A DNA stretch of 64,000 nucleotides. Source: Methanococcoides orientis. Its GTDB lineage: Archaea; Halobacteriota; Methanosarcinia; Methanosarcinales; Methanosarcinaceae. The translations under genes and the position numbers were made by a program. The notes below the pieces were generated by a model. It was not told the DNA's origin, ran no database searches, and worked only from the letters and a program-made list of their open reading frames with translations. The stretch is from positions 310,001 to 374,000 of the forward strand of contig NZ_CP073710.1 of NCBI RefSeq assembly GCF_021184045.1, read 5' to 3'. Below, one piece after another: positions 1 through 64,000 of the stretch. The number at the start of each line of letters is the position of its first letter. Positions within the stretch are counted from its first letter, which is position 1.

Positions 1-116
1 AACTGGATGACGTTGTAGGCGTTGAAATGGAGTGTATTCGTGAAGTAGATCCGCAGTTAAGGACATTTATCAACATTAACACATTTGATGATATGGATAA
101 ACTGGATGTATGTTGA
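1..116 (+). CDS. MobA-like molybdenum cofactor guanylyltransferase, C-terminal end (partial)
   Basis: Only the last 37 codons are present; the reading frame starts at base 3 and ends in TGA at 114-116. The tail contains FINVNTFDDMDKL, which resembles the INTPxDL-type C-terminus of MobA nucleotidyltransferases that attach GMP to molybdopterin. The start and catalytic region lie upstream of the window, so the family call rests on one short motif and is tentative. Confidence 0.45.
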   Translation, partial: LDDVVGVEMECIREVDPQLRTFININTFDDMDKLDVC

Positions 117-721
117 TATATCGTTACATTTTGTATTTTTCATTAGGCTTCTAAAATTCGTCACAAACAATTTGTTTTCTATGTTTCTTTTAGATACTGT
201 TTTTCCTATGGTTCCTACAAAATCTATTTATATCAGCCATTCTCATAATTATTATGGGAATGTTATATTACATCCCATAATTGCAGGCAATTAGGCCTGA
301 TACAAGAGGGGAACGATTTGAGAGATTCAGAATCAGCACAAGAGAAAGAAGAATCTGGGCAGATGATGTACGAAGAAGAATGTAATGGGTTCTATTCAAG
401 TTCAGGACAGGCTTTTATCAGAATACCGATGAAATAATTTGATTTCCAATGTTTGCTCCATCGATCTGTTGATCGATTTATTCGGTTTATCTGATATTAG
501 ACAGAACTTATTCAGCAAAAGAAGTTTTCTTTTTTAATTTCTTCTTTTTGCTTTTAACAATTTTATTTGTTTGCTACTATTCTCATCTAAGTTTCATCGA
601 TATTTCTGATATTACTCTAATTTATGTTGTCAGATTTTATTTTTTATCCTGCTCTTTCATCTGCAAAACATTATCAACTTTAAACACTAAAATTATATCA
701 GAAAGTTAAGGAGTGATCCCA
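117..721. other. AT-rich intergenic region
   Basis: About 600 bases with no convincing large gene. It holds one possible small ORF (318-437) and long A/T-rich runs that probably include the promoter of the AAA ATPase operon starting at 722. A 69-codon hydrophobic frame at 85-294 lacks a ribosome binding site and looks like chance. Confidence 0.5.
318..437 (+). CDS. possible 39-aa acidic small protein
   Basis: A TTG start preceded by GAGGGG at a reasonable distance opens a 39-codon frame ending in TAA. The product is Glu-rich, with one Cys and an aromatic stretch, and has no membrane segment. I do not recognise it. The ribosome binding site is the only real support; the short length and AT-rich setting mean it could be chance. 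Confidence 0.25.
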   Translation: MRDSESAQEKEESGQMMYEEECNGFYSSSGQAFIRIPMK

Positions 722-1546
722 ATGACCGATATTATCTGTTCCCAGCAGCGTGCTGAAGAATGCGTCATTAAAGAAGAACCATACTACGTTCCTGTCGGAA
801 ATGAGGTCGAGATCTTCAGGGCTGCTTATGAAAATAAACTGCCTGTCAGTCTCAAAGGACCAACCGGGTGCGGGAAAACACGTTTTATCGAATATATGGC
901 CTACGATCTGGGGCGTCCTCTTATTACGATCTCCTGTCATGAGGACCTGACAGCTAACGATCTTATCGGCAGGTTCCTGATAAAAGGAGAAGGAACCGAA
1001 TGGAACGATGGACCCTTAACAGCTGCTTTGAAAAGCGGTGCTATCTGTTACCTTGATGAGTTCGTGGAAGCAAGGATGGATACAAGAGTAGTAATTCATC
1101 CGCTTACGGATGACCGGCGTATCATGCCCATCGAGAAAATGGGTATTGTACTTCAGGCACCACCTGAGTTCATGCTGACCATCTCCTACAATCCGGGATA
1201 CCAGAGCGTGCTGAAGGACTTGAAGCAGAGCACAAGACAGAGATTTGTTTCTATTGATTTTGACTACCCGCCTGCTGAACTGGAAACCGACATAGTTGCT
1301 CATGAAAGTGGCGTGGATGAGGAAACTGCTCGCACTCTTGTGGATATTGGTCATCGCATACGTAATTTTAAGCAGCATGGCCTTGAGGAAGGAGTAAGCA
1401 CCCGTCTTCTCATATATGCAGGTATGCTTATCAGGTCCGGGATAGAACCAAGGGAAGCATGCAAGGTCGCCATGGTCAAGCCGATCACAGATGATGCTGA
1501 CCTCCAGAAAAGCATAGATGAGATCATATCAGCTATTATGGAGTGA
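722..1546 (+). CDS. MoxR-class AAA+ ATPase, NorQ/CbbQ-like
   Basis: A 274-aa AAA+ ATPase of the NorQ/CbbQ branch. Walker A GPTGCGKT is at about residues 46-53 and Walker B ICYLDE at about 108-113. These ATPases work with a VWA-domain partner to remodel or activate a metal- or inhibitor-bound enzyme, for example NO reductase (NorQ/NorD) or Rubisco (CbbQ/CbbO). The partner is the next gene, seven bases downstream. I chose ATG 722 because AAGGAG at 707-712 sits correctly for it, while an in-frame GTG at 713 would overlap the ribosome binding site. The client protein is unknown here. Confidence 0.88.
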
Positions 1547-1552
1547 AAGTAG

Positions 1553-4500
1553 TTGTCACAGGATGAAGGGGAGGTCGTTCATCTTAAGGAGGTAATTGAT
1601 ATCCTGGATTCAGCAGGTCTGCTCGAGGACCTGTCAGAAGTTGAAATCAGTGAAATCTCTGCTGAATTTGAAAAAATACCTCTGGAATTGCTTGTACTTT
1701 TCAGAAAACAACCCTCCAGGTTTGTAGAATGGTTCTCTATCTGGATGTATTCACTTAACAAGGACAAGGGTCTTGAAAATATTTATTTATCTGAAACTTT
1801 TCCCGCATTCATTGCCCTCGGTTCTGCCACTTTCAGTAGTTTGGTCGAACTGGCCATAGAACTAAATTCTTTGAATTCCAGTGTTGGAAATGCATTTCTG
1901 GGAAAGATCGAAGAGCTTGGACTTTTGATGGAACCGGAACTTTTAACCATCTGGTATCCGATGATACGGGAGATTGCCGGTAACAAATGGGAAGTTGCTA
2001 ATGAGCTTATTGGGCAGACTGTGATTGTCTTTTCTGCTCTTCCGGAACACCAGAGAAAATTGCTTTTGCTCTCCTCAAAGGAATTCAGGAATATTGATCT
2101 TCAGCTGTTCCTTACATTCTTTACCAGTGCACCTCTTGCATTAGCCACACTAAGCAGAAGTGAGTTCGATAAATGGACATCTCTCGGAAGAGAACTTTCT
2201 GTTGAAAACGGTGAGGTTGCCAGCTTATTCCTGAAGATTACTCCTAAGTTCATTGGCAGGATCGATATTGAAGATCTTGCAGAATATGTGGAAATGGGCA
2301 AAGGACTCTTTTCATACGATGAACCTGAAGCTGCAAAGACATTCTATGGGGCGGTTTTCAGGGGATTGGGAAATAATCTTCTGCGGGCTGACAGGGATGA
2401 AACAAGACATCTCATCGGTATTGGTGTACAATTAACTAAAATCTGCTGGAGATGTGTTGGGAGCTTTTTTGAGATTGCACCTGAGATGCTAATTCATCTG
2501 GAAATAGGGGAGTTCGATGAGTGGGTCTTTATTGGGGAGAGCATTTCGCAGAGCTCAACATTTTATGGCTCGAACTATTTCCACAATTCTCTTTCTGTAT
2601 TGAAGAACACGGATCGGAAATACTATTCGACAATATTCAGTAATGCAAATCATCTGGCAGAAAATAATGGAATGCTTGCAGGAATATATTTTTCCATCCT
2701 GTCAGATGTGCTGCTCAATATACATCCGAAGGAGATCGAAAGATGGGTACATACGGGTCTTGAAGTCTTTAAAATCGACAGAGAAATGGCATTCAGTTTT
2801 TTCAGGAATTCCCCGGCATTGCTAAAGGACCTCGATGTAACAGAGCTTGATGACTGGGCGAAAAAAGGGCTTTCCATTTTTGAAGAGGATCGTGGGAGTG
2901 GCAGGTCCTATTTTTCGCTGAGGTCAAAGAGTGCAACGGAGTTTGCTGAAAAACTGATGAGTGGAGTGGCACTTAAGCGCGTGTCAAGGGTCCTTAAGTA
3001 TTATTCAGTGGGAATCTCAGGCATAAATTTCACAATACGTTCAAAGAGTTTCCTGTCAGGAGAGTTCAGCAAGTATCCTAATCCGATAGTTTCCGGCAGG
3101 ACGATCTATCTGGAGCCTACGGTGAAAGGGTATGGGGATTTCGAGGAGAACTTCACTATCTATAAGTTGGCTGTAATGCATGAAGTGGGACACATCCAGT
3201 TTGGAACTTCGGTCTTTGAGCTGAAGGATCTTTTGCCACTGCTAGAAAAGACTGGTATTGACATTTTGGATCTTCCTGAGGATATGGAAGTTGATCCTGC
3301 TGTTAAGTCTAACGTAGTTGCATTCGTTATCGGGAAACTTTCAGCTCCATTCATTGCTGCTGACATAATGGGAATTATAGAAGATGCAAGGGTGGAGCAC
3401 ATGACGACATCCCTTTACAGGGGATTGCTCCGGGAGTTCGAAAAAGTAAGAATGCAGATCTCACAGAACAGAAGTCCAGATAAATTTGGTATTGAAAGGT
3501 TTATGGAAGCTTTTTTGCTTTACTCTGTAGGTATCGAACCATCATTTGAAATTGAGAGCGATCTCCAGGAAATTTTGGATATTTCTCATGAAATACTTGT
3601 AAATAATGTTTTCAAACCTGATTCCTCCACACTTGATTCACTTGAAGCGACTATCGAAATCTATACCGTGCTTACTGATCGTTTTGGTCCCCTGAAATTA
3701 ATGGAATATGAGTCGATAAGGAATTTTGACTATCGTGGAATGGGTGTCGGTTCTTCCTCTTCCACTCAAACTAGTGGTGAAGAATTTACGGAGCATGCAA
3801 TGGAATCTTTTATTCCTCAGACCGTCCTTCCGGATGAAGGAGAGCTCATTGAGGACAGGCCGGGCAAAGGTCCTGAATATGCAAGATCGAAGAACTGGGA
3901 AGTGCTTGGAAGTTACAGTTATGATGAATGGGATTCCCGTATGCAGGACTATAAGAACGACTGGTGTACTGTCTATGAAGTATCCCCTTCAGGAAGTGAC
4001 AATGAATTCTACCTTGAGGCCAGGGAACATTATGCACGTGAGATCACTCTGATTAACCGGATCTTTAAGATGATGAAGCCGGAATCCTTCCGCAAATTAC
4101 GCAGGCAGCTGGATGGGGATGATTTTGATCTTGATGCTTTGATCGAGGCTTTTACTGACAGGAAGTGCGGTATCAACCCTTCTGACCGGTTGTACATTAG
4201 AAGGGATAAGCGTGAGAGGGATGTTGCCACTCTTTTCCTTCTGGATATGAGTGCATCAACGAGGAAGAAACTGGAAAATGGCCGTAGAATACTCGATGTG
4301 GAAAAGGATTCACTTATCATCATGACCCAGGCCCTTGAGAGCATAGGAGATAAGTATGCAATTGCAGCTTTTTCCGGCAATACCAGGTCCGATGTTGAAT
4401 TCTATACGATAAAGGAGTTCAACGAGCACTTTTCAGAGGATGCGGAATGCAAGATAAGCGCTCTGGAACCTGCAATGAACACAAGGTTGGGTGCTGCGAT

Positions 4501-4810
4501 CCGTCATTCCATCTCAAAGCTTAAGGACATCGATGCAAGGATAAAGCTTCTTGTCCTGCTTTCAGATGGCGACCCTTACGATCTTGGTTTTGCTGACGGC
4601 AAATATGAAGGGCAGATGGCCATTGAGGATACAAGGGTTGCAATACAGGAGGGCAATGCACTTGGGATGCACTTCTTCTGTATTACTGTTGACAGTGAAG
4701 CAGGAGAGTACCTGGATGCCATCTTCTCGGATGTAGGGTACACTATAATCGATAATGCGGCTTCACTGCCGGAAAGGCTTCCGATGCTTTATAACAGGAT
4801 AACTACCTGA
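1553..4810 (+). CDS. NorD/CbbO-like von Willebrand A domain protein (1085 aa)
   Basis: Large partner of the upstream MoxR ATPase. The N-terminal half carries repeats of roughly 40-90 residues with a recurring pattern of the type EFDEWVxxGxxxF, as in CbbO/NorD helical repeats. A zinc-peptidase-like HEVGH lies at about residues 543-547. The C-terminal VWA domain begins near 890 and has an intact MIDAS-type DxSxS motif (D898, S900, S902). It starts with TTG at 1553, six bases after the preceding stop, with GGAG within the end of the previous gene. Likely a cytosolic ATPase-coupled activator or chaperone. Methanosarcinales contain a form III Rubisco, but I see no client gene nearby. Confidence 0.8.
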   Translation: MSQDEGEVVHLKEVIDILDSAGLLEDLSEVEISEISAEFEKIPLELLVLFRKQPSRFVEWFSIWMYSLNKDKGLENIYLSETFPAFIALGSATFSSLVELAIELNSLNSSVGNAFLGKIEELGLLMEPELLTIWYPMIREIAGNKWEVANELIGQTVIVFSALPEHQRKLLLLSSKEFRNIDLQLFLTFFTSAPLALATLSRSEFDKWTSLGRELSVENGEVASLFLKITPKFIGRIDIEDLAEYVEMGKGLFSYDEPEAAKTFYGAVFRGLGNNLLRADRDETRHLIGIGVQLTKICWRCVGSFFEIAPEMLIHLEIGEFDEWVFIGESISQSSTFYGSNYFHNSLSVLKNTDRKYYSTIFSNANHLAENNGMLAGIYFSILSDVLLNIHPKEIERWVHTGLEVFKIDREMAFSFFRNSPALLKDLDVTELDDWAKKGLSIFEEDRGSGRSYFSLRSKSATEFAEKLMSGVALKRVSRVLKYYSVGISGINFTIRSKSFLSGEFSKYPNPIVSGRTIYLEPTVKGYGDFEENFTIYKLAVMHEVGHIQFGTSVFELKDLLPLLEKTGIDILDLPEDMEVDPAVKSNVVAFVIGKLSAPFIAADIMGIIEDARVEHMTTSLYRGLLREFEKVRMQISQNRSPDKFGIERFMEAFLLYSVGIEPSFEIESDLQEILDISHEILVNNVFKPDSSTLDSLEATIEIYTVLTDRFGPLKLMEYESIRNFDYRGMGVGSSSSTQTSGEEFTEHAMESFIPQTVLPDEGELIEDRPGKGPEYARSKNWEVLGSYSYDEWDSRMQDYKNDWCTVYEVSPSGSDNEFYLEAREHYAREITLINRIFKMMKPESFRKLRRQLDGDDFDLDALIEAFTDRKCGINPSDRLYIRRDKRERDVATLFLLDMSASTRKKLENGRRILDVEKDSLIIMTQALESIGDKYAIAAFSGNTRSDVEFYTIKEFNEHFSEDAECKISALEPAMNTRLGAAIRHSISKLKDIDARIKLLVLLSDGDPYDLGFADGKYEGQMAIEDTRVAIQEGNALGMHFFCITVDSEAGEYLDAIFSDVGYTIIDNAASLPERLPMLYNRITT

Positions 4811-4965
4811 TCTATTAAAGCGATGCTGTGTTCTGTTAAGTGATGATACATTTATGTTAGACTGAACTTGAAGTTTGAATTAAAAAAGATAAAAAAATGA
4901 AATTGCAGACATTATATCTGCAACCATTATGTATTCTTATGAAAAATCTGTGAAGCCCTTGAAAT

Positions 4966-6201
4966 TTAGATCATAACATCTTCGCCGTTGGCAGGAGCAT
5001 ATCCTTCTGCACCGATCTCTTCATTGACCCATGTGGCGAAATCTGCTGCGTTCTCTCCATGCATTGGGAAGACCTTCTCTCCGCCTTTGTCACAGAAATC
5101 TTTCACAAGCTGCTTTAGCTCACGGTCGCCGCAGTGGGCTGAGAAATCATACTGCTCGACCTTCATGCGGACCTGCTGGATAACTCCATCGTTGTCGATG
5201 ATGCCGGTATCGAGCATCATTCTTCCGTTGGTGCCTTCTACCTGATAGCCTGTAAGCATAATCTTGGATTTCGCGTCCTTGTAGAGCTGGTTGATATAGT
5301 AAAGCACAGGGCCACCGTTAAGCATACCTGCAGTTGTCACGATAACGGAGCCATGAAGTGAAACATTTGCTCTTTTTCTGCCTTTGACAAATGTTGCATT
5401 ATCAAATGCATGTTTCAGGTGTGCCGGGTTCTTCAGATAATCAGGATGGTTCATCAGAAGTTTGTATATCCCGACTCCCATTCCGTCCACATAGCATGGG
5501 ATACCATAGTCGCTGAGAAGCATGAGTATTTCCTGTGTTCTTCCAATGGCGAAAGCAGGTATAATTACATTGCCTCCCATGTCCAGTGTGTCCTTCAGTG
5601 AGTCGATGAATTCCCTTTCAGTTTCCTTTCTGGAAGGGTGGTCCTCGTTAAAATATGTGCTTTCTGTTATGAGTGCATCTGCTTTTGGCAGTTCATCGGC
5701 TACCGGTACAAGTCTTGTATCAAGGGTGTTGAAATCACCGGTATAGACAATGCTTTTCCCATCTTTTTCAAGATATATTGCTGAAGAGCCGGGTATGTGA
5801 CCTGCATTATAAAACTCTGCAGTGTAACCGTGTGTATGGAATTCTATTCCTGTATCCACCTTTTGGGTGTTCATTGTTAACTGCTGTAGCTCCCAGCCGC
5901 TATAAGGTACGGATCTTCCTTCTCTTTCTGATATTGCAAGTGTGTCTTTTGCTAATATATGTGCAAGATCTGCAGTCGGTGGTGTCATGAACACATCAGG
6001 TTTCATGTCCATGAGATTTGCAACAGCACCGCAGTGGTCCAGATGGCCGTGTGAAACAAAGACAGCTTTAGGAGCTACTTGGTCTACAGGATAGAGCGGA
6101 GTCTCTCCAGGTTTTATCCCGTAATCGACCAGTATCTCATCGTTGACCAAGAGTGCAGAACGTCCGACTTCCTTACAACCGCCTTTGAATCCCAGTTTCA
6201 T
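4966..6201 (-). CDS. beta-CASP metallo-beta-lactamase ribonuclease, aCPSF2 type
   Basis: A 411-aa metallo-beta-lactamase/beta-CASP nuclease. The zinc motif HGHLDH is at residues 51-56, with later metal-binding GHIPGS and a TGDF motif, and the beta-CASP region includes PAFAIGRTQE and a late FSAHCGD. It has no N-terminal KH domains, so it matches the short archaeal CPSF2 class rather than KH-containing aCPSF1. Predicted role: RNA 3'-end processing or decay. It lies 22 bases after topA on the same strand and is probably co-transcribed with it. Confidence 0.85.
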   Translation of the reverse strand: MKLGFKGGCKEVGRSALLVNDEILVDYGIKPGETPLYPVDQVAPKAVFVSHGHLDHCGAVANLMDMKPDVFMTPPTADLAHILAKDTLAISEREGRSVPYSGWELQQLTMNTQKVDTGIEFHTHGYTAEFYNAGHIPGSSAIYLEKDGKSIVYTGDFNTLDTRLVPVADELPKADALITESTYFNEDHPSRKETEREFIDSLKDTLDMGGNVIIPAFAIGRTQEILMLLSDYGIPCYVDGMGVGIYKLLMNHPDYLKNPAHLKHAFDNATFVKGRKRANVSLHGSVIVTTAGMLNGGPVLYYINQLYKDAKSKIMLTGYQVEGTNGRMMLDTGIIDNDGVIQQVRMKVEQYDFSAHCGDRELKQLVKDFCDKGGEKVFPMHGENAADFATWVNEEIGAEGYAPANGEDVMI

Positions 6202-6223
6202 TTGTATCCCTTCTTTTGTTTAT

Positions 6224-8446
6224 TTATGCAACAGCTTCCTGCCACTTCATGATCTTGCCGACAGAAATTCCTGTGCTTTTTGAAAGTTCTATTGCGTTTA
6301 CTTCACCAAGCTCATCTACAGTTGAAACGCCTGCATCTTTGAGCTTTTCAGCTGTAACCTTTCCGATACCGGGTACATCCAGTATCTTCTCAGGTCTTGG
6401 AACTTCAGGAAGCTTCTTTTTCTCTTCTTCCTGTGTCTTTTTCCATTCGATGAAATTACATTGCGGGCAACCAAGGTCCCATGGACGCTTACCGGCATTT
6501 ATGATCTTAATATGGTTGATGCCGTGTTCTTCACATGTCTTATCAGTAACAATGACCTGTCCGCTCTTTGGAAGTGGTAATGAAAAATTACAGTCAGGAT
6601 ATCCATCACAACCGATAAACCTGGATCCTCTCTTTGAGCGTCTGACTATAAGCTTTGAGCCACACTCTTTGCAGACTCCAATGACCTTGTCTTCGCGAAG
6701 ACCGGCACGCAATGATTCTGATATCTTCTCCTTATTGACTTCAAGTTCGGCAAATACATTATCAAGCATCTTCCTTGAGTCGCTCAGGACATCCTCTTCA
6801 TTGACCTTGCCTTCTGCAATACGGTCCATGTCCTCTTCCAGCTTGCTTGTCATGTCATGCCTTGTGATAGTAGGAGCATATTCCTCAAGAGCTTCTACTA
6901 CTGCAAAGGATGTTTTTGTGGGCTGGAGCGGATTTCCGTGGACGTATGCTCTTGAATATAGCTTGCTGATAATGTCATGGCGTGTTGCTTTAGTGCCAAG
7001 TCCAAGCTCTTCCATGAGCTTTATGAGCCTTCCCTGTCCATATCTTCCGGGTGGCTGTGTCTCCTTTGACGTCATCTCTTTGCTCTTTATAGTGAGCACC
7101 TCACCTTCTTCAAGAGCAGGAAGCAGCCTATCCTGTGGTGCATTGTATGGGTAGTACCATCTCCATCCTGCGTGAAGAAGTCTGGCACCGTTTGCCTTGA
7201 ATTCCTCATCTTCAATGTCGAACTTTACCTTAAGGGTCTCCCATTCGGCCTCTTCAGCAAAGGTCGCAAAGAATCTCCTGACCACAAGTTCGTAAAGCTT
7301 CCATTCCTGTTCATTGAGCTCGCTCTTCTTTGCAAGTGATGCAGGATAGATAGGAGGGTGATCTGTGGTTTCTTTCTTACCACGGGTCGGAACGAGTTTT
7401 TCCTTGGCAAGCAGTTTTTCGGCATATTCCTTGAAAGTACCTTTCTTGAAGATCTCGATCTGTTCTCTCAGGTCGATAGATGCCGGATAGACCGTGTTGT
7501 CAGTCCTCGGATATGAAATGAAACCGCTTGTATAAAGTGATTCTGCGATCCTCATGGCATTGGCAGCGCTATAACCGATGGAACTTGCAGCGCCTATGAA
7601 TTCGGTGGTATTGAACGGGGTGGGAGGCTTGTCTGTCTTCTTTGATCTGACGACCGAAGTAACGGTTGCATTGTCACCTATGATGTCCATTACCCTTTCT
7701 GCTTCTGCTTTGTCCCAGAACTTCAGGGTCTTGTGCTGGATGTTGAAGAGTTCACCCTTCTCATCCTTGAGGGTGGCAAAAATTTCCCAGTATGGTTTTG
7801 GGATGAAAGCCTGCCTTTCTTTCTCCTTGTCGACTATAAGTGCAAGGGTCGGTGATTGTACCCTTCCTACAGATAGGAAAAGTTTACCCAGCCTGCCTGC
7901 TGAAATGGAAAGGTATCTTGTGAGCGATGCTCCCCATACCAGGTCGATGACCTGTCTGGAATGGCCTGCATCAGCAAGATTGAAATCAATAGCTGCAGGG
8001 TTTGCAAAAGCATCATCTATCTCTTTCTTTGTGATCGCACTGTAGAATACACGGTCAAAGTCTACTTCAGGGTTCACTTTCTTGATGATCTCAAGCGCTT
8101 CTACACCAATAAGTTCTCCTTCCCGGTCGTAGTCAGTAGCAATGGTAACGTGTGTTGCTTCCTTTCCCAGCTTTTTAAGTGCACTCACGATCTTTACATG
8201 TGTGGGTGTGGTGATGACCTCAGCATCGATGAGCTCTCTTGACTCTACTTTCTGCCAGTTGTTGTATGCTTTAGGGAAGTCCAGCTGGACGATGTGTCCA
8301 CTAAGCCCCATAACAACGGTCCTGTCATCAGCATTGAACTCGTAGGTATCCATTCCGCTGACACGTACCTGCTTTGGTTTCTTCGGGGCAAGGATAGTTG
8401 CTATCCTCTTGGCCGCAATGTGTTTTTCTGCTATGATAAGATGCAT
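6224..8446 (-). CDS. topA: DNA topoisomerase I (type IA)
   Basis: A 740-aa type IA topoisomerase that relaxes negative supercoils. The Toprim domain carries DYDREGE at about 104-110. The catalytic tyrosine is in FISYPRTDN (Y312). A C-terminal four-cysteine zinc ribbon (CKECG ... CDGYPDC) sits around 595-625, followed by a helix-hairpin-helix-like tail around 690-735 (VPGIGKVTAEKL). The extra C-terminal HhH segment is common in archaeal TopA. The start at 8446 is preceded by CCGGAG. First gene of the topA-aCPSF2 pair. Confidence 0.95.
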   Translation of the reverse strand: MHLIIAEKHIAAKRIATILAPKKPKQVRVSGMDTYEFNADDRTVVMGLSGHIVQLDFPKAYNNWQKVESRELIDAEVITTPTHVKIVSALKKLGKEATHVTIATDYDREGELIGVEALEIIKKVNPEVDFDRVFYSAITKKEIDDAFANPAAIDFNLADAGHSRQVIDLVWGASLTRYLSISAGRLGKLFLSVGRVQSPTLALIVDKEKERQAFIPKPYWEIFATLKDEKGELFNIQHKTLKFWDKAEAERVMDIIGDNATVTSVVRSKKTDKPPTPFNTTEFIGAASSIGYSAANAMRIAESLYTSGFISYPRTDNTVYPASIDLREQIEIFKKGTFKEYAEKLLAKEKLVPTRGKKETTDHPPIYPASLAKKSELNEQEWKLYELVVRRFFATFAEEAEWETLKVKFDIEDEEFKANGARLLHAGWRWYYPYNAPQDRLLPALEEGEVLTIKSKEMTSKETQPPGRYGQGRLIKLMEELGLGTKATRHDIISKLYSRAYVHGNPLQPTKTSFAVVEALEEYAPTITRHDMTSKLEEDMDRIAEGKVNEEDVLSDSRKMLDNVFAELEVNKEKISESLRAGLREDKVIGVCKECGSKLIVRRSKRGSRFIGCDGYPDCNFSLPLPKSGQVIVTDKTCEEHGINHIKIINAGKRPWDLGCPQCNFIEWKKTQEEEKKKLPEVPRPEKILDVPGIGKVTAEKLKDAGVSTVDELGEVNAIELSKSTGISVGKIMKWQEAVA

Positions 8447-8692
8447 CGAAAACTCCGGTATTATCGATTTATAAATATATGGAACGTCTTGCCGTTACCA
8501 GTGAAACTATAATGAGTATATCAGGTGTTGAAAATCTTTATATAATAAAAAGTTTTGTGTCACACTAATATTCTCGCATACTAGTTCCCGATCATATGTT
8601 CCTGTTGAAATGATGTAATATATTTTATTATTTCCAATCCTGTCCCCTTCTATACCTGTTCTATAATAATTTCAAAGAGAAGTAATCCTTAC
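8447..8692. promoter_or_regulatory. topA upstream region with two candidate TATA boxes
   Basis: This intergenic stretch separates topA from the end of the fumarate reductase operon. Two TATA-like elements face topA: one at about 8467-8480 (ATTTATAAAT on the minus strand), which would give an almost leaderless mRNA, and one at about 8536-8546 (TTATATAAAG), which would leave a leader of about 70 bases containing the GGAG ribosome site. Which one is used cannot be decided from sequence. Confidence 0.45.
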
Positions 8693-9460
8693 TTACTCTT
8701 CTTTTTTCTTATTTGTATCTATCCTGTTGCGAAGTTCATTTATCCCTAACGTAGGTGCCACTTTTTTGGGACAGACTGCAACACACTTGTATACAGTGTC
8801 ACATCCCCATACGCCGGATTCTGAGTCCACGATTTCAAGCCTTTCTTTTCTATTGGATTCATTTTCCCTTGGGTCAAAATCAAAACGCCATGCTTTTGCA
8901 AGAGCTGCCGGTCCGTAGTATTTCCTGTCTCTTTCTGCAACAGGGCATGACCCGTGGCATATTGCACATAGGATGCAGTTGGTATATTGTTCAAGCTTGA
9001 CCTGTGTCTCCTGATCCATGATGTTCTCTTTTTCAGGAATCTCATTCTTCATCTCAAGCCAGGGTCTTACAGTCTCCAGCAGGGAATAGAACGGATCCAT
9101 ATTTACCACAAGGTCACGTATGACATCCAGGTTAGGTAGTGGTTCTATCAGTATTTCATCATTGTCTGTTTCTTTCTTCTTGTTAGCTATCAGGACCTCC
9201 GGATTCCCTTCATTCGTAGGTTCCTTCCTCAGTTCAGATACCTGTACCTTGCAGGCTAACCTTGGTACCCGGTTGATGAGCATTCCACAACTTCCACAGA
9301 CAGCACCTCTGCAAGAGTACCGGAATGTCAGGCTTCCATCAAGTTTTTCCTGAACATAGAACAATGCTTCCAGCAGATTCATTCCCGGCTTGTCCTCAAC
9401 CTCAAAGAGATCATACCAGACCTTTTCTCCATCCTGTCTTCTGATCTTTAGCTTGATCAT
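8693..9460 (-). CDS. fumarate reductase/succinate dehydrogenase iron-sulfur subunit
   Basis: A 255-aa SdhB/FrdB-like subunit. The N-terminal plant-type ferredoxin domain has 2Fe-2S ligands C50, C55, C58 and C70. Two C-terminal clusters follow: CxxCxxCxxxCP (CILCAICHGSCP) and CDTVYKCVAVCP, where the altered second motif fits a 3Fe-4S site. Its start overlaps the stop of the flavoprotein gene by one base. No membrane anchor gene follows, so the complex may be soluble and use a thiol or other donor, as in methanogen thiol:fumarate reductase. It lacks the C-terminal CCG domains of the ~490-aa TfrB of Methanothermobacter. Confidence 0.88.
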   Translation of the reverse strand: MIKLKIRRQDGEKVWYDLFEVEDKPGMNLLEALFYVQEKLDGSLTFRYSCRGAVCGSCGMLINRVPRLACKVQVSELRKEPTNEGNPEVLIANKKKETDNDEILIEPLPNLDVIRDLVVNMDPFYSLLETVRPWLEMKNEIPEKENIMDQETQVKLEQYTNCILCAICHGSCPVAERDRKYYGPAALAKAWRFDFDPRENESNRKERLEIVDSESGVWGCDTVYKCVAVCPKKVAPTLGINELRNRIDTNKKKEE

Positions 9461-11136
9461 CAGTAAGTCCTCCTCTGTGGCTGGAAGATCGTTATACTAA
9501 CATCTTTGTATTCCAGTCGTGGACCTTCCGGTGCGGGATAGGCGAGTGTGTGCTTTAACCAGTTCTTGTCGTCCCTTTCAAGGAAATCGGTCCTGTAATG
9601 TGCACCCCTGCTTTCTTCACGTACCAATGCTCCTAATGCGATGACATGTGCCAGGTCCAGCATACCCTTAAGCTCGATGGCATTGAGCAGTTCCAGGTTG
9701 AATTCCTTTGCTTCTGTTTTGACCATCAGTGATTTTGCTCTCTCTTCCAGATCTTTGATATCCCTGACTGCCTGCTCGAGTTTGTCGTGTTCCCTGAAAA
9801 CACCCACATTCTCCTGCATGGTCTGTTTCAGTTCCTGACTTATGCTGGAATAGCTTTCTCCATCTTTCCCCATCATTTCAGAAATTGCAGTTCTCTCACT
9901 ATCAAGTGCCCGTTTCAGAGGATCATCGCTCGCTTCTTTCAGTGATGCAACATACTCTGCTGCATGCACTCCTGCTCTTCGTCCAAAGACCACGGTGTCA
10001 AGGAGTGAATTTCCCCCCAGCCGGTTTGCACCATGAACACTTATGCAGGCACATTCCCCAACTGCATATAGCCCGTTAACAGGAGTAGCTCCGTCCTTGT
10101 TCGAGCAGATTCCACCCATTGAGTAGTGTTGTCCGGGCTGTACCGGGATTGGTTCCTCGACCGGGTCAATGCCTATAAAATCGATACAGATCTGCCTGAT
10201 ACCTGCCAGTCTTTCTTCGATAAGGTCTTTCCCAAGGTGGGTGATGTCCAGATGGACATATCCTCCGGGGAATCCTCTTCCCTCCTCGATCTCCTGCTGG
10301 ATAGACCTTGCAACGATATCTCTGGGTGCCAGTTCCATCGATGAGGCTGCGTAGTCTTTCATGAACCTTTCATGGTCCTTATTGTAGAGGTATCCGCCTT
10401 CACCCCTTGCACCTTCGGTGATCAGTATATTAGTGCCCCATAATGTTGTGGGGTGGAACTGTACGAATTCCATGTCCTGGAGTGGTACTCCTGCACGATA
10501 GGCAAGACTTATCCCAAAACCTTTGTTGATGATGGCATTGGTGGATTTCGCGTAGATTCTCCCATAACCCCCGGTGGCAAGTACTGTAGCTTTTGTCTTG
10601 AAAACCTCAAGTTCGGAGTTTAGCAGGTTCATAGCTACAAAACCCAGACATCTGTCATCCTCGATCACAAGTTTTGTTACAAGCCATTCCCTGTAGACCT
10701 TGATGCCGGCACGCAGGACCCTTTCGTGAAGTGTATGAAGAAGGTTGTGTCCGGTCCTGTCCCCTGCATAGCATGTCCTGGGAAATCCTGCACCTCCAAA
10801 AGGACGCTGTGCTATGGTACCATCATCCTTCCTTGAGAAATTGGTACCCCAGTGTTCCATTTCAAGAACCCTGTCAGGGGCTTCTTTACATAATATCTCA
10901 ACAGTGTCCTGGTCGGCAAGATAGTCGCTTCCCTTTACTGTGTCAAATGCATGCGATTCCCAGCTGTCATCGGAGCCAAGGGATGCATTGATACCTCCTT
11001 GTGCAGCTCCGGAGTGGCTGCGTATCGGGGGAACCTTTGAGATGATGGCTACATCCACTCCCTTTTCATGAAGTTCAATAGCACATCTGAGGCCTGAAAG
11101 GCCGCCTCCTATCACTATCACATCATGTGTGATCAT
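9460..11136 (-). CDS. fumarate reductase/succinate dehydrogenase flavoprotein subunit
   Basis: A 558-aa FAD protein of the SdhA/FrdA/TfrA family. It has an N-terminal Rossmann motif VIGGGLSGL, the FAD-attachment region HSGAAQGG, and the substrate-site pattern QFHPTT with later catalytic HGANRLGGNS. It catalyses fumarate/succinate interconversion with the downstream Fe-S subunit. ATG overlaps the fumarase stop by four bases (ATGA type), so translation is probably coupled to fumarase. In methanogens this pair belongs to the partial reductive TCA branch. Confidence 0.93.
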   Translation of the reverse strand: MITHDVIVIGGGLSGLRCAIELHEKGVDVAIISKVPPIRSHSGAAQGGINASLGSDDSWESHAFDTVKGSDYLADQDTVEILCKEAPDRVLEMEHWGTNFSRKDDGTIAQRPFGGAGFPRTCYAGDRTGHNLLHTLHERVLRAGIKVYREWLVTKLVIEDDRCLGFVAMNLLNSELEVFKTKATVLATGGYGRIYAKSTNAIINKGFGISLAYRAGVPLQDMEFVQFHPTTLWGTNILITEGARGEGGYLYNKDHERFMKDYAASSMELAPRDIVARSIQQEIEEGRGFPGGYVHLDITHLGKDLIEERLAGIRQICIDFIGIDPVEEPIPVQPGQHYSMGGICSNKDGATPVNGLYAVGECACISVHGANRLGGNSLLDTVVFGRRAGVHAAEYVASLKEASDDPLKRALDSERTAISEMMGKDGESYSSISQELKQTMQENVGVFREHDKLEQAVRDIKDLEERAKSLMVKTEAKEFNLELLNAIELKGMLDLAHVIALGALVREESRGAHYRTDFLERDDKNWLKHTLAYPAPEGPRLEYKDVSITIFQPQRRTY

Positions 11137-12488
11137 TTACCCACTCCTGTCATGGTGATGGGATCAAGAAGCTTCTCTACGTCTTTCACATCCATTATGT
11201 TCATATCCTTTACCACTTCGATTATGCTCTTATTCTCCCTGTGTGCAGTATGTGCGATCTCTGCCGCCTTCTCATAACCTATGCTTGTTGCCAGTATGGT
11301 GACAAGAGCAAGGCTCTGCTTTGATAGTTCTTCACATCGTTCTCTGTTCACAGTGATCCCCCGAAGGCACCTTTCTGTAAAGGAGATCGATGCACCTGTG
11401 AGGATCTCTATTGAGCTAAGAAGATCATAGGCAAGTACAGGGGTGAATACGTTGAGTTCGAACTGTCCTCCCTGTGCAGCCATTGTTATTGTTGTATCAT
11501 TCCCGATGATCTGGAAACATGCCATGTTAAGCATCTCTGCCATCACGGGGTTCACTTTCCCGGGCATGATGGAAGAACCGGGTTGTATTGCTGGGAGATT
11601 GATCTCACCGATACCTGCTCGCGGACCACTTGAAAGAAGACGTAGGTCATTTGCGATCTTGATAAGGGTCACAGCAATACTTCGCAGTGCACCCGATGCT
11701 CCGAGAATGGCTTCTGCAGACTGTGTGGCTTCAAATGCATTTTGAGCCAGCCTAAAATCCTGGCCTGTGATATGCTCCATCTCTTTTATTGCCAGCTGTC
11801 CGAAATCTTCCGGTGTGTTCAGCCCGGTACCAACAGCAGTGCCTCCCATGTTCAGCTCCTATAGGCCATCAATTGCAACTTCAAGCCGCTTGATCCCAAG
11901 TTCAAGCATATGTGCATACCCGGAGAATTCCTGGCCGAGTGTAACAGGCACTGCATCCTGCAGATGTGTTCTTCCGGGTTTGACGATCTCCATGAACTCA
12001 GCTGACCTTTCAGCAAATACTGTCAGCATTTCCACAAGTGCAGGCATGAGCTCTGAATTAATGGTCTCCACAGCAGCAATGTGAATCGCAGTATGTGTTG
12101 TATCATTTGAGGACTGGGACATGTTCACATGGTCGTTCGGGTGTATTATGTCATAATGTCCCTTTTCAAACCCAAGGATCTCAAGTGCCCTGTTGGCAAT
12201 GACCTCGTTTGCGTTCATGTTCTGTGATGTTCCTGCACCTGACTGGAACGCATCTACCACGAACTGGTCATCGAACTTACCTTCTCTCACCTCGGATGCA
12301 GCTCTGATTATGGCTTCTCCCTTTGTGGTATCAAGCTTTCCGGCTTCCATATTCGCACGTGCTGATGCCATCTTTATTGCAGCCTGTGCTTTGACAAAAG
12401 AAGGGGGCAGCCTCTGGCAGCTGACCTTGAAATTATGAACTGCCCTTGTTGTCTGAGGGCCATAATAGGCATCCTCAGGCACTTCCAC
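11133..12488 (-). CDS. fumC: class II fumarate hydratase interrupted by an in-frame TAG
   Basis: One continuous class II fumarase frame apart from a TAG at 11861-11859. The N-terminal part (209 codons from GTG 12488) has YYGPQTTRA and SSNDT; the C-terminal part has GGTAVGTGLN and the family signature GSSIMPGKVNP. TAG falls in a loop where other fumarases vary. It also creates TAGGAG, a ribosome site six bases before ATG 11849, so the gene could give two polypeptides, one pyrrolysine protein, or be broken. The homologous N-terminus (RLEKDTLGEV) extends upstream to 12518, where the expected ATG is ATC after a run of seven G; GTG 12488 is the first standard start. First gene of the fum-sdhA-sdhB operon. 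Confidence 0.8.
11847..11861 (-). promoter_or_regulatory. TAG codon/ribosome-site junction inside fumarase
   Basis: Minus-strand reading is CTA TAG GAG CTG AAC ATG. The amber codon overlaps an AGGAG Shine-Dalgarno-like element that is six bases from an in-frame ATG. It could therefore act as a sense codon, or as a stop-and-restart point that makes a two-piece fumarase. Confidence 0.6.
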
Positions 12489-12598
12489 TTCCCCAAGTGT
12501 GTCTTTCTCTAAACGGATATAACCCCCCCGGGTTTATTTTATGCTTTTATTTTATAGGCCTGCTTTATAACCTTATTTTCTATGATATGCATCAGATC

Positions 12599-14089
12599 TC
12601 AGACATGTTCGATCTCGGTATGATCTGAAATTTCGGAATTTGTAGTGCAAAGGTCATTGATGCTTAATTTGTGAACATCATCATTTCCTGTGAGCCTTGC
12701 GAAATTCTCAAGTTCTTCGGTGGAAACTCTAAGGAAGTTCTCAAGTTTCTTTGCAGAAATATCGATCTTAAGTCTGGAACGAAGTTCTAGGTCCTGTGTT
12801 GTGACACCGACCGGACATTTTCCGGTATCGCATTGCCTGTATTGCTGGCAGGCACACGCCATGAGTGCTGCTGTACCTATGGCAATGGCATCTGCACCAA
12901 GTGCAAGTGCCTTTGCAAGATCGGAAGATACACGCAGGCCACCTGTAATGATAAGGGAAATATCCTTTATGCCCTTCTCATCCAGGAATTTCCTTGCACG
13001 GTAAAGAGCAAATATTGTAGGTATGGATGTTGCATTCTTAACAAATTTGAGTGCAGCAGCAGTCGCCCCCGGTCTGCCATCGATGGTAATGAAGTCGGGC
13101 TTTGCATAAACAGCAATTTCAAGGTCAGCTTCGATATTGCCTGCAGCCATCTTGATGCCGATAGGTTTGCCTCCGGAGGTCTCTCTGAGCCAGTCAACCT
13201 TTGCTTTCAGGTCGTCCTTGCTTCGGATATCATCAAAATGAGCAGGACTTACGATATCTGTACCTTCCGGAAATCCCCTGATCTCCGCCAACTCGTGTGT
13301 TACCTTCTCAGCGGGCAGGTGTCCGCCCATGCCAGGTTTTGCGGACTGTCCGATCTTGATCTCGATAGCATCCACCTTTTTGAGATTATCTTCGGTGGCG
13401 CTGTATTTGTTAGGCACATATTCAAAAATATACTTGTGGGCTTTCTCCATGCTCTCTTTAAGGATGCCGCCCTCTCCTGAGCACATTGCAGTCTTTACAG
13501 CAGCACTTCCCATTGCAAGGGCCTGTTTAATTTCACTGGATAATGCGCCATATGACATATGGGTAATGAACACGGGAGTTTCAATAATAAGTGGATGCTT
13601 TGCTTTTGGGCCAATGACGGTGTTAGTGTTGACAGCTTCATCCTCGTTAAGAGGCATCTTTGCAAGCTGCGCCCCTTTAATAAGGATGTCATTCCATGAA
13701 ACCACATCCTGCTTTGTCCTCATCGGTTCGAGTATGGATTCACCACTAACAGAGATTTTGTGGATGTCTTCCATGTAGCTTTCAGTAGTGTCAGAGTTTC
13801 TTCTCCATTCTCCAAGATAACCACTGATGTCTATTTTTCCAAATTCTGATACTGTGATCTTACTTTTTGTACCACATTTCGGACAGGTGACTATCTCTTC
13901 TGAAGTGATCTCCTCGATCTCTTCTTTTTCAACAGGCATCTGGTGGTTCTTGTCAGCACCACATATCGGACAGCGCCAGTCGTCAGGGAAATCTTCCGGC
14001 TTTGTTCCGGGTTTTATGTCGGTGTTCGAGTCTCCCCTTGTATCATCATACTCAAAAGCACCACAGACGTTGCATCGGTATTCGCTCAT
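12599..14089 (-). CDS. rubredoxin-fused glutamate synthase (GltB FMN domain) family protein
   Basis: A 496-aa protein. Residues 1-50 form a rubredoxin domain (CNVC and CPIC pairs). A short zinc-ribbon-like CPKC follows near 69. From about 100 onward is the FMN-binding alpha-subunit domain of glutamate synthase, with [15 protein letters not shown] and [10 protein letters not shown], and a [15 protein letters not shown] cluster near 410-425. In archaea this domain transfers electrons to make glutamate from 2-oxoglutarate and glutamine-derived ammonia. The attached rubredoxin suggests direct reduction by a rubredoxin-type carrier, and a stand-alone rubredoxin gene lies just upstream. Confidence 0.85.
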
Positions 14090-14150
14090 CCTAAAAGCAC
14101 ACCCCTTTGCTGTGTTAAAAAAAGATAAAGCTTAATAATATCTAAAAATA

Positions 14151-14312
14151 TCAAACTGGCATCAGGTGGCTCTTATCTGCACCACATATCGGACATTTCC
14201 AGTCATCAGGGAAATCTTCAGGTTTTGTTCCTGGAGCGATGCCCATTTCAGCATTTCCTTCTTCGTCATTGTATTCAAAAACGTTACAGACATTACATCG
14301 GTAGCCTGTCAT
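14151..14312 (-). CDS. rubredoxin
   Basis: A 53-aa rubredoxin with iron ligands in YRCNVC and CPICG. It is a one-electron carrier in the cytosol. It is very similar to the N-terminal domain of the following gene: both share [20 protein letters not shown] and MPV, so one probably arose by tandem duplication of the other. ATG 14312 is preceded by GGGGAG-like sequence. It sits 61 bases before the fused gene and 30 bases after dsrE. Confidence 0.9.
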   Translation of the reverse strand: MTGYRCNVCNVFEYNDEEGNAEMGIAPGTKPEDFPDDWKCPICGADKSHLMPV

Positions 14313-14342
14313 TTCAGTTCACACTCCCCTTGTTACTTTTAT

Positions 14343-14780
14343 TTAAATGAATAATGTTATTTTCGCATCTCTGGCTTCGTTGACATAAGTGCCTACTGCA
14401 CCATACTCATCGATCCACTCGGTTCGCAGCTCTTCGGCTTTGACTCCCATGATCTCCATGGTCATCTCACAGGCAAGTATTTTCCCGCCCAGTTCCTTGT
14501 AGTCGTTCATGAGCTTTTCAAGAGAAGCTACGTTTGCTGCTTTCATGCGTTTGTTTATCATCCACTTTCCAAGTCCCAGCATATGCATCTTTGAAAGGGG
14601 TCCCTTTTCAAGTCCACCTTTTTTAAGTCTCTGAAGTCCCCAGAAAGTGAAGTACATGGAAACATCCATTCCCATTGCAAGTGCCCCATTGCCAACTATA
14701 AGAGCGCTGTATATTTTGTCCATATCCCCACTATGGACAATAATGACAGCCTTATCGGTAGTCTCTGCAGTATCGGTCAT
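14343..14780 (-). CDS. DsrE/DsrF-like sulfur-relay protein
   Basis: A 145-aa DsrE-family protein of the larger, peroxiredoxin-like type. It has a hydrophobic VIIVHSGDMDK start, a central MGMDVSMYFTFWGL strand, and a single conserved-type cysteine in KILACEMTM. The family binds persulfide sulfur and usually works with TusA, which is the gene immediately upstream. I chose ATG 14780 because GGGGGTT lies just before it. Sulfur carrier or redox sensor in the cytosol; the exact substrate is unknown. Confidence 0.8.
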   Translation of the reverse strand: MTDTAETTDKAVIIVHSGDMDKIYSALIVGNGALAMGMDVSMYFTFWGLQRLKKGGLEKGPLSKMHMLGLGKWMINKRMKAANVASLEKLMNDYKELGGKILACEMTMEIMGVKAEELRTEWIDEYGAVGTYVNEARDAKITLFI

Positions 14781-14795
14781 AGTAACCCCCAAACG

Positions 14796-15017
14796 TTACC
14801 TGCGTATCTTTATCTTCCATTCCTCATCTTTTTCTTCAACACCAATGATCTCAAGCCCAAGTGCTTTGCATGCCATTGGTATTTCCTTTTTTGATGCGGG
14901 ATGCGTTCCGAGAATTGTGACCTCATCTCCTTCGGATGCCTTCTTCAAAGCTTTGCGGCATTCTACAAGAGGTACTGGGCATGTTTCTCCTCTGGTATCT
15001 ATTTCAATATCTGTCAT
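14796..15017 (-). CDS. TusA/SirA-like sulfur carrier
   Basis: A 73-aa TusA-family protein with the hallmark CPVPL motif at about 13-17, whose cysteine carries persulfide sulfur. The fold is a compact alpha/beta sandwich. It starts the minus-strand run that continues with DsrE, rubredoxin and the glutamate-synthase-like protein; the gap to dsrE is 15 bases. TusA-DsrE pairs generally deliver sulfur to tRNA thiolation, cofactor or Fe-S pathways. Confidence 0.88.
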   Translation of the reverse strand: MTDIEIDTRGETCPVPLVECRKALKKASEGDEVTILGTHPASKKEIPMACKALGLEIIGVEEKDEEWKIKIRR

Positions 15018-15116
15018 ATTTGATCTCCCCCATTAATTTGTGTAGATCATAAATTGTAGTATAGCACCACAATTTGATCCCTAATCAACTATCTTTATTA
15101 TACTATTAAAGTATTG

Positions 15117-15572
15117 TTACCTTGTCAAAAATAGCCCCAATGCGATCTTAACAGCATCCTCCGGGCTTGCTGCGACCCATGCTCCTTCTACGTCCCATTT
15201 TGATTCCAGTGTTACGACCGGCTTTCCCATTTTTAGAGAAAGCGCTATCTCTGAAAGTGTGCCGTATTCTCCATCTACGGCTATCAGTGTATCACATGAT
15301 TGTGCAATGATCGCATTTCTTGCATGTCCCATTGCAGTAACGATCACAAGATCAATATACGCGTTCGCATCCTCTTTCCTGTTTCCCGGAAGTATGCCTA
15401 TGGTCTGCCCGCCTTCTGCTTTACATCCCATTGCTGCAGCTTCCATCACACCACCCAGGCCTCCGCAAATGAGTATTGCGTCGTTCTTTGCGATCTCAGC
15501 ACCGACGGTTTCGGCTAACTTGGCTACTCTCTTATCGCATGAACCTGCGCCAATGACTCCGATCTGTATCAA
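15117..15572 (-). CDS. LOG/TIGR00725-family Rossmann nucleotide-binding protein
   Basis: A 151-aa single-domain Rossmann protein. It has an N-terminal IGVIGAGSCD, a central GGLGGVMEAAAMG, and a GEYGTLSE segment equivalent to the GGxGTxxE of LOG and molybdenum-cofactor carrier proteins. It lacks the usual second G of PGGxGT. Members bind nucleotides or molybdopterin; the biochemical role in archaea is unclear. It lies 24 bases after tsr3. Confidence 0.75.
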   Translation of the reverse strand: MIQIGVIGAGSCDKRVAKLAETVGAEIAKNDAILICGGLGGVMEAAAMGCKAEGGQTIGILPGNRKEDANAYIDLVIVTAMGHARNAIIAQSCDTLIAVDGEYGTLSEIALSLKMGKPVVTLESKWDVEGAWVAASPEDAVKIALGLFLTR

Positions 15573-15596
15573 TGTATCAAATTCCTTTTTTGCCGT

Positions 15597-16118
15597 TTAG
15601 ATGTATTCGCCCTGGATCCTGATGATGTCCTTGCTGTCTTTTGCTTTGGAATAATCTTCAAGCGGCTCTTTATTAACCTCAAGGAAACTATGTCCCCAGT
15701 TGAACTTTGAAAGGATCTCCTCTGCCTGTTCCTTATTACCAAGTATGTAAAGGGCTGCTGCAAATGCTTCAACGGAATTGAGTTTGAAAGGCCTCCCGAA
15801 ATTCACAGGATTGGCAGCTACAAGATAAGGAAGTGCACGGTGTTTAAGCTGCAACCTTAAAAGTTGTGGGAATACTTCCTCAACGGTTTCCCAGGAGCAA
15901 TCAAGTACAGTTATGTTCTGCTCGTTGCTGTCTGCTGGGGAAAGTGCCTGTTCTGCCATTGGGTCGAGTAGAATGGATCCGCGTGGGATCTTCTGGACCT
16001 TGTCGAAAAGGCGTGCAAGATCAAATCGTGCCATCTTTTTGCCGGTGCATTTTTTCGGATCGCACTGACGGGCGTGATAAATGTGAAGGTGGTACTTTTT
16101 CTCTTTCTGTTTATCCAT
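15597..16118 (-). CDS. Tsr3-like 18S/16S rRNA aminocarboxypropyltransferase (DUF367)
   Basis: A 173-aa member of the Tsr3 family, which transfers the 3-amino-3-carboxypropyl group from SAM to a small-subunit rRNA uridine. Signature features are the N-terminal RLI-like [14 protein letters not shown], the central [13 protein letters not shown], and DCSWETVE. C-terminal residues include [13 protein letters not shown]. Length is typical. ATG 16118 is at the divergent boundary with an AT-rich intergenic region. Confidence 0.88.
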
Positions 16119-16555
16119 GAAGCAGTAATTGTTGTTTTGAAGGTTATACTTTTTGGATTCCAGTTCGATCTCAAAATTTAAAATGGATAAAAAAGTTCAT
16201 GATAGTGAAATTGATCGGGTCAAATACAATTTCTGATAGTTCTGAACAAAATATTGTATATACAAAAATAGGTATGAATCCTGATACTGAGGAATCCCAG
16301 CATCAGGTTCAAATTGGTGGTAGTATTCGTTTTTCCTCAAAGACATTCTCAAATAGGATTTAATAGTGTCTTTCAGTATTCGCTAATTATCATTATACTA
16401 TTTAAATGTTAACGGCGTAAACATTCTACGAAAAGTTATTTTAATATGCTAAAAAAAACGATCTAAACTTATAAACATGCATTTTCTGTTCAATAGATAA
16501 CTACATAAAATGTTCAGCTGTTATATTGAAATATATAGTAACAGGATACGTTCTT
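16119..16555. other. AT-rich intergenic region
   Basis: About 440 bases between divergent genes. I see no coding frame, no repeat array and no RNA gene. It contains several A/T runs that could serve as TATA boxes for tsr3 and the small membrane protein. Confidence 0.4.
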
Positions 16556-16903
16556 ATGAATATTATAAAAGGAGCAATTATTGGACTGATATGTACAGTC
16601 ATTCTCTATATGGTACCGCTGGTGAATGCACTTTCTCCTTTCTTTGGAGGTTTTATCGGTGGATATGTTGCTTCCGAAGGTGCTTTCGGTGGCTTCAAAG
16701 TTGGTGTTTTGATGTCTTTACTGGCAGCTATTCCCGGATTCATGCTTTCAGGTGCTCTGGCACTTCTGCTTGCAGATATTCCGGTATTGGGTGCTATTCT
16801 GGCAGGATCAGGTCTTTTTATTACATTCGTAATTGTCATCTACACTGCGATATTCGGAATTATCGGTGCTGTTGTAGGTGGAGCTATCGCGGATAATAAT
16901 TGA
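16556..16903 (+). CDS. DUF5518-like small membrane protein
   Basis: A 115-aa very hydrophobic protein with about four transmembrane helices and Gly-rich turns (FFGGFIGGYVASEG, GAVVGGAIADNN). It resembles archaeal DUF5518 proteins of unknown function. I chose ATG 16556, which follows AGGAT, over a TTG 30 bases upstream. The next gene begins 34 bases after its stop. Confidence 0.65.
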   Translation: MNIIKGAIIGLICTVILYMVPLVNALSPFFGGFIGGYVASEGAFGGFKVGVLMSLLAAIPGFMLSGALALLLADIPVLGAILAGSGLFITFVIVIYTAIFGIIGAVVGGAIADNN

Positions 16904-16937
16904 TCTTCCCTTTCTTTTTTTTAATGCAGGAAACCAA

Positions 16938-17687
16938 ATGATGCCTGAAAAAGAAGTGGTAATAGAGATCCCATGGGATGCCGAAGCAAAATTAATGTCA
17001 AGACCTAACAGGTTCCTGGGAATTGTGGATATAAGTTCAATTTCCGGATCTCCTGCTGATGTGCAGGAAGAGAAGGTCCACATTCATGATCCGGGAAGAC
17101 TTGAGGACCTTCTCTATGCAGGCAATGACCTGCTTCTGAAAAAAGCTGCCAATACTAACCGGAAGACCGGCTGGGATGTCATTGCCGCTAAAGCTGATGA
17201 TGGCTGGATCCTGATCAATTCAGCATTCCATCGCAAGATCGCGGAATGGGCTATAAGGAACGAGGTATCCCCTTTCCTTGAAGGGCTGGATTCAGTTGCA
17301 GCTGAGCAGAAGTTCGGGGATAGCCGGCTGGACTTTCTTCTGGTAAAAGGTAATACGAAGATATGGGTGGAAGTAAAAGGTTGCACTCTTATTAATGACA
17401 GGAAAGCAATATTTCCCGATGCACCGACCTCTAGGGGTAGAAGGCATATTGAAGAACTGATAAAGGCGGTCAGTGGTGGTGATGAAGCACTTCTAATCAT
17501 ACTGATATTCAGGCCTAATGCACAATGCTTCGCACCGAACGAAGTTATTGATCCTGATCTTGCAGCTGCTTTCAGGGATGCGATGGATGTGGGCGTTAAT
17601 GTATGCCCCCTGGTATTCAACTATGAGGGTCGGGAAATTATCTACAGGGGCAATATATCTCTGTGTGATGGATGGAAATTACTTTGA
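16938..17687 (+). CDS. sfsA: SfsA-like nuclease-fold protein
   Basis: A 249-aa SfsA family protein. It has an N-terminal OB-like part (NRFLGIVD, HIHDPGRLEDLL) and a C-terminal restriction-nuclease-like part with GDSRLDFLL, WVEVKGCTL and PDAPTSRGRRH. The D/ExK signature suggests a metal-dependent nuclease core, although in bacteria SfsA was first described as affecting sugar fermentation. ATG 16938 or the adjacent ATG 16941 follows GCAGG; homology begins there, not at earlier in-frame starts. Confidence 0.88.
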   Translation: MMPEKEVVIEIPWDAEAKLMSRPNRFLGIVDISSISGSPADVQEEKVHIHDPGRLEDLLYAGNDLLLKKAANTNRKTGWDVIAAKADDGWILINSAFHRKIAEWAIRNEVSPFLEGLDSVAAEQKFGDSRLDFLLVKGNTKIWVEVKGCTLINDRKAIFPDAPTSRGRRHIEELIKAVSGGDEALLIILIFRPNAQCFAPNEVIDPDLAAAFRDAMDVGVNVCPLVFNYEGREIIYRGNISLCDGWKLL

Positions 17688-17727
17688 ATTATTGCTTATG
17701 CCGATTGTTTATGTGGAGTTGATGTGA

Positions 17728-18354
17728 TTGGATATCGAGGACGTTGTGAGGATTCATGCAAATCCTTCAGGTGAAGATGGGAAAAAAGTTGGTCTTGAGA
17801 TGAACGAGCACCATTATGAACTATGGAAATGGGGTATTGGCCATATCTCCATTGAACCGGATTCATGGATACTTGATGTTGGCTGTGGTGGCGGACGTGC
17901 TGTGAGTATCCTTGCGGACCTTGTAGAGGCTGGTAAAGTTTATGGTGTCGACCATTCCAGTGAAATGGTGGGGCTTGCCACCGAGCTGAACAAGAATGCG
18001 GTCGACAGTGAACATGTCACCATAATACATTCCTCTGTTTCAGAGTTGCCGCTTTCCGATGACATGTTCGATATTGTCACAGCTTTTGAGACATGCTATT
18101 TCTGGCAGAATATCGTGGGGGACCTCAAAGAGGTCAGGCGTGTGCTCAAAGATGGTGGCATACTTCTGATAGTCAATGAGATGTACGAGCATAGCAACTT
18201 TGAGGAAAGGAACACACCTTTCACTGAAGTGGGTGGCATGAACATCTTCTCACCTCAGGATTACAGGGATATGCTTGAAAGTGCAGGTTTTTCTTCTGTT
18301 GAGGTCGATGAAGTTCCGGAAAACAACTGGATAACCGTTATTGCAAAGAAATGA
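17728..18354 (+). CDS. class I SAM-dependent methyltransferase
   Basis: A 208-aa Rossmann methyltransferase. Motif I is LDVGCGGGRAV near 51-61, followed by VDHSSEMV and the FDIVTAFETCYFW segment. It is a UbiE/type-11-like family member with unknown substrate. A TTG start at 17728 follows GGAG about ten bases upstream. The gene ends 13 bases before the next start, so the two are likely co-transcribed. Confidence 0.82.
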   Translation: MDIEDVVRIHANPSGEDGKKVGLEMNEHHYELWKWGIGHISIEPDSWILDVGCGGGRAVSILADLVEAGKVYGVDHSSEMVGLATELNKNAVDSEHVTIIHSSVSELPLSDDMFDIVTAFETCYFWQNIVGDLKEVRRVLKDGGILLIVNEMYEHSNFEERNTPFTEVGGMNIFSPQDYRDMLESAGFSSVEVDEVPENNWITVIAKK

Positions 18355-18367
18355 ACAGGGGTCATAC

Positions 18368-19204
18368 ATGCAGGTAACAGAACATGTTCATGCCATTAAA
18401 GTACCTTTTAGCCTTACCACCGACTCAGGTATTGTGGTAGAGCGTTTCGTGTATGCTTATCTAATTTATGGGAAGAATGTCTGCCTTGTGGACTGTGGTG
18501 TTGCATCTTCAGATAATGTTATCTTCGACTACATGAAAAAGACAGGCAGGGATCCGCAGGATATCTCACTGATAGTACAGACGCATTCCCATGCGGATCA
18601 CATAGGTGCTACTCCTGCGATAAAGGAATTAACAGGATGCGAAGTTGCTGCCCACAGGGATGCAGTAGGGTGGATAGAACATCCTGATATCCAGTTCGGT
18701 GAACGTCCAATTCCTAATTTTCATGCCCTTGCAGGTGGTCCAGTGAAAGTGGATCGTGTGCTTGAAAATGGGGATGTATTCGATCTTGGTGAGGGTCTGT
18801 CCCTGAAAGTAATTCACACTCCGGGTCACTCTAAAGGTTCGATCTCATTACTGTTATCTTCTGACAATGTTCTGTTCTCCGGTGATGCTATTCCTCTGGT
18901 AGGGGATATTCCGATCTATGATGATGTTACAGAAGTTCTCTCATCCCTCAGGAAACTTCGGGATATACCTGATATGAAGGTACTTTTGTCCTCGTGGGAT
19001 GATCCGATTGAGGGTGAAGATACCTACAAAGCTATCGATGAGGGAATTGAATATGTCAAAAAGGTTCATGAGGCTGTTCAGAAATTCTCATCGATTTCAT
19101 GGGAAAAGGTTCTGGAAGAGATCGGATTGGAAGGTGTTCCTGTTAATCCATTGGTCGTGAGGACCTTTGAGGCACATTTGAAAGTGAATGAAGATCTTTC
19201 TTGA
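18368..19204 (+). CDS. metallo-beta-lactamase-fold hydrolase
   Basis: A 278-aa metallo-hydrolase with the zinc motif THSHADHIG, a second histidine in HTPGHSKGS, and the aspartate in FSGDAIP. It resembles glyoxalase II-like or AttM-like hydrolases; the substrate is not evident. ATG 18368 is preceded by AGGGGT. It is converging with the MFS transporter gene, whose stop lies 13 bases away. Confidence 0.82.
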   Translation: MQVTEHVHAIKVPFSLTTDSGIVVERFVYAYLIYGKNVCLVDCGVASSDNVIFDYMKKTGRDPQDISLIVQTHSHADHIGATPAIKELTGCEVAAHRDAVGWIEHPDIQFGERPIPNFHALAGGPVKVDRVLENGDVFDLGEGLSLKVIHTPGHSKGSISLLLSSDNVLFSGDAIPLVGDIPIYDDVTEVLSSLRKLRDIPDMKVLLSSWDDPIEGEDTYKAIDEGIEYVKKVHEAVQKFSSISWEKVLEEIGLEGVPVNPLVVRTFEAHLKVNEDLS

Positions 19205-19216
19205 GCTTTCTGCTTT

Positions 19217-20431
19217 TCAATTGATCCCGGGATTTCCAGTATTTCCAGTATTATAACTGCTCTTCCTTAATGCAGCCCATACTAATATTCCTGATAGGAT
19301 GATCAGCAGGCTGCTGATATGGAATGGTGTTTCAAAACTGACATATCCTCCAAAAACTCCACCTATCAGTGGTCCCATTGCTACTCCTGCAGCCTGTGCA
19401 CTGGTTATGGTGCTCACCTTGCTGCTTACCTTCTTCTCTCCTGAGAGTTCCACTGCCAGAGCTAGTAGGGGTGTTTCAACTGCTGCCATGGCTATACCCT
19501 GTAGTAATCTCAACAGGATCAGAGAGTTTATGGTATCAACGTGGCCGAGGCCATATACTATTATTGCGTTAAAGAAGATGCCTGCAATTATGGGAAGCTT
19601 TCTTCCAAACCTGTCCGAGAGGATACCTATGGGTACCTGGAACACTATCCTTGAGATCACGTAGGCAGATAGTGCTATGCTGAGCAGGAATTCGGTTGCT
19701 TCAAGCCTTGTCTGATAGGCAGGCAAGAGGGAAAGAATGAGCATTATACCTACAAGCATCATGAACATGGCAATGGCAAGTATCCTGATGATGGCAGGTC
19801 CGTCAGGTGATTCCTCTTCCGGGTATTTGGTCTCAGGTGCTCTTGTTTCTTTCACAAAGAGGACTATGAGGATAGCACTCAACAGAACAAGGGCTGCACT
19901 GATGTAGAATCCGGCAACGAATCCATAGTAGGTCACAACAGCACCGCCGACCATTGAACCTATTCCAAAGAATGCACCCCTGAGGCTGGAGTATATGCCC
20001 ATTGCCTGCCCCCTGGCCGTTGAAGCTGACAAGTGTGTGACCATTGTAACGATGGCAGGAATGGTTGCACCGATTGCAATTCCCTGAACTATCCTGAGGA
20101 AAAGTATTGATTCAAAATAGCCTGAAGTGGCATAGGTGTAACAGATAATTGCGAAGACCATGTAACCAATGGTCAGGAAAAGCTTTCTCCTGTCAAGCCG
20201 TTCGCTTAATCTTCCCATATATGGCTGGGAAATAGAGTTCGCCAGTCCGAATACAGTTGTTGCAAGCCCTGCTTTTAGAACTGCCGGCATATCCTGCAAT
20301 ATCAGGGAGTCCATATTCGCAACGTACAAAGGTATTATGAACACCAGCATTCCAGTAGCAAGGTCCTTGAATAGTTTGGATATGGAAAGGACGTAAAGCT
20401 GGCGCTTAATTGGATGGTCCGAAGGTGCCAT
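19217..20431 (-). CDS. MFS transporter
   Basis: A 404-aa protein with about twelve transmembrane segments. The conserved MFS loop 2-3 motif is present as GRLSERLDRRKLF, with a second copy GILSDRFGRKLP between TM8 and TM9. Likely a drug- or small-molecule efflux carrier in the cell membrane; the substrate cannot be read from sequence. It begins at ATG 20431, 126 bases from the divergent small membrane gene. Confidence 0.88.
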   Translation of the reverse strand: MAPSDHPIKRQLYVLSISKLFKDLATGMLVFIIPLYVANMDSLILQDMPAVLKAGLATTVFGLANSISQPYMGRLSERLDRRKLFLTIGYMVFAIICYTYATSGYFESILFLRIVQGIAIGATIPAIVTMVTHLSASTARGQAMGIYSSLRGAFFGIGSMVGGAVVTYYGFVAGFYISAALVLLSAILIVLFVKETRAPETKYPEEESPDGPAIIRILAIAMFMMLVGIMLILSLLPAYQTRLEATEFLLSIALSAYVISRIVFQVPIGILSDRFGRKLPIIAGIFFNAIIVYGLGHVDTINSLILLRLLQGIAMAAVETPLLALAVELSGEKKVSSKVSTITSAQAAGVAMGPLIGGVFGGYVSFETPFHISSLLIILSGILVWAALRKSSYNTGNTGNPGIN

Positions 20432-20556
20432 ATATTCATTTATTTATGATGTATGGTATAAAAGGAAGTAGGTTGGTAGCCTGTTATGGTTTTTGAGGCC
20501 TTTTCTAGCAAAATGTTATATATTAATCATGTCAATCTAATCGTGGAGGTTAAAAA

Positions 20557-20730
20557 ATGCTCGACGCCATATGGGGTCTTTTGGTACTATTGTCAGTTAT
20601 CTGGGTTATCTACGATGTAGTGACACAGAATAAGAGATTAAGCGGTGCAATGAAAGTTGTATGGATACTTGTCGCACTTGTATTCGGTATCCTTGGTGCT
20701 GCTGTATATTATTTCATAGGAAGAAAATAA
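20557..20730 (+). CDS. PLDc_N-like small membrane protein
   Basis: A 57-aa two-helix membrane protein (MLDAIWGLLVLLSVIWVIYD ... VVWILVALVFGILGAAVYYF) ending in IGRK. It resembles the PLDc_N (phospholipase D nuclease N-terminal) module. GGAGGT sits seven bases before ATG, and a TATA-like TTATATATT lies at about 20513-20521, so it is a well supported single-gene transcript. Confidence 0.75.
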   Translation: MLDAIWGLLVLLSVIWVIYDVVTQNKRLSGAMKVVWILVALVFGILGAAVYYFIGRK

Positions 20731-20929
20731 GACATCTTACATTTTATTTTTTTGTTTTTCTCAATTTTTTTTAAAAATACATCATTGCTGTTATAAAAAA
20801 GTAGTTTTCCAAAGTATCAAATTCTCTTGAATCTGTTTTATGTCAATGCAAAATTCATTTGGAAAAAGGAAATGATCCTCATAGACTTATCTTTCTGAGT
20901 ATCATTGCATGTTGAAAAAATGGATTAAT
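20731..20929. other. intergenic region after PLDc_N-like gene
   Basis: A short AT-rich spacer with long T runs directly after the small membrane gene at 20746-20775. Such oligo-T tracts are typical archaeal transcription stops. Nothing else stands out. Confidence 0.4.
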
Positions 20930-21148
20930 TTACTTACTTTTGGCTCGAGCAGCCAGTCCTCTTGAAAGTATCTTGTAGGTCATCAGATATACTCCAAGAA
21001 TTAATAATATTATATTTTGAGTGAGTGTAAGGCCACTGTTGGACAGAACTGGTATGTTAATGCCAAGGAAATTGCTTATGCTGGCAATGAAGAATGCAAA
21101 TCCTGCTATCTCACTTATAATACTTTGGTTTTTGTCGATTATTCCCAT
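20930..21148 (-). CDS. hypothetical small membrane protein
   Basis: A 72-aa protein with two predicted transmembrane helices (around residues 13-33 and 43-60) and a basic C-terminus (RGLAARAKSK). I do not recognise the family. It ends in TAA and is separated by AT-rich spacers of about 200 bases on both sides. Hydrophobic pattern and charge placement suggest a real protein. Confidence 0.5.
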   Translation of the reverse strand: MGIIDKNQSIISEIAGFAFFIASISNFLGINIPVLSNSGLTLTQNIILLILGVYLMTYKILSRGLAARAKSK

Positions 21149-21357
21149 AATTGATCATCCATGAATTCGGTCATTAGTTCAAAGTCTTGTTCATTAACTG
21201 GAACCGGCTGCTTCAAGTATTCGATCATTTTAATTTAATGAGTTAACGATCTTTCACTCTAAATGGTCTTTATTTGTATTTAATTGCAGTGTATGGAGAA
21301 AAAAGTGGAATAAAGAATGGAATTTAATACCAAAAATGAATGTGGGGATGAATATAA

Positions 21358-22632
21358 TTAAAGATTCCCACGGAGTCTCTCAGCGTACAGTACCCTGCGA
21401 ACTGAGAATTGTAATGCTGCTCGCCTCATACTGCAATCTTGTTCCATGCAGATCTCATATACTTTATCAAACGCAGTTATCATTTTCTGCTGTAGCCTTT
21501 CCAGAACTTTATCCTCTTCCCAGTAATCCTGGCTAAGATTCTGTATCCATTCAAAATAACTGACCACAACTCCGCCTGCATTAGCAAGTATGTCAGGTAT
21601 AATTATCACATGTTTGTCAAGTAATATTCGACTTGCATCCATTGTAATAGGGGCATTGGCAAGTTCAAGGATTATTTTTGCTTTTATGTCATGAACGTTC
21701 TCGCGTTTGATCTGTTTTGAAAGAGCTGCCGGGATGAGTATTTCACAATCGGATTCCAGCAATTCGTCATTGGTTATATTCCTGCTCTCCGGGAAATCTA
21801 TCACGCTTCCGGTCCTGTATTTGTGGTCTATGACCTCCATAATGTCAAGACCTTCCTCTTTGAATATTCCACCACTGGAGTCGCTTACTGCACATATTGT
21901 GAATCCTTTCTCATGGAGTATGCGTGCAGCGTTCAATCCTACTTTTCCGAATCCCTGAATGGCAACACAAAGCTTGGACTTGTCCATTTTAGCTTTTTCC
22001 ATAGCTGCTTCAAGTATGTAGACGCCACCAAGAGATGTGGAATATTTCCTTACCTGACTTCCTCCTAATTCTATAGGTTTTCCGGTAACAATTGAAGGCG
22101 TATGTTCCCTTTTTATCCTCTCGAACTCGTCGAGTATCCATACCATGATCTGTTCATCGGTATACACATCGGGTGCAGGGATATCCTTCAATGGTCCGAT
22201 GTAGTCAGCGATCTCCCGAATATATGCTCTGGTAACCCTCTCAAGTTCGCCTCGGCTGAGTTCTTTGGTATTGGTCACGATGCCGCCTTTTGCACCACCG
22301 AATGGTATGTCAACAAGAGCACATTTTATGGTCATCAGAAAAGCAAGATCCTGAAGATATTCAATGGTAAGATCCGGATGATACCTTATTCCTCCCTTGG
22401 TGGGACCTCTGGAGTCATTGTATTGAACCCTGTGACCGATGAACATCTTCATTCTTCCGGAATCCATGCGCACGGGGAAATGTACTGTAAAAGAACGTTT
22501 TGGCATGTCTAGCAGGTCGATCTCTTCTGTTGACATGGCAAGGTGATCATATAGGGTTTCCATTTCCTGCATGCATAATGAGCAGGTCATTGCACTATCC
22601 GCATGGATCCTTTCGATTTTATTTTCTATCAA
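21358..22632 (-). CDS. gdhA: glutamate dehydrogenase (Glu/Leu/Phe/Val family)
   Basis: A 424-aa hexameric-type dehydrogenase that interconverts glutamate and 2-oxoglutarate plus ammonia. Features are the substrate region GPTKGGIRYHP, the catalytic lysine in KCALVDIPFGGAKGG, and the Rossmann GFGKVG. An N-terminal 25-residue extension contains CSLCMQE, which is unusual for the family. The start at 22632 is not preceded by a strong ribosome site. Confidence 0.92.
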   Translation of the reverse strand: MIENKIERIHADSAMTCSLCMQEMETLYDHLAMSTEEIDLLDMPKRSFTVHFPVRMDSGRMKMFIGHRVQYNDSRGPTKGGIRYHPDLTIEYLQDLAFLMTIKCALVDIPFGGAKGGIVTNTKELSRGELERVTRAYIREIADYIGPLKDIPAPDVYTDEQIMVWILDEFERIKREHTPSIVTGKPIELGGSQVRKYSTSLGGVYILEAAMEKAKMDKSKLCVAIQGFGKVGLNAARILHEKGFTICAVSDSSGGIFKEEGLDIMEVIDHKYRTGSVIDFPESRNITNDELLESDCEILIPAALSKQIKRENVHDIKAKIILELANAPITMDASRILLDKHVIIIPDILANAGGVVVSYFEWIQNLSQDYWEEDKVLERLQQKMITAFDKVYEICMEQDCSMRRAALQFSVRRVLYAERLRGNL

Positions 22633-22873
22633 ACTTGCACTTCCTGATCTTCCCTTATGCTAAATTCAAGTAATCGTTTTCCTTTATCAAAATGGAATGG
22701 CCAGTATCATATCAATTCTCTGATTGGCAGGTGACCTATGGTAATTTCCAATAGGTACAATAGTTTATTGTTCTTAGAACTTATAACCTGAACTGATATT
22801 CCATTAACATCAGCTGCCTTCAACCAGCTATCTGGTATGAACTATCCATCAAGCAGTACTCAGGTATCTATCA
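22633..22873. other. spacer between gdhA and the CDC48 gene
   Basis: About 240 bases with no coding frame. It lies upstream of gdhA and downstream of the CDC48 gene. I see A/T stretches but no clear repeat or structured RNA. Confidence 0.35.
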
Positions 22874-25168
22874 TTAACCATAGACCGGGCTTTCTATCTC
22901 TCTGGACCTCTTTGTCTTCAGATCGCCTTTAAGGTCCTCGTAATATTTCATGGTGTCAGAGGTGACAGATGTTCCCGTTTCAGCGATCGCTTTCAGGAAG
23001 TGTTTTTGTGAGACCTCTTTTGCCATGAGGTCTTCACGAAGGGCAAAGCGTCCTGCTTTTTTACAGACCGCAGCAACATCGGCTCCGGTGTATTTGTCTG
23101 TTGAAGTCACGAGTTCCTCTATATTGACATCACTTGCAAGTGACATCTTTTTAGTGTGGACCGCAAAGATCTTACGCCGGGTGGGCAGGTCAGGCACAGG
23201 TACAAGTATGAGCTCATCAAATCTTCCCGGGCGGAGAAGTGCCGGATCGATGATGTCAGGTCTGTTCGTAGCACCTACGATCACAACACCATGGAGTTCT
23301 TCAAGACCGTCAAGTTCCGAGAGTAATTGGTTCACGATACGTTCAGTAACCTGTGGTTCTCCCATTGCTCCTCCGCGTATGGGTGCAAGCGCATCAAGCT
23401 CATCAAGGAAAACGATGGATGGTGCTACCTGACGTGCACGGGCGAACATTTCTGAGATGTGCTTTTCAGATTCTCCATACCATTTTGAAAGCAGGTCACT
23501 TCCCTTTGAGGTTATAAAATTAGCATTGGATTCATGTGCGATGGCTTTTGCCAGCATGGTCTTACCGGTTCCAGGTGGTCCATAGAGCAATACTCCCTTT
23601 GGAGCTTCCACTCCGATACGCTGGAATGATTCCGGATTTTTAAGAGGCCATTCTACAGCTTCCTTGAGAAGTTCCTTAACATCTTCCAGTCCTCCAACAT
23701 CGTCCCATCCCACATTTGGCGTCTCGATCATGATCTCGCGCATTGCAGAGGGTTCCACATCCTTCTGTGCTACTTTGAAATCTTCTAAGGTGACGCTCAG
23801 CTTTTCAAGGATCTCGTCCGGGATGTGTTCTTCTTCAAGATTGATCTGGGGGAGGACCTTCCTGAGCGAGCTCATTGCCGCTTCACGACAAAGTGCTGCA
23901 ATGTCCGCTCCCACAAAACCATAACTGGTTTCAGCCAGTGTCTTAAGATCCACGTCATCTGCAAGTGGCATTCCGCGGGTGTGTATCTGGAATATTTCCA
24001 GCCGACCGTCCTGATCCGGTACATGTAGTACTATCTCACGATCGAACCTTCCGGGACGGCGCAGTGCCATGTCTAAAGCTTCCGGACGGTTGGTTGCACC
24101 AATAACTATGACATTCTTGCGTTCCTTCAGGCCGTCCATCAATGAAAGAAGCTGTGAGACGACCCTCCTTTCGACCTCCCCGGTAACTTCTGCTCTCTTC
24201 GGTGCGATGGAATCGATCTCATCAAGGAATATGATGGCTGGTGCATTCTTCTCGGCATCATCGAATATCTCACGTATCTGATGCTCGGATTCACCATAGT
24301 ATTTTGACATTATCTCGGGACCGTTGATGGATACGAAATAAGCATCTGATTCATTAGCAACCGCTCTTGCCAGCATGGTCTTGCCGGTCCCGGGCGGGCC
24401 ATGTAGCAGCACACCCCTTGGCGGTTCTATGCCCAGCCGGTCAAATAGCTCCGGGTGCTTCAACGGTAACTCGACCATTTCCCTTACTTTGGAAATAGCT
24501 GGCTTGATACCTCCAAGGTCTTCATACATTACAGTAGGTATCGACTGCTCCGGCGGGAGCTCTACCGCTTCGGGTAGTAATTGAAGTTCTGTCATTTCAG
24601 TGATCTTGACAATACCCTTTGGGGATGTTGAGACCACCTGCATCTTGATCTCGCCCAGACCGAACGATAGGTCAAAAATGTCACTGAACATGTCCTCAAG
24701 CATCATGCTTCGTGCAGGGCTTTCCTTTGATCTTCTGAAATGTGTGGTAGAGATGAAATCCCCTTTTGAGACTGTCCTGTTCCTGAAAACGGATGCAAGG
24801 ATGTTACTTGAGGCTGAAATGTGCATCCCTTTGCTCACAGGTGCGAGACTTACATTAATTGCTTCCTTCCAGTCTGCTTTTCTGACCTCTACATAATCCC
24901 CGATGCTGATCTTCGCGTTTGCACGTATAAGCCCGTCCATTCGGATAATATCAAGCCCGGAATCTGCAGGATTAGTGTTTATCGCAAGTGCAGATGTTGT
25001 ACGATTTCCCTCGATCTCTAGAACTCCGTATTCTCCAATACCAATCTTCTCTCTGTGCACCGGATCGATGCGCACGATGCCTTTTCCAACATCTTCCTGA
25101 GTTGCCTCAGCTACCTTCAGTTTGATGCTATCCCCGTTCGAATTGCCTTTCTCTACAATTGTTGGCAT
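22874..25168 (-). CDS. CDC48/VAT-type AAA ATPase
   Basis: A 764-aa archaeal p97/VAT. The N-terminal substrate-binding domain (double-psi barrel and second lobe) covers about 1-180, followed by D1 and D2 AAA domains, each with GPPGTGKT and a Walker B (IIFLDEID in D1, IVFLDELD in D2). It unfolds proteins and feeds the proteasome, whose alpha subunit is at 59941. I chose ATG 25168 because GGGAG sits eight bases before it and the family's N-terminus begins there. Confidence 0.95.
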
Positions 25169-25393
25169 ACTCCTATCTCCCACAGATAATCTTAATATAA
25201 TATATGTCAACTTCAAGTATTTATTATTGTTTGGAAGTGATGTGGGAGTTTTTCAAATAGGTTTTCAGGATTTACTTCTAAGACATGCTATCGATGACCT
25301 GCCAGATAACAAATTACGACAAGAATATGATCTTCGATCATGTTGTCATTGTCAACATAGTCCTTGATCCTGAAGAATTGTTACTCTTCACGC
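25169..25393. promoter_or_regulatory. CDC48 gene upstream region
   Basis: AT-rich sequence upstream of the CDC48 gene with a TATA-like TTAATATAATATA near 25191-25203 on the plus strand, readable in either direction. It also separates the downstream end of the transporter gene. No other feature is visible. Confidence 0.35.
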
Positions 25394-26260
25394 TCAAAAT
25401 AAGAATATTATAATTGCACCAAGTGCCATTATGGCGGCTCCAAAACCTTTTCTCCGAACATTTGTTTCTTTGAATATCAGCATCCCGAATACCACACTGA
25501 ACAATGCATTAAATCGTTTCACGGAAATGACGTATGGGACTATCTGCATGCTCAATGCAATATTTACTGATACAGCGATCAGGGTTATCACCATGCCTAT
25601 CAGGATGAAAGCGGGCAGATTGTTGACGTATGCGATCTTTATGTTGTCGGGCCTTTTGCATAGGGAGATTACAAGGAACGTTACGCTGATCAGTAAACAT
25701 ACGATCGATGTGCCAAAGAAGATATCTGAATTTAGAACGACCAGCTTGTCGTAGTTCGATGAGATGCTGAACAGGAACGCAACGATCAGCATGTAGAGAG
25801 AACCTCTGTTCCTGAAGATCGCCCTTAACGGGTCTAGCAGCTTTTGCTGGTCAGTGGTAGAATTCAGTACATAAGAACCAGCAACGATCAGCATTATCCC
25901 GAAAATACCCTGTGAGGAGGGAAATTCACTAAGCATGATGAATGATGTTAATATCAGAAAAGCAGGTGTAAAGGAGATCATCGGGACGGTCAGTGAAAGG
26001 TCTGTGATCTTCAGTGCCCTGTATGATAGAACAACGGCTATGACGTTGAGCAGTGTGGTTGAGAAAACAGAATAAAAAAAAGCATCTCCAAGGTCTGGAA
26101 ATCCCTTGAACTAGGAAATGGTGAAGAGGATGACAAAAGCAAAGAAGAAAGTTCCGACCCCAAGAACATACTGGTCAACCTCTTTGAGCATTTTCTTGAC
26201 CAACATAAAGTAAGTGGCGTCAAAAAAAGCACCCAGGACAGCAAAAAGGAACCAGATCAT
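25394..26260 (-). CDS. EamA/DMT-family transporter with one in-frame TAG
   Basis: A continuous 288-residue, ten-helix drug/metabolite transporter if the TAG at 26113-26111 (codon 50) is read as an amino acid. The first 49 codons start MIWFLFAVLGAFF at ATG 26260 and reach the end of the second helix (VILFTIS); then TAG, then FKGFPDLG and the remaining helices, ending IIFLF. Both halves are in the same frame and neither alone makes a normal transporter. There is no ribosome site for a restart: the next ATG, at 25981, is 43 codons on. Candidate pyrrolysine codon or recent nonsense mutation. Confidence 0.78.
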
Positions 26261-26322
26261 ATAAAATAATGATCTGTGATACTTTATCAGACTTTCCAGG
26301 AATGTCGATAAGGTTGACTGGC

Positions 26323-27132
26323 TTATTTAGTAATTTCCTGAAGCATTTTTTCTTTTTCAACAGGTATCGATAGTTTCTTGAAATGCTCTATCAGTTCTGA
26401 TCCCCATTGCAGAGATTCCGGATCATAGCTTGTAAGTTTCAGGTGGTCAAGCACCATTTCTTTGTTGAATAGTGTTATCATGAAAAGATTATCAGTGACC
26501 GATATCGATCCTATTGGCACATCTTCTTTCAAAATGAACAGTTCTGACCTGTCCGATTCGAGTATTGTCCTCAGGTCCTTTTCACTATCCTGTTTCATCC
26601 TGTCAAACACAGGTTTTGTGAGTATGAGTGTTATATTGATGCCTCGTTTGGCAAGCATGGCATAGTTATGAGGGCACTGTGGATGGAAAAAGGAAGCAAG
26701 AGTTTCAATGCTTGCAGACTTTGCAAGGCTTTCATTGAATTCTTTTGGAGGTTCAAAAATATAGATCATATCAGGCTTTTTGAGCTCGCATTTTTTCAGA
26801 TTCCATATTCTGTTGCGAAATTCCTCTGGAATATCGCTCAGGTGCCGGCTCATCCAGTACTCATAATTGTCTTCGAGAACTTCAATAGTACCAAGAAGTG
26901 GCTCCATTTTTGTGACAAGCATCCTTGCAGCTTCTGTCAATGAATAAACTTTGTCATCATATTCAATAAGGTCAAGTTTTCTCAGCTTCTTGATCTGCGG
27001 GAGCATGGCGCTGGCTGTAACGTCGAGTACTTCCTTTATCTGATCGATATCCTTCGGTCCGTTCATTAGAAGCAGAAGTAAGTTTTTCCTTTTCTCTGAA
27101 AGAAAGATTGTATCGATAAGCGAAGCTTGCAT
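26323..27132 (-). CDS. winged-helix transcriptional regulator with DUF1724-like domain
   Basis: A 269-aa two-domain regulator typical of methanogens. The N-terminal ArsR/MarR-like winged helix (about 1-75) has NGPKDIDQIKEVLDVTASAM as its recognition region. The C-terminal about 110-255 is a FilR1/DUF1724-type domain (MLAKRGINITLILTKPVF ... VTDNLFMITLF). Related proteins control methyltransferase genes in Methanosarcina. ATG 27132 follows AGGAAAAG. It is 62 bases upstream of the DMT transporter on the same strand and may share its transcript. Confidence 0.8.
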   Translation of the reverse strand: MQASLIDTIFLSEKRKNLLLLLMNGPKDIDQIKEVLDVTASAMLPQIKKLRKLDLIEYDDKVYSLTEAARMLVTKMEPLLGTIEVLEDNYEYWMSRHLSDIPEEFRNRIWNLKKCELKKPDMIYIFEPPKEFNESLAKSASIETLASFFHPQCPHNYAMLAKRGINITLILTKPVFDRMKQDSEKDLRTILESDRSELFILKEDVPIGSISVTDNLFMITLFNKEMVLDHLKLTSYDPESLQWGSELIEHFKKLSIPVEKEKMLQEITK

Positions 27133-27313
27133 TTTTGATCTTTTCCTGAATGTAATGTGGATGGTATTTGTTTGCAATTCTATTTAATTTCATTCCATTA
27201 TATATGTTGATCTGGCTCTATGTTATTTTAAAGCCCTGATGAATTTTAATGCCTTTGTTTATCGCAAAGCCATTGCGTTTTTTTACGTTTTTACGATACA
27301 TTAGGAGGTTAGG

Positions 27314-27323
27314 TTATATAAAT
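27314..27323 (+). promoter_or_regulatory. TATA box for the FAD/Fe-S oxidoreductase gene
   Basis: TTATATAAAT fits the archaeal TATA consensus and lies about 95 bases before ATG 27419, implying a leader of roughly 75 bases. It is in the divergent intergenic region shared with the regulator gene at 27132. Confidence 0.5.
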
Positions 27324-27418
27324 TCAATTCCAACATTTTTATTGTTAACACAGTTACGAATCTGGCAGATCATAGGGTAAAACGCATATTAGAATTCATG
27401 AAAAATGAGGGATGATCC

Positions 27419-30112
27419 ATGACCAATAATGGAATTAACGATGGTTTGAAAAGCCAGCTTGAAGAGATATTTGAGAACCGTGTATCTTTCAGTAAACTTG
27501 AAAGAATGGTATATTCTCATGATGTGGGAGTCATTCCTGACTCCGTAAAAAAGACAATAGCTACCATGCCTGATGCAGTTGTTCAGCCTGTGAACGCTGA
27601 TGAGATATCTACTCTTGTAAAACTTGCAAATGAGAATAAAGTTCCTATCATTCCAAGAGGTGCAGCATCCAGTGGTTTCGGCGGTGCGGTTCCTGTTGCA
27701 AATGGAATTGTAATCGATCTTGCCAGAATGGCAAATGTAATTTTCATTGATCCTGAATGTCTCACCGCAGAGGTTGAGCCAGGTGTGGTCTGGTCAGAAC
27801 TTGATGGTAAGCTTAAAAGAAGCGGATTGACATTGCGCCTGTATCCAAGCAGTGCTCCAACTTCCACGGTTGCCGGATGGGTTGCTCAGGGTGGTAGTGG
27901 GATTGGCAGTTATGAGTACGGTACATTCCGGGACAACATCGTTTCCGTTGAAATGGTCGATCCACAGGGTGACCTGAAGGTAATGAAAGGAGATGATCTT
28001 GACCTTGTCTATTCACTTGAGGGTATTACAGGTATTATCACAAGAATCACATTCAATGTGAAAAAGGACGAAGAGCACATTCCAATCCTTGCAGCATTCG
28101 ATAATGAAAAGAAATTGCAGGCAGCACTAGATGAAATCCGAAAAGCAGGAACACGTGTCTGGTCAGTGAGCATACAGACTCCCAGCTATGTGGAACTGAG
28201 CCAGAAGGCTGCAAACGATACAACTCTTCCAAAGGGCAAGTATCTTGCACAATTCGTGCATCCACGATCATCTGCCGAAGTTGCATCCGAAGTGGAAGAT
28301 ATTGTCAGACGCAATAAAGGTGAAGTTCTTCCTGAGAGCGTTGCCATGCATGAGTGGGACCAACGGTTCTACACCATGAGGCTCAAGCGCCTTGGTCCTT
28401 CATTGATAGCCAGTGAACTGATCGTACCTGCGTATTCGATGGCTGATTTCCTGAAGTCCGTCGATAAGAAGTTCAAAGGTGATTTTGTCTTTGAAGGTAT
28501 AATGGAAACTCCTGAAAGGTTTATCATGATGGGGTTCATGCTGGCTGATGAGAGGAAAACAAATTATCCACTGAAATTCTCATCCTCGCTTATTGTGGCA
28601 GATATTGCAAAGAAGCACGGTGGCAGACTGACGGCCACAGGCATGTTCTTCACCGATGAGTCAAAGGAGCTGCTGGGTAAAGACCTGTTCAACAGGATCG
28701 TTGCTTTTAAGAAAGAATTCGATCCTGAAAACATAATGAATCCTGGAAAGGTCCTACCACCTTCGGTCGAAAAGGACTCTCCGATAAAACAGCTTTCCAT
28801 TGCCATGAAGGGTGCTAGTAAGGGTAAATCCCTCATGAGCCTTGCCGGTAAGATCATGGAAGGGAAGGATGTGGAATACAAGTATGCTGACAAATTGCCT
28901 GAGGAAATAGGCAAGGACGCATTCATCTGCGCTCAGTGTGGAGCTTGTAAGACCACCTGTACTGTATATGAAGCAGATCCCTGGGAAAGCAAATCACCAA
29001 GGGGTAAGTGGTACTTGCTTGCTGAATATCTCAAAGGTAAAATTGAATTTGATGAGGAGCTCGCAACCGATATGTTCCTGTGTGCTACCTGCAAGAAATG
29101 TGATATCAAATGCCAGACGGACCTGAACATCGCTCACCAGTTCATAAGCCTGCGTACCATCATGGGTGAAAAGGATTTTGAGAACACCGGTCTTGGCATG
29201 ATAAGACAAAACGTGCTCAATTCTGGAAACTTCTGGGGACTGCCTAAGGAAGCTCTTGATTGGAAGACAGATGATATGAAGATGGCTGAAACGGGGGCAA
29301 TTGGTTACTGGCCCGGATGCTGGTCATCTGCCGTTACCAAGAACATGCCTCAGAACATAGTGAGGATCCTGGAGAAAGCAGATATTGAGCTTGTTAATCT
29401 TGGAGAACAGGACGATATCTGTTGTGGCCTTTATCTTGCACTTGGAGGATACTCCGAGGACTTTGTAAAGGCTGTTGAGAAAAACATCAACCTGATCAAC
29501 GAGAAAGGTATCAAGACTCTCATATTCTCCTGTCCAGGATGTTTTGCGACCTTCACAGAGCAGTATTCTGCTGTTGCAGAGATGCTCGGACTTAACTGGG
29601 ATGTTGAAACAAAGCACGTGGTCGTCCTGCTTGATGAACTTATCAAGGATGGCAAGTTGAAGCTTGACAAGCCACTGGATAAGAAGGTAACATACCATGA
29701 TGCATGTCATGTTTCCCGATGGTTCAATGCCTACGACTACCCAAGAGATGTGATAAAAGCAATCCCTGGTGTGGAATTCGTGGAAATGGAACACAACAGG
29801 GAAGAAGCTCTCTGCTGTGGTATTGTAACAGCATTCGATGATCTTCCAACAGTGGCCCACTGCGGACAGAAACGTATCGGTGAGGCTACTGAAACGGGAG
29901 CCTATTATCTTGTAACAAACTGTGCAGGATGTGCATCACAGCTAAACCTAACTTCCAATATGATGCAAGCACCTGTAAAACAAAAGGATATCACAGATCT
30001 CCTGTGTGACTCAATGGGAATCGAAGTGACCTATGATCCTACGGAGGCCATCGGTCAGTTCATGCAACAGGCAATCGAGTTTCTTGGAACAAGTTGCATA
30101 CGCCGCCGCTAA
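27419..30112 (+). CDS. FAD-linked oxidase fused to Fe-S/CCG domains (D-lactate or glycolate dehydrogenase type)
   Basis: An 897-aa fusion. The N-terminal PCMH-type FAD-binding domain (about 45-220, PRGAASSGFGG) and FAD-oxidase C domain (to about 455) resemble GlcD/Dld. A ferredoxin-like module has CAQCGACKTTC near 502-512 and CATCKKCDIKC near 555-565. Two CCG domains (CCGLYLALGG, CPGCF; CCGI, CAGC) resemble HdrD/GlpC and bind a special 4Fe-4S site. It probably oxidises a 2-hydroxyacid and passes electrons on, perhaps to a quinone-like carrier or thiol. ATG follows GAGGGA. Confidence 0.9.
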   Translation: MTNNGINDGLKSQLEEIFENRVSFSKLERMVYSHDVGVIPDSVKKTIATMPDAVVQPVNADEISTLVKLANENKVPIIPRGAASSGFGGAVPVANGIVIDLARMANVIFIDPECLTAEVEPGVVWSELDGKLKRSGLTLRLYPSSAPTSTVAGWVAQGGSGIGSYEYGTFRDNIVSVEMVDPQGDLKVMKGDDLDLVYSLEGITGIITRITFNVKKDEEHIPILAAFDNEKKLQAALDEIRKAGTRVWSVSIQTPSYVELSQKAANDTTLPKGKYLAQFVHPRSSAEVASEVEDIVRRNKGEVLPESVAMHEWDQRFYTMRLKRLGPSLIASELIVPAYSMADFLKSVDKKFKGDFVFEGIMETPERFIMMGFMLADERKTNYPLKFSSSLIVADIAKKHGGRLTATGMFFTDESKELLGKDLFNRIVAFKKEFDPENIMNPGKVLPPSVEKDSPIKQLSIAMKGASKGKSLMSLAGKIMEGKDVEYKYADKLPEEIGKDAFICAQCGACKTTCTVYEADPWESKSPRGKWYLLAEYLKGKIEFDEELATDMFLCATCKKCDIKCQTDLNIAHQFISLRTIMGEKDFENTGLGMIRQNVLNSGNFWGLPKEALDWKTDDMKMAETGAIGYWPGCWSSAVTKNMPQNIVRILEKADIELVNLGEQDDICCGLYLALGGYSEDFVKAVEKNINLINEKGIKTLIFSCPGCFATFTEQYSAVAEMLGLNWDVETKHVVVLLDELIKDGKLKLDKPLDKKVTYHDACHVSRWFNAYDYPRDVIKAIPGVEFVEMEHNREEALCCGIVTAFDDLPTVAHCGQKRIGEATETGAYYLVTNCAGCASQLNLTSNMMQAPVKQKDITDLLCDSMGIEVTYDPTEAIGQFMQQAIEFLGTSCIRRR

Positions 30113-30153
30113 AGTTAGGATGGGTTGATGAAGGTCAGCCCTGTTTCTTTATT

Positions 30154-30480
30154 TTATTTTTCTAACCTTCCTCCGGCAAATTTATGGTCCTTCTCTCCTT
30201 CATAATCCATTGGGGTTGGCATAGAGCCTTTGAATCTCTGCGTATCGCATACCTGGCCAGAAACAAACCTCATAATATTCTGAAGGTAATTTTTTTCAAT
30301 GTTTGCAACCAACTTATCATAGTCTAAAGAACTTAAGATCCTAACTCCTTTTACTTTGATAGGTTCTCTATTTCACCGGGAGAATCTACGAATCAACAAA
30401 GCAAGCAATAGTAATAAACCTACAATTGCTATTCCGCCCATTCCAAATTTAGCAATGAGTAATATCTCGTATGGGTTCAT
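30154..30480 (-). pseudogene. small membrane protein gene interrupted by TGA
   Basis: From ATG 30480, a 35-codon single-helix peptide (MNPYEILLIAKFGMGG ... LLIRRFSR) ends at TGA 30375-30373. The same frame continues without further stop for 72 codons with protein-like composition (NREPIKVKGVRILSSLDYDK ... FAGGRLEK) to TAA at 30156-30154. The helix-plus-tail layout suggests one about 108-aa protein broken by TGA. Methanosarcinales are not known to use selenocysteine, so I favour decay; a 35-aa membrane peptide alone is also possible. Confidence 0.4.
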
Positions 30481-30661
30481 CATTCATGTTTATGTTTTAA
30501 TAAAACTTAAACTTTTATAGACAATTATTTGAAGATCTTGAAACGTCTGAGTCTTCCAGCTTCCTCCCGACCGCCCGGATCTCCAAAAAAAGGCCAGGCT
30601 TTATTTCCTACTTCTCTCTTCTATCATGTTAGCATGTACATACTTAAATAAAAATATTGAA

Positions 30662-30678
30662 AGGTGACAATGTCACCT
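30662..30678. repeat. 17-bp palindrome
   Basis: AGGTGACA-A-TGTCACCT, a perfect 8-bp inverted repeat with a one-base centre, lies 12 bases beyond the stop of the decayed TPP enzyme gene. The near-zero loop suits an operator better than a hairpin terminator. Confidence 0.5.
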
Positions 30679-30689
30679 AAAACTTCCCG

Positions 30690-31419
30690 TTATTTATTCT
30701 TCCCTATCCGTTCTGGTAATGGTGTCATTACTGGCAATTTTGGACTATTATAATTCATGGAATCTCTCTCTAATATGATGTCCGATGTCAAAAGCAAATC
30801 AAAATTTAACTGGAGTGCCTGAGAAAGGTAGTATCGATCGTGAGGGGGGATAAAGTCGATCAACCAGACGCCTCCTTCCTTAAAGGCAGATAGCAGGGTC
30901 TCACCAAGTTCGTCAGCGATACTAATGCGTATTCCTCTGGCACCAAAACTGTTTGTCAGTCCCATGAAGTCCGGGTTCTTGAAAGAGCTATCGAAGGATT
31001 CTCCGAATTTCTGATTGCTTTCCCACTCTATGAGGCCGTAGAATGAATCGTTATAAATAATGATCACAAGATTGCAGTTCAGTCTCACAGCAGTTTCCAG
31101 ATCCTGGAGATTCATAAGAATGCCGGCATCTCCTGCAATTGTCACAACTTTCTTTTCATGGTGTATAAGGCAGACCGATATCTCGGCAGATAGGCCAAAT
31201 CCCATGGAAGCCAAGCTGTTTGACATCAATACGGTGTTAGGGGGCTAGTGCTGGATAGAGTCTTCCGATCCAGAGCTTGTGAGCACCCACGTCGCTGATC
31301 AGGATATCCTTGCGGTTCAGGTTCTGTCGGACTTCCCGGAGGATGTGCTGGGGTTGCTATGGCTGCTCATCAATTGCAAAAACGTTAATTGAAACTGTAC
31401 TGCCGTTCTCTTCTTGTAG
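30690..31419 (-). pseudogene. acetolactate-synthase-like TPP enzyme, truncated and frameshifted
   Basis: Only the C-terminal third of a thiamine-diphosphate enzyme remains. The intact part (31229-30690) has LASMGFGLSAEI and the TPP motif GDAGILMNLQDLETA. Just upstream, SDVGAHKLWIGRLYPALAP is in another frame; a run of five C at about 31240-31244 shifts it. Further upstream the frame has TAG at 31359-31357 (within a QPQHIL context), then double stops before 31419. The N-terminal domains are absent. A degraded gene; its TAG is therefore weak evidence for recoding. Confidence 0.75.
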
Positions 31420-31521
31420 CTATTAGCTTTGGAATTAGAAGAATTTACGTAAAAAGAGGCTTAATTGTAATAGCAGAACGCTTATGTGTTGTAAGATGAA
31501 ATTTTAAAAAAGTTAGATTGG

Positions 31522-31596
31522 TGCTCCGGCCGGGATTCGAACCCGAGTTTTCAGCTCGAAAGGCTGGAATGATTGACCGGACTACACTACCGGAGC
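31522..31596 (-). tRNA. tRNA-Glu (anticodon TTC)
   Basis: The minus strand folds as a tRNA: acceptor GCTCCGG pairs with CCGGAGC, discriminator A, T-loop TTCGAAT, and anticodon loop CTTTCGA giving UUC. Length is 75 bases without CCA. No intron. It lies between the decayed TPP gene and the winged-helix gene. Confidence 0.93.
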
Positions 31597-31667
31597 ACGC
31601 TGTTTTTTGCTTACCTTGAAGCGACCCTAGTAGGCAGGTTTAGAATATAAACCTTTCGCCCCGTGGG

Positions 31668-32021
31668 TCATTCTTCGTCTTTTTCTACCTCATCTTCCAT
31701 TTTTATCTGGTTGATCCAGGTGGAGAGTAGTTCGCAGATCTCGGGCTGGCAGGCTAATCTGCAGCCTGCACAGGGTGAGAACATCTCTCCTGCGAGAAGA
31801 AGGTCAAAGGATTCTTCTTCCGGTTTAACTACTTTAATCAAATAGGTCCTGGCACCGTTGTTGACCGCAGACTCACGATATATGAGGTTTGCGTTCATCA
31901 ACTTGGTGATGACCCTTGAACACTTGCGACTGTCGATCTCCAGCATTTTCCAGAGTTCGTTCTGGTAGACACCGTCTTTACTGTCGCCTATCAGTTTGAG
32001 AGTTTTATCTTCTATTTCCAT
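31668..32021 (-). CDS. winged-helix protein with C-terminal cysteine cluster (TFE-beta/RPC39-like)
   Basis: A 117-aa protein. Residues about 1-70 form a winged helix (GVYQNELWKMLEIDSRKCSR). The C-terminal part has PCAGCRLACQPEIC, spaced C-x2-C-x3-C-x4-C, which could hold a 4Fe-4S cluster. This layout resembles archaeal TFE-beta/RPC39-like transcription initiation factors, which carry a winged helix and an Fe-S cluster, though it is shorter. A redox-sensing regulator is the alternative. It ends with an acidic tail. The next gene upstream on the strand is an Sm protein. Confidence 0.6.
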   Translation of the reverse strand: MEIEDKTLKLIGDSKDGVYQNELWKMLEIDSRKCSRVITKLMNANLIYRESAVNNGARTYLIKVVKPEEESFDLLLAGEMFSPCAGCRLACQPEICELLSTWINQIKMEDEVEKDEE

Positions 32022-32046
32022 GGTCTATGTCCGGAAAATAAAAGTT

Positions 32047-32271
32047 TTAGTTCTCTACAGGTACGATCAGGATTATGTTGTTTCCTCTCAATACAACGGA
32101 ACCAAGAGAGCGCAGGCGCTGTCCGTCAGCTATCTCAACAGTGTCCACAAGGTGAAGGTTAAGGTAATCGTCAGCACTTTCTAATGTACCTTCAAGAATA
32201 TGCTGGTTGCCTTTCATCTCTACCTGGACCTTAGATCCTACCAATTTCTGAACTTTCTTATTTGGGAACAA
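32047..32271 (-). CDS. Sm-like RNA-binding protein (archaeal Lsm)
   Basis: A 74-aa Sm protein. Sm1 covers the VGSKVQVEMKGNQHILEGTLESADDYLNLHL region and Sm2 is LGSVVLRGNNIILI. These form heptameric rings that bind U-rich RNA. I chose TTG 32271, giving MFPNKKVQKL, which matches the usual archaeal Lsm start; an earlier TTG at 32298 adds nine residues. It is 25 bases before the winged-helix gene. Confidence 0.85.
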   Translation of the reverse strand: MFPNKKVQKLVGSKVQVEMKGNQHILEGTLESADDYLNLHLVDTVEIADGQRLRSLGSVVLRGNNIILIVPVEN

Positions 32272-32477
32272 GATCGTATCCTCACACGCATTATTCAAAG
32301 ATAATTAACAATATGGTTTGCAATATGTATTACTACGTATTGGAAAAAGTAAACTGTCCAACCTACTATTTATTACTGCCGATTAGAAAGCCGAATAAGT
32401 TTCCATTATGCTATTATTATAGTAGATATGCAGCTAACTTCTTCAAGTTTAATTTTAGTCTTAGTTCTAATTTAGCT

Positions 32478-32855
32478 TTAGATATATCCCTGTATCTCGG
32501 ATGTATCCTCAGGCTGCTTCATTTTTGGTGGTTGCTTCTGCACTCTGGTGATCGGTCCGAACATTGCCTCATAGTCGCGGATGTGCTGCTCAAGCCAGTG
32601 GGAAAGCTCCAGTGCCGCAAGAGGGGATAGTATCACTTCTGTCTCAATGCTTCTCTGGACCACCTGTGAATTAGATGACTTATCGAATCCCTTTGGGCTG
32701 TCATTGTAGAAGCCGATCCTGAAATCATATGGGCTGTGTCCGCCAAGTGCGCCGATGGCATAAACCTGTTTGAAGTCCTCAGGTTTCCTGATCTCGATCT
32801 TCAACTTCTTTGCCACTTTACCTTCAGGATTCTTTTTCTCTTCTGTCATGGTCAT
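32478..32855 (-). CDS. DUF3467 family protein
   Basis: A 125-aa protein similar to DUF3467: YAIGALGGHSPYDFRIGFYND, a VQRSIETEVILSPLAALEL segment and HWLEQHIRDYEAMFG. Function is unknown; related bacterial proteins are small and cytosolic. I chose ATG 32855, next to AGGAT, rather than earlier in-frame starts. The helicase gene lies 89 bases downstream on the same strand. Confidence 0.65.
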   Translation of the reverse strand: MTMTEEKKNPEGKVAKKLKIEIRKPEDFKQVYAIGALGGHSPYDFRIGFYNDSPKGFDKSSNSQVVQRSIETEVILSPLAALELSHWLEQHIRDYEAMFGPITRVQKQPPKMKQPEDTSEIQGYI

Positions 32856-32943
32856 GTATCCTTCAAAAGCCATACCTAATTTGGAAAAGTAATTGTTAAC
32901 ATACATTAAAAGGTTTTGTTATTATTAATCAAAAGGGCGGTCT

Positions 32944-35421
32944 TCATCTCACGATAAGCTTCTTAAGGTGCTTCGCCGAACTTGCCAGGTCCTTCTTGGA
33001 ATATGCCTTTGCGATCTTTTCAACAGCATCAAGGTTGCGTATCGCATCATCCAGATATCCAAGCAGGTCTCCCGGGTACGCAGTAATGCCATATTTATCC
33101 TCAAGGTAGTTCACGATCTGTATGGGGTCATAACCATCCACTCTCAGGTTAATGATCTTCTCTGAGAACAACCTCTCGGGGCAACCGCAATAAGGACTTT
33201 CCTTACAACCGCAGGTCAGGAAATCAGTAGCAAAGTTCAGGATCTGGTCCTGCATCTTCATCTCGAGCCTGGAAAGGTTCTCACCCTCAAGCACAATGTC
33301 CATGGAAGCGCCCTGGAACACCCTTGAAGGCATATTGATCTTCAGTGCAGTGGAGATCTGCGCTGCGTACTTGAAATAGACCGCTTCAAAGAACTCCAGG
33401 TTGGTTATTATTTCCACTGGCTGGTGCTCGGAAAGTACTGCATCTCTTATCAGGAATGCCTTTGAAACAGAAAGGAAATGCCCGGCCGCAATGCTTCCTA
33501 ACTTTGTAAGTGCTATATTGTCTCCTTTGATGGTCAGGAACTTCTTTTTCTGGAGCCTTGAAAGGAGTGCTTTCAAAGAATAATTTGCAAGCATACCCTT
33601 ATGTATCGCCTCAAGGTCACGCTTTGATGATGTCACTGCAGCAGTGGCCAGGATCTCCTCCATCTGTTCCTCTTCTCCATATTCCACATCGGTGTGTTCC
33701 ATCTCTCCGTTAAGAAGCTTAATGGCAACCTCTTCCTCTGTGCCTGTCTGCTCGCTTGTATAGCTCTTTTGTGGAGTAGCAAGTACCACTACCACGCCCC
33801 TATCATGGAAATCCGGCCTTCCTGCACGTCCCAGCATCTGCAGGAACTCCTGCATGGTAAGCCACTCGATACCCATTGAAAGGGATTCGAATATGACCTG
33901 TGATGCAGGGAAATCAACACCTGCTGCAAGTGCAGCGGTTGTGACCACGACGGGTAGATCTCCTTTCTCAAAACGTCTCTCTACCTTCTTCCTCTCCTGC
34001 ATGGAAAGGCCTGCATGGTAAGGGGCAGTAGATATTGGAAGTGCCTGAGCTATTCGATGGCAGTTCCTTCGGGAATTTGTAAAAATGATCGTCTGTCCCT
34101 TGTGACCTTTGGATGATGTTTTTGCATACTCATCCTGCACAAGCTTTGACATAAGTCTGATCTTGTTGCTCTCCGGGCAGAATAACAGATGCCGCTCAAT
34201 AGGCACAGGCCTGTATTCATACTCCACAAGCTCGGCATTAAGCCTTTTTGCAAGCAGTTTCGGTTTAGCCACGGTTGCTGAAAGATATATGAACTGTGCA
34301 CCAGATGCAACGTACTTCAGCCTTCCGATAAGTCCGTCTACTCTGTGGCCACGCTCTGCATCTTCTATCATGTGGACCTCATCGATAACAACAGAGCCTA
34401 TCTGTCCCAGGAGGTCGGAATCCTTAGACCTTAGTATGTAGTCAAGACCCTCATATGTGGCCACAATTATGTCCGAATCAAGTGTCCTTCGCATGGATTT
34501 TGTCTTGGATGTCCGTATCCTGGAACTTCCCACTCGTATGGATGCCTTAAGGCCGAGTTCGGAATACCTCTTGTTGAACTGGTCATACTTCTGGTTCGCA
34601 AGTGCCACAAGCGGTACAAGATATAGCATCTTCCCCTGGCCACGTATGATGTTCTCAATACCGGCGATCTCTCCAATGAGCGTCTTTCCAGTAGCAGTTA
34701 CCGATGTCACAAGTTGGTTCTTACGCTTTAACAGTCCCTTTTCCACCGACAGGGATTGTACGGGTAACAGAGTATCGGACTTCTTCAGTAATATCTTTTT
34801 GAATTTCTTTGACAGCGGGATATCCTTTATCCTGATCTGCGTGAGCTGTGTCTGGGCCTCTATGGTATCAAAACGTGTGTACTCAAGGTCAAGATCTTCC
34901 GGGCTCAACATGCCTATTGTGCGGTCAAGGTCCCGTGTGGTGAGCATGATCTGCTGGATCCGTTCTGCTGCTTCATCTCCGAAATAGCTATGTGCATTTC
35001 GAAGTGCACGGTCCAGTTCTTCTTTTGCACATTCCTCACAAATAAGCTCATGATGGTATTTGATGGATTTCTTATTGATAAAGTTGAATCTCTTTTTCAA
35101 AAGGCAGAACCTGCACACATGTGCATGCTCCCAATCAAGATGGAACCCTGCAAGTAGCTCCTTAACATCTCCTGCTCCCTTCTTCTCGCTTTCAATATCG
35201 ATCAGAATACGTTCTGACATCCTTAACAGGTCGATGAACTCTTGAGGTGGCCTGAGTTCATCCTTTTCATCCCTGAATATACGGAACTTATGTGGACGTG
35301 GGCCTGCATCTGTTTTTCTAAGGATAAGCTCTCCGGTGAACTGGGGGAGTCGTTTCCTGTCCTTAATGGCCATTATAATGACCTTGGCCTTTTCGGCCTT
35401 GAGAAATGTCCACAGAGTCAT
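32944..35421 (-). CDS. archaeal superfamily 2 helicase (COG1202 type) with N-terminal zinc module
   Basis: An 825-aa archaea-specific SF2 helicase. An N-terminal zinc-binding module has CRFCLL and CEEC (about 107-145). Helicase motifs follow: I (VTATGKT), Ia, II (DEVH), III (SAT), and motif VI (QMLGRAGR). A C-terminal CGCKESPYCGCPE cluster near 750 and a predicted helical domain follow. Likely acts on branched DNA in repair, but this has not been deduced here. ATG 35421 nearly coincides with the expected transcription start; ATG 35373 (MAIKDRKRLP) is an alternative. Confidence 0.85.
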   Translation of the reverse strand: MTLWTFLKAEKAKVIIMAIKDRKRLPQFTGELILRKTDAGPRPHKFRIFRDEKDELRPPQEFIDLLRMSERILIDIESEKKGAGDVKELLAGFHLDWEHAHVCRFCLLKKRFNFINKKSIKYHHELICEECAKEELDRALRNAHSYFGDEAAERIQQIMLTTRDLDRTIGMLSPEDLDLEYTRFDTIEAQTQLTQIRIKDIPLSKKFKKILLKKSDTLLPVQSLSVEKGLLKRKNQLVTSVTATGKTLIGEIAGIENIIRGQGKMLYLVPLVALANQKYDQFNKRYSELGLKASIRVGSSRIRTSKTKSMRRTLDSDIIVATYEGLDYILRSKDSDLLGQIGSVVIDEVHMIEDAERGHRVDGLIGRLKYVASGAQFIYLSATVAKPKLLAKRLNAELVEYEYRPVPIERHLLFCPESNKIRLMSKLVQDEYAKTSSKGHKGQTIIFTNSRRNCHRIAQALPISTAPYHAGLSMQERKKVERRFEKGDLPVVVTTAALAAGVDFPASQVIFESLSMGIEWLTMQEFLQMLGRAGRPDFHDRGVVVVLATPQKSYTSEQTGTEEEVAIKLLNGEMEHTDVEYGEEEQMEEILATAAVTSSKRDLEAIHKGMLANYSLKALLSRLQKKKFLTIKGDNIALTKLGSIAAGHFLSVSKAFLIRDAVLSEHQPVEIITNLEFFEAVYFKYAAQISTALKINMPSRVFQGASMDIVLEGENLSRLEMKMQDQILNFATDFLTCGCKESPYCGCPERLFSEKIINLRVDGYDPIQIVNYLEDKYGITAYPGDLLGYLDDAIRNLDAVEKIAKAYSKKDLASSAKHLKKLIVR

Positions 35422-35439
35422 TTTCGGGTTTCAAAGAGA

Positions 35440-35593
35440 TGTACTTGTATATAAATCATGTTTATTTAGGAATCTAAAAATTGGTTGTATTTTGTGTGTT
35501 CACATGTGTTCATACCTTTTATATGCATGTACATGCTAACATTTAATTAAGTATGCCTAATCTGGTCGTGTAATTCGATATGGGGTGTAAAAA
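35440..35593. promoter_or_regulatory. divergent promoter region between helicase and KaiC-like genes
   Basis: A TATA box facing the helicase (TTTATATAC on the minus strand, about 35447-35456) would give a nearly leaderless message from 35421. Another (TTTTATATGC, about 35517-35526) faces the KaiC-like gene. Overlapping it is the palindrome GCATGTACATGC at 35525-35536. A direct repeat TGTGTTCAcaTGTGTTCA lies at about 35495-35512. These could be operator sites. Confidence 0.45.
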
Positions 35594-36529
35594 ATGCCAA
35601 GTCAACTTTCTGTGGGTACGGAGGTAATAATAACTCCAAGAACGTCGCAACATAAAGTAGCGGCGGAACCGGAGTTATCTCTTACAGAAGATGCCCAGAT
35701 CCAGAGGAAGGTTGAGCTACGTACCGTCACGAAGGAAACTGATCCTGTACCTGAAACAAAGGCTGCCTGTGAGATCTCCGTAAAGAATGGGGAGAAGGAC
35801 GTCCAAAAGAATGTCTGCAATGGTCCTGTTGTCGTTCCGACTGGCATTTATGTATTGGACAGAACTCTTGGAGGAGGCCTCCCTCTTAATTCCATGGTCT
35901 ATTTCTCTGCAGATCCAAGGTCCATGTCAGAAGTATTCTTTTACGAGTTTACACAATCTCGTAAAACCTATTACTTTACCACTGGACGCAGGCCGAAATA
36001 TGTACGCCAGGATATTATGAACCAGAATCTTGATCCTTCAAATATCATATTTGTGGACATCTACAGTGAGTATTATTTTACTTCCATGGGGGACATGGTG
36101 GATAATCTGGGTAATAGGCACATTGATTCCAAGATCATTGAGTATGCCGAATATAATTTGCACACTATCCTGAATGATTCACAAGGTGAAGAGATCAATA
36201 TCATTTTTGATAATTTCTCGTTCTTCATGAACCTCAATGTGAATCCCGGACTTCTCAAGCGTCTGCTCAATCTTCTCTATGAGACCACAAAGGAAGCTAA
36301 TGGCATTACATTCCTTTATTCCTTGAAAGGAAGTCATGATGAACGGGCTGAAAATGAGATCCTGAATGCATCAGATGTTATCTTTGATGTAGATGTTGAA
36401 AAACATCCTGATAAGATCATGAGCAAGCTTTCGATCCCAAAGATACGTGGAATGTCGCCTAAGGCAGATGTTATCAAGTTCAATGTCTCAGAAGGCATCA
36501 ACATTGATACATCAAAGGATATTGCATAA
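35594..36529 (+). CDS. RecA/KaiC-like protein with degenerate ATP site
   Basis: A 311-aa protein. The first about 85 residues are a polar, probably disordered extension. The rest is a RecA/KaiC fold: PTGIYVLDRTLGGGLPLNS leads into SADPRSMSE, where a normal KaiC would have GxxGxGKT. A Walker B-like hydrophobic strand ends in IIFDNF. The loss of the P-loop lysine and glycines suggests it no longer hydrolyses ATP and has a regulatory or structural role. ATG follows GGGGTG. Confidence 0.7.
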   Translation: MPSQLSVGTEVIITPRTSQHKVAAEPELSLTEDAQIQRKVELRTVTKETDPVPETKAACEISVKNGEKDVQKNVCNGPVVVPTGIYVLDRTLGGGLPLNSMVYFSADPRSMSEVFFYEFTQSRKTYYFTTGRRPKYVRQDIMNQNLDPSNIIFVDIYSEYYFTSMGDMVDNLGNRHIDSKIIEYAEYNLHTILNDSQGEEINIIFDNFSFFMNLNVNPGLLKRLLNLLYETTKEANGITFLYSLKGSHDERAENEILNASDVIFDVDVEKHPDKIMSKLSIPKIRGMSPKADVIKFNVSEGINIDTSKDIA

Positions 36530-36601
36530 TTCCCTTTTTATATTCTTCTTTTTTAAATTCTGTTTAATTAGCCTTAAGCCTGGAATTCGATCAGAATAAG
36601 T

Positions 36602-37366
36602 TCAAAGCCGTGCTCCTTGAGTAGCGTTCATGCATTCGCAGTTACGTGTTGCAGGAATGCAGTCAATAACGTCGGTCAACACTTCAAGCAGCATCTTCTG
36701 TGTGGTGCCAAGCTCGACCACGACCTCATCGGCAGTTATCTTGTTCTCGGTAAGTCCGCATGCCTGGTTCGTTATGGTGCAAATGGATGCATAGCATAGT
36801 TCCAGTTCTCGTGCGAGGACAACTTCCGGCAACCCTGTCATACCCACAATGTCTCCGATCATGCTCATCATTTTTATCTCTGCACGGGTCTCAAAGCGTG
36901 GTCCTTCGGTACAAACATATGTCCCTCTGGTATAGTCAACTCCTTTCTTCTCAAGTGTATCAATAATGCACTTGCTGATCTCGGGACAATATGGCTCTGT
37001 CATATCAACATGAACTGTGTTCTTGTCATAGAATGTGGATATACGGCTCTTGGTAAGGTCGATAAAATCATCAGGGATAACAAAACTGCCAATGGCATGA
37101 CCTTTCATGGTTCCCACGGAATTGGTAGCTACTATTTTCTCCACTCCAAGTTCCTTTATCGCCCAAATGTTGGCACGATAGTTGATCATATGTGGGGGAA
37201 CATGTTCAGCAGCTCCTGAATGCCGGGGTACTATGGCTATGGTCTTATCATTCAGTTTGCCAATGTATACGCCAACATCTCCGTAAGGTGTATTGACGAT
37301 CTTTGCAGATCCTTCTATAAAAGATGAGAATCCTACACCACCAAGTATTGCTGCATCGATTTTCAT
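36602..37366 (-). CDS. S-methyl-5'-thioadenosine/thioinosine phosphorylase
   Basis: A 254-aa purine nucleoside phosphorylase of the MTAP/MTIP group. It has a phosphate-site N-terminus GGVGFSSF, RHSGAAEHVPPHMINYRAN, TNSVGTM, and the purine-binding TEGPRFETRAE. In methanogens it salvages methylthio-nucleosides, with MTI possibly preferred. It lies 18 bases after the DUF373 gene's stop, suggesting an operon. Confidence 0.88.
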   Translation of the reverse strand: MKIDAAILGGVGFSSFIEGSAKIVNTPYGDVGVYIGKLNDKTIAIVPRHSGAAEHVPPHMINYRANIWAIKELGVEKIVATNSVGTMKGHAIGSFVIPDDFIDLTKSRISTFYDKNTVHVDMTEPYCPEISKCIIDTLEKKGVDYTRGTYVCTEGPRFETRAEIKMMSMIGDIVGMTGLPEVVLARELELCYASICTITNQACGLTENKITADEVVVELGTTQKMLLEVLTDVIDCIPATRNCECMNATQGARL

Positions 37367-37384
37367 GCGTGGTAATAGGGCTGT

Positions 37385-38512
37385 TTAGTTTTTAGCTTTA
37401 TGCTTCCCTTTTTTCGGAAGTTTTTCGGGGGATGAATTGGTCATGGATATCTTGATGCCAAGGAGTGCGATCATTATGGCACCTACTACCGAGTAAACGA
37501 AGTACTGCAGGCTCAGTTCACCATTTGCACCCTCGCCTGCAAGGGCACTAACTGAGAGTATATAGGTGCTTGCACCCCAGAATAGCAGACCGACTGCTAT
37601 TATGAAAAGAGCCGGTGATATCTCTTTTATTGTGAAAGTTTCGCTTATTTTCTGGTCGACCATCTTCCCGATGTCTGCAAAAAGGATGGCTATAACGTAC
37701 CACCAGATGGTAGCATTAATGAAAACGGTAATGAGGGTAACTATTCCATAGTACCAGCTACCGCCGGTAATGTGGTACTGCCAGAGTGTCACAGCCCCTA
37801 TCATGGTAGCGATCACTCCAAGGATGGCAGCTATTGTGTAAGTGACAAAGGTCATCTGGCCTTCATAAAAAGAATCCTTCATTCTTTCTCTTAAAAGGGC
37901 GAAAGGCTGGTCGAGGTTAAATCCTCTGTAAAGCATGTACATTCCGATCGCAGCTGAAATACCTATAATTGCGCCTTCCGGATATCTTGCCAGCAGGAAA
38001 ATTGCATAGATAAGTGCTGCAAGTCCCAGCGGGACAAAGAATGTCTGTGATATTTTCGGATCGTTCAGTGCATTTTTCAGGATATAGTAAGTACTTTCGA
38101 GGTTTGCACTTTGCTTAACCACGATACGCTTGACCGAATCGATCTTGATACGGGATTGAACTATGGGCAGGAGTGTCTCGTCCTCTGCTCCATCGGATAT
38201 GAATATTGCATTTGTGATCTCATTCTCGCTCAGGAAAGCATCCAGCTGGGCAGATATTTTCTGGTCTGATATGACACCCACATTCTTGTCACCTGCAAAT
38301 GTGATTATCTGGGCATCAAGACCCTTTGTAAGCAGTTCATCAAGAACATTCACGCCGCCAAATATTGTATTGCTGTCGGAATCCTCCGGATCTGCAGTTG
38401 CAAGTTTCACTGCTGCATCGATGTTATCTTCACGTCCTATGATTGGAGTGGTAACATCTGCTTTTTCACCAAGATCATTGTCCCTGTCAATGCATATGAC
38501 TAAAGTTTGCAT
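37385..38512 (-). CDS. DUF373 family membrane protein
   Basis: A 375-aa protein of an archaea-enriched family. The N-terminal about 150 residues form a soluble domain (CIDRDNDLG, GREDNIDAA, ATADPEDSDSNTIF) and the C-terminal half contains about six to seven transmembrane helices. Function is unknown; the soluble part has a Rossmann-like look with conserved acidic residues. ATG 38512 opens the gene. Upstream starts a 546-base non-coding region leading to the katG/RADAR island. Confidence 0.8.
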   Translation of the reverse strand: MQTLVICIDRDNDLGEKADVTTPIIGREDNIDAAVKLATADPEDSDSNTIFGGVNVLDELLTKGLDAQIITFAGDKNVGVISDQKISAQLDAFLSENEITNAIFISDGAEDETLLPIVQSRIKIDSVKRIVVKQSANLESTYYILKNALNDPKISQTFFVPLGLAALIYAIFLLARYPEGAIIGISAAIGMYMLYRGFNLDQPFALLRERMKDSFYEGQMTFVTYTIAAILGVIATMIGAVTLWQYHITGGSWYYGIVTLITVFINATIWWYVIAILFADIGKMVDQKISETFTIKEISPALFIIAVGLLFWGASTYILSVSALAGEGANGELSLQYFVYSVVGAIMIALLGIKISMTNSSPEKLPKKGKHKAKN

Positions 38513-39058
38513 GAAACCTCTTTATATTGTAAATTAGTACGAATACATCCTTTTTCCTATCGCGATGTCAAAATGCAGTACGTAAACACAGAAGTATTAC
38601 AATTAAAAGAATATAAAGGATGCTATCTAGGCTTTGAGATTATTGCATCTGATGTTGTATTCTTATCTAATTGCATTATTGTCTAATACTGCAATTTCTT
38701 GATCTCTTTGTTAGTCCTTTATCCAGTAAATAAGCCTTGGAAATCCAATTATTGAAGTTTACTATGGCAGTTAATCATGCCCGGGTTATGATATTTAGCA
38801 GTTGGATCAATTGCCTTGAATACAATAATGAGGGTATCTCGAAGCATTGTCTACTTACCGATAATTTTTAAAAGGGTCTTAATATTGAAATAAATTGTAG
38901 TTCCTTTCAGTGTAGTAGTAACCACCGTGAAACCAGAATTGATTGGAAATCAGGATATTTCAGTTTCACGGTGGGTATTAAACATTTCATCGCAATGCAG
39001 TTTCACTCTTCAGTGGCTTTTGCACGTTCAGAATCTCTCAAAGACGTTGATGCTACGA
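38513..39058. other. intergenic region at the island border
   Basis: About 545 AT-rich bases. I see no gene. The clearest structure is an inverted repeat near its katG end (38921-38975). It may be the left border of the katG/rdr island or a 3' untranslated region with terminator function. Confidence 0.4.
38921..38975. repeat. inverted repeat downstream of katG
   Basis: ACCACCGTGAAAC at 38921-38933 is matched by GTTTCACGGTGGG at 38963-38975, 12 of 13 bases complementary, with a 29-base spacer. It sits about 85 bases beyond the katG stop. Possible end of a lost mobile element, or a hairpin ending katG transcription. Confidence 0.5.
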
Positions 39059-41254
<2,196 letters not shown>

Positions 41255-41394
41255 TCACTCAATCTTATTTCCCCGTTATTGATCTTTCTTAAATGTTTAA
41301 ATTGATGTTAGCAAGAGATGGATATGGATAACTCTCATGCTTTGTTTTTTTCAAAGAATAATATGATCTCGATCTCCCGCTTTTTCGAGTATAA

Positions 41395-41416
41395 GGTGAG
41401 CAAATTGATGCTCACC
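41395..41416. repeat. perfect 8-bp inverted repeat upstream of katG
   Basis: GGTGAGCA-AATTGA-TGCTCACC: perfect arms with a six-base spacer, about 160 bases before katG. It could be an operator for a peroxide regulator or a hairpin. Confidence 0.5.
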
Positions 41417-41460
41417 GCTCATACTATTCAGTAATTATCTGTGTTCTAATTCCTAATGTT

Positions 41461-41484
41461 CAGACAGTTGCCCCCAATTGTCTG
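41461..41484. repeat. 10-bp imperfect inverted repeat downstream of rdrB
   Basis: CAGACAGTTG and CAATTGTCTG flank four C residues; nine of ten base pairs match. It lies about 215 bases beyond the rdrB stop. It may fold in the mRNA end or bind a regulator. Confidence 0.5.
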
Positions 41485-41697
41485 ATACAAAATTTATGTT
41501 TACATCTTATTTATCTATTCTGTAAGAAAGTTACATGTAGTATAAAAAGTAAGCTACAGTGGTAATAATTATTTGTGCTTTAAACTATGTGGCAGATTTC
41601 TGGGCCAAAAAGAAGTAAAATTCAAAGTATTGATACAAAACCTTGAAGGTATGTTAAAATTGTGGACTTCGTTTATTCGAGGATTACTACAAAACCC

Positions 41698-44226
41698 TTA
41701 ATTTATCAATGGAAGGTGATTACGTTTGAATTCTTCCACTCCGATCTCCCGAATCCTGTTTATCCAAAGATCTGCCTGTTCTGTGGATATTCCAAAACGT
41801 TTTATTGCTGTCTCTTTAAGAATCCGGTGTTCATTAGCAATAGTTGTGGGGAAAATTCCTGCATCATCAGTGTTGACACATACCTTGATCGGTCCAGTAC
41901 GTAATCCATATTTATTGAATTCTCCCTCTTCTTCAAGAAGTTTGCTTTCGGGAGGATACCAGCGGAAAATAGGATGTTCTTCATATCCTGAAAATCGACC
42001 GATATAAATATTAGAAGATGGACAAGCTTCGACGATAATTCCGATATTATCATATTTTTGGATCAAGTAATCTTGAATTGCTTTGAACAAATGAAGTTCC
42101 TGTTCAGTGATCCAATCTTTTGGTTGATCACTGCTAAAATCAATATCATTATGCCCATCTGAATTTACTTGAATGCATACGATTGTGTGAGCATTCGGTT
42201 TACTATTCTTTGTTTGATTTTTATGATGGTATGTATGTAAATATTTATACCAGAGTTTGTATGCTTCCTTATCATTTGGTTTTTTACCCCTCGTAAAATC
42301 AGGAGCCCAAACATCAGCCTGTTGATTTTGACCCGGTTCAGCAAGTTTCAACGCATAAAGTGGACAGTTACGGCGCAATTCCCAAGCCTTATAAAGCGTT
42401 TCTGGGGATTTAACTTTCTCATACACATATTTAGACAACAATTGTATCTTTTTTTCAATCAACGCAATTATTCCGGCAAATTCGGGTTTTCTTAAAGAAA
42501 CATCGATTGCGTGCTTGTGGCACCATACAAGATTATCTAAATGTTCTACCGCAGGTATATAAATAACACTTTGACTACTTGCCCACGAAAATGGGTCAAT
42601 ACCTAGCGCCAATGCGTGACCAAGCCGATCACCGCTTTTAAATTCACAAAATCTCACAGTTTCATCAATATTTCGTAATCCACTTATCAAGTGACTGTAA
42701 TCTTCACCTGCATGAACTGTAAGATGTGGTATCTTCACTCTCTTATAAGGGTCAGCTAAGCTCTTCTGCTTAGAACTTCTCAACATTCGAATAGCAGGAG
42801 CAAATATTTCGATAGCCAGTTCATTTTCATTACCTGCTATATCAATACCACGTATAAGGTGTGTTAAATTCACATTTTTTGAATCGTTTTGATCGTTTAT
42901 GCGTAAATTTTTATTTTGTAGGTCGGCAGACCCCATTACTCTTTGGACATCATAAACTTCATCGCGTATATTTCGTCTTTTAGTCTCTTGTAATCGATTA
43001 AATCGACTCGATTTTTTTGGTATACCTCTGGTGAAGTGAATTGCAAAGTGTACTCTTCCATCTTTATTGTTTTTGATTATTTTGATAATCTCATTTTTAA
43101 AATCTTTATTTTGAAGATTCTTATAATTGAGTAAGTTTGGTGTAACTTTGTATTCTCTTGATATATTCTCTGCCATATCAGTATCAAATGAGTATGAACT
43201 GTATCTATTGATGTTGTTTCCTTTTCGAGAGGTCAACCTATAAAATTTAACAAAATCGTTTAGTCCAACCCCTGCCATAATCATTTGTGCTCTCAATATA
43301 TTGGCTGTATGCAAATATGCACGTAAGGCAATTTTATAATCTGAATTGCCATTATCATATCGTTCCACATAAAGCAGTGCTGTAATCAACATGAGCCATT
43401 TGTGATCGAGATAAATTGAATCCGATTGTGTTCTTGCAATAAGTTGTTGCGGTATATTATTTGCTTCTATTAATTTGGTGATAGTTGCAAATGAATTTCT
43501 TTTTGGTCGCAAAGAGATTGGATTGGATATTTCTGGTCTGTTTCCTCCCAATGAGAATATTTGCTTGAACATGTATAAGAATAAATTATTCAGAATAAAC
43601 GGTATTTCATCCTGTTTTATTGTATTACTGTTCAAATAACTAAATTCTGGTAACGTTGACCATTGTGTTTTTCCTGAACTTTTATAAGGATCCCATGAAT
43701 AATCAAAAAGTGCAAAGTTTGAACTTCCTGTACCATTAAGATGGGCATGGTTGTCAGCAAATTCTTTTGTTTTATCCTGCTCTGGAAATGCATTTGGACA
43801 TTGTTTTCCATCAAGCTGAGCAAATTGTGCAACCGTCAGTTCCTCATTCCAAAGCAATTCTGCATATTTCCATCCCAATATCCAAACAGGATCGACCTTC
43901 GAAATTAATCTGGACCAGTCATCCAATGTTTTTGGATTTATTTCAACCCGATCTCCCTTATTCTCAAGAAATTCTTCTGAAAGCTTCCCTAGGAAGTTCA
44001 GCGAATACCCTGTAGAGCTCTTATTATCTAGGCAATGCTCAAGAGCAAACGTTTGATCTTCTCTGCGGTGCTGATATGGGTGATAGTCGGCAAGTGCCTG
44101 TTCTGCCACTTGTGGTATCTCTTTCAGAGGGTTTTCGAAAGGTGTTTTTTGTAAAAATATATTTAGCCATCTGTCTGAACGCATAAGTGAAATTGGGGCA
44201 AGATAATTTAGGTTTGTGTCTATCAT
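41698..44226 (-). CDS. rdrB: RdrB, adenosine-deaminase-like effector of a RADAR antiviral system
   Basis: An 842-aa divergent adenosine deaminase. Metal and catalytic motifs: H160xH162 (NHAHLNG), HFTRG in the middle, H505AGE508, SGDRLGHALALG, CPSSN, and N785TDD. Ordinary adenosine deaminases are about 340 aa; the large inserts and overall size match RdrB, which forms a shell and deaminates adenosine in RNA or ATP. It follows the ATPase rdrA after 94 bases on the same strand, the standard two-gene RADAR order. AT-rich like rdrA and unlike its neighbours. It has no internal stop. Confidence 0.88.
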   Translation of the reverse strand: MIDTNLNYLAPISLMRSDRWLNIFLQKTPFENPLKEIPQVAEQALADYHPYQHRREDQTFALEHCLDNKSSTGYSLNFLGKLSEEFLENKGDRVEINPKTLDDWSRLISKVDPVWILGWKYAELLWNEELTVAQFAQLDGKQCPNAFPEQDKTKEFADNHAHLNGTGSSNFALFDYSWDPYKSSGKTQWSTLPEFSYLNSNTIKQDEIPFILNNLFLYMFKQIFSLGGNRPEISNPISLRPKRNSFATITKLIEANNIPQQLIARTQSDSIYLDHKWLMLITALLYVERYDNGNSDYKIALRAYLHTANILRAQMIMAGVGLNDFVKFYRLTSRKGNNINRYSSYSFDTDMAENISREYKVTPNLLNYKNLQNKDFKNEIIKIIKNNKDGRVHFAIHFTRGIPKKSSRFNRLQETKRRNIRDEVYDVQRVMGSADLQNKNLRINDQNDSKNVNLTHLIRGIDIAGNENELAIEIFAPAIRMLRSSKQKSLADPYKRVKIPHLTVHAGEDYSHLISGLRNIDETVRFCEFKSGDRLGHALALGIDPFSWASSQSVIYIPAVEHLDNLVWCHKHAIDVSLRKPEFAGIIALIEKKIQLLSKYVYEKVKSPETLYKAWELRRNCPLYALKLAEPGQNQQADVWAPDFTRGKKPNDKEAYKLWYKYLHTYHHKNQTKNSKPNAHTIVCIQVNSDGHNDIDFSSDQPKDWITEQELHLFKAIQDYLIQKYDNIGIIVEACPSSNIYIGRFSGYEEHPIFRWYPPESKLLEEEGEFNKYGLRTGPIKVCVNTDDAGIFPTTIANEHRILKETAIKRFGISTEQADLWINRIREIGVEEFKRNHLPLIN

Positions 44227-44320
44227 TGTTGTTTCTAATCTTTTTCTGAATTCATTAATAAAGCTTAAAATTTGATGATTTTTGAAGCTCCAGATATTTC
44301 TTTAAGCTAGATTCAACTAA

Positions 44321-47023
44321 TTATAGAATCTTCATGACCTCATCAACTATTTTATCATCCATTACCCAATCATCTATTCCAAGTTCTTCGTTTCTTTTCA
44401 TTAGTTCTGGATATTTTTTATTCCTTGGACCAAAGTAATCTTTGAATTTGAACTCAATTCCCGTATTGCTATATATTTTGGATTCCAATTTTTTAAAACG
44501 ATTTACGAGATTTTTGACTTTGTTTTCACTTAACGTCTTTATTTCATTGATTGAGTACATGCTCAGGGTATTCACAAGTTCCTTGACTTCATTATCATAT
44601 TTGTCCAAAATTGAGATAGATCCAAACTTTAGTATTGTTGGATTATCATTTTCTGCATCAAATAACTCAAAAATAGGGTGATTCCAGATAGCTCTTAATA
44701 ATCGACGATTAAGTGTTTCATTTTTATTTTTATCGTTTGTTTCTTTATCACTACTATCTTTTTCACCAATATATTCAATTATATTTTGTTTTATTGAAGC
44801 GTCTAAGTATTGATACCTTGAATCCATAAGGCTTTCAAAATTAATTGTAATTGCTACATTTTGTTTAACGACTTTATCTGGTTTTAGAAATGATGCAAAG
44901 GCGTTTACTAATACATATTCAAATCGTTTTGTTGCGTATGGCAACGTATCATTTTTGAATACTCCACTAACACGCATTTCATGAAGCTGACTGAATACTT
45001 TGTTCATTACTAATGAAAGTAAATGGCTCAAACCTAATTTTTGTGCTTGATCAAGTGTTGTGGCCCAGTTATTTTCCCATCTTGTAATTTCTTCTGCAAA
45101 TTGTTCAATTGGCTTTTTTTCATTGCCTACATTACTATTTTTATCACATCTATATTTAGTATAAATATTTTCATATTCACTTTCATTTTCTTCATTTTCA
45201 TATTCTATGCTTTTGGTAGGATTGATTGAATAAATTGAATGAAATGGTCTTGTATACAATAAATCTTCTATTGTCCTTATCCAATACTGATTACGTTTGG
45301 ATATAAGGTTAAGATCATCTGTTTTCCTTCCAAGCAATAAACCTTCAGATAATAATTCAAAAGGTTTTCCAAAAAATAGTTGGGCAGTTTTTTGATTAGA
45401 ACTGCTATAATAATTATAATGTGTGAATAGAGATAACATTATTTTTGCATTATTCAAAGGATTCGTTCCATCTTCTCTAGATAGTTCTTCCATTCTTAAT
45501 GTTTCTAATGTAGTTTCCAATGCTCTTTTTGATATGAATAATCCGTAGATAAAAAACTCAACTGGGGGCATACTTTTGATGAGGAACCTCTGTTTATCAT
45601 TAAAATATTCAATAAAAATCTGTTGTTTACTTGCCCAATTTGAAAGATTTGTATTTATTTTCAATAATGCTTTGTTTAGCTTTGTGTAATAATCATATTC
45701 ACGAATTATGTCATTTGATTCTGATTGTTTGAGTACATCAAATAATCTTAATTTACGTAAAGGATGAACTAACAGTTTTTCATCTTGATTTTTACGAATA
45801 TTTCTTAGTAATTGTTCACTTTCTGCTACCAATTGACCGATAGAAACCCCTCTTGCTTCACATAAGGTGGCATAATTATCCCATAATAATTTTGTTTCTA
45901 TGCTCGAATCTTTATTTTCATTTTCGGGAATGGATACACTTGATTTTAAAACTTTAATTGTTTGAATAAGTTCTCTGGGAGTCCTTGGTTCGGGATAGTA
46001 AAAACTAGTTTCTTCACCATTAACTAGTGGACAAACAGCTTTTTTAATATCATTTAGATAACTAGTCACTGGATATCCATTTTCATTATTTGTACGAATA
46101 TATATTGTGTCCATAAGCAAGTTGAGTGGAAATAATGATATTCGTAAATGGCTTGGAAAAACTTTCAACAAGTATTCTTTTGTTAGTTCCTTGTTTTGCG
46201 GGTTGAGAATAGGTCTTCGAATTTCCCAGTTCTGATTTCCTCCATATTGAAAGTGGTCTTGCAATATAGAATAAAACAGTTCATGATTGCCACAGACAAT
46301 TGGCAATATTTTAGGACATGATAATAAACGGCGAATTGTTTCTAATAATTCATGAGTTTTGTTTAATGCCATATCAACATCATCAAATAGTATCACAATT
46401 GCTTTGACATCGAATAATTTGGCACACTCTTCAACAAATTCTTGAAAATGGTGCTCAAGTTGGATTCCAGATTGATAACTAATAATTCGATCTAATCCAT
46501 TCAATTCTTGCTTGTATTCTGTTTGACCTAGTGAATCTGCGAGGTTGTTTAACTTTTTATAATATGAATCTCGATTTTCACTAGTTTCAGAATTTAATTT
46601 TGATTGTACTTGGTTATGCAAATGAGCAATAACAACATTCACAAAATTATCATTGTCGATAAGTAATGTAGGATCAATTATAGGACAGAATTTAAGCTTT
46701 GGAATTTTCTAAGATGGTTTATTTTCATGGGCTTTCTAATTCCAGTATCCTTCAATATTATGTAAAAAAGCAGTTTTGCCAGTTCCTCTTGCACCCGATA
46801 TAAAAATAGCATCATGCATGTGAACTTTGTTTTCATTTTGTTTTTTACTTTTTTTAGTTCTTTCGTCATGCTTTTCAATTTCATTAACACTATCTATTAA
46901 GAATTCACACACTTTATTATATGCATCCTTTTGCCAGAGCTCATTTAATCCCAATTCACGAGCATAATCTCCACTGTCAACATCTAAATATAATTTATCA
47001 TTGGAATCTGAATTATTAACCAT
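44321..47023 (-). CDS. rdrA: RdrA, RADAR ATPase, with two in-frame TAG codons
   Basis: A 900-residue P-loop ATPase if TAG codons 96 (46738-46736) and 105 (46711-46709) are read through. ATG 47023 is preceded by GAGGGA. Walker A GARGTGKT is at 77-84; then ...EGYWN-TAG-KAHENKPS-TAG-KIPKLKF leads directly into IIDPTLL, the typical next motif of this ATPase type, and Walker B ILFDDVD at about 211-217, followed by LPIVCGNHELF. The frame is the same throughout and there is no ribosome site before the next possible start (GTG 46642). RdrA and RdrB together form the RADAR complex. Termination at the first TAG would leave a 95-aa peptide holding only Walker A. Confidence 0.85.
46709..46738 (-). other. 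paired TAG codons in rdrA, candidate pyrrolysine sites
   Basis: Two amber codons separated by eight sense codons (KAHENKPS). They fall in the linker between Walker A and the IIDPT motif, where length and sequence are variable in this ATPase class, so extra residues there are tolerable. Confidence 0.6.
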
Positions 47024-47215
47024 TTTTGTCCCTCAACACGCTTGCATAATTTGGTGATCAATTAGAATAGAATTGTCAAAGACAAGTTGCAAACAATGTA
47101 TCAATATAAAAATGTTCGGATATTGATCTATTATATTTGGGGAAAATAAAAAAAGAAAGTCAAAAAAGTGGTTATTGATCAATCAGATCAATAGCTAAAC
47201 TCCGAATTGCAAATA
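47024..47215. promoter_or_regulatory. rdrA promoter and island border
   Basis: AT-rich spacer between mptE and rdrA. A TATA-like TTTTTATATTGATAC on the minus strand (about 47097-47111) would start a message with a leader of about 50-60 bases to ATG 47023; a GAGGGA ribosome site precedes the start. It also marks the edge of the AT-rich RADAR segment. Confidence 0.45.
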
Positions 47216-47839
47216 TCAGAAGACGCCGAGCAACTTCTTTGCCCAGCCAAGCTTCTTATGTTTCATCTCAGTTACGTTCTCATCGTCAAAATCAAAACCA
47301 ACAAGTGTTATGCTTTCAGCATTGAACTCGGACGCAAGGAAGACGCATCTGTCTCCGTCCGTGAAACCGCCGAAATTGTGGATGTTTGCAAAGGGTTCCG
47401 CCTGGGTGGTGCCGATGACGTTCTTGAACTGTGGGACGTATCTTAGCAGTTTTTCAGTATTGTCGCCATGTGCATGGATGACCATTATCGAACCTTCCTG
47501 ATTTGCCTGGATCTCTTTTTCCACATCGCCATCAAGGTCTGTTACAATTACGTGTGGGACAATACCCTTATCTATCAGGGGTGCTGTGGCACCGTCGGCT
47601 GCTATGATCACGTAGTCTTCTACGTTGACCTCCTTCAGGTCGATCAGGAGCTTTGGAGCATTGCCACAAACAAGGACGTCCTTTCCGCTGATAAGCTCCT
47701 CAAGTGTGTTCGTATCGGCAGTACCTGATCCTATCAATAGATTGGAAAGGAGGATGGCGGAATTCTCATCATCCTCCCTGGAGAAGCCGAAATCCTCAAG
47801 AATCGCGTCATAGATCGGCTCCCACTTTTTAAAATCCAT
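47216..47839 (-). CDS. mptE: 6-hydroxymethyl-7,8-dihydropterin pyrophosphokinase MptE (DUF115)
   Basis: A 207-aa MptE-family enzyme, which activates the pterin for methanopterin synthesis in methanogens. Recognisable parts: VLVCGNAPKLL, IIAADGATAPLIDKGIVPHVIVTDLDGD, VIHAHGDN, GGFTDGDRC and LVGFDFDD. The acidic loop DLDGD probably binds magnesium. It lies 15 bases after ileS and is likely co-transcribed. Confidence 0.92.
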   Translation of the reverse strand: MDFKKWEPIYDAILEDFGFSREDDENSAILLSNLLIGSGTADTNTLEELISGKDVLVCGNAPKLLIDLKEVNVEDYVIIAADGATAPLIDKGIVPHVIVTDLDGDVEKEIQANQEGSIMVIHAHGDNTEKLLRYVPQFKNVIGTTQAEPFANIHNFGGFTDGDRCVFLASEFNAESITLVGFDFDDENVTEMKHKKLGWAKKLLGVF

Positions 47840-47854
47840 GATTCTCCCTCGGTC

Positions 47855-50800
47855 TCATTCTTCCTTTGAGATCGCGATGTGCATTGGAATGCCTTCGACA
47901 TTCCAGTCCTTTGCAAGCTCACCGGTGGTATCGACATCTAAACCTACCACAAGAACCTTTGCACGAACTTCTTTTGCGATGTAGTTCTCAAAGTCAAGTA
48001 CCAGGTCAAGTACCCTTTCATCATCGATCTGGATGTGTGCTTTTATGCTGTCATCAACATCGAGGTCAAGCTCCTTGCGCATATCCTGTATCCTGCGGAT
48101 AACTTCCCTTGAGTATCCTTCGGATTCGATCTCACGTGTAAGGTTTGCATCCACAAAGACGACTCCGCCTGCAAATTCAGCACTTGCTACAGCTTCCGGA
48201 AGGGTTTCGCTGAAGTTAACCATCTTTTCTGTGATGGTGACATTTGTGCCATCTGCAAGGGATATATCCATTTCTCCGTCTGCAAGTCCCTTCTTTAGTT
48301 CCATGTCATCCATTGAAGCGATCGCTGCGTTCACCTTGCCGGCGTCTCCCTTGAAGACAGGTCCGATAGCTCCGGGGTTTGGTGCAGCCTCGACTCCGAG
48401 TTCCTTCCAGCTTTCGCCTATCTCTATAAGTTCGATATACTTGGCGTTGGTCTGGTCCATAAGGACATAGCGGAGCTGTTCAACGGCTGCAACGGTGTTC
48501 TCATCGGTAGGGCTGACCACGATACGTGATACAGGCCATCTGAGCTTGCGTCCAACCTTCTGGCGTGCGTTCGAAGAGGATTCTACCATAGAGCGTACCG
48601 CTTTCATATGTGCTTCAAGGTCAGCGTCCACAAGTGCCTCGTTGACAGTTGGCCAGTCGCAAAGGTGGATGGTTGCAGGAGCATTCTCATCGACATTCCT
48701 GACAAGGTTCTGGTACATCTCTTCTGCAAGGTGTGGCATGAATGGTGCGATCACTTTTGCAGTTGTCACAAATACTTCATAGAGCACCCTGTAAACTGCA
48801 AGTTTGTCCGGATCGTTTGCTTCGGTCCATGTCCTTGGCCTGATAAGCTGGATATACCATCTTGAAAGGTCCTCAAGAACGAATTCATTAACAGCACGCA
48901 TTGCCTTGTGCAATAATCTCTCATCCATTGCCTTGTTGACATCCGCAATGACGGATTGCATGCGTGAAAGGATCCACTTGTCCTCGCTTCTTAAGTGTGC
49001 TTCAACGGATTCGTAGGAAACTTCCTGTGGGTCAAACTTGTCAAGTGCCATGTATGGAAGCGGGAAACGATATACATTCCACAGGATGTTGTTTGTCCTG
49101 TGTATTGTTGCGATCTCGTCCCAGTTGAACTTCAGGTCTTCCCATGGTGCACTGGATGCCAGTACGTATGCCCTCAGGGTGTCAGCACCGAACTTCTCGA
49201 TGACCTCTGCTGGCTGTACAACGTTCCCGATACTCTTTGACATCTTCTTTCCGCTGCCGTCAAGAGTGAATCCGTGCATCAGCACGTTCTTGTATGGGGC
49301 TTTTCCAAATGCTACCATGCTGGCGCCAAGTTGTGAATAGAACCAACCGCGTGTCTGGTCGTGTCCCTCGGTGATAAAGTCAGCAGGCCACCACTCATCG
49401 AACTGTTCCTTTGTTTGAGGGAACCTTAGTGTAGCCCAGGATGCCACTGCAGAGTCGAACCATACGTCGAAAACATCTTCCGCACGTTTCATGGTGCCGC
49501 CACAATCACAAGGTATGGTGATTTTGTCAACATACGGTCTGTGCAATTCAATATCTGGATCTGCACCTGAACGCTCTACAAGCTCTTCCTTTGTGCCGAT
49601 CACATCGATCTTTGCACACTTTGAACATTTCCATACAGGAATTGGGATACCCCAGTAACGCTGCCTGGAGATGCACCAGTCACGTGCACCTTCGATCCAG
49701 TCCTTAAACCTTGCAGAACCTGCCCAGTCCGGTGTCCAGTTGACCTTCTTGATCTCTTCAAGCATAGCTTCTTTGAGCTCGCCGATCTTCAGGAACCACT
49801 GTTCGGTTGCAAGGTAGATTATAGGGGTCTTGCATCTCCAGCAGTGACCATATCTGTGGCTGATGGTCTTCTCGGAGATAAGCAGTCCTTTCTCGAGGAG
49901 GTCATCCATAACAACGCGGTTTGCGTCACGGATGTTCATGCCGGCGTATTTTCCTGCTTCATCTGTGTAGCTACCGTTTGAACCAACAGGGCAGAAGATA
50001 GGCAGGTTGTTCTTGACGCCGACCTCGAAATCGTCAACACCATGTCCGGGAGCAATGTGGACACAACCGGTGTTCTCTGCTGTAACATAATCTGCATTGT
50101 AAACTTTGTGTTCGATCTCTGCCTGGAGTGGCACGAGGTCTGCAAGAGGATGTTCATAGGCCATGCCTGCAACATCTTCTCCGCTCATGGTCTCAAGGAT
50201 CTCGTAGTCTGCGTACCTTCCTATTCTTAGTACGTTCTCTACAAGTTCAGTAGCCATTATCAGTGTTTCAGTGTCACCTTCGGCGTTGTATGCCTTTACT
50301 CTTGCATACTCGAACTCCGGGTGTACTGCAACAGCAATGTTGGATGGAATTGTCCACGGGGTGGTGGTCCATATAACGATGAATGCATTCTCTTCATCTT
50401 TTAATTTGAACTTGATGTAGATCGAAGGATCGTCGCGGTCCTCATATTCGACCTCAGCATCAGCGATAGCTGTTTCGCATCTGGGGCACCAGTTGACGAC
50501 TCTCTTTCCGGTATCAAGCAGATTTTTTTCCTGTGCCTGTTTCAATGTCCACCATGCAGCTTCGATGTACTCATCCTTGAGTGTCATGTATGGATCTTCC
50601 CAGTCAAGCCATGCACCAAGGGTGCGGAACTGACCGGTCATGTCATCCTTCTGGCGAAGTGCAAATTCCTTGCATTTCTCAATAAAATTGCCGACACCAT
50701 ATGCCTCGATGTCTTTCTTTGACTCAAAACCAAGTGCACTCTCGACCTTTACTTCGATTGGGAGTCCGTGCATATCCCAGCCTGCCCTGTCAAGGATGTC

Positions 50801-51031
50801 ATGGTTGTTCATGGACATGTATCGCAGGATGGAGTCCTTTATTATCTTGTTCCAGGCAGTGCCGAGGTGGATGTGGCCTGTTGTATATGGTGGTCCGTCC
50901 ACAAAATAGAACTTCTTGGCGCCTTTTCTGTGCTCACGTACTGCTCTGTATGCATTATTTGCTTCCCAGAACTCGTGAACCTTCATTTCGATCTCATTAG
51001 CATTGTACTGATCAGTAACTTCTTTTATCAT
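47855..51031 (-). CDS. ileS: isoleucyl-tRNA synthetase
   Basis: A 1058-aa class I synthetase. The HIGH-equivalent is GHIHLG near residue 52-57 and the KMSKS loop is KKMSKS near 590. The CP1 editing domain lies between ([17 protein letters not shown]). There are zinc-type cysteine pairs (CPRCE near 180; CWRCK; CSKCAK). The long C-terminal end is of the eukaryote/archaeal type. First gene before mptE. Confidence 0.96.
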
Positions 51032-51205
51032 GCTGGTGGCCTCCCGGATAGGTCCAGTTTCTTGGCTACGTTATAGATACCACCCTAATGCAGTAACCAA
51101 TTTAAATATTATTGTATGATGCTGCCACAATTAAAATTAAAACAAAAAGTGTGTGCGCACAGGTCGTGTGCGTTTAGATCTCGATAAGGAAGTGGTAAGT
51201 TCCTC
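51032..51205. other. spacer between the KamA-like gene and ileS
   Basis: About 170 bases that hold the ileS promoter (AT-rich stretch near 51090-51120) and the end of the KamA-like transcript. No further feature visible. Confidence 0.35.
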
Positions 51206-52357
51206 TTACTCAAAGAAGAACTTCTCTTCTCCCAATGCGGGTTCCAGATCTGTAAGCCATGAAGCTGTTGGGGAATATTTTGCAAAGAATGGCTTGCGCA
51301 CCCATTTACTTTCCCGTCCCTGCAGGAACTCCAGAAGGAATACTTTTTCATCGTTAATTTCCTGAACGCCGAGAATATTGATCTTTCCGGGGTCAGTGGA
51401 CATGCTTGGTCCGCGAACAGTTCTTGCAAGCCCGCTGACGTTCTGGTATGCGCTCTGGAAGATCTCCCAAGCTCTTGCCATAGGTACGTCGAAATAATGT
51501 TTTGCACCCGTGTTCCTCACCATGAACATATAATATGGTATACAACCCAGACGAACCTGCTCGCTCCACATCTGTTCCCATAGTGCAGGATCATCATTTA
51601 TATGTGCTATCAGGGGTGATTGGGTTCGTATCTGTGTACCTGTTGCACGGATGTTCTGTATCGCTTTCTTTACAGTATCAGTGGTAAGTTCCCTGGGGTG
51701 GTTGAAGTGGGCCATAAGGGCCATGTGCTTTTTGTGTTCTGTGACATTGCTGAAAAGAGATAGGATGTCTTCGCTATCCTTATCAGAAACAAAACGCTGG
51801 GGCCAGTAACTTAATGATTTGGTGCCTATCCTTATGTTCTCAATGCTGCGAATATCGGCTTCAAGGATCGGTTCAATGTATTTTTTGAGAAGGCCTGCAC
51901 TCATGGTCATGGGATCCCCGCCGGTGAAAAGTACATCCTTGATCTCCGGATGTTCCTGCAGGTATGATATTAGTAGTTCGATCTCACGGCTGGCAAATTT
52001 CAGGTCATCCATGCCGATAAATTGTGCCCACCTGAAACAGAAAGTACAGAATGCATGGCAGGTCTGGCCCTGTGCAGGGAAGAATAGAATCGTTTCATCG
52101 TATTTGTGCTGCATTCCTCTGATTGTCTTTCCATCATGTTCCGGAACGTTCTTCTCCAGCTGTCCTGCAGGGTGTGGATTCATGCTAAGGCGTATTTTCT
52201 GAATCTCACTTTGTATATCTTCTTCCGGCGCATCATTTCTTAAAAGAGTTGCCATTTTTTCATAATGCTGTGGAAGCAGCATATCTCTATTAGGGAATGT
52301 CAATGTAAACATCGGATCATTTGGGACATCATCCCAGTTGATAAGTTCCTCGACCAC
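51206..52357 (-). CDS. KamA-family radical SAM aminomutase-like protein
   Basis: At least 383 aa from GTG 52357. The radical SAM cluster motif CHAFCTFC (CxxxCxxC) is near 109-116, followed by LFTGGDPMTMSAGLL. PLP-binding lysine is not obvious, as in several KamA-like proteins. Protein-coding sequence clearly continues upstream of GTG (AERKKYSAYTLSNYKDIPQ ... LPFRVNNYV) to about 52501, where GGAGG precedes an ATA codon; no ATG, GTG or TTG exists in that frame before an upstream TAA. The true start is unresolved. It may make beta-lysine-type amino acids, used as osmolytes in methanogens. Confidence 0.82.
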   Translation of the reverse strand: MVEELINWDDVPNDPMFTLTFPNRDMLLPQHYEKMATLLRNDAPEEDIQSEIQKIRLSMNPHPAGQLEKNVPEHDGKTIRGMQHKYDETILFFPAQGQTCHAFCTFCFRWAQFIGMDDLKFASREIELLISYLQEHPEIKDVLFTGGDPMTMSAGLLKKYIEPILEADIRSIENIRIGTKSLSYWPQRFVSDKDSEDILSLFSNVTEHKKHMALMAHFNHPRELTTDTVKKAIQNIRATGTQIRTQSPLIAHINDDPALWEQMWSEQVRLGCIPYYMFMVRNTGAKHYFDVPMARAWEIFQSAYQNVSGLARTVRGPSMSTDPGKINILGVQEINDEKVFLLEFLQGRESKWVRKPFFAKYSPTASWLTDLEPALGEEKFFFE

Positions 52358-52501
52358 ATAATTATTAACACGGAATGGAAGTATCCGTGCAGCAATTTCT
52401 ATCTCTTCCAGATGTTGCTGGCTTAGATCCTGTATCTGGGGAATGTCTTTGTAATTCGAAAGGGTATATGCAGAATACTTCTTTCTCTCAGCATCACTTA
52501 T

Positions 52502-52888
52502 GCTATGGCCTCCATAATTCGTTTTTTTAGAAAAACCGATCAGGTTGAACGGTTATAATGTAGTTATTATGATATGTCAATCTTGAGTTTTTCAGTTTAT
52601 GCTAATTGCAGTGGATTAATTGTAATGTAGTATATGTATCATTCGACCACTTGTGCTAAACATTTTCGATCTCTAATGTTTCTTGTTGATTGTGGCAGTT
52701 CAGGTATTTCGATCATATGATATAAGCCATGGTTCTTTTTGGTCATGATCGAAAGGAATTGGAAGATTTCCTTAAATTATGATTTCGGTTCATTACTTGT
52801 TCCTTTCGATAGCGACTGCGCGAAACGTTTAAGGGTAAATGATGCTTAATGTGGTGCAAGCTAATATTTTCTTATCAAAGGTGGTAAG
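52502..52888. other. intergenic region, divergent promoters
   Basis: About 390 AT-rich bases between the KamA-like gene and the PUA protein gene. No coding frame or clear repeat. It should contain the divergent promoters. Confidence 0.4.
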
Positions 52889-53374
52889 TTGAAAATAAAG
52901 TCCAGAGTTCAACTACGAAAATCTGCAAAGAACAAATTGTTGACTTCCCTTAGGTCCTCCTTTGGCGATGTCATTGACAAGATAGAAGAGCGAAAATTAG
53001 AAAGTGCTACAGCTGACTGGTTCAAGATCATAATAGTGGATGGTGATATCCTTTTCTTCCAGGAGGGGGAGAGTAGTCCTTTCCCAACTGTCAGGGGTGT
53101 ACTGGAGCTTGGGCTTGATTGCTGTAAGGTGACAGTGGATTCCGGAGCAGTGAAGTTCGTTGTCAACGGTGCAGATATAATGTCTCCGGGTATCGTAAGT
53201 GCTGATCCTGAAATTGCGGCGAATGACCTTGTTATTATTACCGAAGAGGCTCATGGCAAACCGCTTGCTATTGGTCGTGCACTGGTGCCTGCAAGCGAGA
53301 TGGTCGGAAAGTCCGGAAAGGCAGTAAAATCCATTCATCATGTCGGGGACGACCTGTGGAATCTTGAAGCTTAA
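52889..53374 (+). CDS. PUA-domain RNA-binding protein (MCT-1/Tma20-like)
   Basis: A 161-aa protein with an N-terminal pre-PUA domain (KSRVQLRKSAKNKL) and C-terminal PUA domain (VVNGADIMSPGIVSADPEIAANDLVIITEE, ALVPASEM). It resembles archaeal MCT-1/Tma20-like proteins linked to ribosome function. TTG start at 52889 follows GGTGG; the gene's homology begins there. First gene of the plus-strand run towards sepF. Confidence 0.85.
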   Translation: MKIKSRVQLRKSAKNKLLTSLRSSFGDVIDKIEERKLESATADWFKIIIVDGDILFFQEGESSPFPTVRGVLELGLDCCKVTVDSGAVKFVVNGADIMSPGIVSADPEIAANDLVIITEEAHGKPLAIGRALVPASEMVGKSGKAVKSIHHVGDDLWNLEA

Positions 53375-53558
53375 TGTATCTGTGATATTTTATGCATGCA
53401 AAGCCATCATTAAAATATGATGACCATGCATAATAAATCTGTTAACATTGCTGCAAAGCTAAAAATTCCTAAAACGGCTAATGGCTTAAATATTAAAAGA
53501 CTTAATAAAGATATATTCTATATCCATTCAATAAAATTTTAACACAAAGGTGCGGACT

Positions 53559-53939
53559 ATGGCAAATTTCATGGACAAATTATTTGGAAGCGGATCAAAG
53601 GGTGCAACAGATGCTGACGAATATACCGAGCTTGATCTCGGCAAGTTCGAACAGGAAATGGCAGATGAACCTGCAGAAACCTACATTAGAGTGGCAGAAC
53701 TTACGAACCTGAATGAGCTTCCGGGTCTTAAGAAAGAGGTCTATGATGGCAATATCCTCATGATCGACATCTCCAATATCAAAGCTGACAAGCTCATGCT
53801 TGACAGGGCACTCAAGGACCTGAAGGATGTAGTCATCGATGTGCATGGTGATATTGCAGGTATCAAGGATGATCAGGTACTTGTCACACCAACAGGCGTA
53901 AAGATAGACAGGTCAAAGATAGTTGGTGGAAGGTATTGA
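53559..53939 (+). CDS. sepF: SepF-like cell-division protein
   Basis: A 126-aa archaeal SepF. It begins with a short amphipathic membrane-binding segment (MANFMDKLFGSG), then an acidic linker, then the SepF core (TYIRVAELTN ... GNILMIDISNIKADKLML ... LVTPTGVKID). SepF anchors FtsZ to the membrane in archaea without FtsA. ATG 53559 is preceded by AAAGGTG. Its TGA overlaps the next start by four bases (TTGA). Confidence 0.9.
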   Translation: MANFMDKLFGSGSKGATDADEYTELDLGKFEQEMADEPAETYIRVAELTNLNELPGLKKEVYDGNILMIDISNIKADKLMLDRALKDLKDVVIDVHGDIAGIKDDQVLVTPTGVKIDRSKIVGGRY

Positions 53940-54601
53940 GCACAGAGAACAATTCCGGGGCTGAATCCCGGAATTCTTTTGAAACACGAACATCATGTCC
54001 TCTTTGCCATGAGGAGCTTGTTATTAAGTGGAATGGCGATGTTATCCCCTATTTTGGGGAAGTGATGTATATTTCGACTACTTGTTCTAATTGCAGTTTC
54101 AGGTTCACTGATACTATGATCCTGACCCAAAAAGAACCAGTGCGTTTTGAAATGATGGTGGAGGGTCTGGAAGATCTTAATGCAAGGGTAATTCGTTCCA
54201 CTTCAGGTACTATCCGCATTCCTGATCTGGGCATTGACGTTGAACCGGGTTCAGTTTCAGAGTCCTATGTGACAAATATTGAAGGTATCCTTGAAAGGGT
54301 CAGAACTGTTGTCGTGACCGCCACTGAGTGGGTAAAGGATGAACCTGAAGCACATGAACGTGGCTTAGAGCTACAGAAGATGCTCGAAGAAGCTATTCAG
54401 GGCGAACTTCCATTAAAGGTAATTATAGAAGATCCTCTGGGGAACAGTGCTATCATTTCTGAAAAAGCTACATCTCGCATTCTTTCCAGTGAAGAGGCAG
54501 CTAATCTCCATAGCGGCATGGTGATCTTTGATGTCGATTCTTCCGAGCTGGAAGTCGATTCTTCTGACAAGATCCAGCCTATTGGAAATGAATATAAATG
54601 A
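53936..54601 (+). CDS. ZPR1-type zinc-finger protein
   Basis: A 221-aa archaeal ZPR1 protein. The zinc finger has CPLCHEE and CSNCSF, followed by the ZPR1 beta-barrel domain. In eukaryotes ZPR1 binds elongation factor 1A; archaeal homologues have one copy of the repeat. TTG start overlaps the sepF stop, so translation is coupled. Downstream, proS follows after 70 bases. Confidence 0.88.
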   Translation: MSTENNSGAESRNSFETRTSCPLCHEELVIKWNGDVIPYFGEVMYISTTCSNCSFRFTDTMILTQKEPVRFEMMVEGLEDLNARVIRSTSGTIRIPDLGIDVEPGSVSESYVTNIEGILERVRTVVVTATEWVKDEPEAHERGLELQKMLEEAIQGELPLKVIIEDPLGNSAIISEKATSRILSSEEAANLHSGMVIFDVDSSELEVDSSDKIQPIGNEYK

Positions 54602-54671
54602 TGCATGTATTAGCTGAGACAATTCTAACTAAATATTCTAATTGAATTATTTTGATCCTATTGGTGACATT

Positions 54672-56108
54672 ATGGCCGAACAAGAAAAAGAAGCAGCGCT
54701 TCCTCCAAAAGAGAACTTCAGTGAATGGTATAACGACCTGCTCCAGGTAGCAGAGATCATGGATGTACGTTATCCTGTGAAGGGCTCATACGTATGGTAT
54801 CCTTTTGGTTTTTCCATTCGCAGGAACGTGTATGGGATAATTCGTGAACTTCTCGACAAGGACCATCAGGAAACGATGTTCCCTCTTTTGATACCTGAAA
54901 ATGAGTTCATGAAGGAAGCTGAGCACATTAAGGGTTTCGAGGATGAGGTTTATTGGGTATTGAACGGAGGAACAACTCCTCTGGATGTGAAGCTTGCACT
55001 TCGTCCTACCAGTGAGACTGCAATTTATCCTATGTATCGCCTCTGGGTTCGCTCACATGCTGATCTTCCATTAAAATTGTATCAGATCGTCAACACTTTC
55101 AGATATGAAACAAAGCATACCCGTCCACTTATACGCCTTCGGGAGATCACATCTTTCAAGGAAGCACATACGGTACACGCTACATGGGATGATGCTGCTG
55201 CACAGGTTGATGAGGCCATAAGGATCTACTCTGAGTTCTACAGGAGACTTGCAGTTCCTGTACTGCCTTCAAAAAGACCTAACTGGGACAAGTTCCCGGG
55301 TGCTGATTATACGATCGCGGTGGATGCACTGATGCCTGATGGCAAGACATTGCAGGTTGGAACCGCTCATCATCTGGGTGACAATTTTGCAAAGACGTTC
55401 GATATCAAATATGAGGATGCAACTGGCGAGCAGGTCTATGCTCACCAGACCTGCTATGGTGTTTCTGAGCGCTCCATTGCTGCTCTGATCTCCATCCATG
55501 GTGATGACAAGGGTCTTATTCTGCCACCTGAGGTTGCACCTGTCCAGGCAGTGATCATTCCGATCCTTTTCAAGAAGTCTGAAGCTGTTCTGGCTGCATG
55601 TAATGATGTAAAGGAAACCCTTGAAGCTGCAGGTGTCCGTGTTACTATCGATGATAGTGACAAGCGTCCTGGCTCCAAGTACTATAAATGGGAAATGAAG
55701 GGTGTTCCTTTAAGGATCGAGATCGGTCCTAAGGACCTTGAGAAGGAAGCTGCCATGCTTGTAAGGCGTGATACTGGTGAGAAAGAACAGGTGCCTCTTT
55801 CATCTATTGCTAATGAAGTGATCGAGAGGTTCGCTGTCATCCAGTTCTCTCTTCTGGAGAATGCAAAAGAGAACCTTAAAGCACGTATATTCGATTGTAA
55901 TACTGTGGAAGAGGTAAAGGAGAAGGTCTCTGAAGGTATTGCACATGTCCCATGGTGTGGCGAGGAGAAGTGCGGACTTGAAATGGATGAAGAGGTTGGT
56001 GCAGGCATACTTGGAATTCCTACTGATCAGGATGAAGAAGGGGAATATAAGTGCCCGATGTGCGGCAAAGATACCAGTATAAGGGTTTACGTTGCAAAGA
56101 CTTACTAA
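54672..56108 (+). CDS. proS: prolyl-tRNA synthetase (archaeal/eukaryotic type)
   Basis: A 478-aa class II synthetase. Motif 2 region: [16 protein letters not shown]; motif 3: the [12 protein letters not shown] segment. The C-terminal anticodon-binding domain (KKSEAVLAA) is followed by a zinc-type end with CGEEKCG and CPMCGKD and a terminal aromatic (AKTY), as in the long form. I chose ATG 54672, which follows GGTGA; an upstream in-frame TTG adds ten residues that are not family-like. Confidence 0.95.
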
Positions 56109-56138
56109 TATTGTAAAGACATGGGAGGGTGATCAATA

Positions 56139-57185
56139 ATGGAATCTCTGATAGCTAATGATAAGAAACCTGAAAAGCCACTTTTCATTTGTGTGCTGGC
56201 AAATACTGAGACTGCCTACATTGAAAAGATATCTGCAGCAGGAAAGACTGCCAAACTGACGGACTATACTCCTACAGGGGATGCAGAACTTGTGGAGACT
56301 GGTGGCATCATCAGTACGCCGGTGATCCCAATGACTCCTCCGTACAATACTCCGACTCCGGGTCTTATCACACGTGCATCTTTACAGCTTTCAAATGTCC
56401 CTCATCTATTCGTTAATTCCGGCTTAAAGATCGCTCCTAAGGTTCCATTTGAGGACCTTGGTGCTAAACCCGGTGAAGATATCCGTAAGGATGTCGCGGT
56501 TCATGATGTTGAGGCTATTATTGAGCGTGCACGTGAAGTTGGTGAAAAGGTACGTGATGATCATGATATGTTCGTGATCGGAGAAAGTACTCCTGCCGGA
56601 ACCACTACTGCAATGGGTGTGCTCAATGCACTTGGGTACGACGGTCATGTGAGCAGTAGTTCTTCTGAAAATCCGGTTGCTTTAAAGCAGAAAGTGGTTA
56701 GTGAAGCAATGGAGGTATCAGGTGTTACAAAGGGAAGTCTGCAATCTGATCCTCTAAGGGCTCTTTCCTGTCTTGGCGATCCTATGATGCCTGCAACCGC
56801 AGGTCTTGTGGAAGGTCTAAGGGGTAAGCGTGTCATCCTTGCAGGTGGTACTCAGATGGCAGCGGTCTATGCTTTCATGAAACATGCAGGTACTGATCTT
56901 AGCAATGTCTCGATTGTGACCACCAGCTATGTGGCAGATGATGAAAGTGCCAATTTCAATGAGATTATTGAAGCACTTGGTGCGGACATGCATGCTATTG
57001 ATCCTGGATTCGGGCGTTCTTCGCACAAAGGCCTGAGGCAGTATGAACTTGGATATGTTAAGGAAGGCGTTGGTGCAGGTGGTGCACTTTATCTTGCAGG
57101 CCTTCTGGGTGTATCTGTGGACAGCATTCGGGAAGAGATCGAGAACATCTGCATTGAGCTTGCTGATCTTATAAATGCAGAATAA
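56139..57185 (+). CDS. CobT-like nicotinate-nucleotide phosphoribosyltransferase (TIGR00303)
   Basis: A 348-aa archaeal CobT-family protein. Signature parts: TPTPGLITRASL, IGESTPAGTTTAMGVL, LSCLGDPMMPATAG and LAGGTQMAA. It activates the lower ligand base for cobalamin; methylotrophic methanogens need large amounts of corrinoids. GGAGGG lies ten bases before ATG. It follows proS by 30 bases. Confidence 0.9.
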   Translation: MESLIANDKKPEKPLFICVLANTETAYIEKISAAGKTAKLTDYTPTGDAELVETGGIISTPVIPMTPPYNTPTPGLITRASLQLSNVPHLFVNSGLKIAPKVPFEDLGAKPGEDIRKDVAVHDVEAIIERAREVGEKVRDDHDMFVIGESTPAGTTTAMGVLNALGYDGHVSSSSSENPVALKQKVVSEAMEVSGVTKGSLQSDPLRALSCLGDPMMPATAGLVEGLRGKRVILAGGTQMAAVYAFMKHAGTDLSNVSIVTTSYVADDESANFNEIIEALGADMHAIDPGFGRSSHKGLRQYELGYVKEGVGAGGALYLAGLLGVSVDSIREEIENICIELADLINAE

Positions 57186-57304
57186 TTGATAATGTCGTGG
57201 TTGTGAATGTATTTTAGTACATTCTAAATCCGATTTTTCACTCCCTCATACCGATACCTATATCATTGATGAGATGTATTTGAGGGTTGCAATCGCAAGG
57301 TTGC

Positions 57305-57503
57305 GGGGCTGTGGCCTAGCCAGGAATGGCGACGGGCTCCAGCGGATAAATGATGAACAACGGGTCTGCTGAGATCTACCCGACGGGGTAGGTCGGTGAG
57401 GAACCGTTGGAGCACTGATGTGTGTTCTTTAAGAACATTTACTGTCGTAATGGCAGTGTTCGGAGAGACCCGTCGATCGTGAGTTCGAATCTCACCAGCC
57501 CCA
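57305..57503 (+). tRNA. tRNA-Trp (CCA) with a 125-base intron
   Basis: Acceptor GGGGCTG pairs with CAGCCCC (discriminator A 57503). Anticodon CCA is at 57339-57341; exon 1 ends at G37 (57342). The anticodon stem is ACGGG with CCCGT in exon 2 (57469-57473). T-arm GTGAG-TTCGAAT-CTCAC. Intron 57343-57467 sits at the standard 37/38 position and would form the bulge-helix-bulge for splicing. Confidence 0.94.
57343..57467 (+). ncRNA. box C/D guide RNA inside the tRNA-Trp intron
   Basis: Box C ATGATGA at 57350-57356, D' CTGA at 57369-57372, C' TGAGGA at 57397-57402 and D CTGA at 57415-57418. The guide before D (TTGGAGC) pairs with the anticodon region and places the fifth base on C34. The guide before D' (ACGGGTCT) pairs with exon 2 and places the fifth base on C39 (57469). 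This matches the known euryarchaeal system in which the tRNA-Trp intron directs 2'-O-methylation of the pre-tRNA itself. Confidence 0.88.
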
Positions 57504-57576
57504 CGTCCTTTCTTTCTATTTTCTTAATTTTCAAACCGAGTAGCTCTGCATCTTTTGGTTTTCTTTTCATACAAAG

Positions 57577-57585
57577 CTTTAAATG
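57577..57585 (+). promoter_or_regulatory. TATA box of the L15e operon
   Basis: CTTTAAATG lies 30 or so bases before the structured leader and about 115 bases before the L15e start. It is the best TATA candidate and would start the message near 57608. Confidence 0.45.
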
Positions 57586-57607
57586 CTATGTTGTATGTAC
57601 TAACCGA

Positions 57608-57697
57608 TGTTTCATTGTCGGGATGAGAGTCCCGTAGGAGTGTGGCCGAAGTAACTTTGGCTGAACCGTGAAACTAACGTGAAACAAGGTGAATAAA
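57608..57697 (+). promoter_or_regulatory. structured 5' leader of the L15e operon
   Basis: Two adjacent hairpins (CGGGA/TCCCG at 57619-57634; GCCGAAG/CTTTGGC at 57645-57661) are enclosed by GTTTCA at 57609-57614, which can pair with either of two CGTGAAAC copies (TGAAAC at 57669-57674 and 57680-57685). The second copy is next to the AAGGTG ribosome site. The two alternative closures look like a translational switch, perhaps ribosomal-protein feedback. Confidence 0.55.
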
Positions 57698-58291
57698 TTG
57701 TCAAAATCATTTTATGGATATGTAAGAGACGCATGGAAGAACCCCGGAGATTCATATGTTCGTGATCTCAGGTGGGAAAGACTTCAGGTATGGAGGAAGG
57801 AAGGCTCAGTCACAAGAGTAGAGCGCCCAACCCGTATCGACCGTGCACGAGCACTTGGTTACAAGGCAAAGCAGGGTATCGTAGTAGCTCGTGTAAAGGT
57901 ACGAAGGGGTAGCATGAGAAAGTCACGCTACATCCGTGGTAGGCGTACTCAGCACACAGGTAAGAACAAGATAACTGTCGGCAAGAGCATCCAGAGGATC
58001 TCTGAAGAGCGTGCAAGCAGGAAATTCCCTAACATGGAAGTACTTAACTCTTACTGGGTTGGCGAAGACGGTAAACAGAAATGGTATGAAGTTATCCTTG
58101 TTGACCCAAGCCACCCTGTTATCAAAAGCGACAAGAATCTCAACTGGATCTGTGACAAGGCTCACAGCGGAAGGGCATTCCGTGGAAAGACCAGTGCAGG
58201 TCGCAAAGGCAGAGGTATGAGGAGCCGAGGTACTGGTACCGAGAAGACCAGGCCAAGCATCAGATCAAACATCAACAGCAGCAGAAAGTGA
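57698..58291 (+). CDS. rpl15e: ribosomal protein L15e
   Basis: A 197-aa basic large-subunit protein. Start region [15 protein letters not shown] and later [23 protein letters not shown] and GLTSAG-type [19 protein letters not shown] are characteristic. I chose TTG 57698 because the family starts MSKSFYGY and AAGGTG is correctly placed; a GTG nine bases upstream overlaps that site. It is the first gene of the RNA-processing superoperon; its TGA overlaps the next GTG by four bases. Confidence 0.95.
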
Positions 58292-58743
58292 TTCACTATA
58301 TCTCTGTGCGTGTAACCGCACATGCTACTGAGGATGAGTCCAGAGTAAGAAATGCTCTGGACCTATTTTTATTAAATTCATTTGACAAAGGCAAATGTAC
58401 TGATACTGGGAAGTATGTTGAGGTACTTAATGTCGAAGGTTATCATGGTAACTCTATTTCCCTTTTGAGCGCTACCATCAAACGAAAACCCGATACGCGT
58501 GCTTTTGCAACATTTGTTCGTAGTAAAATGTCTCCTGAGGACGTGGAACTGCTTAGAAGTGAAATGCCTGACAGGCTGGATGAGGACCAGATGTTCCACT
58601 TAAGGTTCGATAAGCAGGCGGCATATGATGGCAAGGTAAAACTTTCTTCTTCTTCTGACGCTATTATTGTGAAGTTGAAGATCGAAACATACCCAAAGGA
58701 CCGCCAGCAGGCCGGAAATATCGTGGAGGAATTATTTGGCTGA
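58288..58743 (+). CDS. COG1325-type RNA-binding protein
   Basis: A 151-aa protein of the archaeal RNA-binding family PF01877, regularly found beside exosome genes. Visible features: an N-terminal [13 protein letters not shown] and central [26 protein letters not shown] start overlaps the L15e stop. Likely assists RNA processing or degradation; no catalytic motif is apparent. Confidence 0.85.
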
Positions 58744-59467
58744 TCCTGTGTTCTATGATCTTTGTGTTCATTGCGCACCAGATGGCAAAAGTACTCAGGA
58801 AGAAATGGTTGCAATGGCAAAACATCTGGGTTTTGGTGGCATTGCACTAACTAATCATTCAAATTCTGATTCCCTTCCAAAAGGCAGTTCAGACAAAGGC
58901 TTTGATATTTTAAGAGGCGTCGAGCTGGTCTCCTCCAATCCTTCAAAGCTTCATGGGCTTGTGGGGAAATATCGCAAAAAAGTGGAGATCCTTGCTGTAC
59001 ATGGCGGCGATGATGGGATAAATCGTGCAGCGGTGGAAAACCCAAATGTGGATATTCTTTTACATCCCGGCACTCCAAAGGGCTGTGGATTGAACCATGT
59101 ACTTGCAAAGTCCGCAAGTGATAATAATGTCGCAATTGCATTTGATATGGCTTCCCTGATTATGTTACGCGGAGGCCGGCGTGTACACACTCTCTCCCAT
59201 TTCAGGGAGATCCTGTCACTTGCAAGGAAATATGATGTTCCGTTCTTGCTTACGAATAATGCATCATTATCTTATGGTATGCGTGCTCCGCGAGAGATGA
59301 TGGCTCTGGCAACACTTTTTGGAATGGAGCGCGACGAGGCCTTAATGGCTTTGAGCGATACTCCTGCAGAGATCATTAGGCGAGTTCGTCGTGGTAATAA
59401 CTTCATATGCGAAGGTGTGGAGATACTTGAAGATGATCTTTCATATATGGAAGGTGAGGATAAATGA
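58736..59467 (+). CDS. rnp3: RNase P protein subunit Rpp30
   Basis: A 243-aa PHP-barrel-like subunit of archaeal RNase P. It starts FYDLCVHCAPDGKS, has ALTNHSNS, LLHPGTPKGCGLNHVLA and FLLTNNASLSYGMRAPREM. It matures tRNA 5' ends together with Pop5 (next gene) and the RNA subunit. TTG start overlaps the previous gene by eight bases; its stop overlaps the next ATG by four. Confidence 0.93.
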   Translation: MADPVFYDLCVHCAPDGKSTQEEMVAMAKHLGFGGIALTNHSNSDSLPKGSSDKGFDILRGVELVSSNPSKLHGLVGKYRKKVEILAVHGGDDGINRAAVENPNVDILLHPGTPKGCGLNHVLAKSASDNNVAIAFDMASLIMLRGGRRVHTLSHFREILSLARKYDVPFLLTNNASLSYGMRAPREMMALATLFGMERDEALMALSDTPAEIIRRVRRGNNFICEGVEILEDDLSYMEGEDK

Positions 59468-59826
59468 AGATACTTCCTCCCACACAGCGTACCAATAAAA
59501 GGTACTTTGCTTTTGAACTTATAGGTGGGGCTGGTGTGGATCGGAGTGACCTCCTTCGCGAGATATTTTCGTGTGCAGGGTCGCTTATCGGTGATCAGGG
59601 GTCAAGTGAATGTGATATAAGGTTACTTGACTTTGAGGATTCCAAAGGCGTTGTACGTTGCCTCAGGGAAAGGACTGATATGACGCGTGCAGTTCTTGCT
59701 TCTGTGAGTTCAGTCAATGGTAAACCAGTTATTGTTCATGTTCTGGGTATATCGGGTACTGTTCATGGAGCAACAACAAAGTATTTAGAAGAATGTACGG
59801 TATATAGTCCTGAAGAAAAACCATGA
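59464..59826 (+). CDS. rnp2: RNase P protein subunit Pop5
   Basis: A 120-aa Pop5/Rpp14 subunit. Typical parts: TNKRYFAFEL near the start and KGVVRCLRERTDMTRAVLASVSSVNGKPVIVHVLGISGT. It forms a heterotetramer with Rpp30. ATG overlaps the rpp30 stop (ATGA). Confidence 0.93.
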   Translation: MKILPPTQRTNKRYFAFELIGGAGVDRSDLLREIFSCAGSLIGDQGSSECDIRLLDFEDSKGVVRCLRERTDMTRAVLASVSSVNGKPVIVHVLGISGTVHGATTKYLEECTVYSPEEKP

Positions 59827-59940
59827 ACATCCATTTATAGAATAATTTAAATAAGTTATAAGTGAACTAGGTGAATGTGCAGAAACTCTATTCATACGTT
59901 TTTTAGCATCACGAAAGTAAATAGTAGGAGATAAAAGATC
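59827..59940. promoter_or_regulatory. spacer before the proteasome alpha gene
   Basis: About 115 AT-rich bases with TTTAAATAAGTTATAAG-like sequence (near 59847-59861), a possible internal promoter of the superoperon. GGAG lies nine bases before ATG 59941. Confidence 0.4.
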
Positions 59941-60714
59941 ATGCAAATGGCACCACAAATGGGTTATGATAGAGCAATTACTGTTTTTAGTCCTGATGGA
60001 AGGCTTTTCCAGGTAGAGTATGCAAGGGAGGCTGTCAAGAGAGGTACTACGGCAGCTGGCATAAAAGCAAAGGACGGTGTGGTTCTGTTGGTAGATAAGA
60101 GGATCACAAGCAGATTGATAGAGGCAGAGTCAATTGAGAAGATCTTCCAGATAGATGAGCACATAGGTGTTGCAACATCAGGCCTTGTTGCAGATGCACG
60201 TGCACTTGTAGACCGCGCAAGGGTCGAAGCTCAGGTCAATATGGTCACATACGACGAGCCTATAGGCGTAGAGGTCCTTTCCAAGAAGATCTGCGACCAT
60301 AAGCAGACCTATACTCAATATGGCGGAGTTCGCCCGTACGGTACTGCTCTTTTGATAGCAGGCGTTGATGACAACAAACCAAGGTTATTCGAAAGCGATC
60401 CCAGCGGCGCACTTCTTGAGTACAAGGCAACTGCTATTGGAGCAGGCAGGAATACCTTCATGGAAACCTTCGAGGAAAAACACCGCGATGACATGACCAT
60501 GGATGAAGTTGTTATGCTTGGAATGGAAGCACTTTACAGAGCAACAGATATGAAACTGGACGCATCCACACTTGAAGTGGGTATGGTAACTCTTGAAGAC
60601 CACCAGTTCAGAAAATGTCCTGAAGAAGAGGTCGCATCCTTTGTGGAACGCATTCTTGAAGAGCACAAAGAAGACGACAAAGAGGAAGAGCCAGAGGGAC
60701 AGCAGGAAGAGTAA
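59941..60714 (+). CDS. psmA: 20S proteasome alpha subunit
   Basis: A 257-aa alpha-type subunit. It begins with the gate-forming [26 protein letters not shown] helix region, followed by [14 protein letters not shown] and [17 protein letters not shown]. The C-terminal about 25 residues are very acidic ([18 protein letters not shown]). It forms the outer rings of the proteasome that CDC48 (22874) feeds. Confidence 0.96.
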
Positions 60715-60755
60715 TGTATTTTCAGCATTGCTAAGTAAACAGGAGGGAGTAGAGT

Positions 60756-61448
60756 ATGGTATCACTTGATGAATCATTGGTTGCAAGGTTAAAGAAAGGC
60801 AGCGTACAGTATGAAGTACTTGTGGATCCTGATGGAGCATTGGAGTTCAAGAAAGGTGGCAAGGCAAAGATCGAGGATATTCTTGCAGTTGAGGCCATCT
60901 TTGAGGATGCTGGCAAAGGATACCACGCGTCTGAGTCCGATCTGTCCAATGCATTCGAGACCACCGATGTGTTCGAGATCGCAGCACATATTATAAAGCA
61001 CGGTGAACTTCAGCTTACTAAAGAGCAGAGAAAACACATTCTTGAGGAAAAGACCAGGCAGGTAATTTCCACTATTGCACAGAATGCGATAAATCCACAG
61101 ACAAGAACTCCTCATCCACCAGCACGTATCGAGAAGGCTATGGAAGAGGCAAAGGTTCACATTGACCCATTGAAAAGCGTCGATGAGCAGGTCACCATTG
61201 TGATGAAAGCTATCAGGCCAATTATACCAATACGCTTTGAAGAAGTGGAGGTAGAGGTCAAGATTCCTGCAGACTATGCTGGTAAATCATATGGCGACAT
61301 TGCAAAGTTCGGCACTATGCTCAAAGATAGGTGGGAAAATGATGGATCATGGGTTGCTGTGGTCAAGATGCCTGCTGGATTGCAGAATGATTTTTACGGT
61401 CTTGTAAACCATCTGACAAAAGGGGACGCTGAGACCAAACTTTTGTAA
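60756..61448 (+). CDS. SBDS-family ribosome maturation protein
   Basis: A 230-aa SBDS/Sdo1 protein, which helps release the anti-association factor aIF6 from the large subunit. Signature: YEVLVDPDGALEFKKG, KGYHASESDLSNAFETTD and NPQTRTPHPPARIEKAMEEAKVHIDP. ATG follows GGAGGG. Length is normal for archaea. Confidence 0.95.
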   Translation: MVSLDESLVARLKKGSVQYEVLVDPDGALEFKKGGKAKIEDILAVEAIFEDAGKGYHASESDLSNAFETTDVFEIAAHIIKHGELQLTKEQRKHILEEKTRQVISTIAQNAINPQTRTPHPPARIEKAMEEAKVHIDPLKSVDEQVTIVMKAIRPIIPIRFEEVEVEVKIPADYAGKSYGDIAKFGTMLKDRWENDGSWVAVVKMPAGLQNDFYGLVNHLTKGDAETKLL

Positions 61449-61459
61449 GAGGTAAGTTC

Positions 61460-62248
61460 ATGGATCGGAAAATCGTAATCCCCGGACAGCTCCTTTCTGA
61501 TAAGGAGAAAACGGCGGGACCGGGAACATATGTAAAGGACGGCAAGGTCTATTCCTTGCTCTATGGAATTGCAAACGTCAAGAACAAAGTTTCAGTTGTA
61601 CCTTTCTCAGGAAAGTATTATCCTTCACGCAAGGATTTCATAATCGGTACTGTAATTGATGTAACTCCTTCGAATTGGATAATGGAAACTGGTTCTCCTT
61701 ATGACGGATTGCTTCATGTTTCTGAATATCCAAAGCGCGTAGATTCCTCAGAAATGAGGGGATGTATGAGCATTGGGGATTGCGTAATTGTTCGTGTAAA
61801 GGATGTCAGCAAGTCCATGAAAGTGGAACTTACCATGCGTGAGCCTGGTACGAGAGTGCTGACAAAAGGTCGTATCATCGATGTTGCACCTGCAAAGGTC
61901 CCTCGTGTAATCGGTCACAGTGGTTCCATGGTCTCGATCCTTAAGAAGGAGTCGAACTGTGATGTGTTCGTAGGAAAGAACGGCCGTATCTGGATCAACG
62001 GAAGATCAGGTGATATGGATCATCTGGCGGCTGCTATTGAAATGATCGAACGTGAATCTCATATATCCGGTTTGACGGATAAAGTGGGCAGGTTCCTGAG
62101 AAATGAACCGGAAACGGTTGCGGAGTCGGATGCGGATGAGCTGATAGAGGAAGAAAGGTCAACTCTGCCCGCAAAAGAAGACAACGTTACAGAAGAAACC
62201 TGTCGTAAGGTCGATGCCCTTCTTGATGATGAAGTGGATGAGGCATGA
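61460..62248 (+). CDS. rrp4: exosome subunit Rrp4
   Basis: A 262-aa RNA-binding cap subunit with N-terminal, S1 (LHVSEYPKRVDSSEM, GDCVIVRVKDVSKSMKV) and KH (VIGHSGSMVSILKKES) domains. A C-terminal acidic tail of about 35 residues (VAESDADELIEEERS) is longer than usual. GAGGT lies eight bases before ATG, 11 bases after SBDS. Confidence 0.95.
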   Translation: MDRKIVIPGQLLSDKEKTAGPGTYVKDGKVYSLLYGIANVKNKVSVVPFSGKYYPSRKDFIIGTVIDVTPSNWIMETGSPYDGLLHVSEYPKRVDSSEMRGCMSIGDCVIVRVKDVSKSMKVELTMREPGTRVLTKGRIIDVAPAKVPRVIGHSGSMVSILKKESNCDVFVGKNGRIWINGRSGDMDHLAAAIEMIERESHISGLTDKVGRFLRNEPETVAESDADELIEEERSTLPAKEDNVTEETCRKVDALLDDEVDEA

Positions 62249-62298
62249 AAAAGACCTGCTGAACTATGGGAGAAAAGAGATGAAATTGGAGATTGAAT

Positions 62299-63327
62299 AT
62301 GAGTGATAAACCGGAAAAATTTATTGATGAAAACGGGATTCGCCTTGACGGTAGGCGTGTTGATGAGATCCGCCCTATGACTGTTGAGATGGGCGTACTC
62401 TCAAGGGCAGATGGTTCATGTTATCTTGAATGGGGTAATAACAAGGTTCTTGCTGCAGTTTATGGCCCGAGGGAACTTCACCCACGAAGGCTTCAGCGTC
62501 CAGGTGAGGCGCTTGTAAGATACAGGTACAATATGGCAGCATTCTCTGTTGAGGACCGCATACGTCCTGGTCCAAGCAGGAGGAGCACCGAGATATCCAA
62601 AGTAAGTGGAGAGGCATTCGAACCTGTTGTTATGAAACAGTTTTATCCATCAGCTGTTATTGATGTGTTCGCAGAGGTCCTTCAGGCTGATGCCGGAACA
62701 AGAACAGCTGCGATCAATGCTGCAACACTTGCATTGGTGGATGCCGGTATTCCTATGAAGGGTCTGGTGGCTGCCTGTGCTGTCGGTAAGGTGGATGGTC
62801 AGCTTGTGATCGATCTTAACAAACCTGAGGACAACTATGGTGACGCTGATCTGCCTATTGCAATGACCGAAGATGGTGAGATAACTCTCTTGCAGATGGA
62901 CGGAAACCTGACCGTTGAGGAGATCAACAAGGGTGTCGAGATGGTCAAGGCAGGCTGTGAGCAGATATTTGCAATACAGAAAGCTGCTCTTCTTGAAAAG
63001 TTCGGAACTGTTGATGAGGAAGAGGTCCTTGAAGACGCTGAGCTTCAGGCTGAGCTATCCTCCGAGGAAGATGTCTCTGAAGCTGTTGAAGAAGTAGAAG
63101 AGCTTGTAGAAGAGGCTGCTGCAGAGGAAACCGAAGCCCAGGAAGAGGAAGAGGTCGAAGAAGCTGAAACCATGTTCGAAGAAGACGTCGCTGAATTTGA
63201 AGAGGACGAGGAAGAGAACGGGGAAGAGCTCGAAGTAGTAGTGGCAGAAGTAAGTGAAGAAGAAATCACTTCAGAGTCAGAGGACATTGAGTCCAATGAG
63301 GAAGAGGGTGACAAATATGAGCAATGA
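62299..63327 (+). CDS. rrp41: exosome subunit Rrp41 with long acidic tail
   Basis: A 342-aa RNase PH-fold catalytic exosome subunit. It has DGRRVDEIRPM, YGPRELHPRR, RPGPSRRSTEISK and catalytic aspartates in NKPEDNYGDADLPIAM. The core ends near residue 245; the remaining about 95 residues are almost entirely Glu/Asp/Ala/Val/Ser. Most archaeal Rrp41 proteins are about 240-250 aa. ATG 62299 follows GGAG. Confidence 0.95.
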   Translation: MSDKPEKFIDENGIRLDGRRVDEIRPMTVEMGVLSRADGSCYLEWGNNKVLAAVYGPRELHPRRLQRPGEALVRYRYNMAAFSVEDRIRPGPSRRSTEISKVSGEAFEPVVMKQFYPSAVIDVFAEVLQADAGTRTAAINAATLALVDAGIPMKGLVAACAVGKVDGQLVIDLNKPEDNYGDADLPIAMTEDGEITLLQMDGNLTVEEINKGVEMVKAGCEQIFAIQKAALLEKFGTVDEEEVLEDAELQAELSSEEDVSEAVEEVEELVEEAAAEETEAQEEEEVEEAETMFEEDVAEFEEDEEENGEELEVVVAEVSEEEITSESEDIESNEEEGDKYEQ

Positions 63328-64000
63328 AGCTGTATCAAGGCTGAAAAAAGATTTTATATTCAATCTGGCTCTCAAGGGTCAGCGTGAGGACGATCGTGCA
63401 TTCGATGAGATGCGTGACATCAAACTTGAGACCAATGTTATAGACAAGGCAGAAGGTTCTGCAAAGGTCTGCTACGGCGATACTCAGGTTATTGTGGGTG
63501 TAAAGCTTCAGGTCGGTACACCTTTCCCGGATTCTGCTGATAAAGGTGTCATAATCACCAGTATGGAATTGAACCCGATCGCTTCACCAGACTTCGAGGC
63601 AGGCCCCCCAAGGCCCAAAGCTATTGAAATGGCACGCGTGGTCGACCGTGGTATCCGTGAATCAGGCGCAATTGATTTAAACAAGTTGTGTATTACGGAA
63701 GGAGAAGAGGTCTGGATGGTCTTTATAGACGTCCATGTCTTAAACGACTGCGGAAACCTGCTGGATGCAGCATCACTTGGTGCAATTGCAGCTCTCATGA
63801 CAGCAACGATCCCGGCAGAACGCGAAGGCCGTGGAGAGGATACGAAGATGCCTATTCGTGAGATGCCTGTATCACTTACCTTCGTTAATGTTGGTGGTGA
63901 ATATTTCATCGATGCAAGCAACAACGAGGAGTCGATCTGTGATACAAAGGTCACTATCGTTTCCAACCAGGATGGTTCGATCTGTGCAATGCAGAAGAGC
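63317..64000 (+). CDS. rrp42: exosome subunit Rrp42 (partial)
   Basis: The first 228 codons of Rrp42; the gene runs past the window. It starts ATGAGCAATGA, overlapping the Rrp41 end by 11 bases. Recognisable: KGQREDDRAFDEMRD, DTQVIVGVKLQ, LNPIASPDFEAGPPRP and LNDCGNLLDAAS. It pairs with Rrp41 in the exosome ring but lacks its catalytic residues in this family. Confidence 0.94.
   Translation, partial: MSNEAVSRLKKDFIFNLALKGQREDDRAFDEMRDIKLETNVIDKAEGSAKVCYGDTQVIVGVKLQVGTPFPDSADKGVIITSMELNPIASPDFEAGPPRPKAIEMARVVDRGIRESGAIDLNKLCITEGEEVWMVFIDVHVLNDCGNLLDAASLGAIAALMTATIPAEREGRGEDTKMPIREMPVSLTFVNVGGEYFIDASNNEESICDTKVTIVSNQDGSICAMQKS

Follow-up and report, generated by a model that had tools for sequence, protein, structure and literature searches.

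We identified in Methanococcoides orientis a class II fumarase gene (fumC) that carries one in-frame TAG, and we consider it very probable that this UAG is read as pyrrolysine, the rarely used 22nd amino acid, at a tolerant site, giving a single full-length enzyme. The gene occupies positions 11133–12518 on the minus strand of the window (the whole 64,000-nt stretch that was analysed, positions 310,001–374,000 of contig NZ_CP073710.1), and the TAG lies at 11859–11861 on the same strand, which is codon 222 when the GGT at 12524 is counted as codon 1. Standard annotation splits such TAG-bearing genes in two or labels them pseudogenes. The initial annotation of this locus had treated pyrrolysine insertion, a split enzyme and a new pseudogene as roughly equal options, a parity that does not survive comparison across the genus, where read-through is strongly favoured.

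A fumarase frame with a single TAG and class II sequence on either side of it, as originally proposed, is borne out by profile searches. Its two halves match TIGR00979 end to end (model positions 2–217 and 224–457), the read-through protein matches TIGR00979 and NF008909 at full length and contains the Pfam domains Lyase_1 and FumaraseC_C, and the plus-strand translation is nonsense, the coding frame running on the minus strand from window position 12518 to 11133. Counted from its likely AUC start, the product comprises about 461 amino acids. It scores 576.7 bits against TIGR00979 (cut-off 664.75) and 559 against the aspA equivalog (cut-off 681.2), and it passes the cut-off of the broader NF008909, labelled aspartate ammonia-lyase; since both equivalog cut-offs are missed, the models alone do not fix the substrate. 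An assignment as fumarase rather than aspartase is nevertheless preferred, because HPNDHVNMSQSSND in the product is identical to that of the class II fumarase 4hgv and differs from SPNSHVNMSQSTND of aspartase (1j3u), and because the gene is followed by an sdhA-like flavoprotein gene (9460–11136, minus strand; TIGR01812, 787 bits), which adjoins fumC in all nine members that have it, and by an sdhB-like iron–sulfur subunit gene (8693–9460, minus strand; NF004616, TIGR00384). The HPND and SSN motifs also fit fumarase. On the upstream side lies a gene with a rubredoxin and a glutamate-synthase-like domain (12599–14089, minus strand), which has no part in the recoding. A predicted model of the product, built on a 12-sequence alignment (mean pLDDT 73.7), has TM scores of about 0.84–0.90 to FumC and aspartase structures; in it residue 222 comes directly after helix 196–221, so that the enzyme would carry pyrrolysine at the end of this long helix, immediately ahead of the conserved ELNMGGTAVGTGLN segment.

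The span first assigned to the gene holds as to its frame, but its first codon is ATC, and in the six main-clade species the stretch from the upstream stop to the conserved protein offers no in-frame ATG, GTG or TTG. Upstream of fumC the DNA varies in length and frame among these species; from GGT-TAT-ATC-CGT onward it is conserved with synonymous changes and holds the R, E, D and G residues that are invariant in the family. A run of seven G (12523–12529, minus strand) precedes the conserved protein and is probably its Shine–Dalgarno site; because its length varies between species (7 or 8 G), it is not coding. The simplest reading is thus that translation likely begins at a non-canonical AUC (12516–12518, minus strand), 4 nt past the G run and at the point where the conserved protein begins. 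In the other clade a GTG is found a few codons upstream of the conserved start, and the fumC remnant of M. burtonii has an ATG there.

The distribution of the TAG codon across the genus carries much of the argument. Loci that match at 82–95% identity are assigned to Methanococcoides. Nine of the 11 Methanococcoides members searched keep fumC, and codon 222 is TAG in seven of these nine, CAG (Gln) in one and TGG (Trp) in one; both sense codons are a single base away from TAG, and neither TAA nor TGA occurs at this codon in any of the nine. Seven genomes, each assembled separately, have TAG at this codon, which rules out a sequencing error, an assembly artefact or a chance match as its source. 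The persistence of TAG, as opposed to TAA, is by itself weak proof of sense use, given that 18 of 53 comparable G-ending codons (about one third) also stayed G. On a gene tree built without codon 222, a TAG ancestor requires two steps and the best sense ancestor three; most likely, TAG would have arisen once, in or before the ancestor of the genus and before its species split, and was then kept in seven species and exchanged for Gln and Trp in two lineages. In about 100 relatives the corresponding site holds Leu, Lys, Glu, Ala, Arg, Thr and other residues. Because the site tolerates many residues, pyrrolysine at codon 222 is probably near-neutral. One further genome (G108) has a single TAG in its open frame; the codon-222 site there is CTC (Leu), so that its TAG sits elsewhere. 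Two genome-wide predictions of pyrrolysine proteins do not mention fumarase; the only Methanococcoides genome that they include, that of M. burtonii, is without fumC.

Selection on the gene bears directly on the idea that TAG has disabled fumC and that a class I fumarase has taken over its role. All 11 members of the genus do have an intact class I-type fumarase gene, six species lack a canonical fumC start codon, and in one genome (G005, which we take to be M. burtonii) one deletion has taken out most of fumC and all of sdhA, with fumC codon 84 now running into the middle of sdhB (locus L148, 6035–6360), so that fumC was lost together with its operon. In the species that keep the gene, by contrast, dN/dS is mostly 0.04–0.09, around 0.06 both before and after the TAG, despite high synonymous divergence (dS of 0.1–0.85 within the main clade and about 1.2–2.5 between clades); in the second clade, comparisons of close relatives give values of up to 0.2 for the part ahead of the TAG. 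None of the nine fumC copies contains a further stop, an indel or a length change, while in a neutral simulation at 15% divergence only 0.35% of copies stay free of stops. Equal purifying selection on both halves, together with the lack of any other stop or indel in these copies, excludes a pseudogene for the TAG-bearing species, and we regard loss of function as having a negligible chance of being the right account. The second intact fumarase, which had been named in advance as favouring a pseudogene, thus turned out to be present in every member without making the conserved copies pseudogenes. With a second fumarase present, a full-length product may not be needed; fumC can be dispensable, as it is in M. 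burtonii.

The machinery for decoding UAG is in place. The M. orientis genome (2,494,162 bases, one contig) has the full pyl cassette, comprising pylT, pylS, pylB, pylC and pylD; the tRNA-Pyl gene pylT has the anticodon CTA, PylS, PylB, PylC and PylD each score above their curated cut-offs in profile searches, and pylS was found in all 11 members searched. The tRNA-Pyl charged by PylS would then decode the fumC UAG at codon 222, and decoding of UAG as pyrrolysine requires no special element (PMC2933860). We infer the identity of the inserted residue, its neutrality and the efficiency of read-through. As read-through of a UAG introduced into M. acetivorans reached only 20–30% (PMC2933860), some truncated fumarase is to be expected, and its share may be substantial unless UAG is read more efficiently in Methanococcoides.

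The use of TAG elsewhere supports the view that it behaves as a general sense codon in Methanococcoides. In a sample of 458 kb (18%) of the M. orientis genome, 313 genes called with a simple codon-usage script end in TAA (158), TGA (151) or TAG (4), and three of the four TAG 'ends' continue into conserved homologous protein. Besides the fumarase, these are an FrhB-like/YHS-domain protein (locus L128, 18718–18720, plus strand), in which the codon is TAG in six species and TAT (Tyr) in four, and a subtilase (locus L136, 11710–11712, minus strand), in which the nearest relative and several others have CAG (Gln). The fourth is pylB (locus L127, 6129–6131, minus strand), where the 42-codon extension is not coding-like; TAG apparently acts there as a genuine stop, so that UAG can also terminate, and pylB likewise ends at TAG in M. 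burtonii and others (PMC2933860). Samples beyond the M. orientis genome were small: in that of M. burtonii, two of three TAGs lie inside a gene, one for a GNAT acetyltransferase (locus L188, 8035–8580) and one for a VWA-domain protein (locus L190, 13643–15268), and in that of another genus of the family (G110) only 1–19 codons follow the TAGs, as after true stops.

Two other accounts leave the gene functional. Ribosomes might stop at the TAG and restart at an ATG four codons on, the two polypeptides together forming an active fumarase. A restart site was proposed in the TAGGAGCTGAAC stretch (11850–11861, minus strand) ahead of the ATG at 11849, and in M. orientis and two other genomes AGGAG does stand 6 nt before this in-frame ATG; moreover, selection on the second half would be the same as under read-through. 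The TAGGAG motif ahead of an ATG, as initially described, does exist in M. orientis, but it is not conserved, reading TAGGAA in four of the seven TAG species (G004, G007, G010 and G009), which makes it less convincing as a ribosome site. The ATG encodes Met226 of the family and is equally present in relatives without TAG, which indicates that neither it nor AGGAG arose for restart. In addition, codons 223–225 (E-L-N), which lie between TAG and ATG and would be left untranslated, show only synonymous changes among the TAG species, with E223 and L224 invariant in the 12-sequence alignment, and the variants at codon 222 include two sense codons and neither of the other stops. The pattern of conservation around the TAG thus favours read-through, and we consider a split enzyme highly improbable. 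A regulatory role for the UAG, which is compatible with its reading as pyrrolysine and would refine it, is in our estimate also improbable: the UAG would be retained for coupling the output of fumarase and sdhAB to the supply of pyrrolysine, in that completion of fumarase, and through the overlapping ATGA also translation of SdhA, would rise only when pyrrolysine is plentiful on methylamines, tying fumarate metabolism to substrate choice. TAG is indeed kept in most of the genus, and the overlap of the sdhA ATG (11136–11134) with the fumC TGA, noted initially and found in the fumC-bearing members, means that termination at UAG could reduce sdhA translation. Against such a valve, TAG was replaced without trace in the Gln- and Trp-bearing species, and comparable TAGs occur in unrelated genes. 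Nor is the initially assumed dependence of sdhA on ribosomes finishing fumarase forced, because in M. orientis a Shine–Dalgarno-like AGGAG stands 7 nt upstream of the sdhA ATG, so that SdhA need not depend on read-through.

Pyrrolysine insertion into one full-length fumarase, the reading we prefer, has several counterparts among known systems. In the methylamine methyltransferases MtmB, MtbB and MttB, the UAG is decoded by the same tRNA-Pyl system and pyrrolysine is held to be catalytic, whereas the fumC site varies and is not part of any known active-site motif. An archaeal 'Pyl code', with TAG serving as a pyrrolysine codon throughout, has reportedly been described by Kivenson et al. (in Science, in 2025). 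The sampled Methanococcoides resemble it in that TAG is nearly gone as a terminator and serves as a sense codon in unrelated genes, but differ in that pylB of M. orientis still ends at TAG. A close parallel is the tRNA-His guanylyltransferase Thg1 of M. acetivorans, in which, according to the account that we draw on here, TAG is translated as pyrrolysine and activity is independent of it (Heinemann et al. 2009, in PMC2933860). As with fumC, the enzyme that has the in-frame TAG is an ordinary one and its host a methanogen with pyl genes, and the pyrrolysine of Thg1 appears, on that account, to be neutral. As far as the same account extends, the Thg1 TAG is confined to M. acetivorans and its pyrrolysine is translated, while the fumC TAG is common to seven species and was apparently replaced twice, its product being predicted from sequence. 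The kind of recoding is thus already known; what is new is fumarase as its carrier, the conservation of the codon across species and its traceable exchange for Gln and Trp, which make fumC a cleanly traceable case of the entry of pyrrolysine into an ordinary metabolic enzyme.

What the first reader, a model, noticed from the sequence alone, without database searches (positions are those of the whole stretch)
44321..47023. RADAR ATPase rdrA is a full-length gene only if two in-frame TAG codons are decoded
The frame from ATG 47023 to TAA 44321 (900 sense-plus-TAG codons) is interrupted only by TAG at codons 96 and 105. The segment between Walker A and IIDPTLL reads on smoothly, and there is no ribosome site or nearby start after the TAGs, so termination would leave no working ATPase. 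In pyrrolysine-decoding methanogens UAG is translated. A defence ATPase whose synthesis depends on Pyl-tRNA would be a new form of translational gating of immunity.
Basis: partly seen in the sequence, partly recalled or inferred. Interest (0 to 1): 0.95.

Follow-up and report, generated by a model that had tools for sequence, protein, structure and literature searches.

The report
Defence gene read through pyrrolysine codons
A methane-making archaeon carries a two-gene antiviral system, probably acquired from bacteria, whose ATPase gene contains two 'stop' codons that this organism almost certainly reads as the rare amino acid pyrrolysine; this looks like ordinary use of its modified genetic code, and there is no evidence that it switches immunity on and off.

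Summary
The frame 47023-44321 (-) is a complete 900-codon rdrA interrupted only by TAG96 and TAG105, next to an intact rdrB. The genome has a complete pylTSBCD set. TAG is read as sense in this genus: a fumarase-family gene in the same window has TAG at codon 210 in 7 of 9 congeners (CAG or TGG in the other two), with dN/dS of 0.05-0.09 beyond it. Other genes gained private TAGs at positions that are TGG or CAG/CAA in relatives. Genuine TAG stops are about 1% or less of the sampled genes. In rdrA both TAGs lie in the hypervariable loop after the Walker A helix, and random nonsense would give two TAGs only 3-5% of the time. So rdrA is most likely a horizontally acquired bacterial gene, absent from every other phylum genome searched and from the sister species' empty site, that gained or kept TAG as a tolerated pyrrolysine codon. 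'Translational gating of immunity' is not supported: no recoding element was found, the cas1 and hsdR matches carry no TAG, and a conserved fumarase-family gene depends on the same decoding. Early decay of rdrA is not excluded. Neutral pyrrolysine gain is known (Thg1; a predicted Cas1). I found no earlier report of a pyrrolysine-containing RADAR ATPase.

The parts
44321..47023 (-). rdrA, RADAR AAA+ ATPase, 900 codons read with TAG as a residue
   Evidence: PADLOC RdrA E=3e-125 over 26-838; Foldseek top matches are 8hr8 (RdrA ring) over the whole length; Walker A GARGTGKT at 77-84 and Walker B IVILFDDVDM ending at 218
46736..46738 (-). in-frame TAG, codon 96 (predicted pyrrolysine), near the end of the helix after Walker A
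   Evidence: among the 10% least conserved positions; helix 83-100 in the model
46709..46711 (-). in-frame TAG, codon 105 (predicted pyrrolysine), in the length-variable loop before the IIDPTLL strand
   Evidence: among the 14% least conserved positions
41698..44226 (-). rdrB, RADAR adenosine deaminase, 842 aa, no TAG
   Evidence: PADLOC RdrB E=3e-198; conserved H160/H162, H505, E508, D533 and others intact
47216..47839 (-). MptE-like gene, conserved neighbour on one side of the insertion site
   Evidence: Pfam MptE-like; syntenic in all 9 congeners compared
39059..41236 (-). KatG-type peroxidase, neighbour on the other side; present at the same place in the sister genome, without rdrAB
   Evidence: Pfam peroxidase; L070 synteny
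11133..12488 (-). fumarase-family lyase with in-frame TAG at codon 210: internal control for TAG as sense
   Evidence: Pfam Lyase_1 2-329 spans the TAG; TAG in 7 of 9 genus genomes, CAG or TGG in the other two; dN/dS 0.05-0.09 downstream
25394..26260 (-). EamA transporter with private in-frame TAG at codon 50 (TGG in three relatives)
   Evidence: Pfam EamA spans the TAG

Best explanation
rdrAB is a RADAR antiviral operon (AAA+ ATPase plus adenosine deaminase), probably acquired recently and horizontally from a bacterium by a pyrrolysine-decoding methanogen of the family Methanosarcinaceae, probably a Methanococcoides. In this lineage UAG is a general low-frequency sense codon: Pyl-tRNA(CUA), made by the genome's pylTSBCD, inserts pyrrolysine wherever UAG occurs, without a dedicated signal. 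Two UAG codons arose, or were kept, in a permissive surface loop of RdrA because a UAG there costs little. Full-length RdrA with pyrrolysine at 96 and 105 is made and works as a normal RADAR ATPase. Shown by sequence: the frame, the homology, the pyl genes, sense use of TAG in other genes, the loop position, the empty site. Inferred: insertion of pyrrolysine in RdrA itself, protein activity, neutrality of the two residues, the direction of transfer.
For: Complete frame and full-length homology across both TAGs. Complete pyl set with tRNA-Pyl. TAG ends only 8 of 321 sampled ORFs of at least 150 aa, and in four of those the frame runs on 241-358 codons, into mtmB (twice), a fumarase-family gene and a histidine kinase. 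Fumarase-family TAG210 is at the same codon in 7 of 9 genus genomes, CAG or TGG in the others, with dN/dS after the TAG (0.05-0.09) like that before it. EamA and SagB-like genes have TAG in this genome where relatives have TGG or CAG/CAA, with downstream dN/dS about 0.2 in most comparisons. Both rdrA TAGs fall in the most variable stretch after Walker A. Two TAGs and no TAA or TGA has P of 0.03-0.05 under random nonsense. rdrAB is absent from the other family genomes and the phylum sample and from the MptE-KatG site of the sister genome; GC is 0.30/0.36 against 0.42-0.57 for neighbours. The RdrA/RdrB distance ratio of 1.26 lies within 0.98-1.29 for bacterial pairs.
Against: No proteomics or ribosome profiling. 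rdrA has no close relative, so selection after the TAGs cannot be measured as it was for the fumarase-family gene. RdrA departs from 8 of 59 otherwise conserved columns (sensor-1 D246N among them) while RdrB departs from 1 of 86, so some relaxation of rdrA is possible. Two TAGs in one gene is 30-50 times the genomic density. The nearest relative, a Pseudomonadales MAG without a PylS above cut-off, also has a TAG in rdrA, so rdrA can acquire plain nonsense mutations.
Confidence: 0.75

Rival explanations
1. rdrA is a decaying foreign gene. Two nonsense mutations (or one, with relaxed constraint afterwards) ended its usefulness. Pyl-tRNA may still read them through, but RADAR is not maintained.
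For: The gene is strain-specific and AT-rich. It has an excess of TAGs over background, 8 of 59 conserved columns altered against 1 of 86 in RdrB, and a comparable TAG in a non-pyrrolysine relative.
Against: There is no TAA, TGA or frameshift in 900 codons. Two TAGs by chance has P of 0.03-0.05, and both at positions in the least conserved 14%. Walker A, Walker B and most of the conserved core are intact. The departures are mostly conservative (L38V, V226L, Y250F) and in line with the overall divergence. rdrB is intact.
Confidence: 0.19
2. Regulatory gating: the TAGs are kept because RdrA synthesis then depends on Pyl-tRNA supply, so immunity follows methylamine use or pyrrolysine status.
For: Both TAGs precede Walker B, so termination gives nothing useful. 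pylT is dispensable for growth on methanol in M. acetivorans, as reviewed in PMC2933860, so pyrrolysine supply could in principle vary.
Against: TAG is spread over unrelated genes, including a fumarase-family gene fixed across most of the genus. No downstream RNA element. Cas1 and HsdR matches carry no TAG. Nothing shows conservation of the rdrA TAGs, because rdrA is unique here. Genuine TAG stops are about 1% or less, which fits constitutive decoding as argued for 'Ca. M. alvus' in PMC4153887.
Confidence: 0.04
3. Re-initiation or split gene: a 95-aa N-terminal piece and a 773-aa C-terminal piece from GTG46642 are made separately.
For: An ORF 44321-46642 exists mechanically.
Against: Neither piece holds both Walker A and Walker B, the GTG lies inside a conserved segment and has no ribosome-site motif, and no relative has a split rdrA at this place.
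Confidence: 0.02

Closest known systems
RADAR (RdrA-RdrB) of E. coli, Citrobacter rodentium and Streptococcus suis (PMC9994260)
   Same: Tandem rdrA-rdrB, same fold over the whole length, Walker A and B and deaminase residues
   Different: Archaeal host; two in-frame TAGs; no SLATT or Csx27-like third gene identified next to it; sensor-1 Asp replaced by Asn
Thg1 of Methanosarcina acetivorans (pyrrolysine gained by neutral evolution; Heinemann et al. 2009, described in PMC2933860)
   Same: A non-methyltransferase gene that acquired in-frame TAG in one pyrrolysine-decoding species; pyrrolysine not essential there
   Different: Thg1 has one TAG in a vertically inherited gene and was physically observed; rdrA has two in a horizontally acquired defence gene and is not yet observed
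Cas1 of 'Ca. Methanomethylophilus alvus', predicted to contain pyrrolysine (PMC4153887)
   Same: Defence gene with an in-frame TAG in a pyrrolysine decoder
   Different: CRISPR adaptation protein, one organism of another order; also untested
mtmB/mtbB/mttB methylamine methyltransferases
   Same: Full-length protein requires UAG translation
   Different: There pyrrolysine is catalytic and fixed across species; in rdrA it sits in a variable loop
The 'Pyl code' (all TAG as pyrrolysine in some archaea; Science 2025, from memory, not in the searchable library)
   Same: General rather than gene-specific decoding, as the data here suggest
   Different: Not verified here; whether this organism or rdrA was in that study is unknown to me

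Membership tests
RADAR defence system | RdrA: AAA+ ATPase of about 900 aa with Walker A and B and an RdrA-specific C-terminal domain | tested here: met
   PADLOC PDLC02217 26-838; 8hr8/8fnt are the best structural matches; motifs
RADAR defence system | adjacent RdrB deaminase | tested here: met
   41698-44226, E=3e-198; conserved His/Asp/Glu residues
RADAR defence system | defence activity, ATP to ITP deamination on infection | not testable with these tools
   needs expression and challenge
Pyrrolysine-containing proteins | host has pylT(CUA), pylS and pylBCD | tested here: met
Pyrrolysine-containing proteins | homology continues in frame across the TAG | tested here: met
Pyrrolysine-containing proteins | TAG functions as sense elsewhere in the genome and genus | tested here: met
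   fumarase-family gene, EamA, SagB, mtmB
Pyrrolysine-containing proteins | purifying selection downstream of the TAG in this gene | tested here: inconclusive
   no close relative of rdrA; RdrA/RdrB distance ratio normal but 8 of 59 conserved columns changed
Pyrrolysine-containing proteins | pyrrolysine detected in the protein | not testable with these tools
   needs mass spectrometry
Programmed recoding with a downstream element (PYLIS-like) | stable RNA structure after the UAG | tested here: not met
   folding z-scores +0.87 and -0.93 for the 100 nt from each TAG
Pyrrolysine gating of immunity | TAGs conserved or shared among defence genes | tested here: not met
   rdrA unique in the family and phylum searches; six Cas1 and two HsdR domain matches without TAG

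The most novel reading that the evidence does not exclude
The two UAG codons make RdrA, and so RADAR immunity, conditional on Pyl-tRNA supply, or make the defence gene usable only by pyrrolysine-decoding hosts, and are kept for that reason.
Probability: 0.05. Interest if true: 0.85.

Novelty: new member of a known kind. Interest (0 to 1): 0.45.

Why it matters
It is a clear case of a horizontally acquired antiviral gene carrying UAG as an amino-acid codon in a pyrrolysine-decoding archaeon. It shows that annotation with the standard code will call such defence systems broken: here it would give a 95-aa ORF and a headless 773-aa ORF. It offers a testable example of how foreign genes adapt to an expanded genetic code. 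The fumarase-family TAG fixed across most of a genus indicates that pyrrolysine decoding in this lineage is general rather than limited to methylamine enzymes.

Tried and rejected
Viral contigs hold no relative of RdrA by this search. A search of 112 family genomes and a 393-genome phylum sample found no second rdrA, so direct TAG-versus-sense comparison and dN/dS for rdrA are impossible. The idea that the donor was itself a pyrrolysine decoder, prompted by a TAG in the nearest relative L026, failed: that genome has no PylS above cut-off. A recoding RNA element after the TAGs: none stands out. A TAG link among defence genes: none in Cas1 or HsdR matches. DDE_Tnp_1 transposases as a further comparison: none in the genome. 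Re-initiation at GTG46642: rejected, it would lack Walker A.

Full report
WHAT IS THERE. The minus-strand frame 47023-44321 is 900 codons long, opens with ATG after a GAGG-type ribosome site, ends with TAA and contains exactly two stops, TAG at codons 96 and 105. Read through, it is RdrA over nearly its whole length (PADLOC E=3e-125, residues 26-838), followed by an intact rdrB (E=3e-198). An AlphaFold2 model of the read-through protein (mean pLDDT 74) matches solved RdrA rings best, over about 840-1010 alignment columns. Walker A (77-84), Walker B (to 218) and the conserved deaminase residues of RdrB are present. The only listed alternative ORF after the TAGs starts at GTG46642 and lacks Walker A.

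THE HOST. The genome (one contig, 2.49 Mb; GC 0.43 in a 464-kb sample) has tRNA-Pyl with CUA anticodon and pylS, pylB, pylC, pylD in one cluster. Size, gene content and pylB ending in TAG (as reported for M. burtonii, PMC2933860) suggest Methanococcoides; the genus name is my inference, not a tool result.

IS TAG A SENSE CODON HERE? In a 464-kb sample, 8 of 321 ORFs of at least 150 aa end in TAG; four of these run on for 241-358 codons, into mtmB (twice), a fumarase-family gene and a histidine kinase, and one more, an F420-hydrogenase beta-type gene, has its TAG inside the Pfam domain. Genuine TAG stops are thus about 1% or less. The fumarase-family gene in this window (11133-12488) is the strongest control: TAG210 is present at the same codon in 7 of 9 genomes of the genus and replaced by CAG or TGG in the other two, and dN/dS after the TAG is 0.05-0.09, the same as before it. 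An EamA transporter (TGG in relatives) and a SagB-like nitroreductase (CAG or CAA in relatives) have TAG only in this genome, with downstream dN/dS of about 0.2 in most comparisons; the closest SagB pair gives 0.37 on few changes. TAG is therefore decoded generally. That the residue is pyrrolysine follows from the pyl genes and established biochemistry.

THE TWO TAGS IN rdrA. Aligned with 28 bacterial homologues, both lie in the hypervariable, length-variable stretch between the Walker A helix and the IDPT strand; they rank in the lowest 10% and 14% of positions by conservation. In the model residue 96 is near the end of helix 83-100 and 105 in the following loop. In E. coli RdrA the crown that docks RdrB carries K150, E151 and R162 (PMC9994260), so the TAG loop, which precedes the IDPT strand, is not the crown. 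Under random nonsense the chance that both stops are TAG is 0.028-0.046; with the position effect (about 0.02) the joint value is near 0.001, a post hoc figure that assumes independence. The 100 nt after either TAG folds no better than shuffles.

ORIGIN. No other genome of the family (112 searched) nor of a 393-genome phylum sample has rdrA. In a genus relative (G019, 93-99% identical neighbouring proteins) MptE and KatG are adjacent without rdrAB; two further relatives have a catalase-like gene of 522 aa at this place, so the site is variable (named from its sequence by eye). rdrA and rdrB have GC 0.30 and 0.36 against 0.42-0.57 for neighbours. Homologues found are bacterial, mostly Gammaproteobacteria, and in both trees the archaeal protein branches off just outside the gammaproteobacterial group. 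Recent horizontal acquisition is the simplest reading; loss in relatives is not excluded.

IS IT MAINTAINED? The RdrA/RdrB distance ratio is 1.26, within 0.98-1.29 for bacterial pairs. Against this, RdrA departs from 8 of 59 otherwise conserved columns, mostly conservatively, and RdrB from 1 of 86; TAG density in rdrA is 30-50 times the background; and the nearest relative, in a MAG without PylS above cut-off, has its own TAG. Early decay therefore keeps about a fifth of the probability.

GATING. A genus that keeps UAG in a fumarase-family gene under strong constraint probably decodes it at all times, and a rarity of TAG stops has been taken as a sign of constitutive decoding in 'Ca. M. alvus' (PMC4153887). 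pylT can be deleted in M. acetivorans growing on methanol (PMC2933860), so gating is conceivable in principle, but nothing here supports it: no element, no conservation, no TAG in the Cas1 or HsdR matches.

KNOWN OR NEW. Neutral gain of pyrrolysine is documented for Thg1 of M. acetivorans (PMC2933860) and predicted for Cas1 of 'Ca. M. alvus' (PMC4153887). I found no report of a pyrrolysine-containing RADAR ATPase in the papers searched. It is a new member of a known kind.

Noticed in passing
window 11133-12488 (-): Fumarase-family gene with in-frame TAG at codon 210, fixed in 7 of 9 genomes of the genus, dN/dS downstream 0.05-0.09: probably a long-standing pyrrolysine residue in a central-metabolism-type enzyme.
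   Followed up: yes
window 25394-26260 (-): EamA transporter with a TAG at codon 50 private to this genome; three relatives have TGG.
   Followed up: yes
L010 15803-16468 (-): SagB-like nitroreductase with TAG42 where relatives have CAG or CAA.
   Followed up: yes
L010 13928-15571 (-): PAS-GAF histidine kinase with TAG189 inside the GAF domain.
   Followed up: partly
L026 5980-7101: The nearest RdrA relative (Pseudomonadales MAG, 44% identical over residues 8-357) has an in-frame TAG after codon 374 with homology apparently resuming after it, 56 nt before the contig end; its genome has no PylS above cut-off.
   Followed up: partly
window 30690-31286 (-): Short TPP-enzyme C-terminal domain ORF with TAG at codon 14; looks like a remnant or a gene with a wrongly placed start.
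   Followed up: no
window 39059-41236 (-), L071 1527-3095, L072 12440-14008: The MptE-DUF373 interval is variable in the genus: KatG-type peroxidase (GC 0.57) in two genomes, a catalase-like gene in two others, nothing in others.
   Followed up: partly
L012 7428-8594 (-): ORF whose frame ends TAG-Lys-Asp-TAA: a possible TAG stop with a close backup stop.
   Followed up: no
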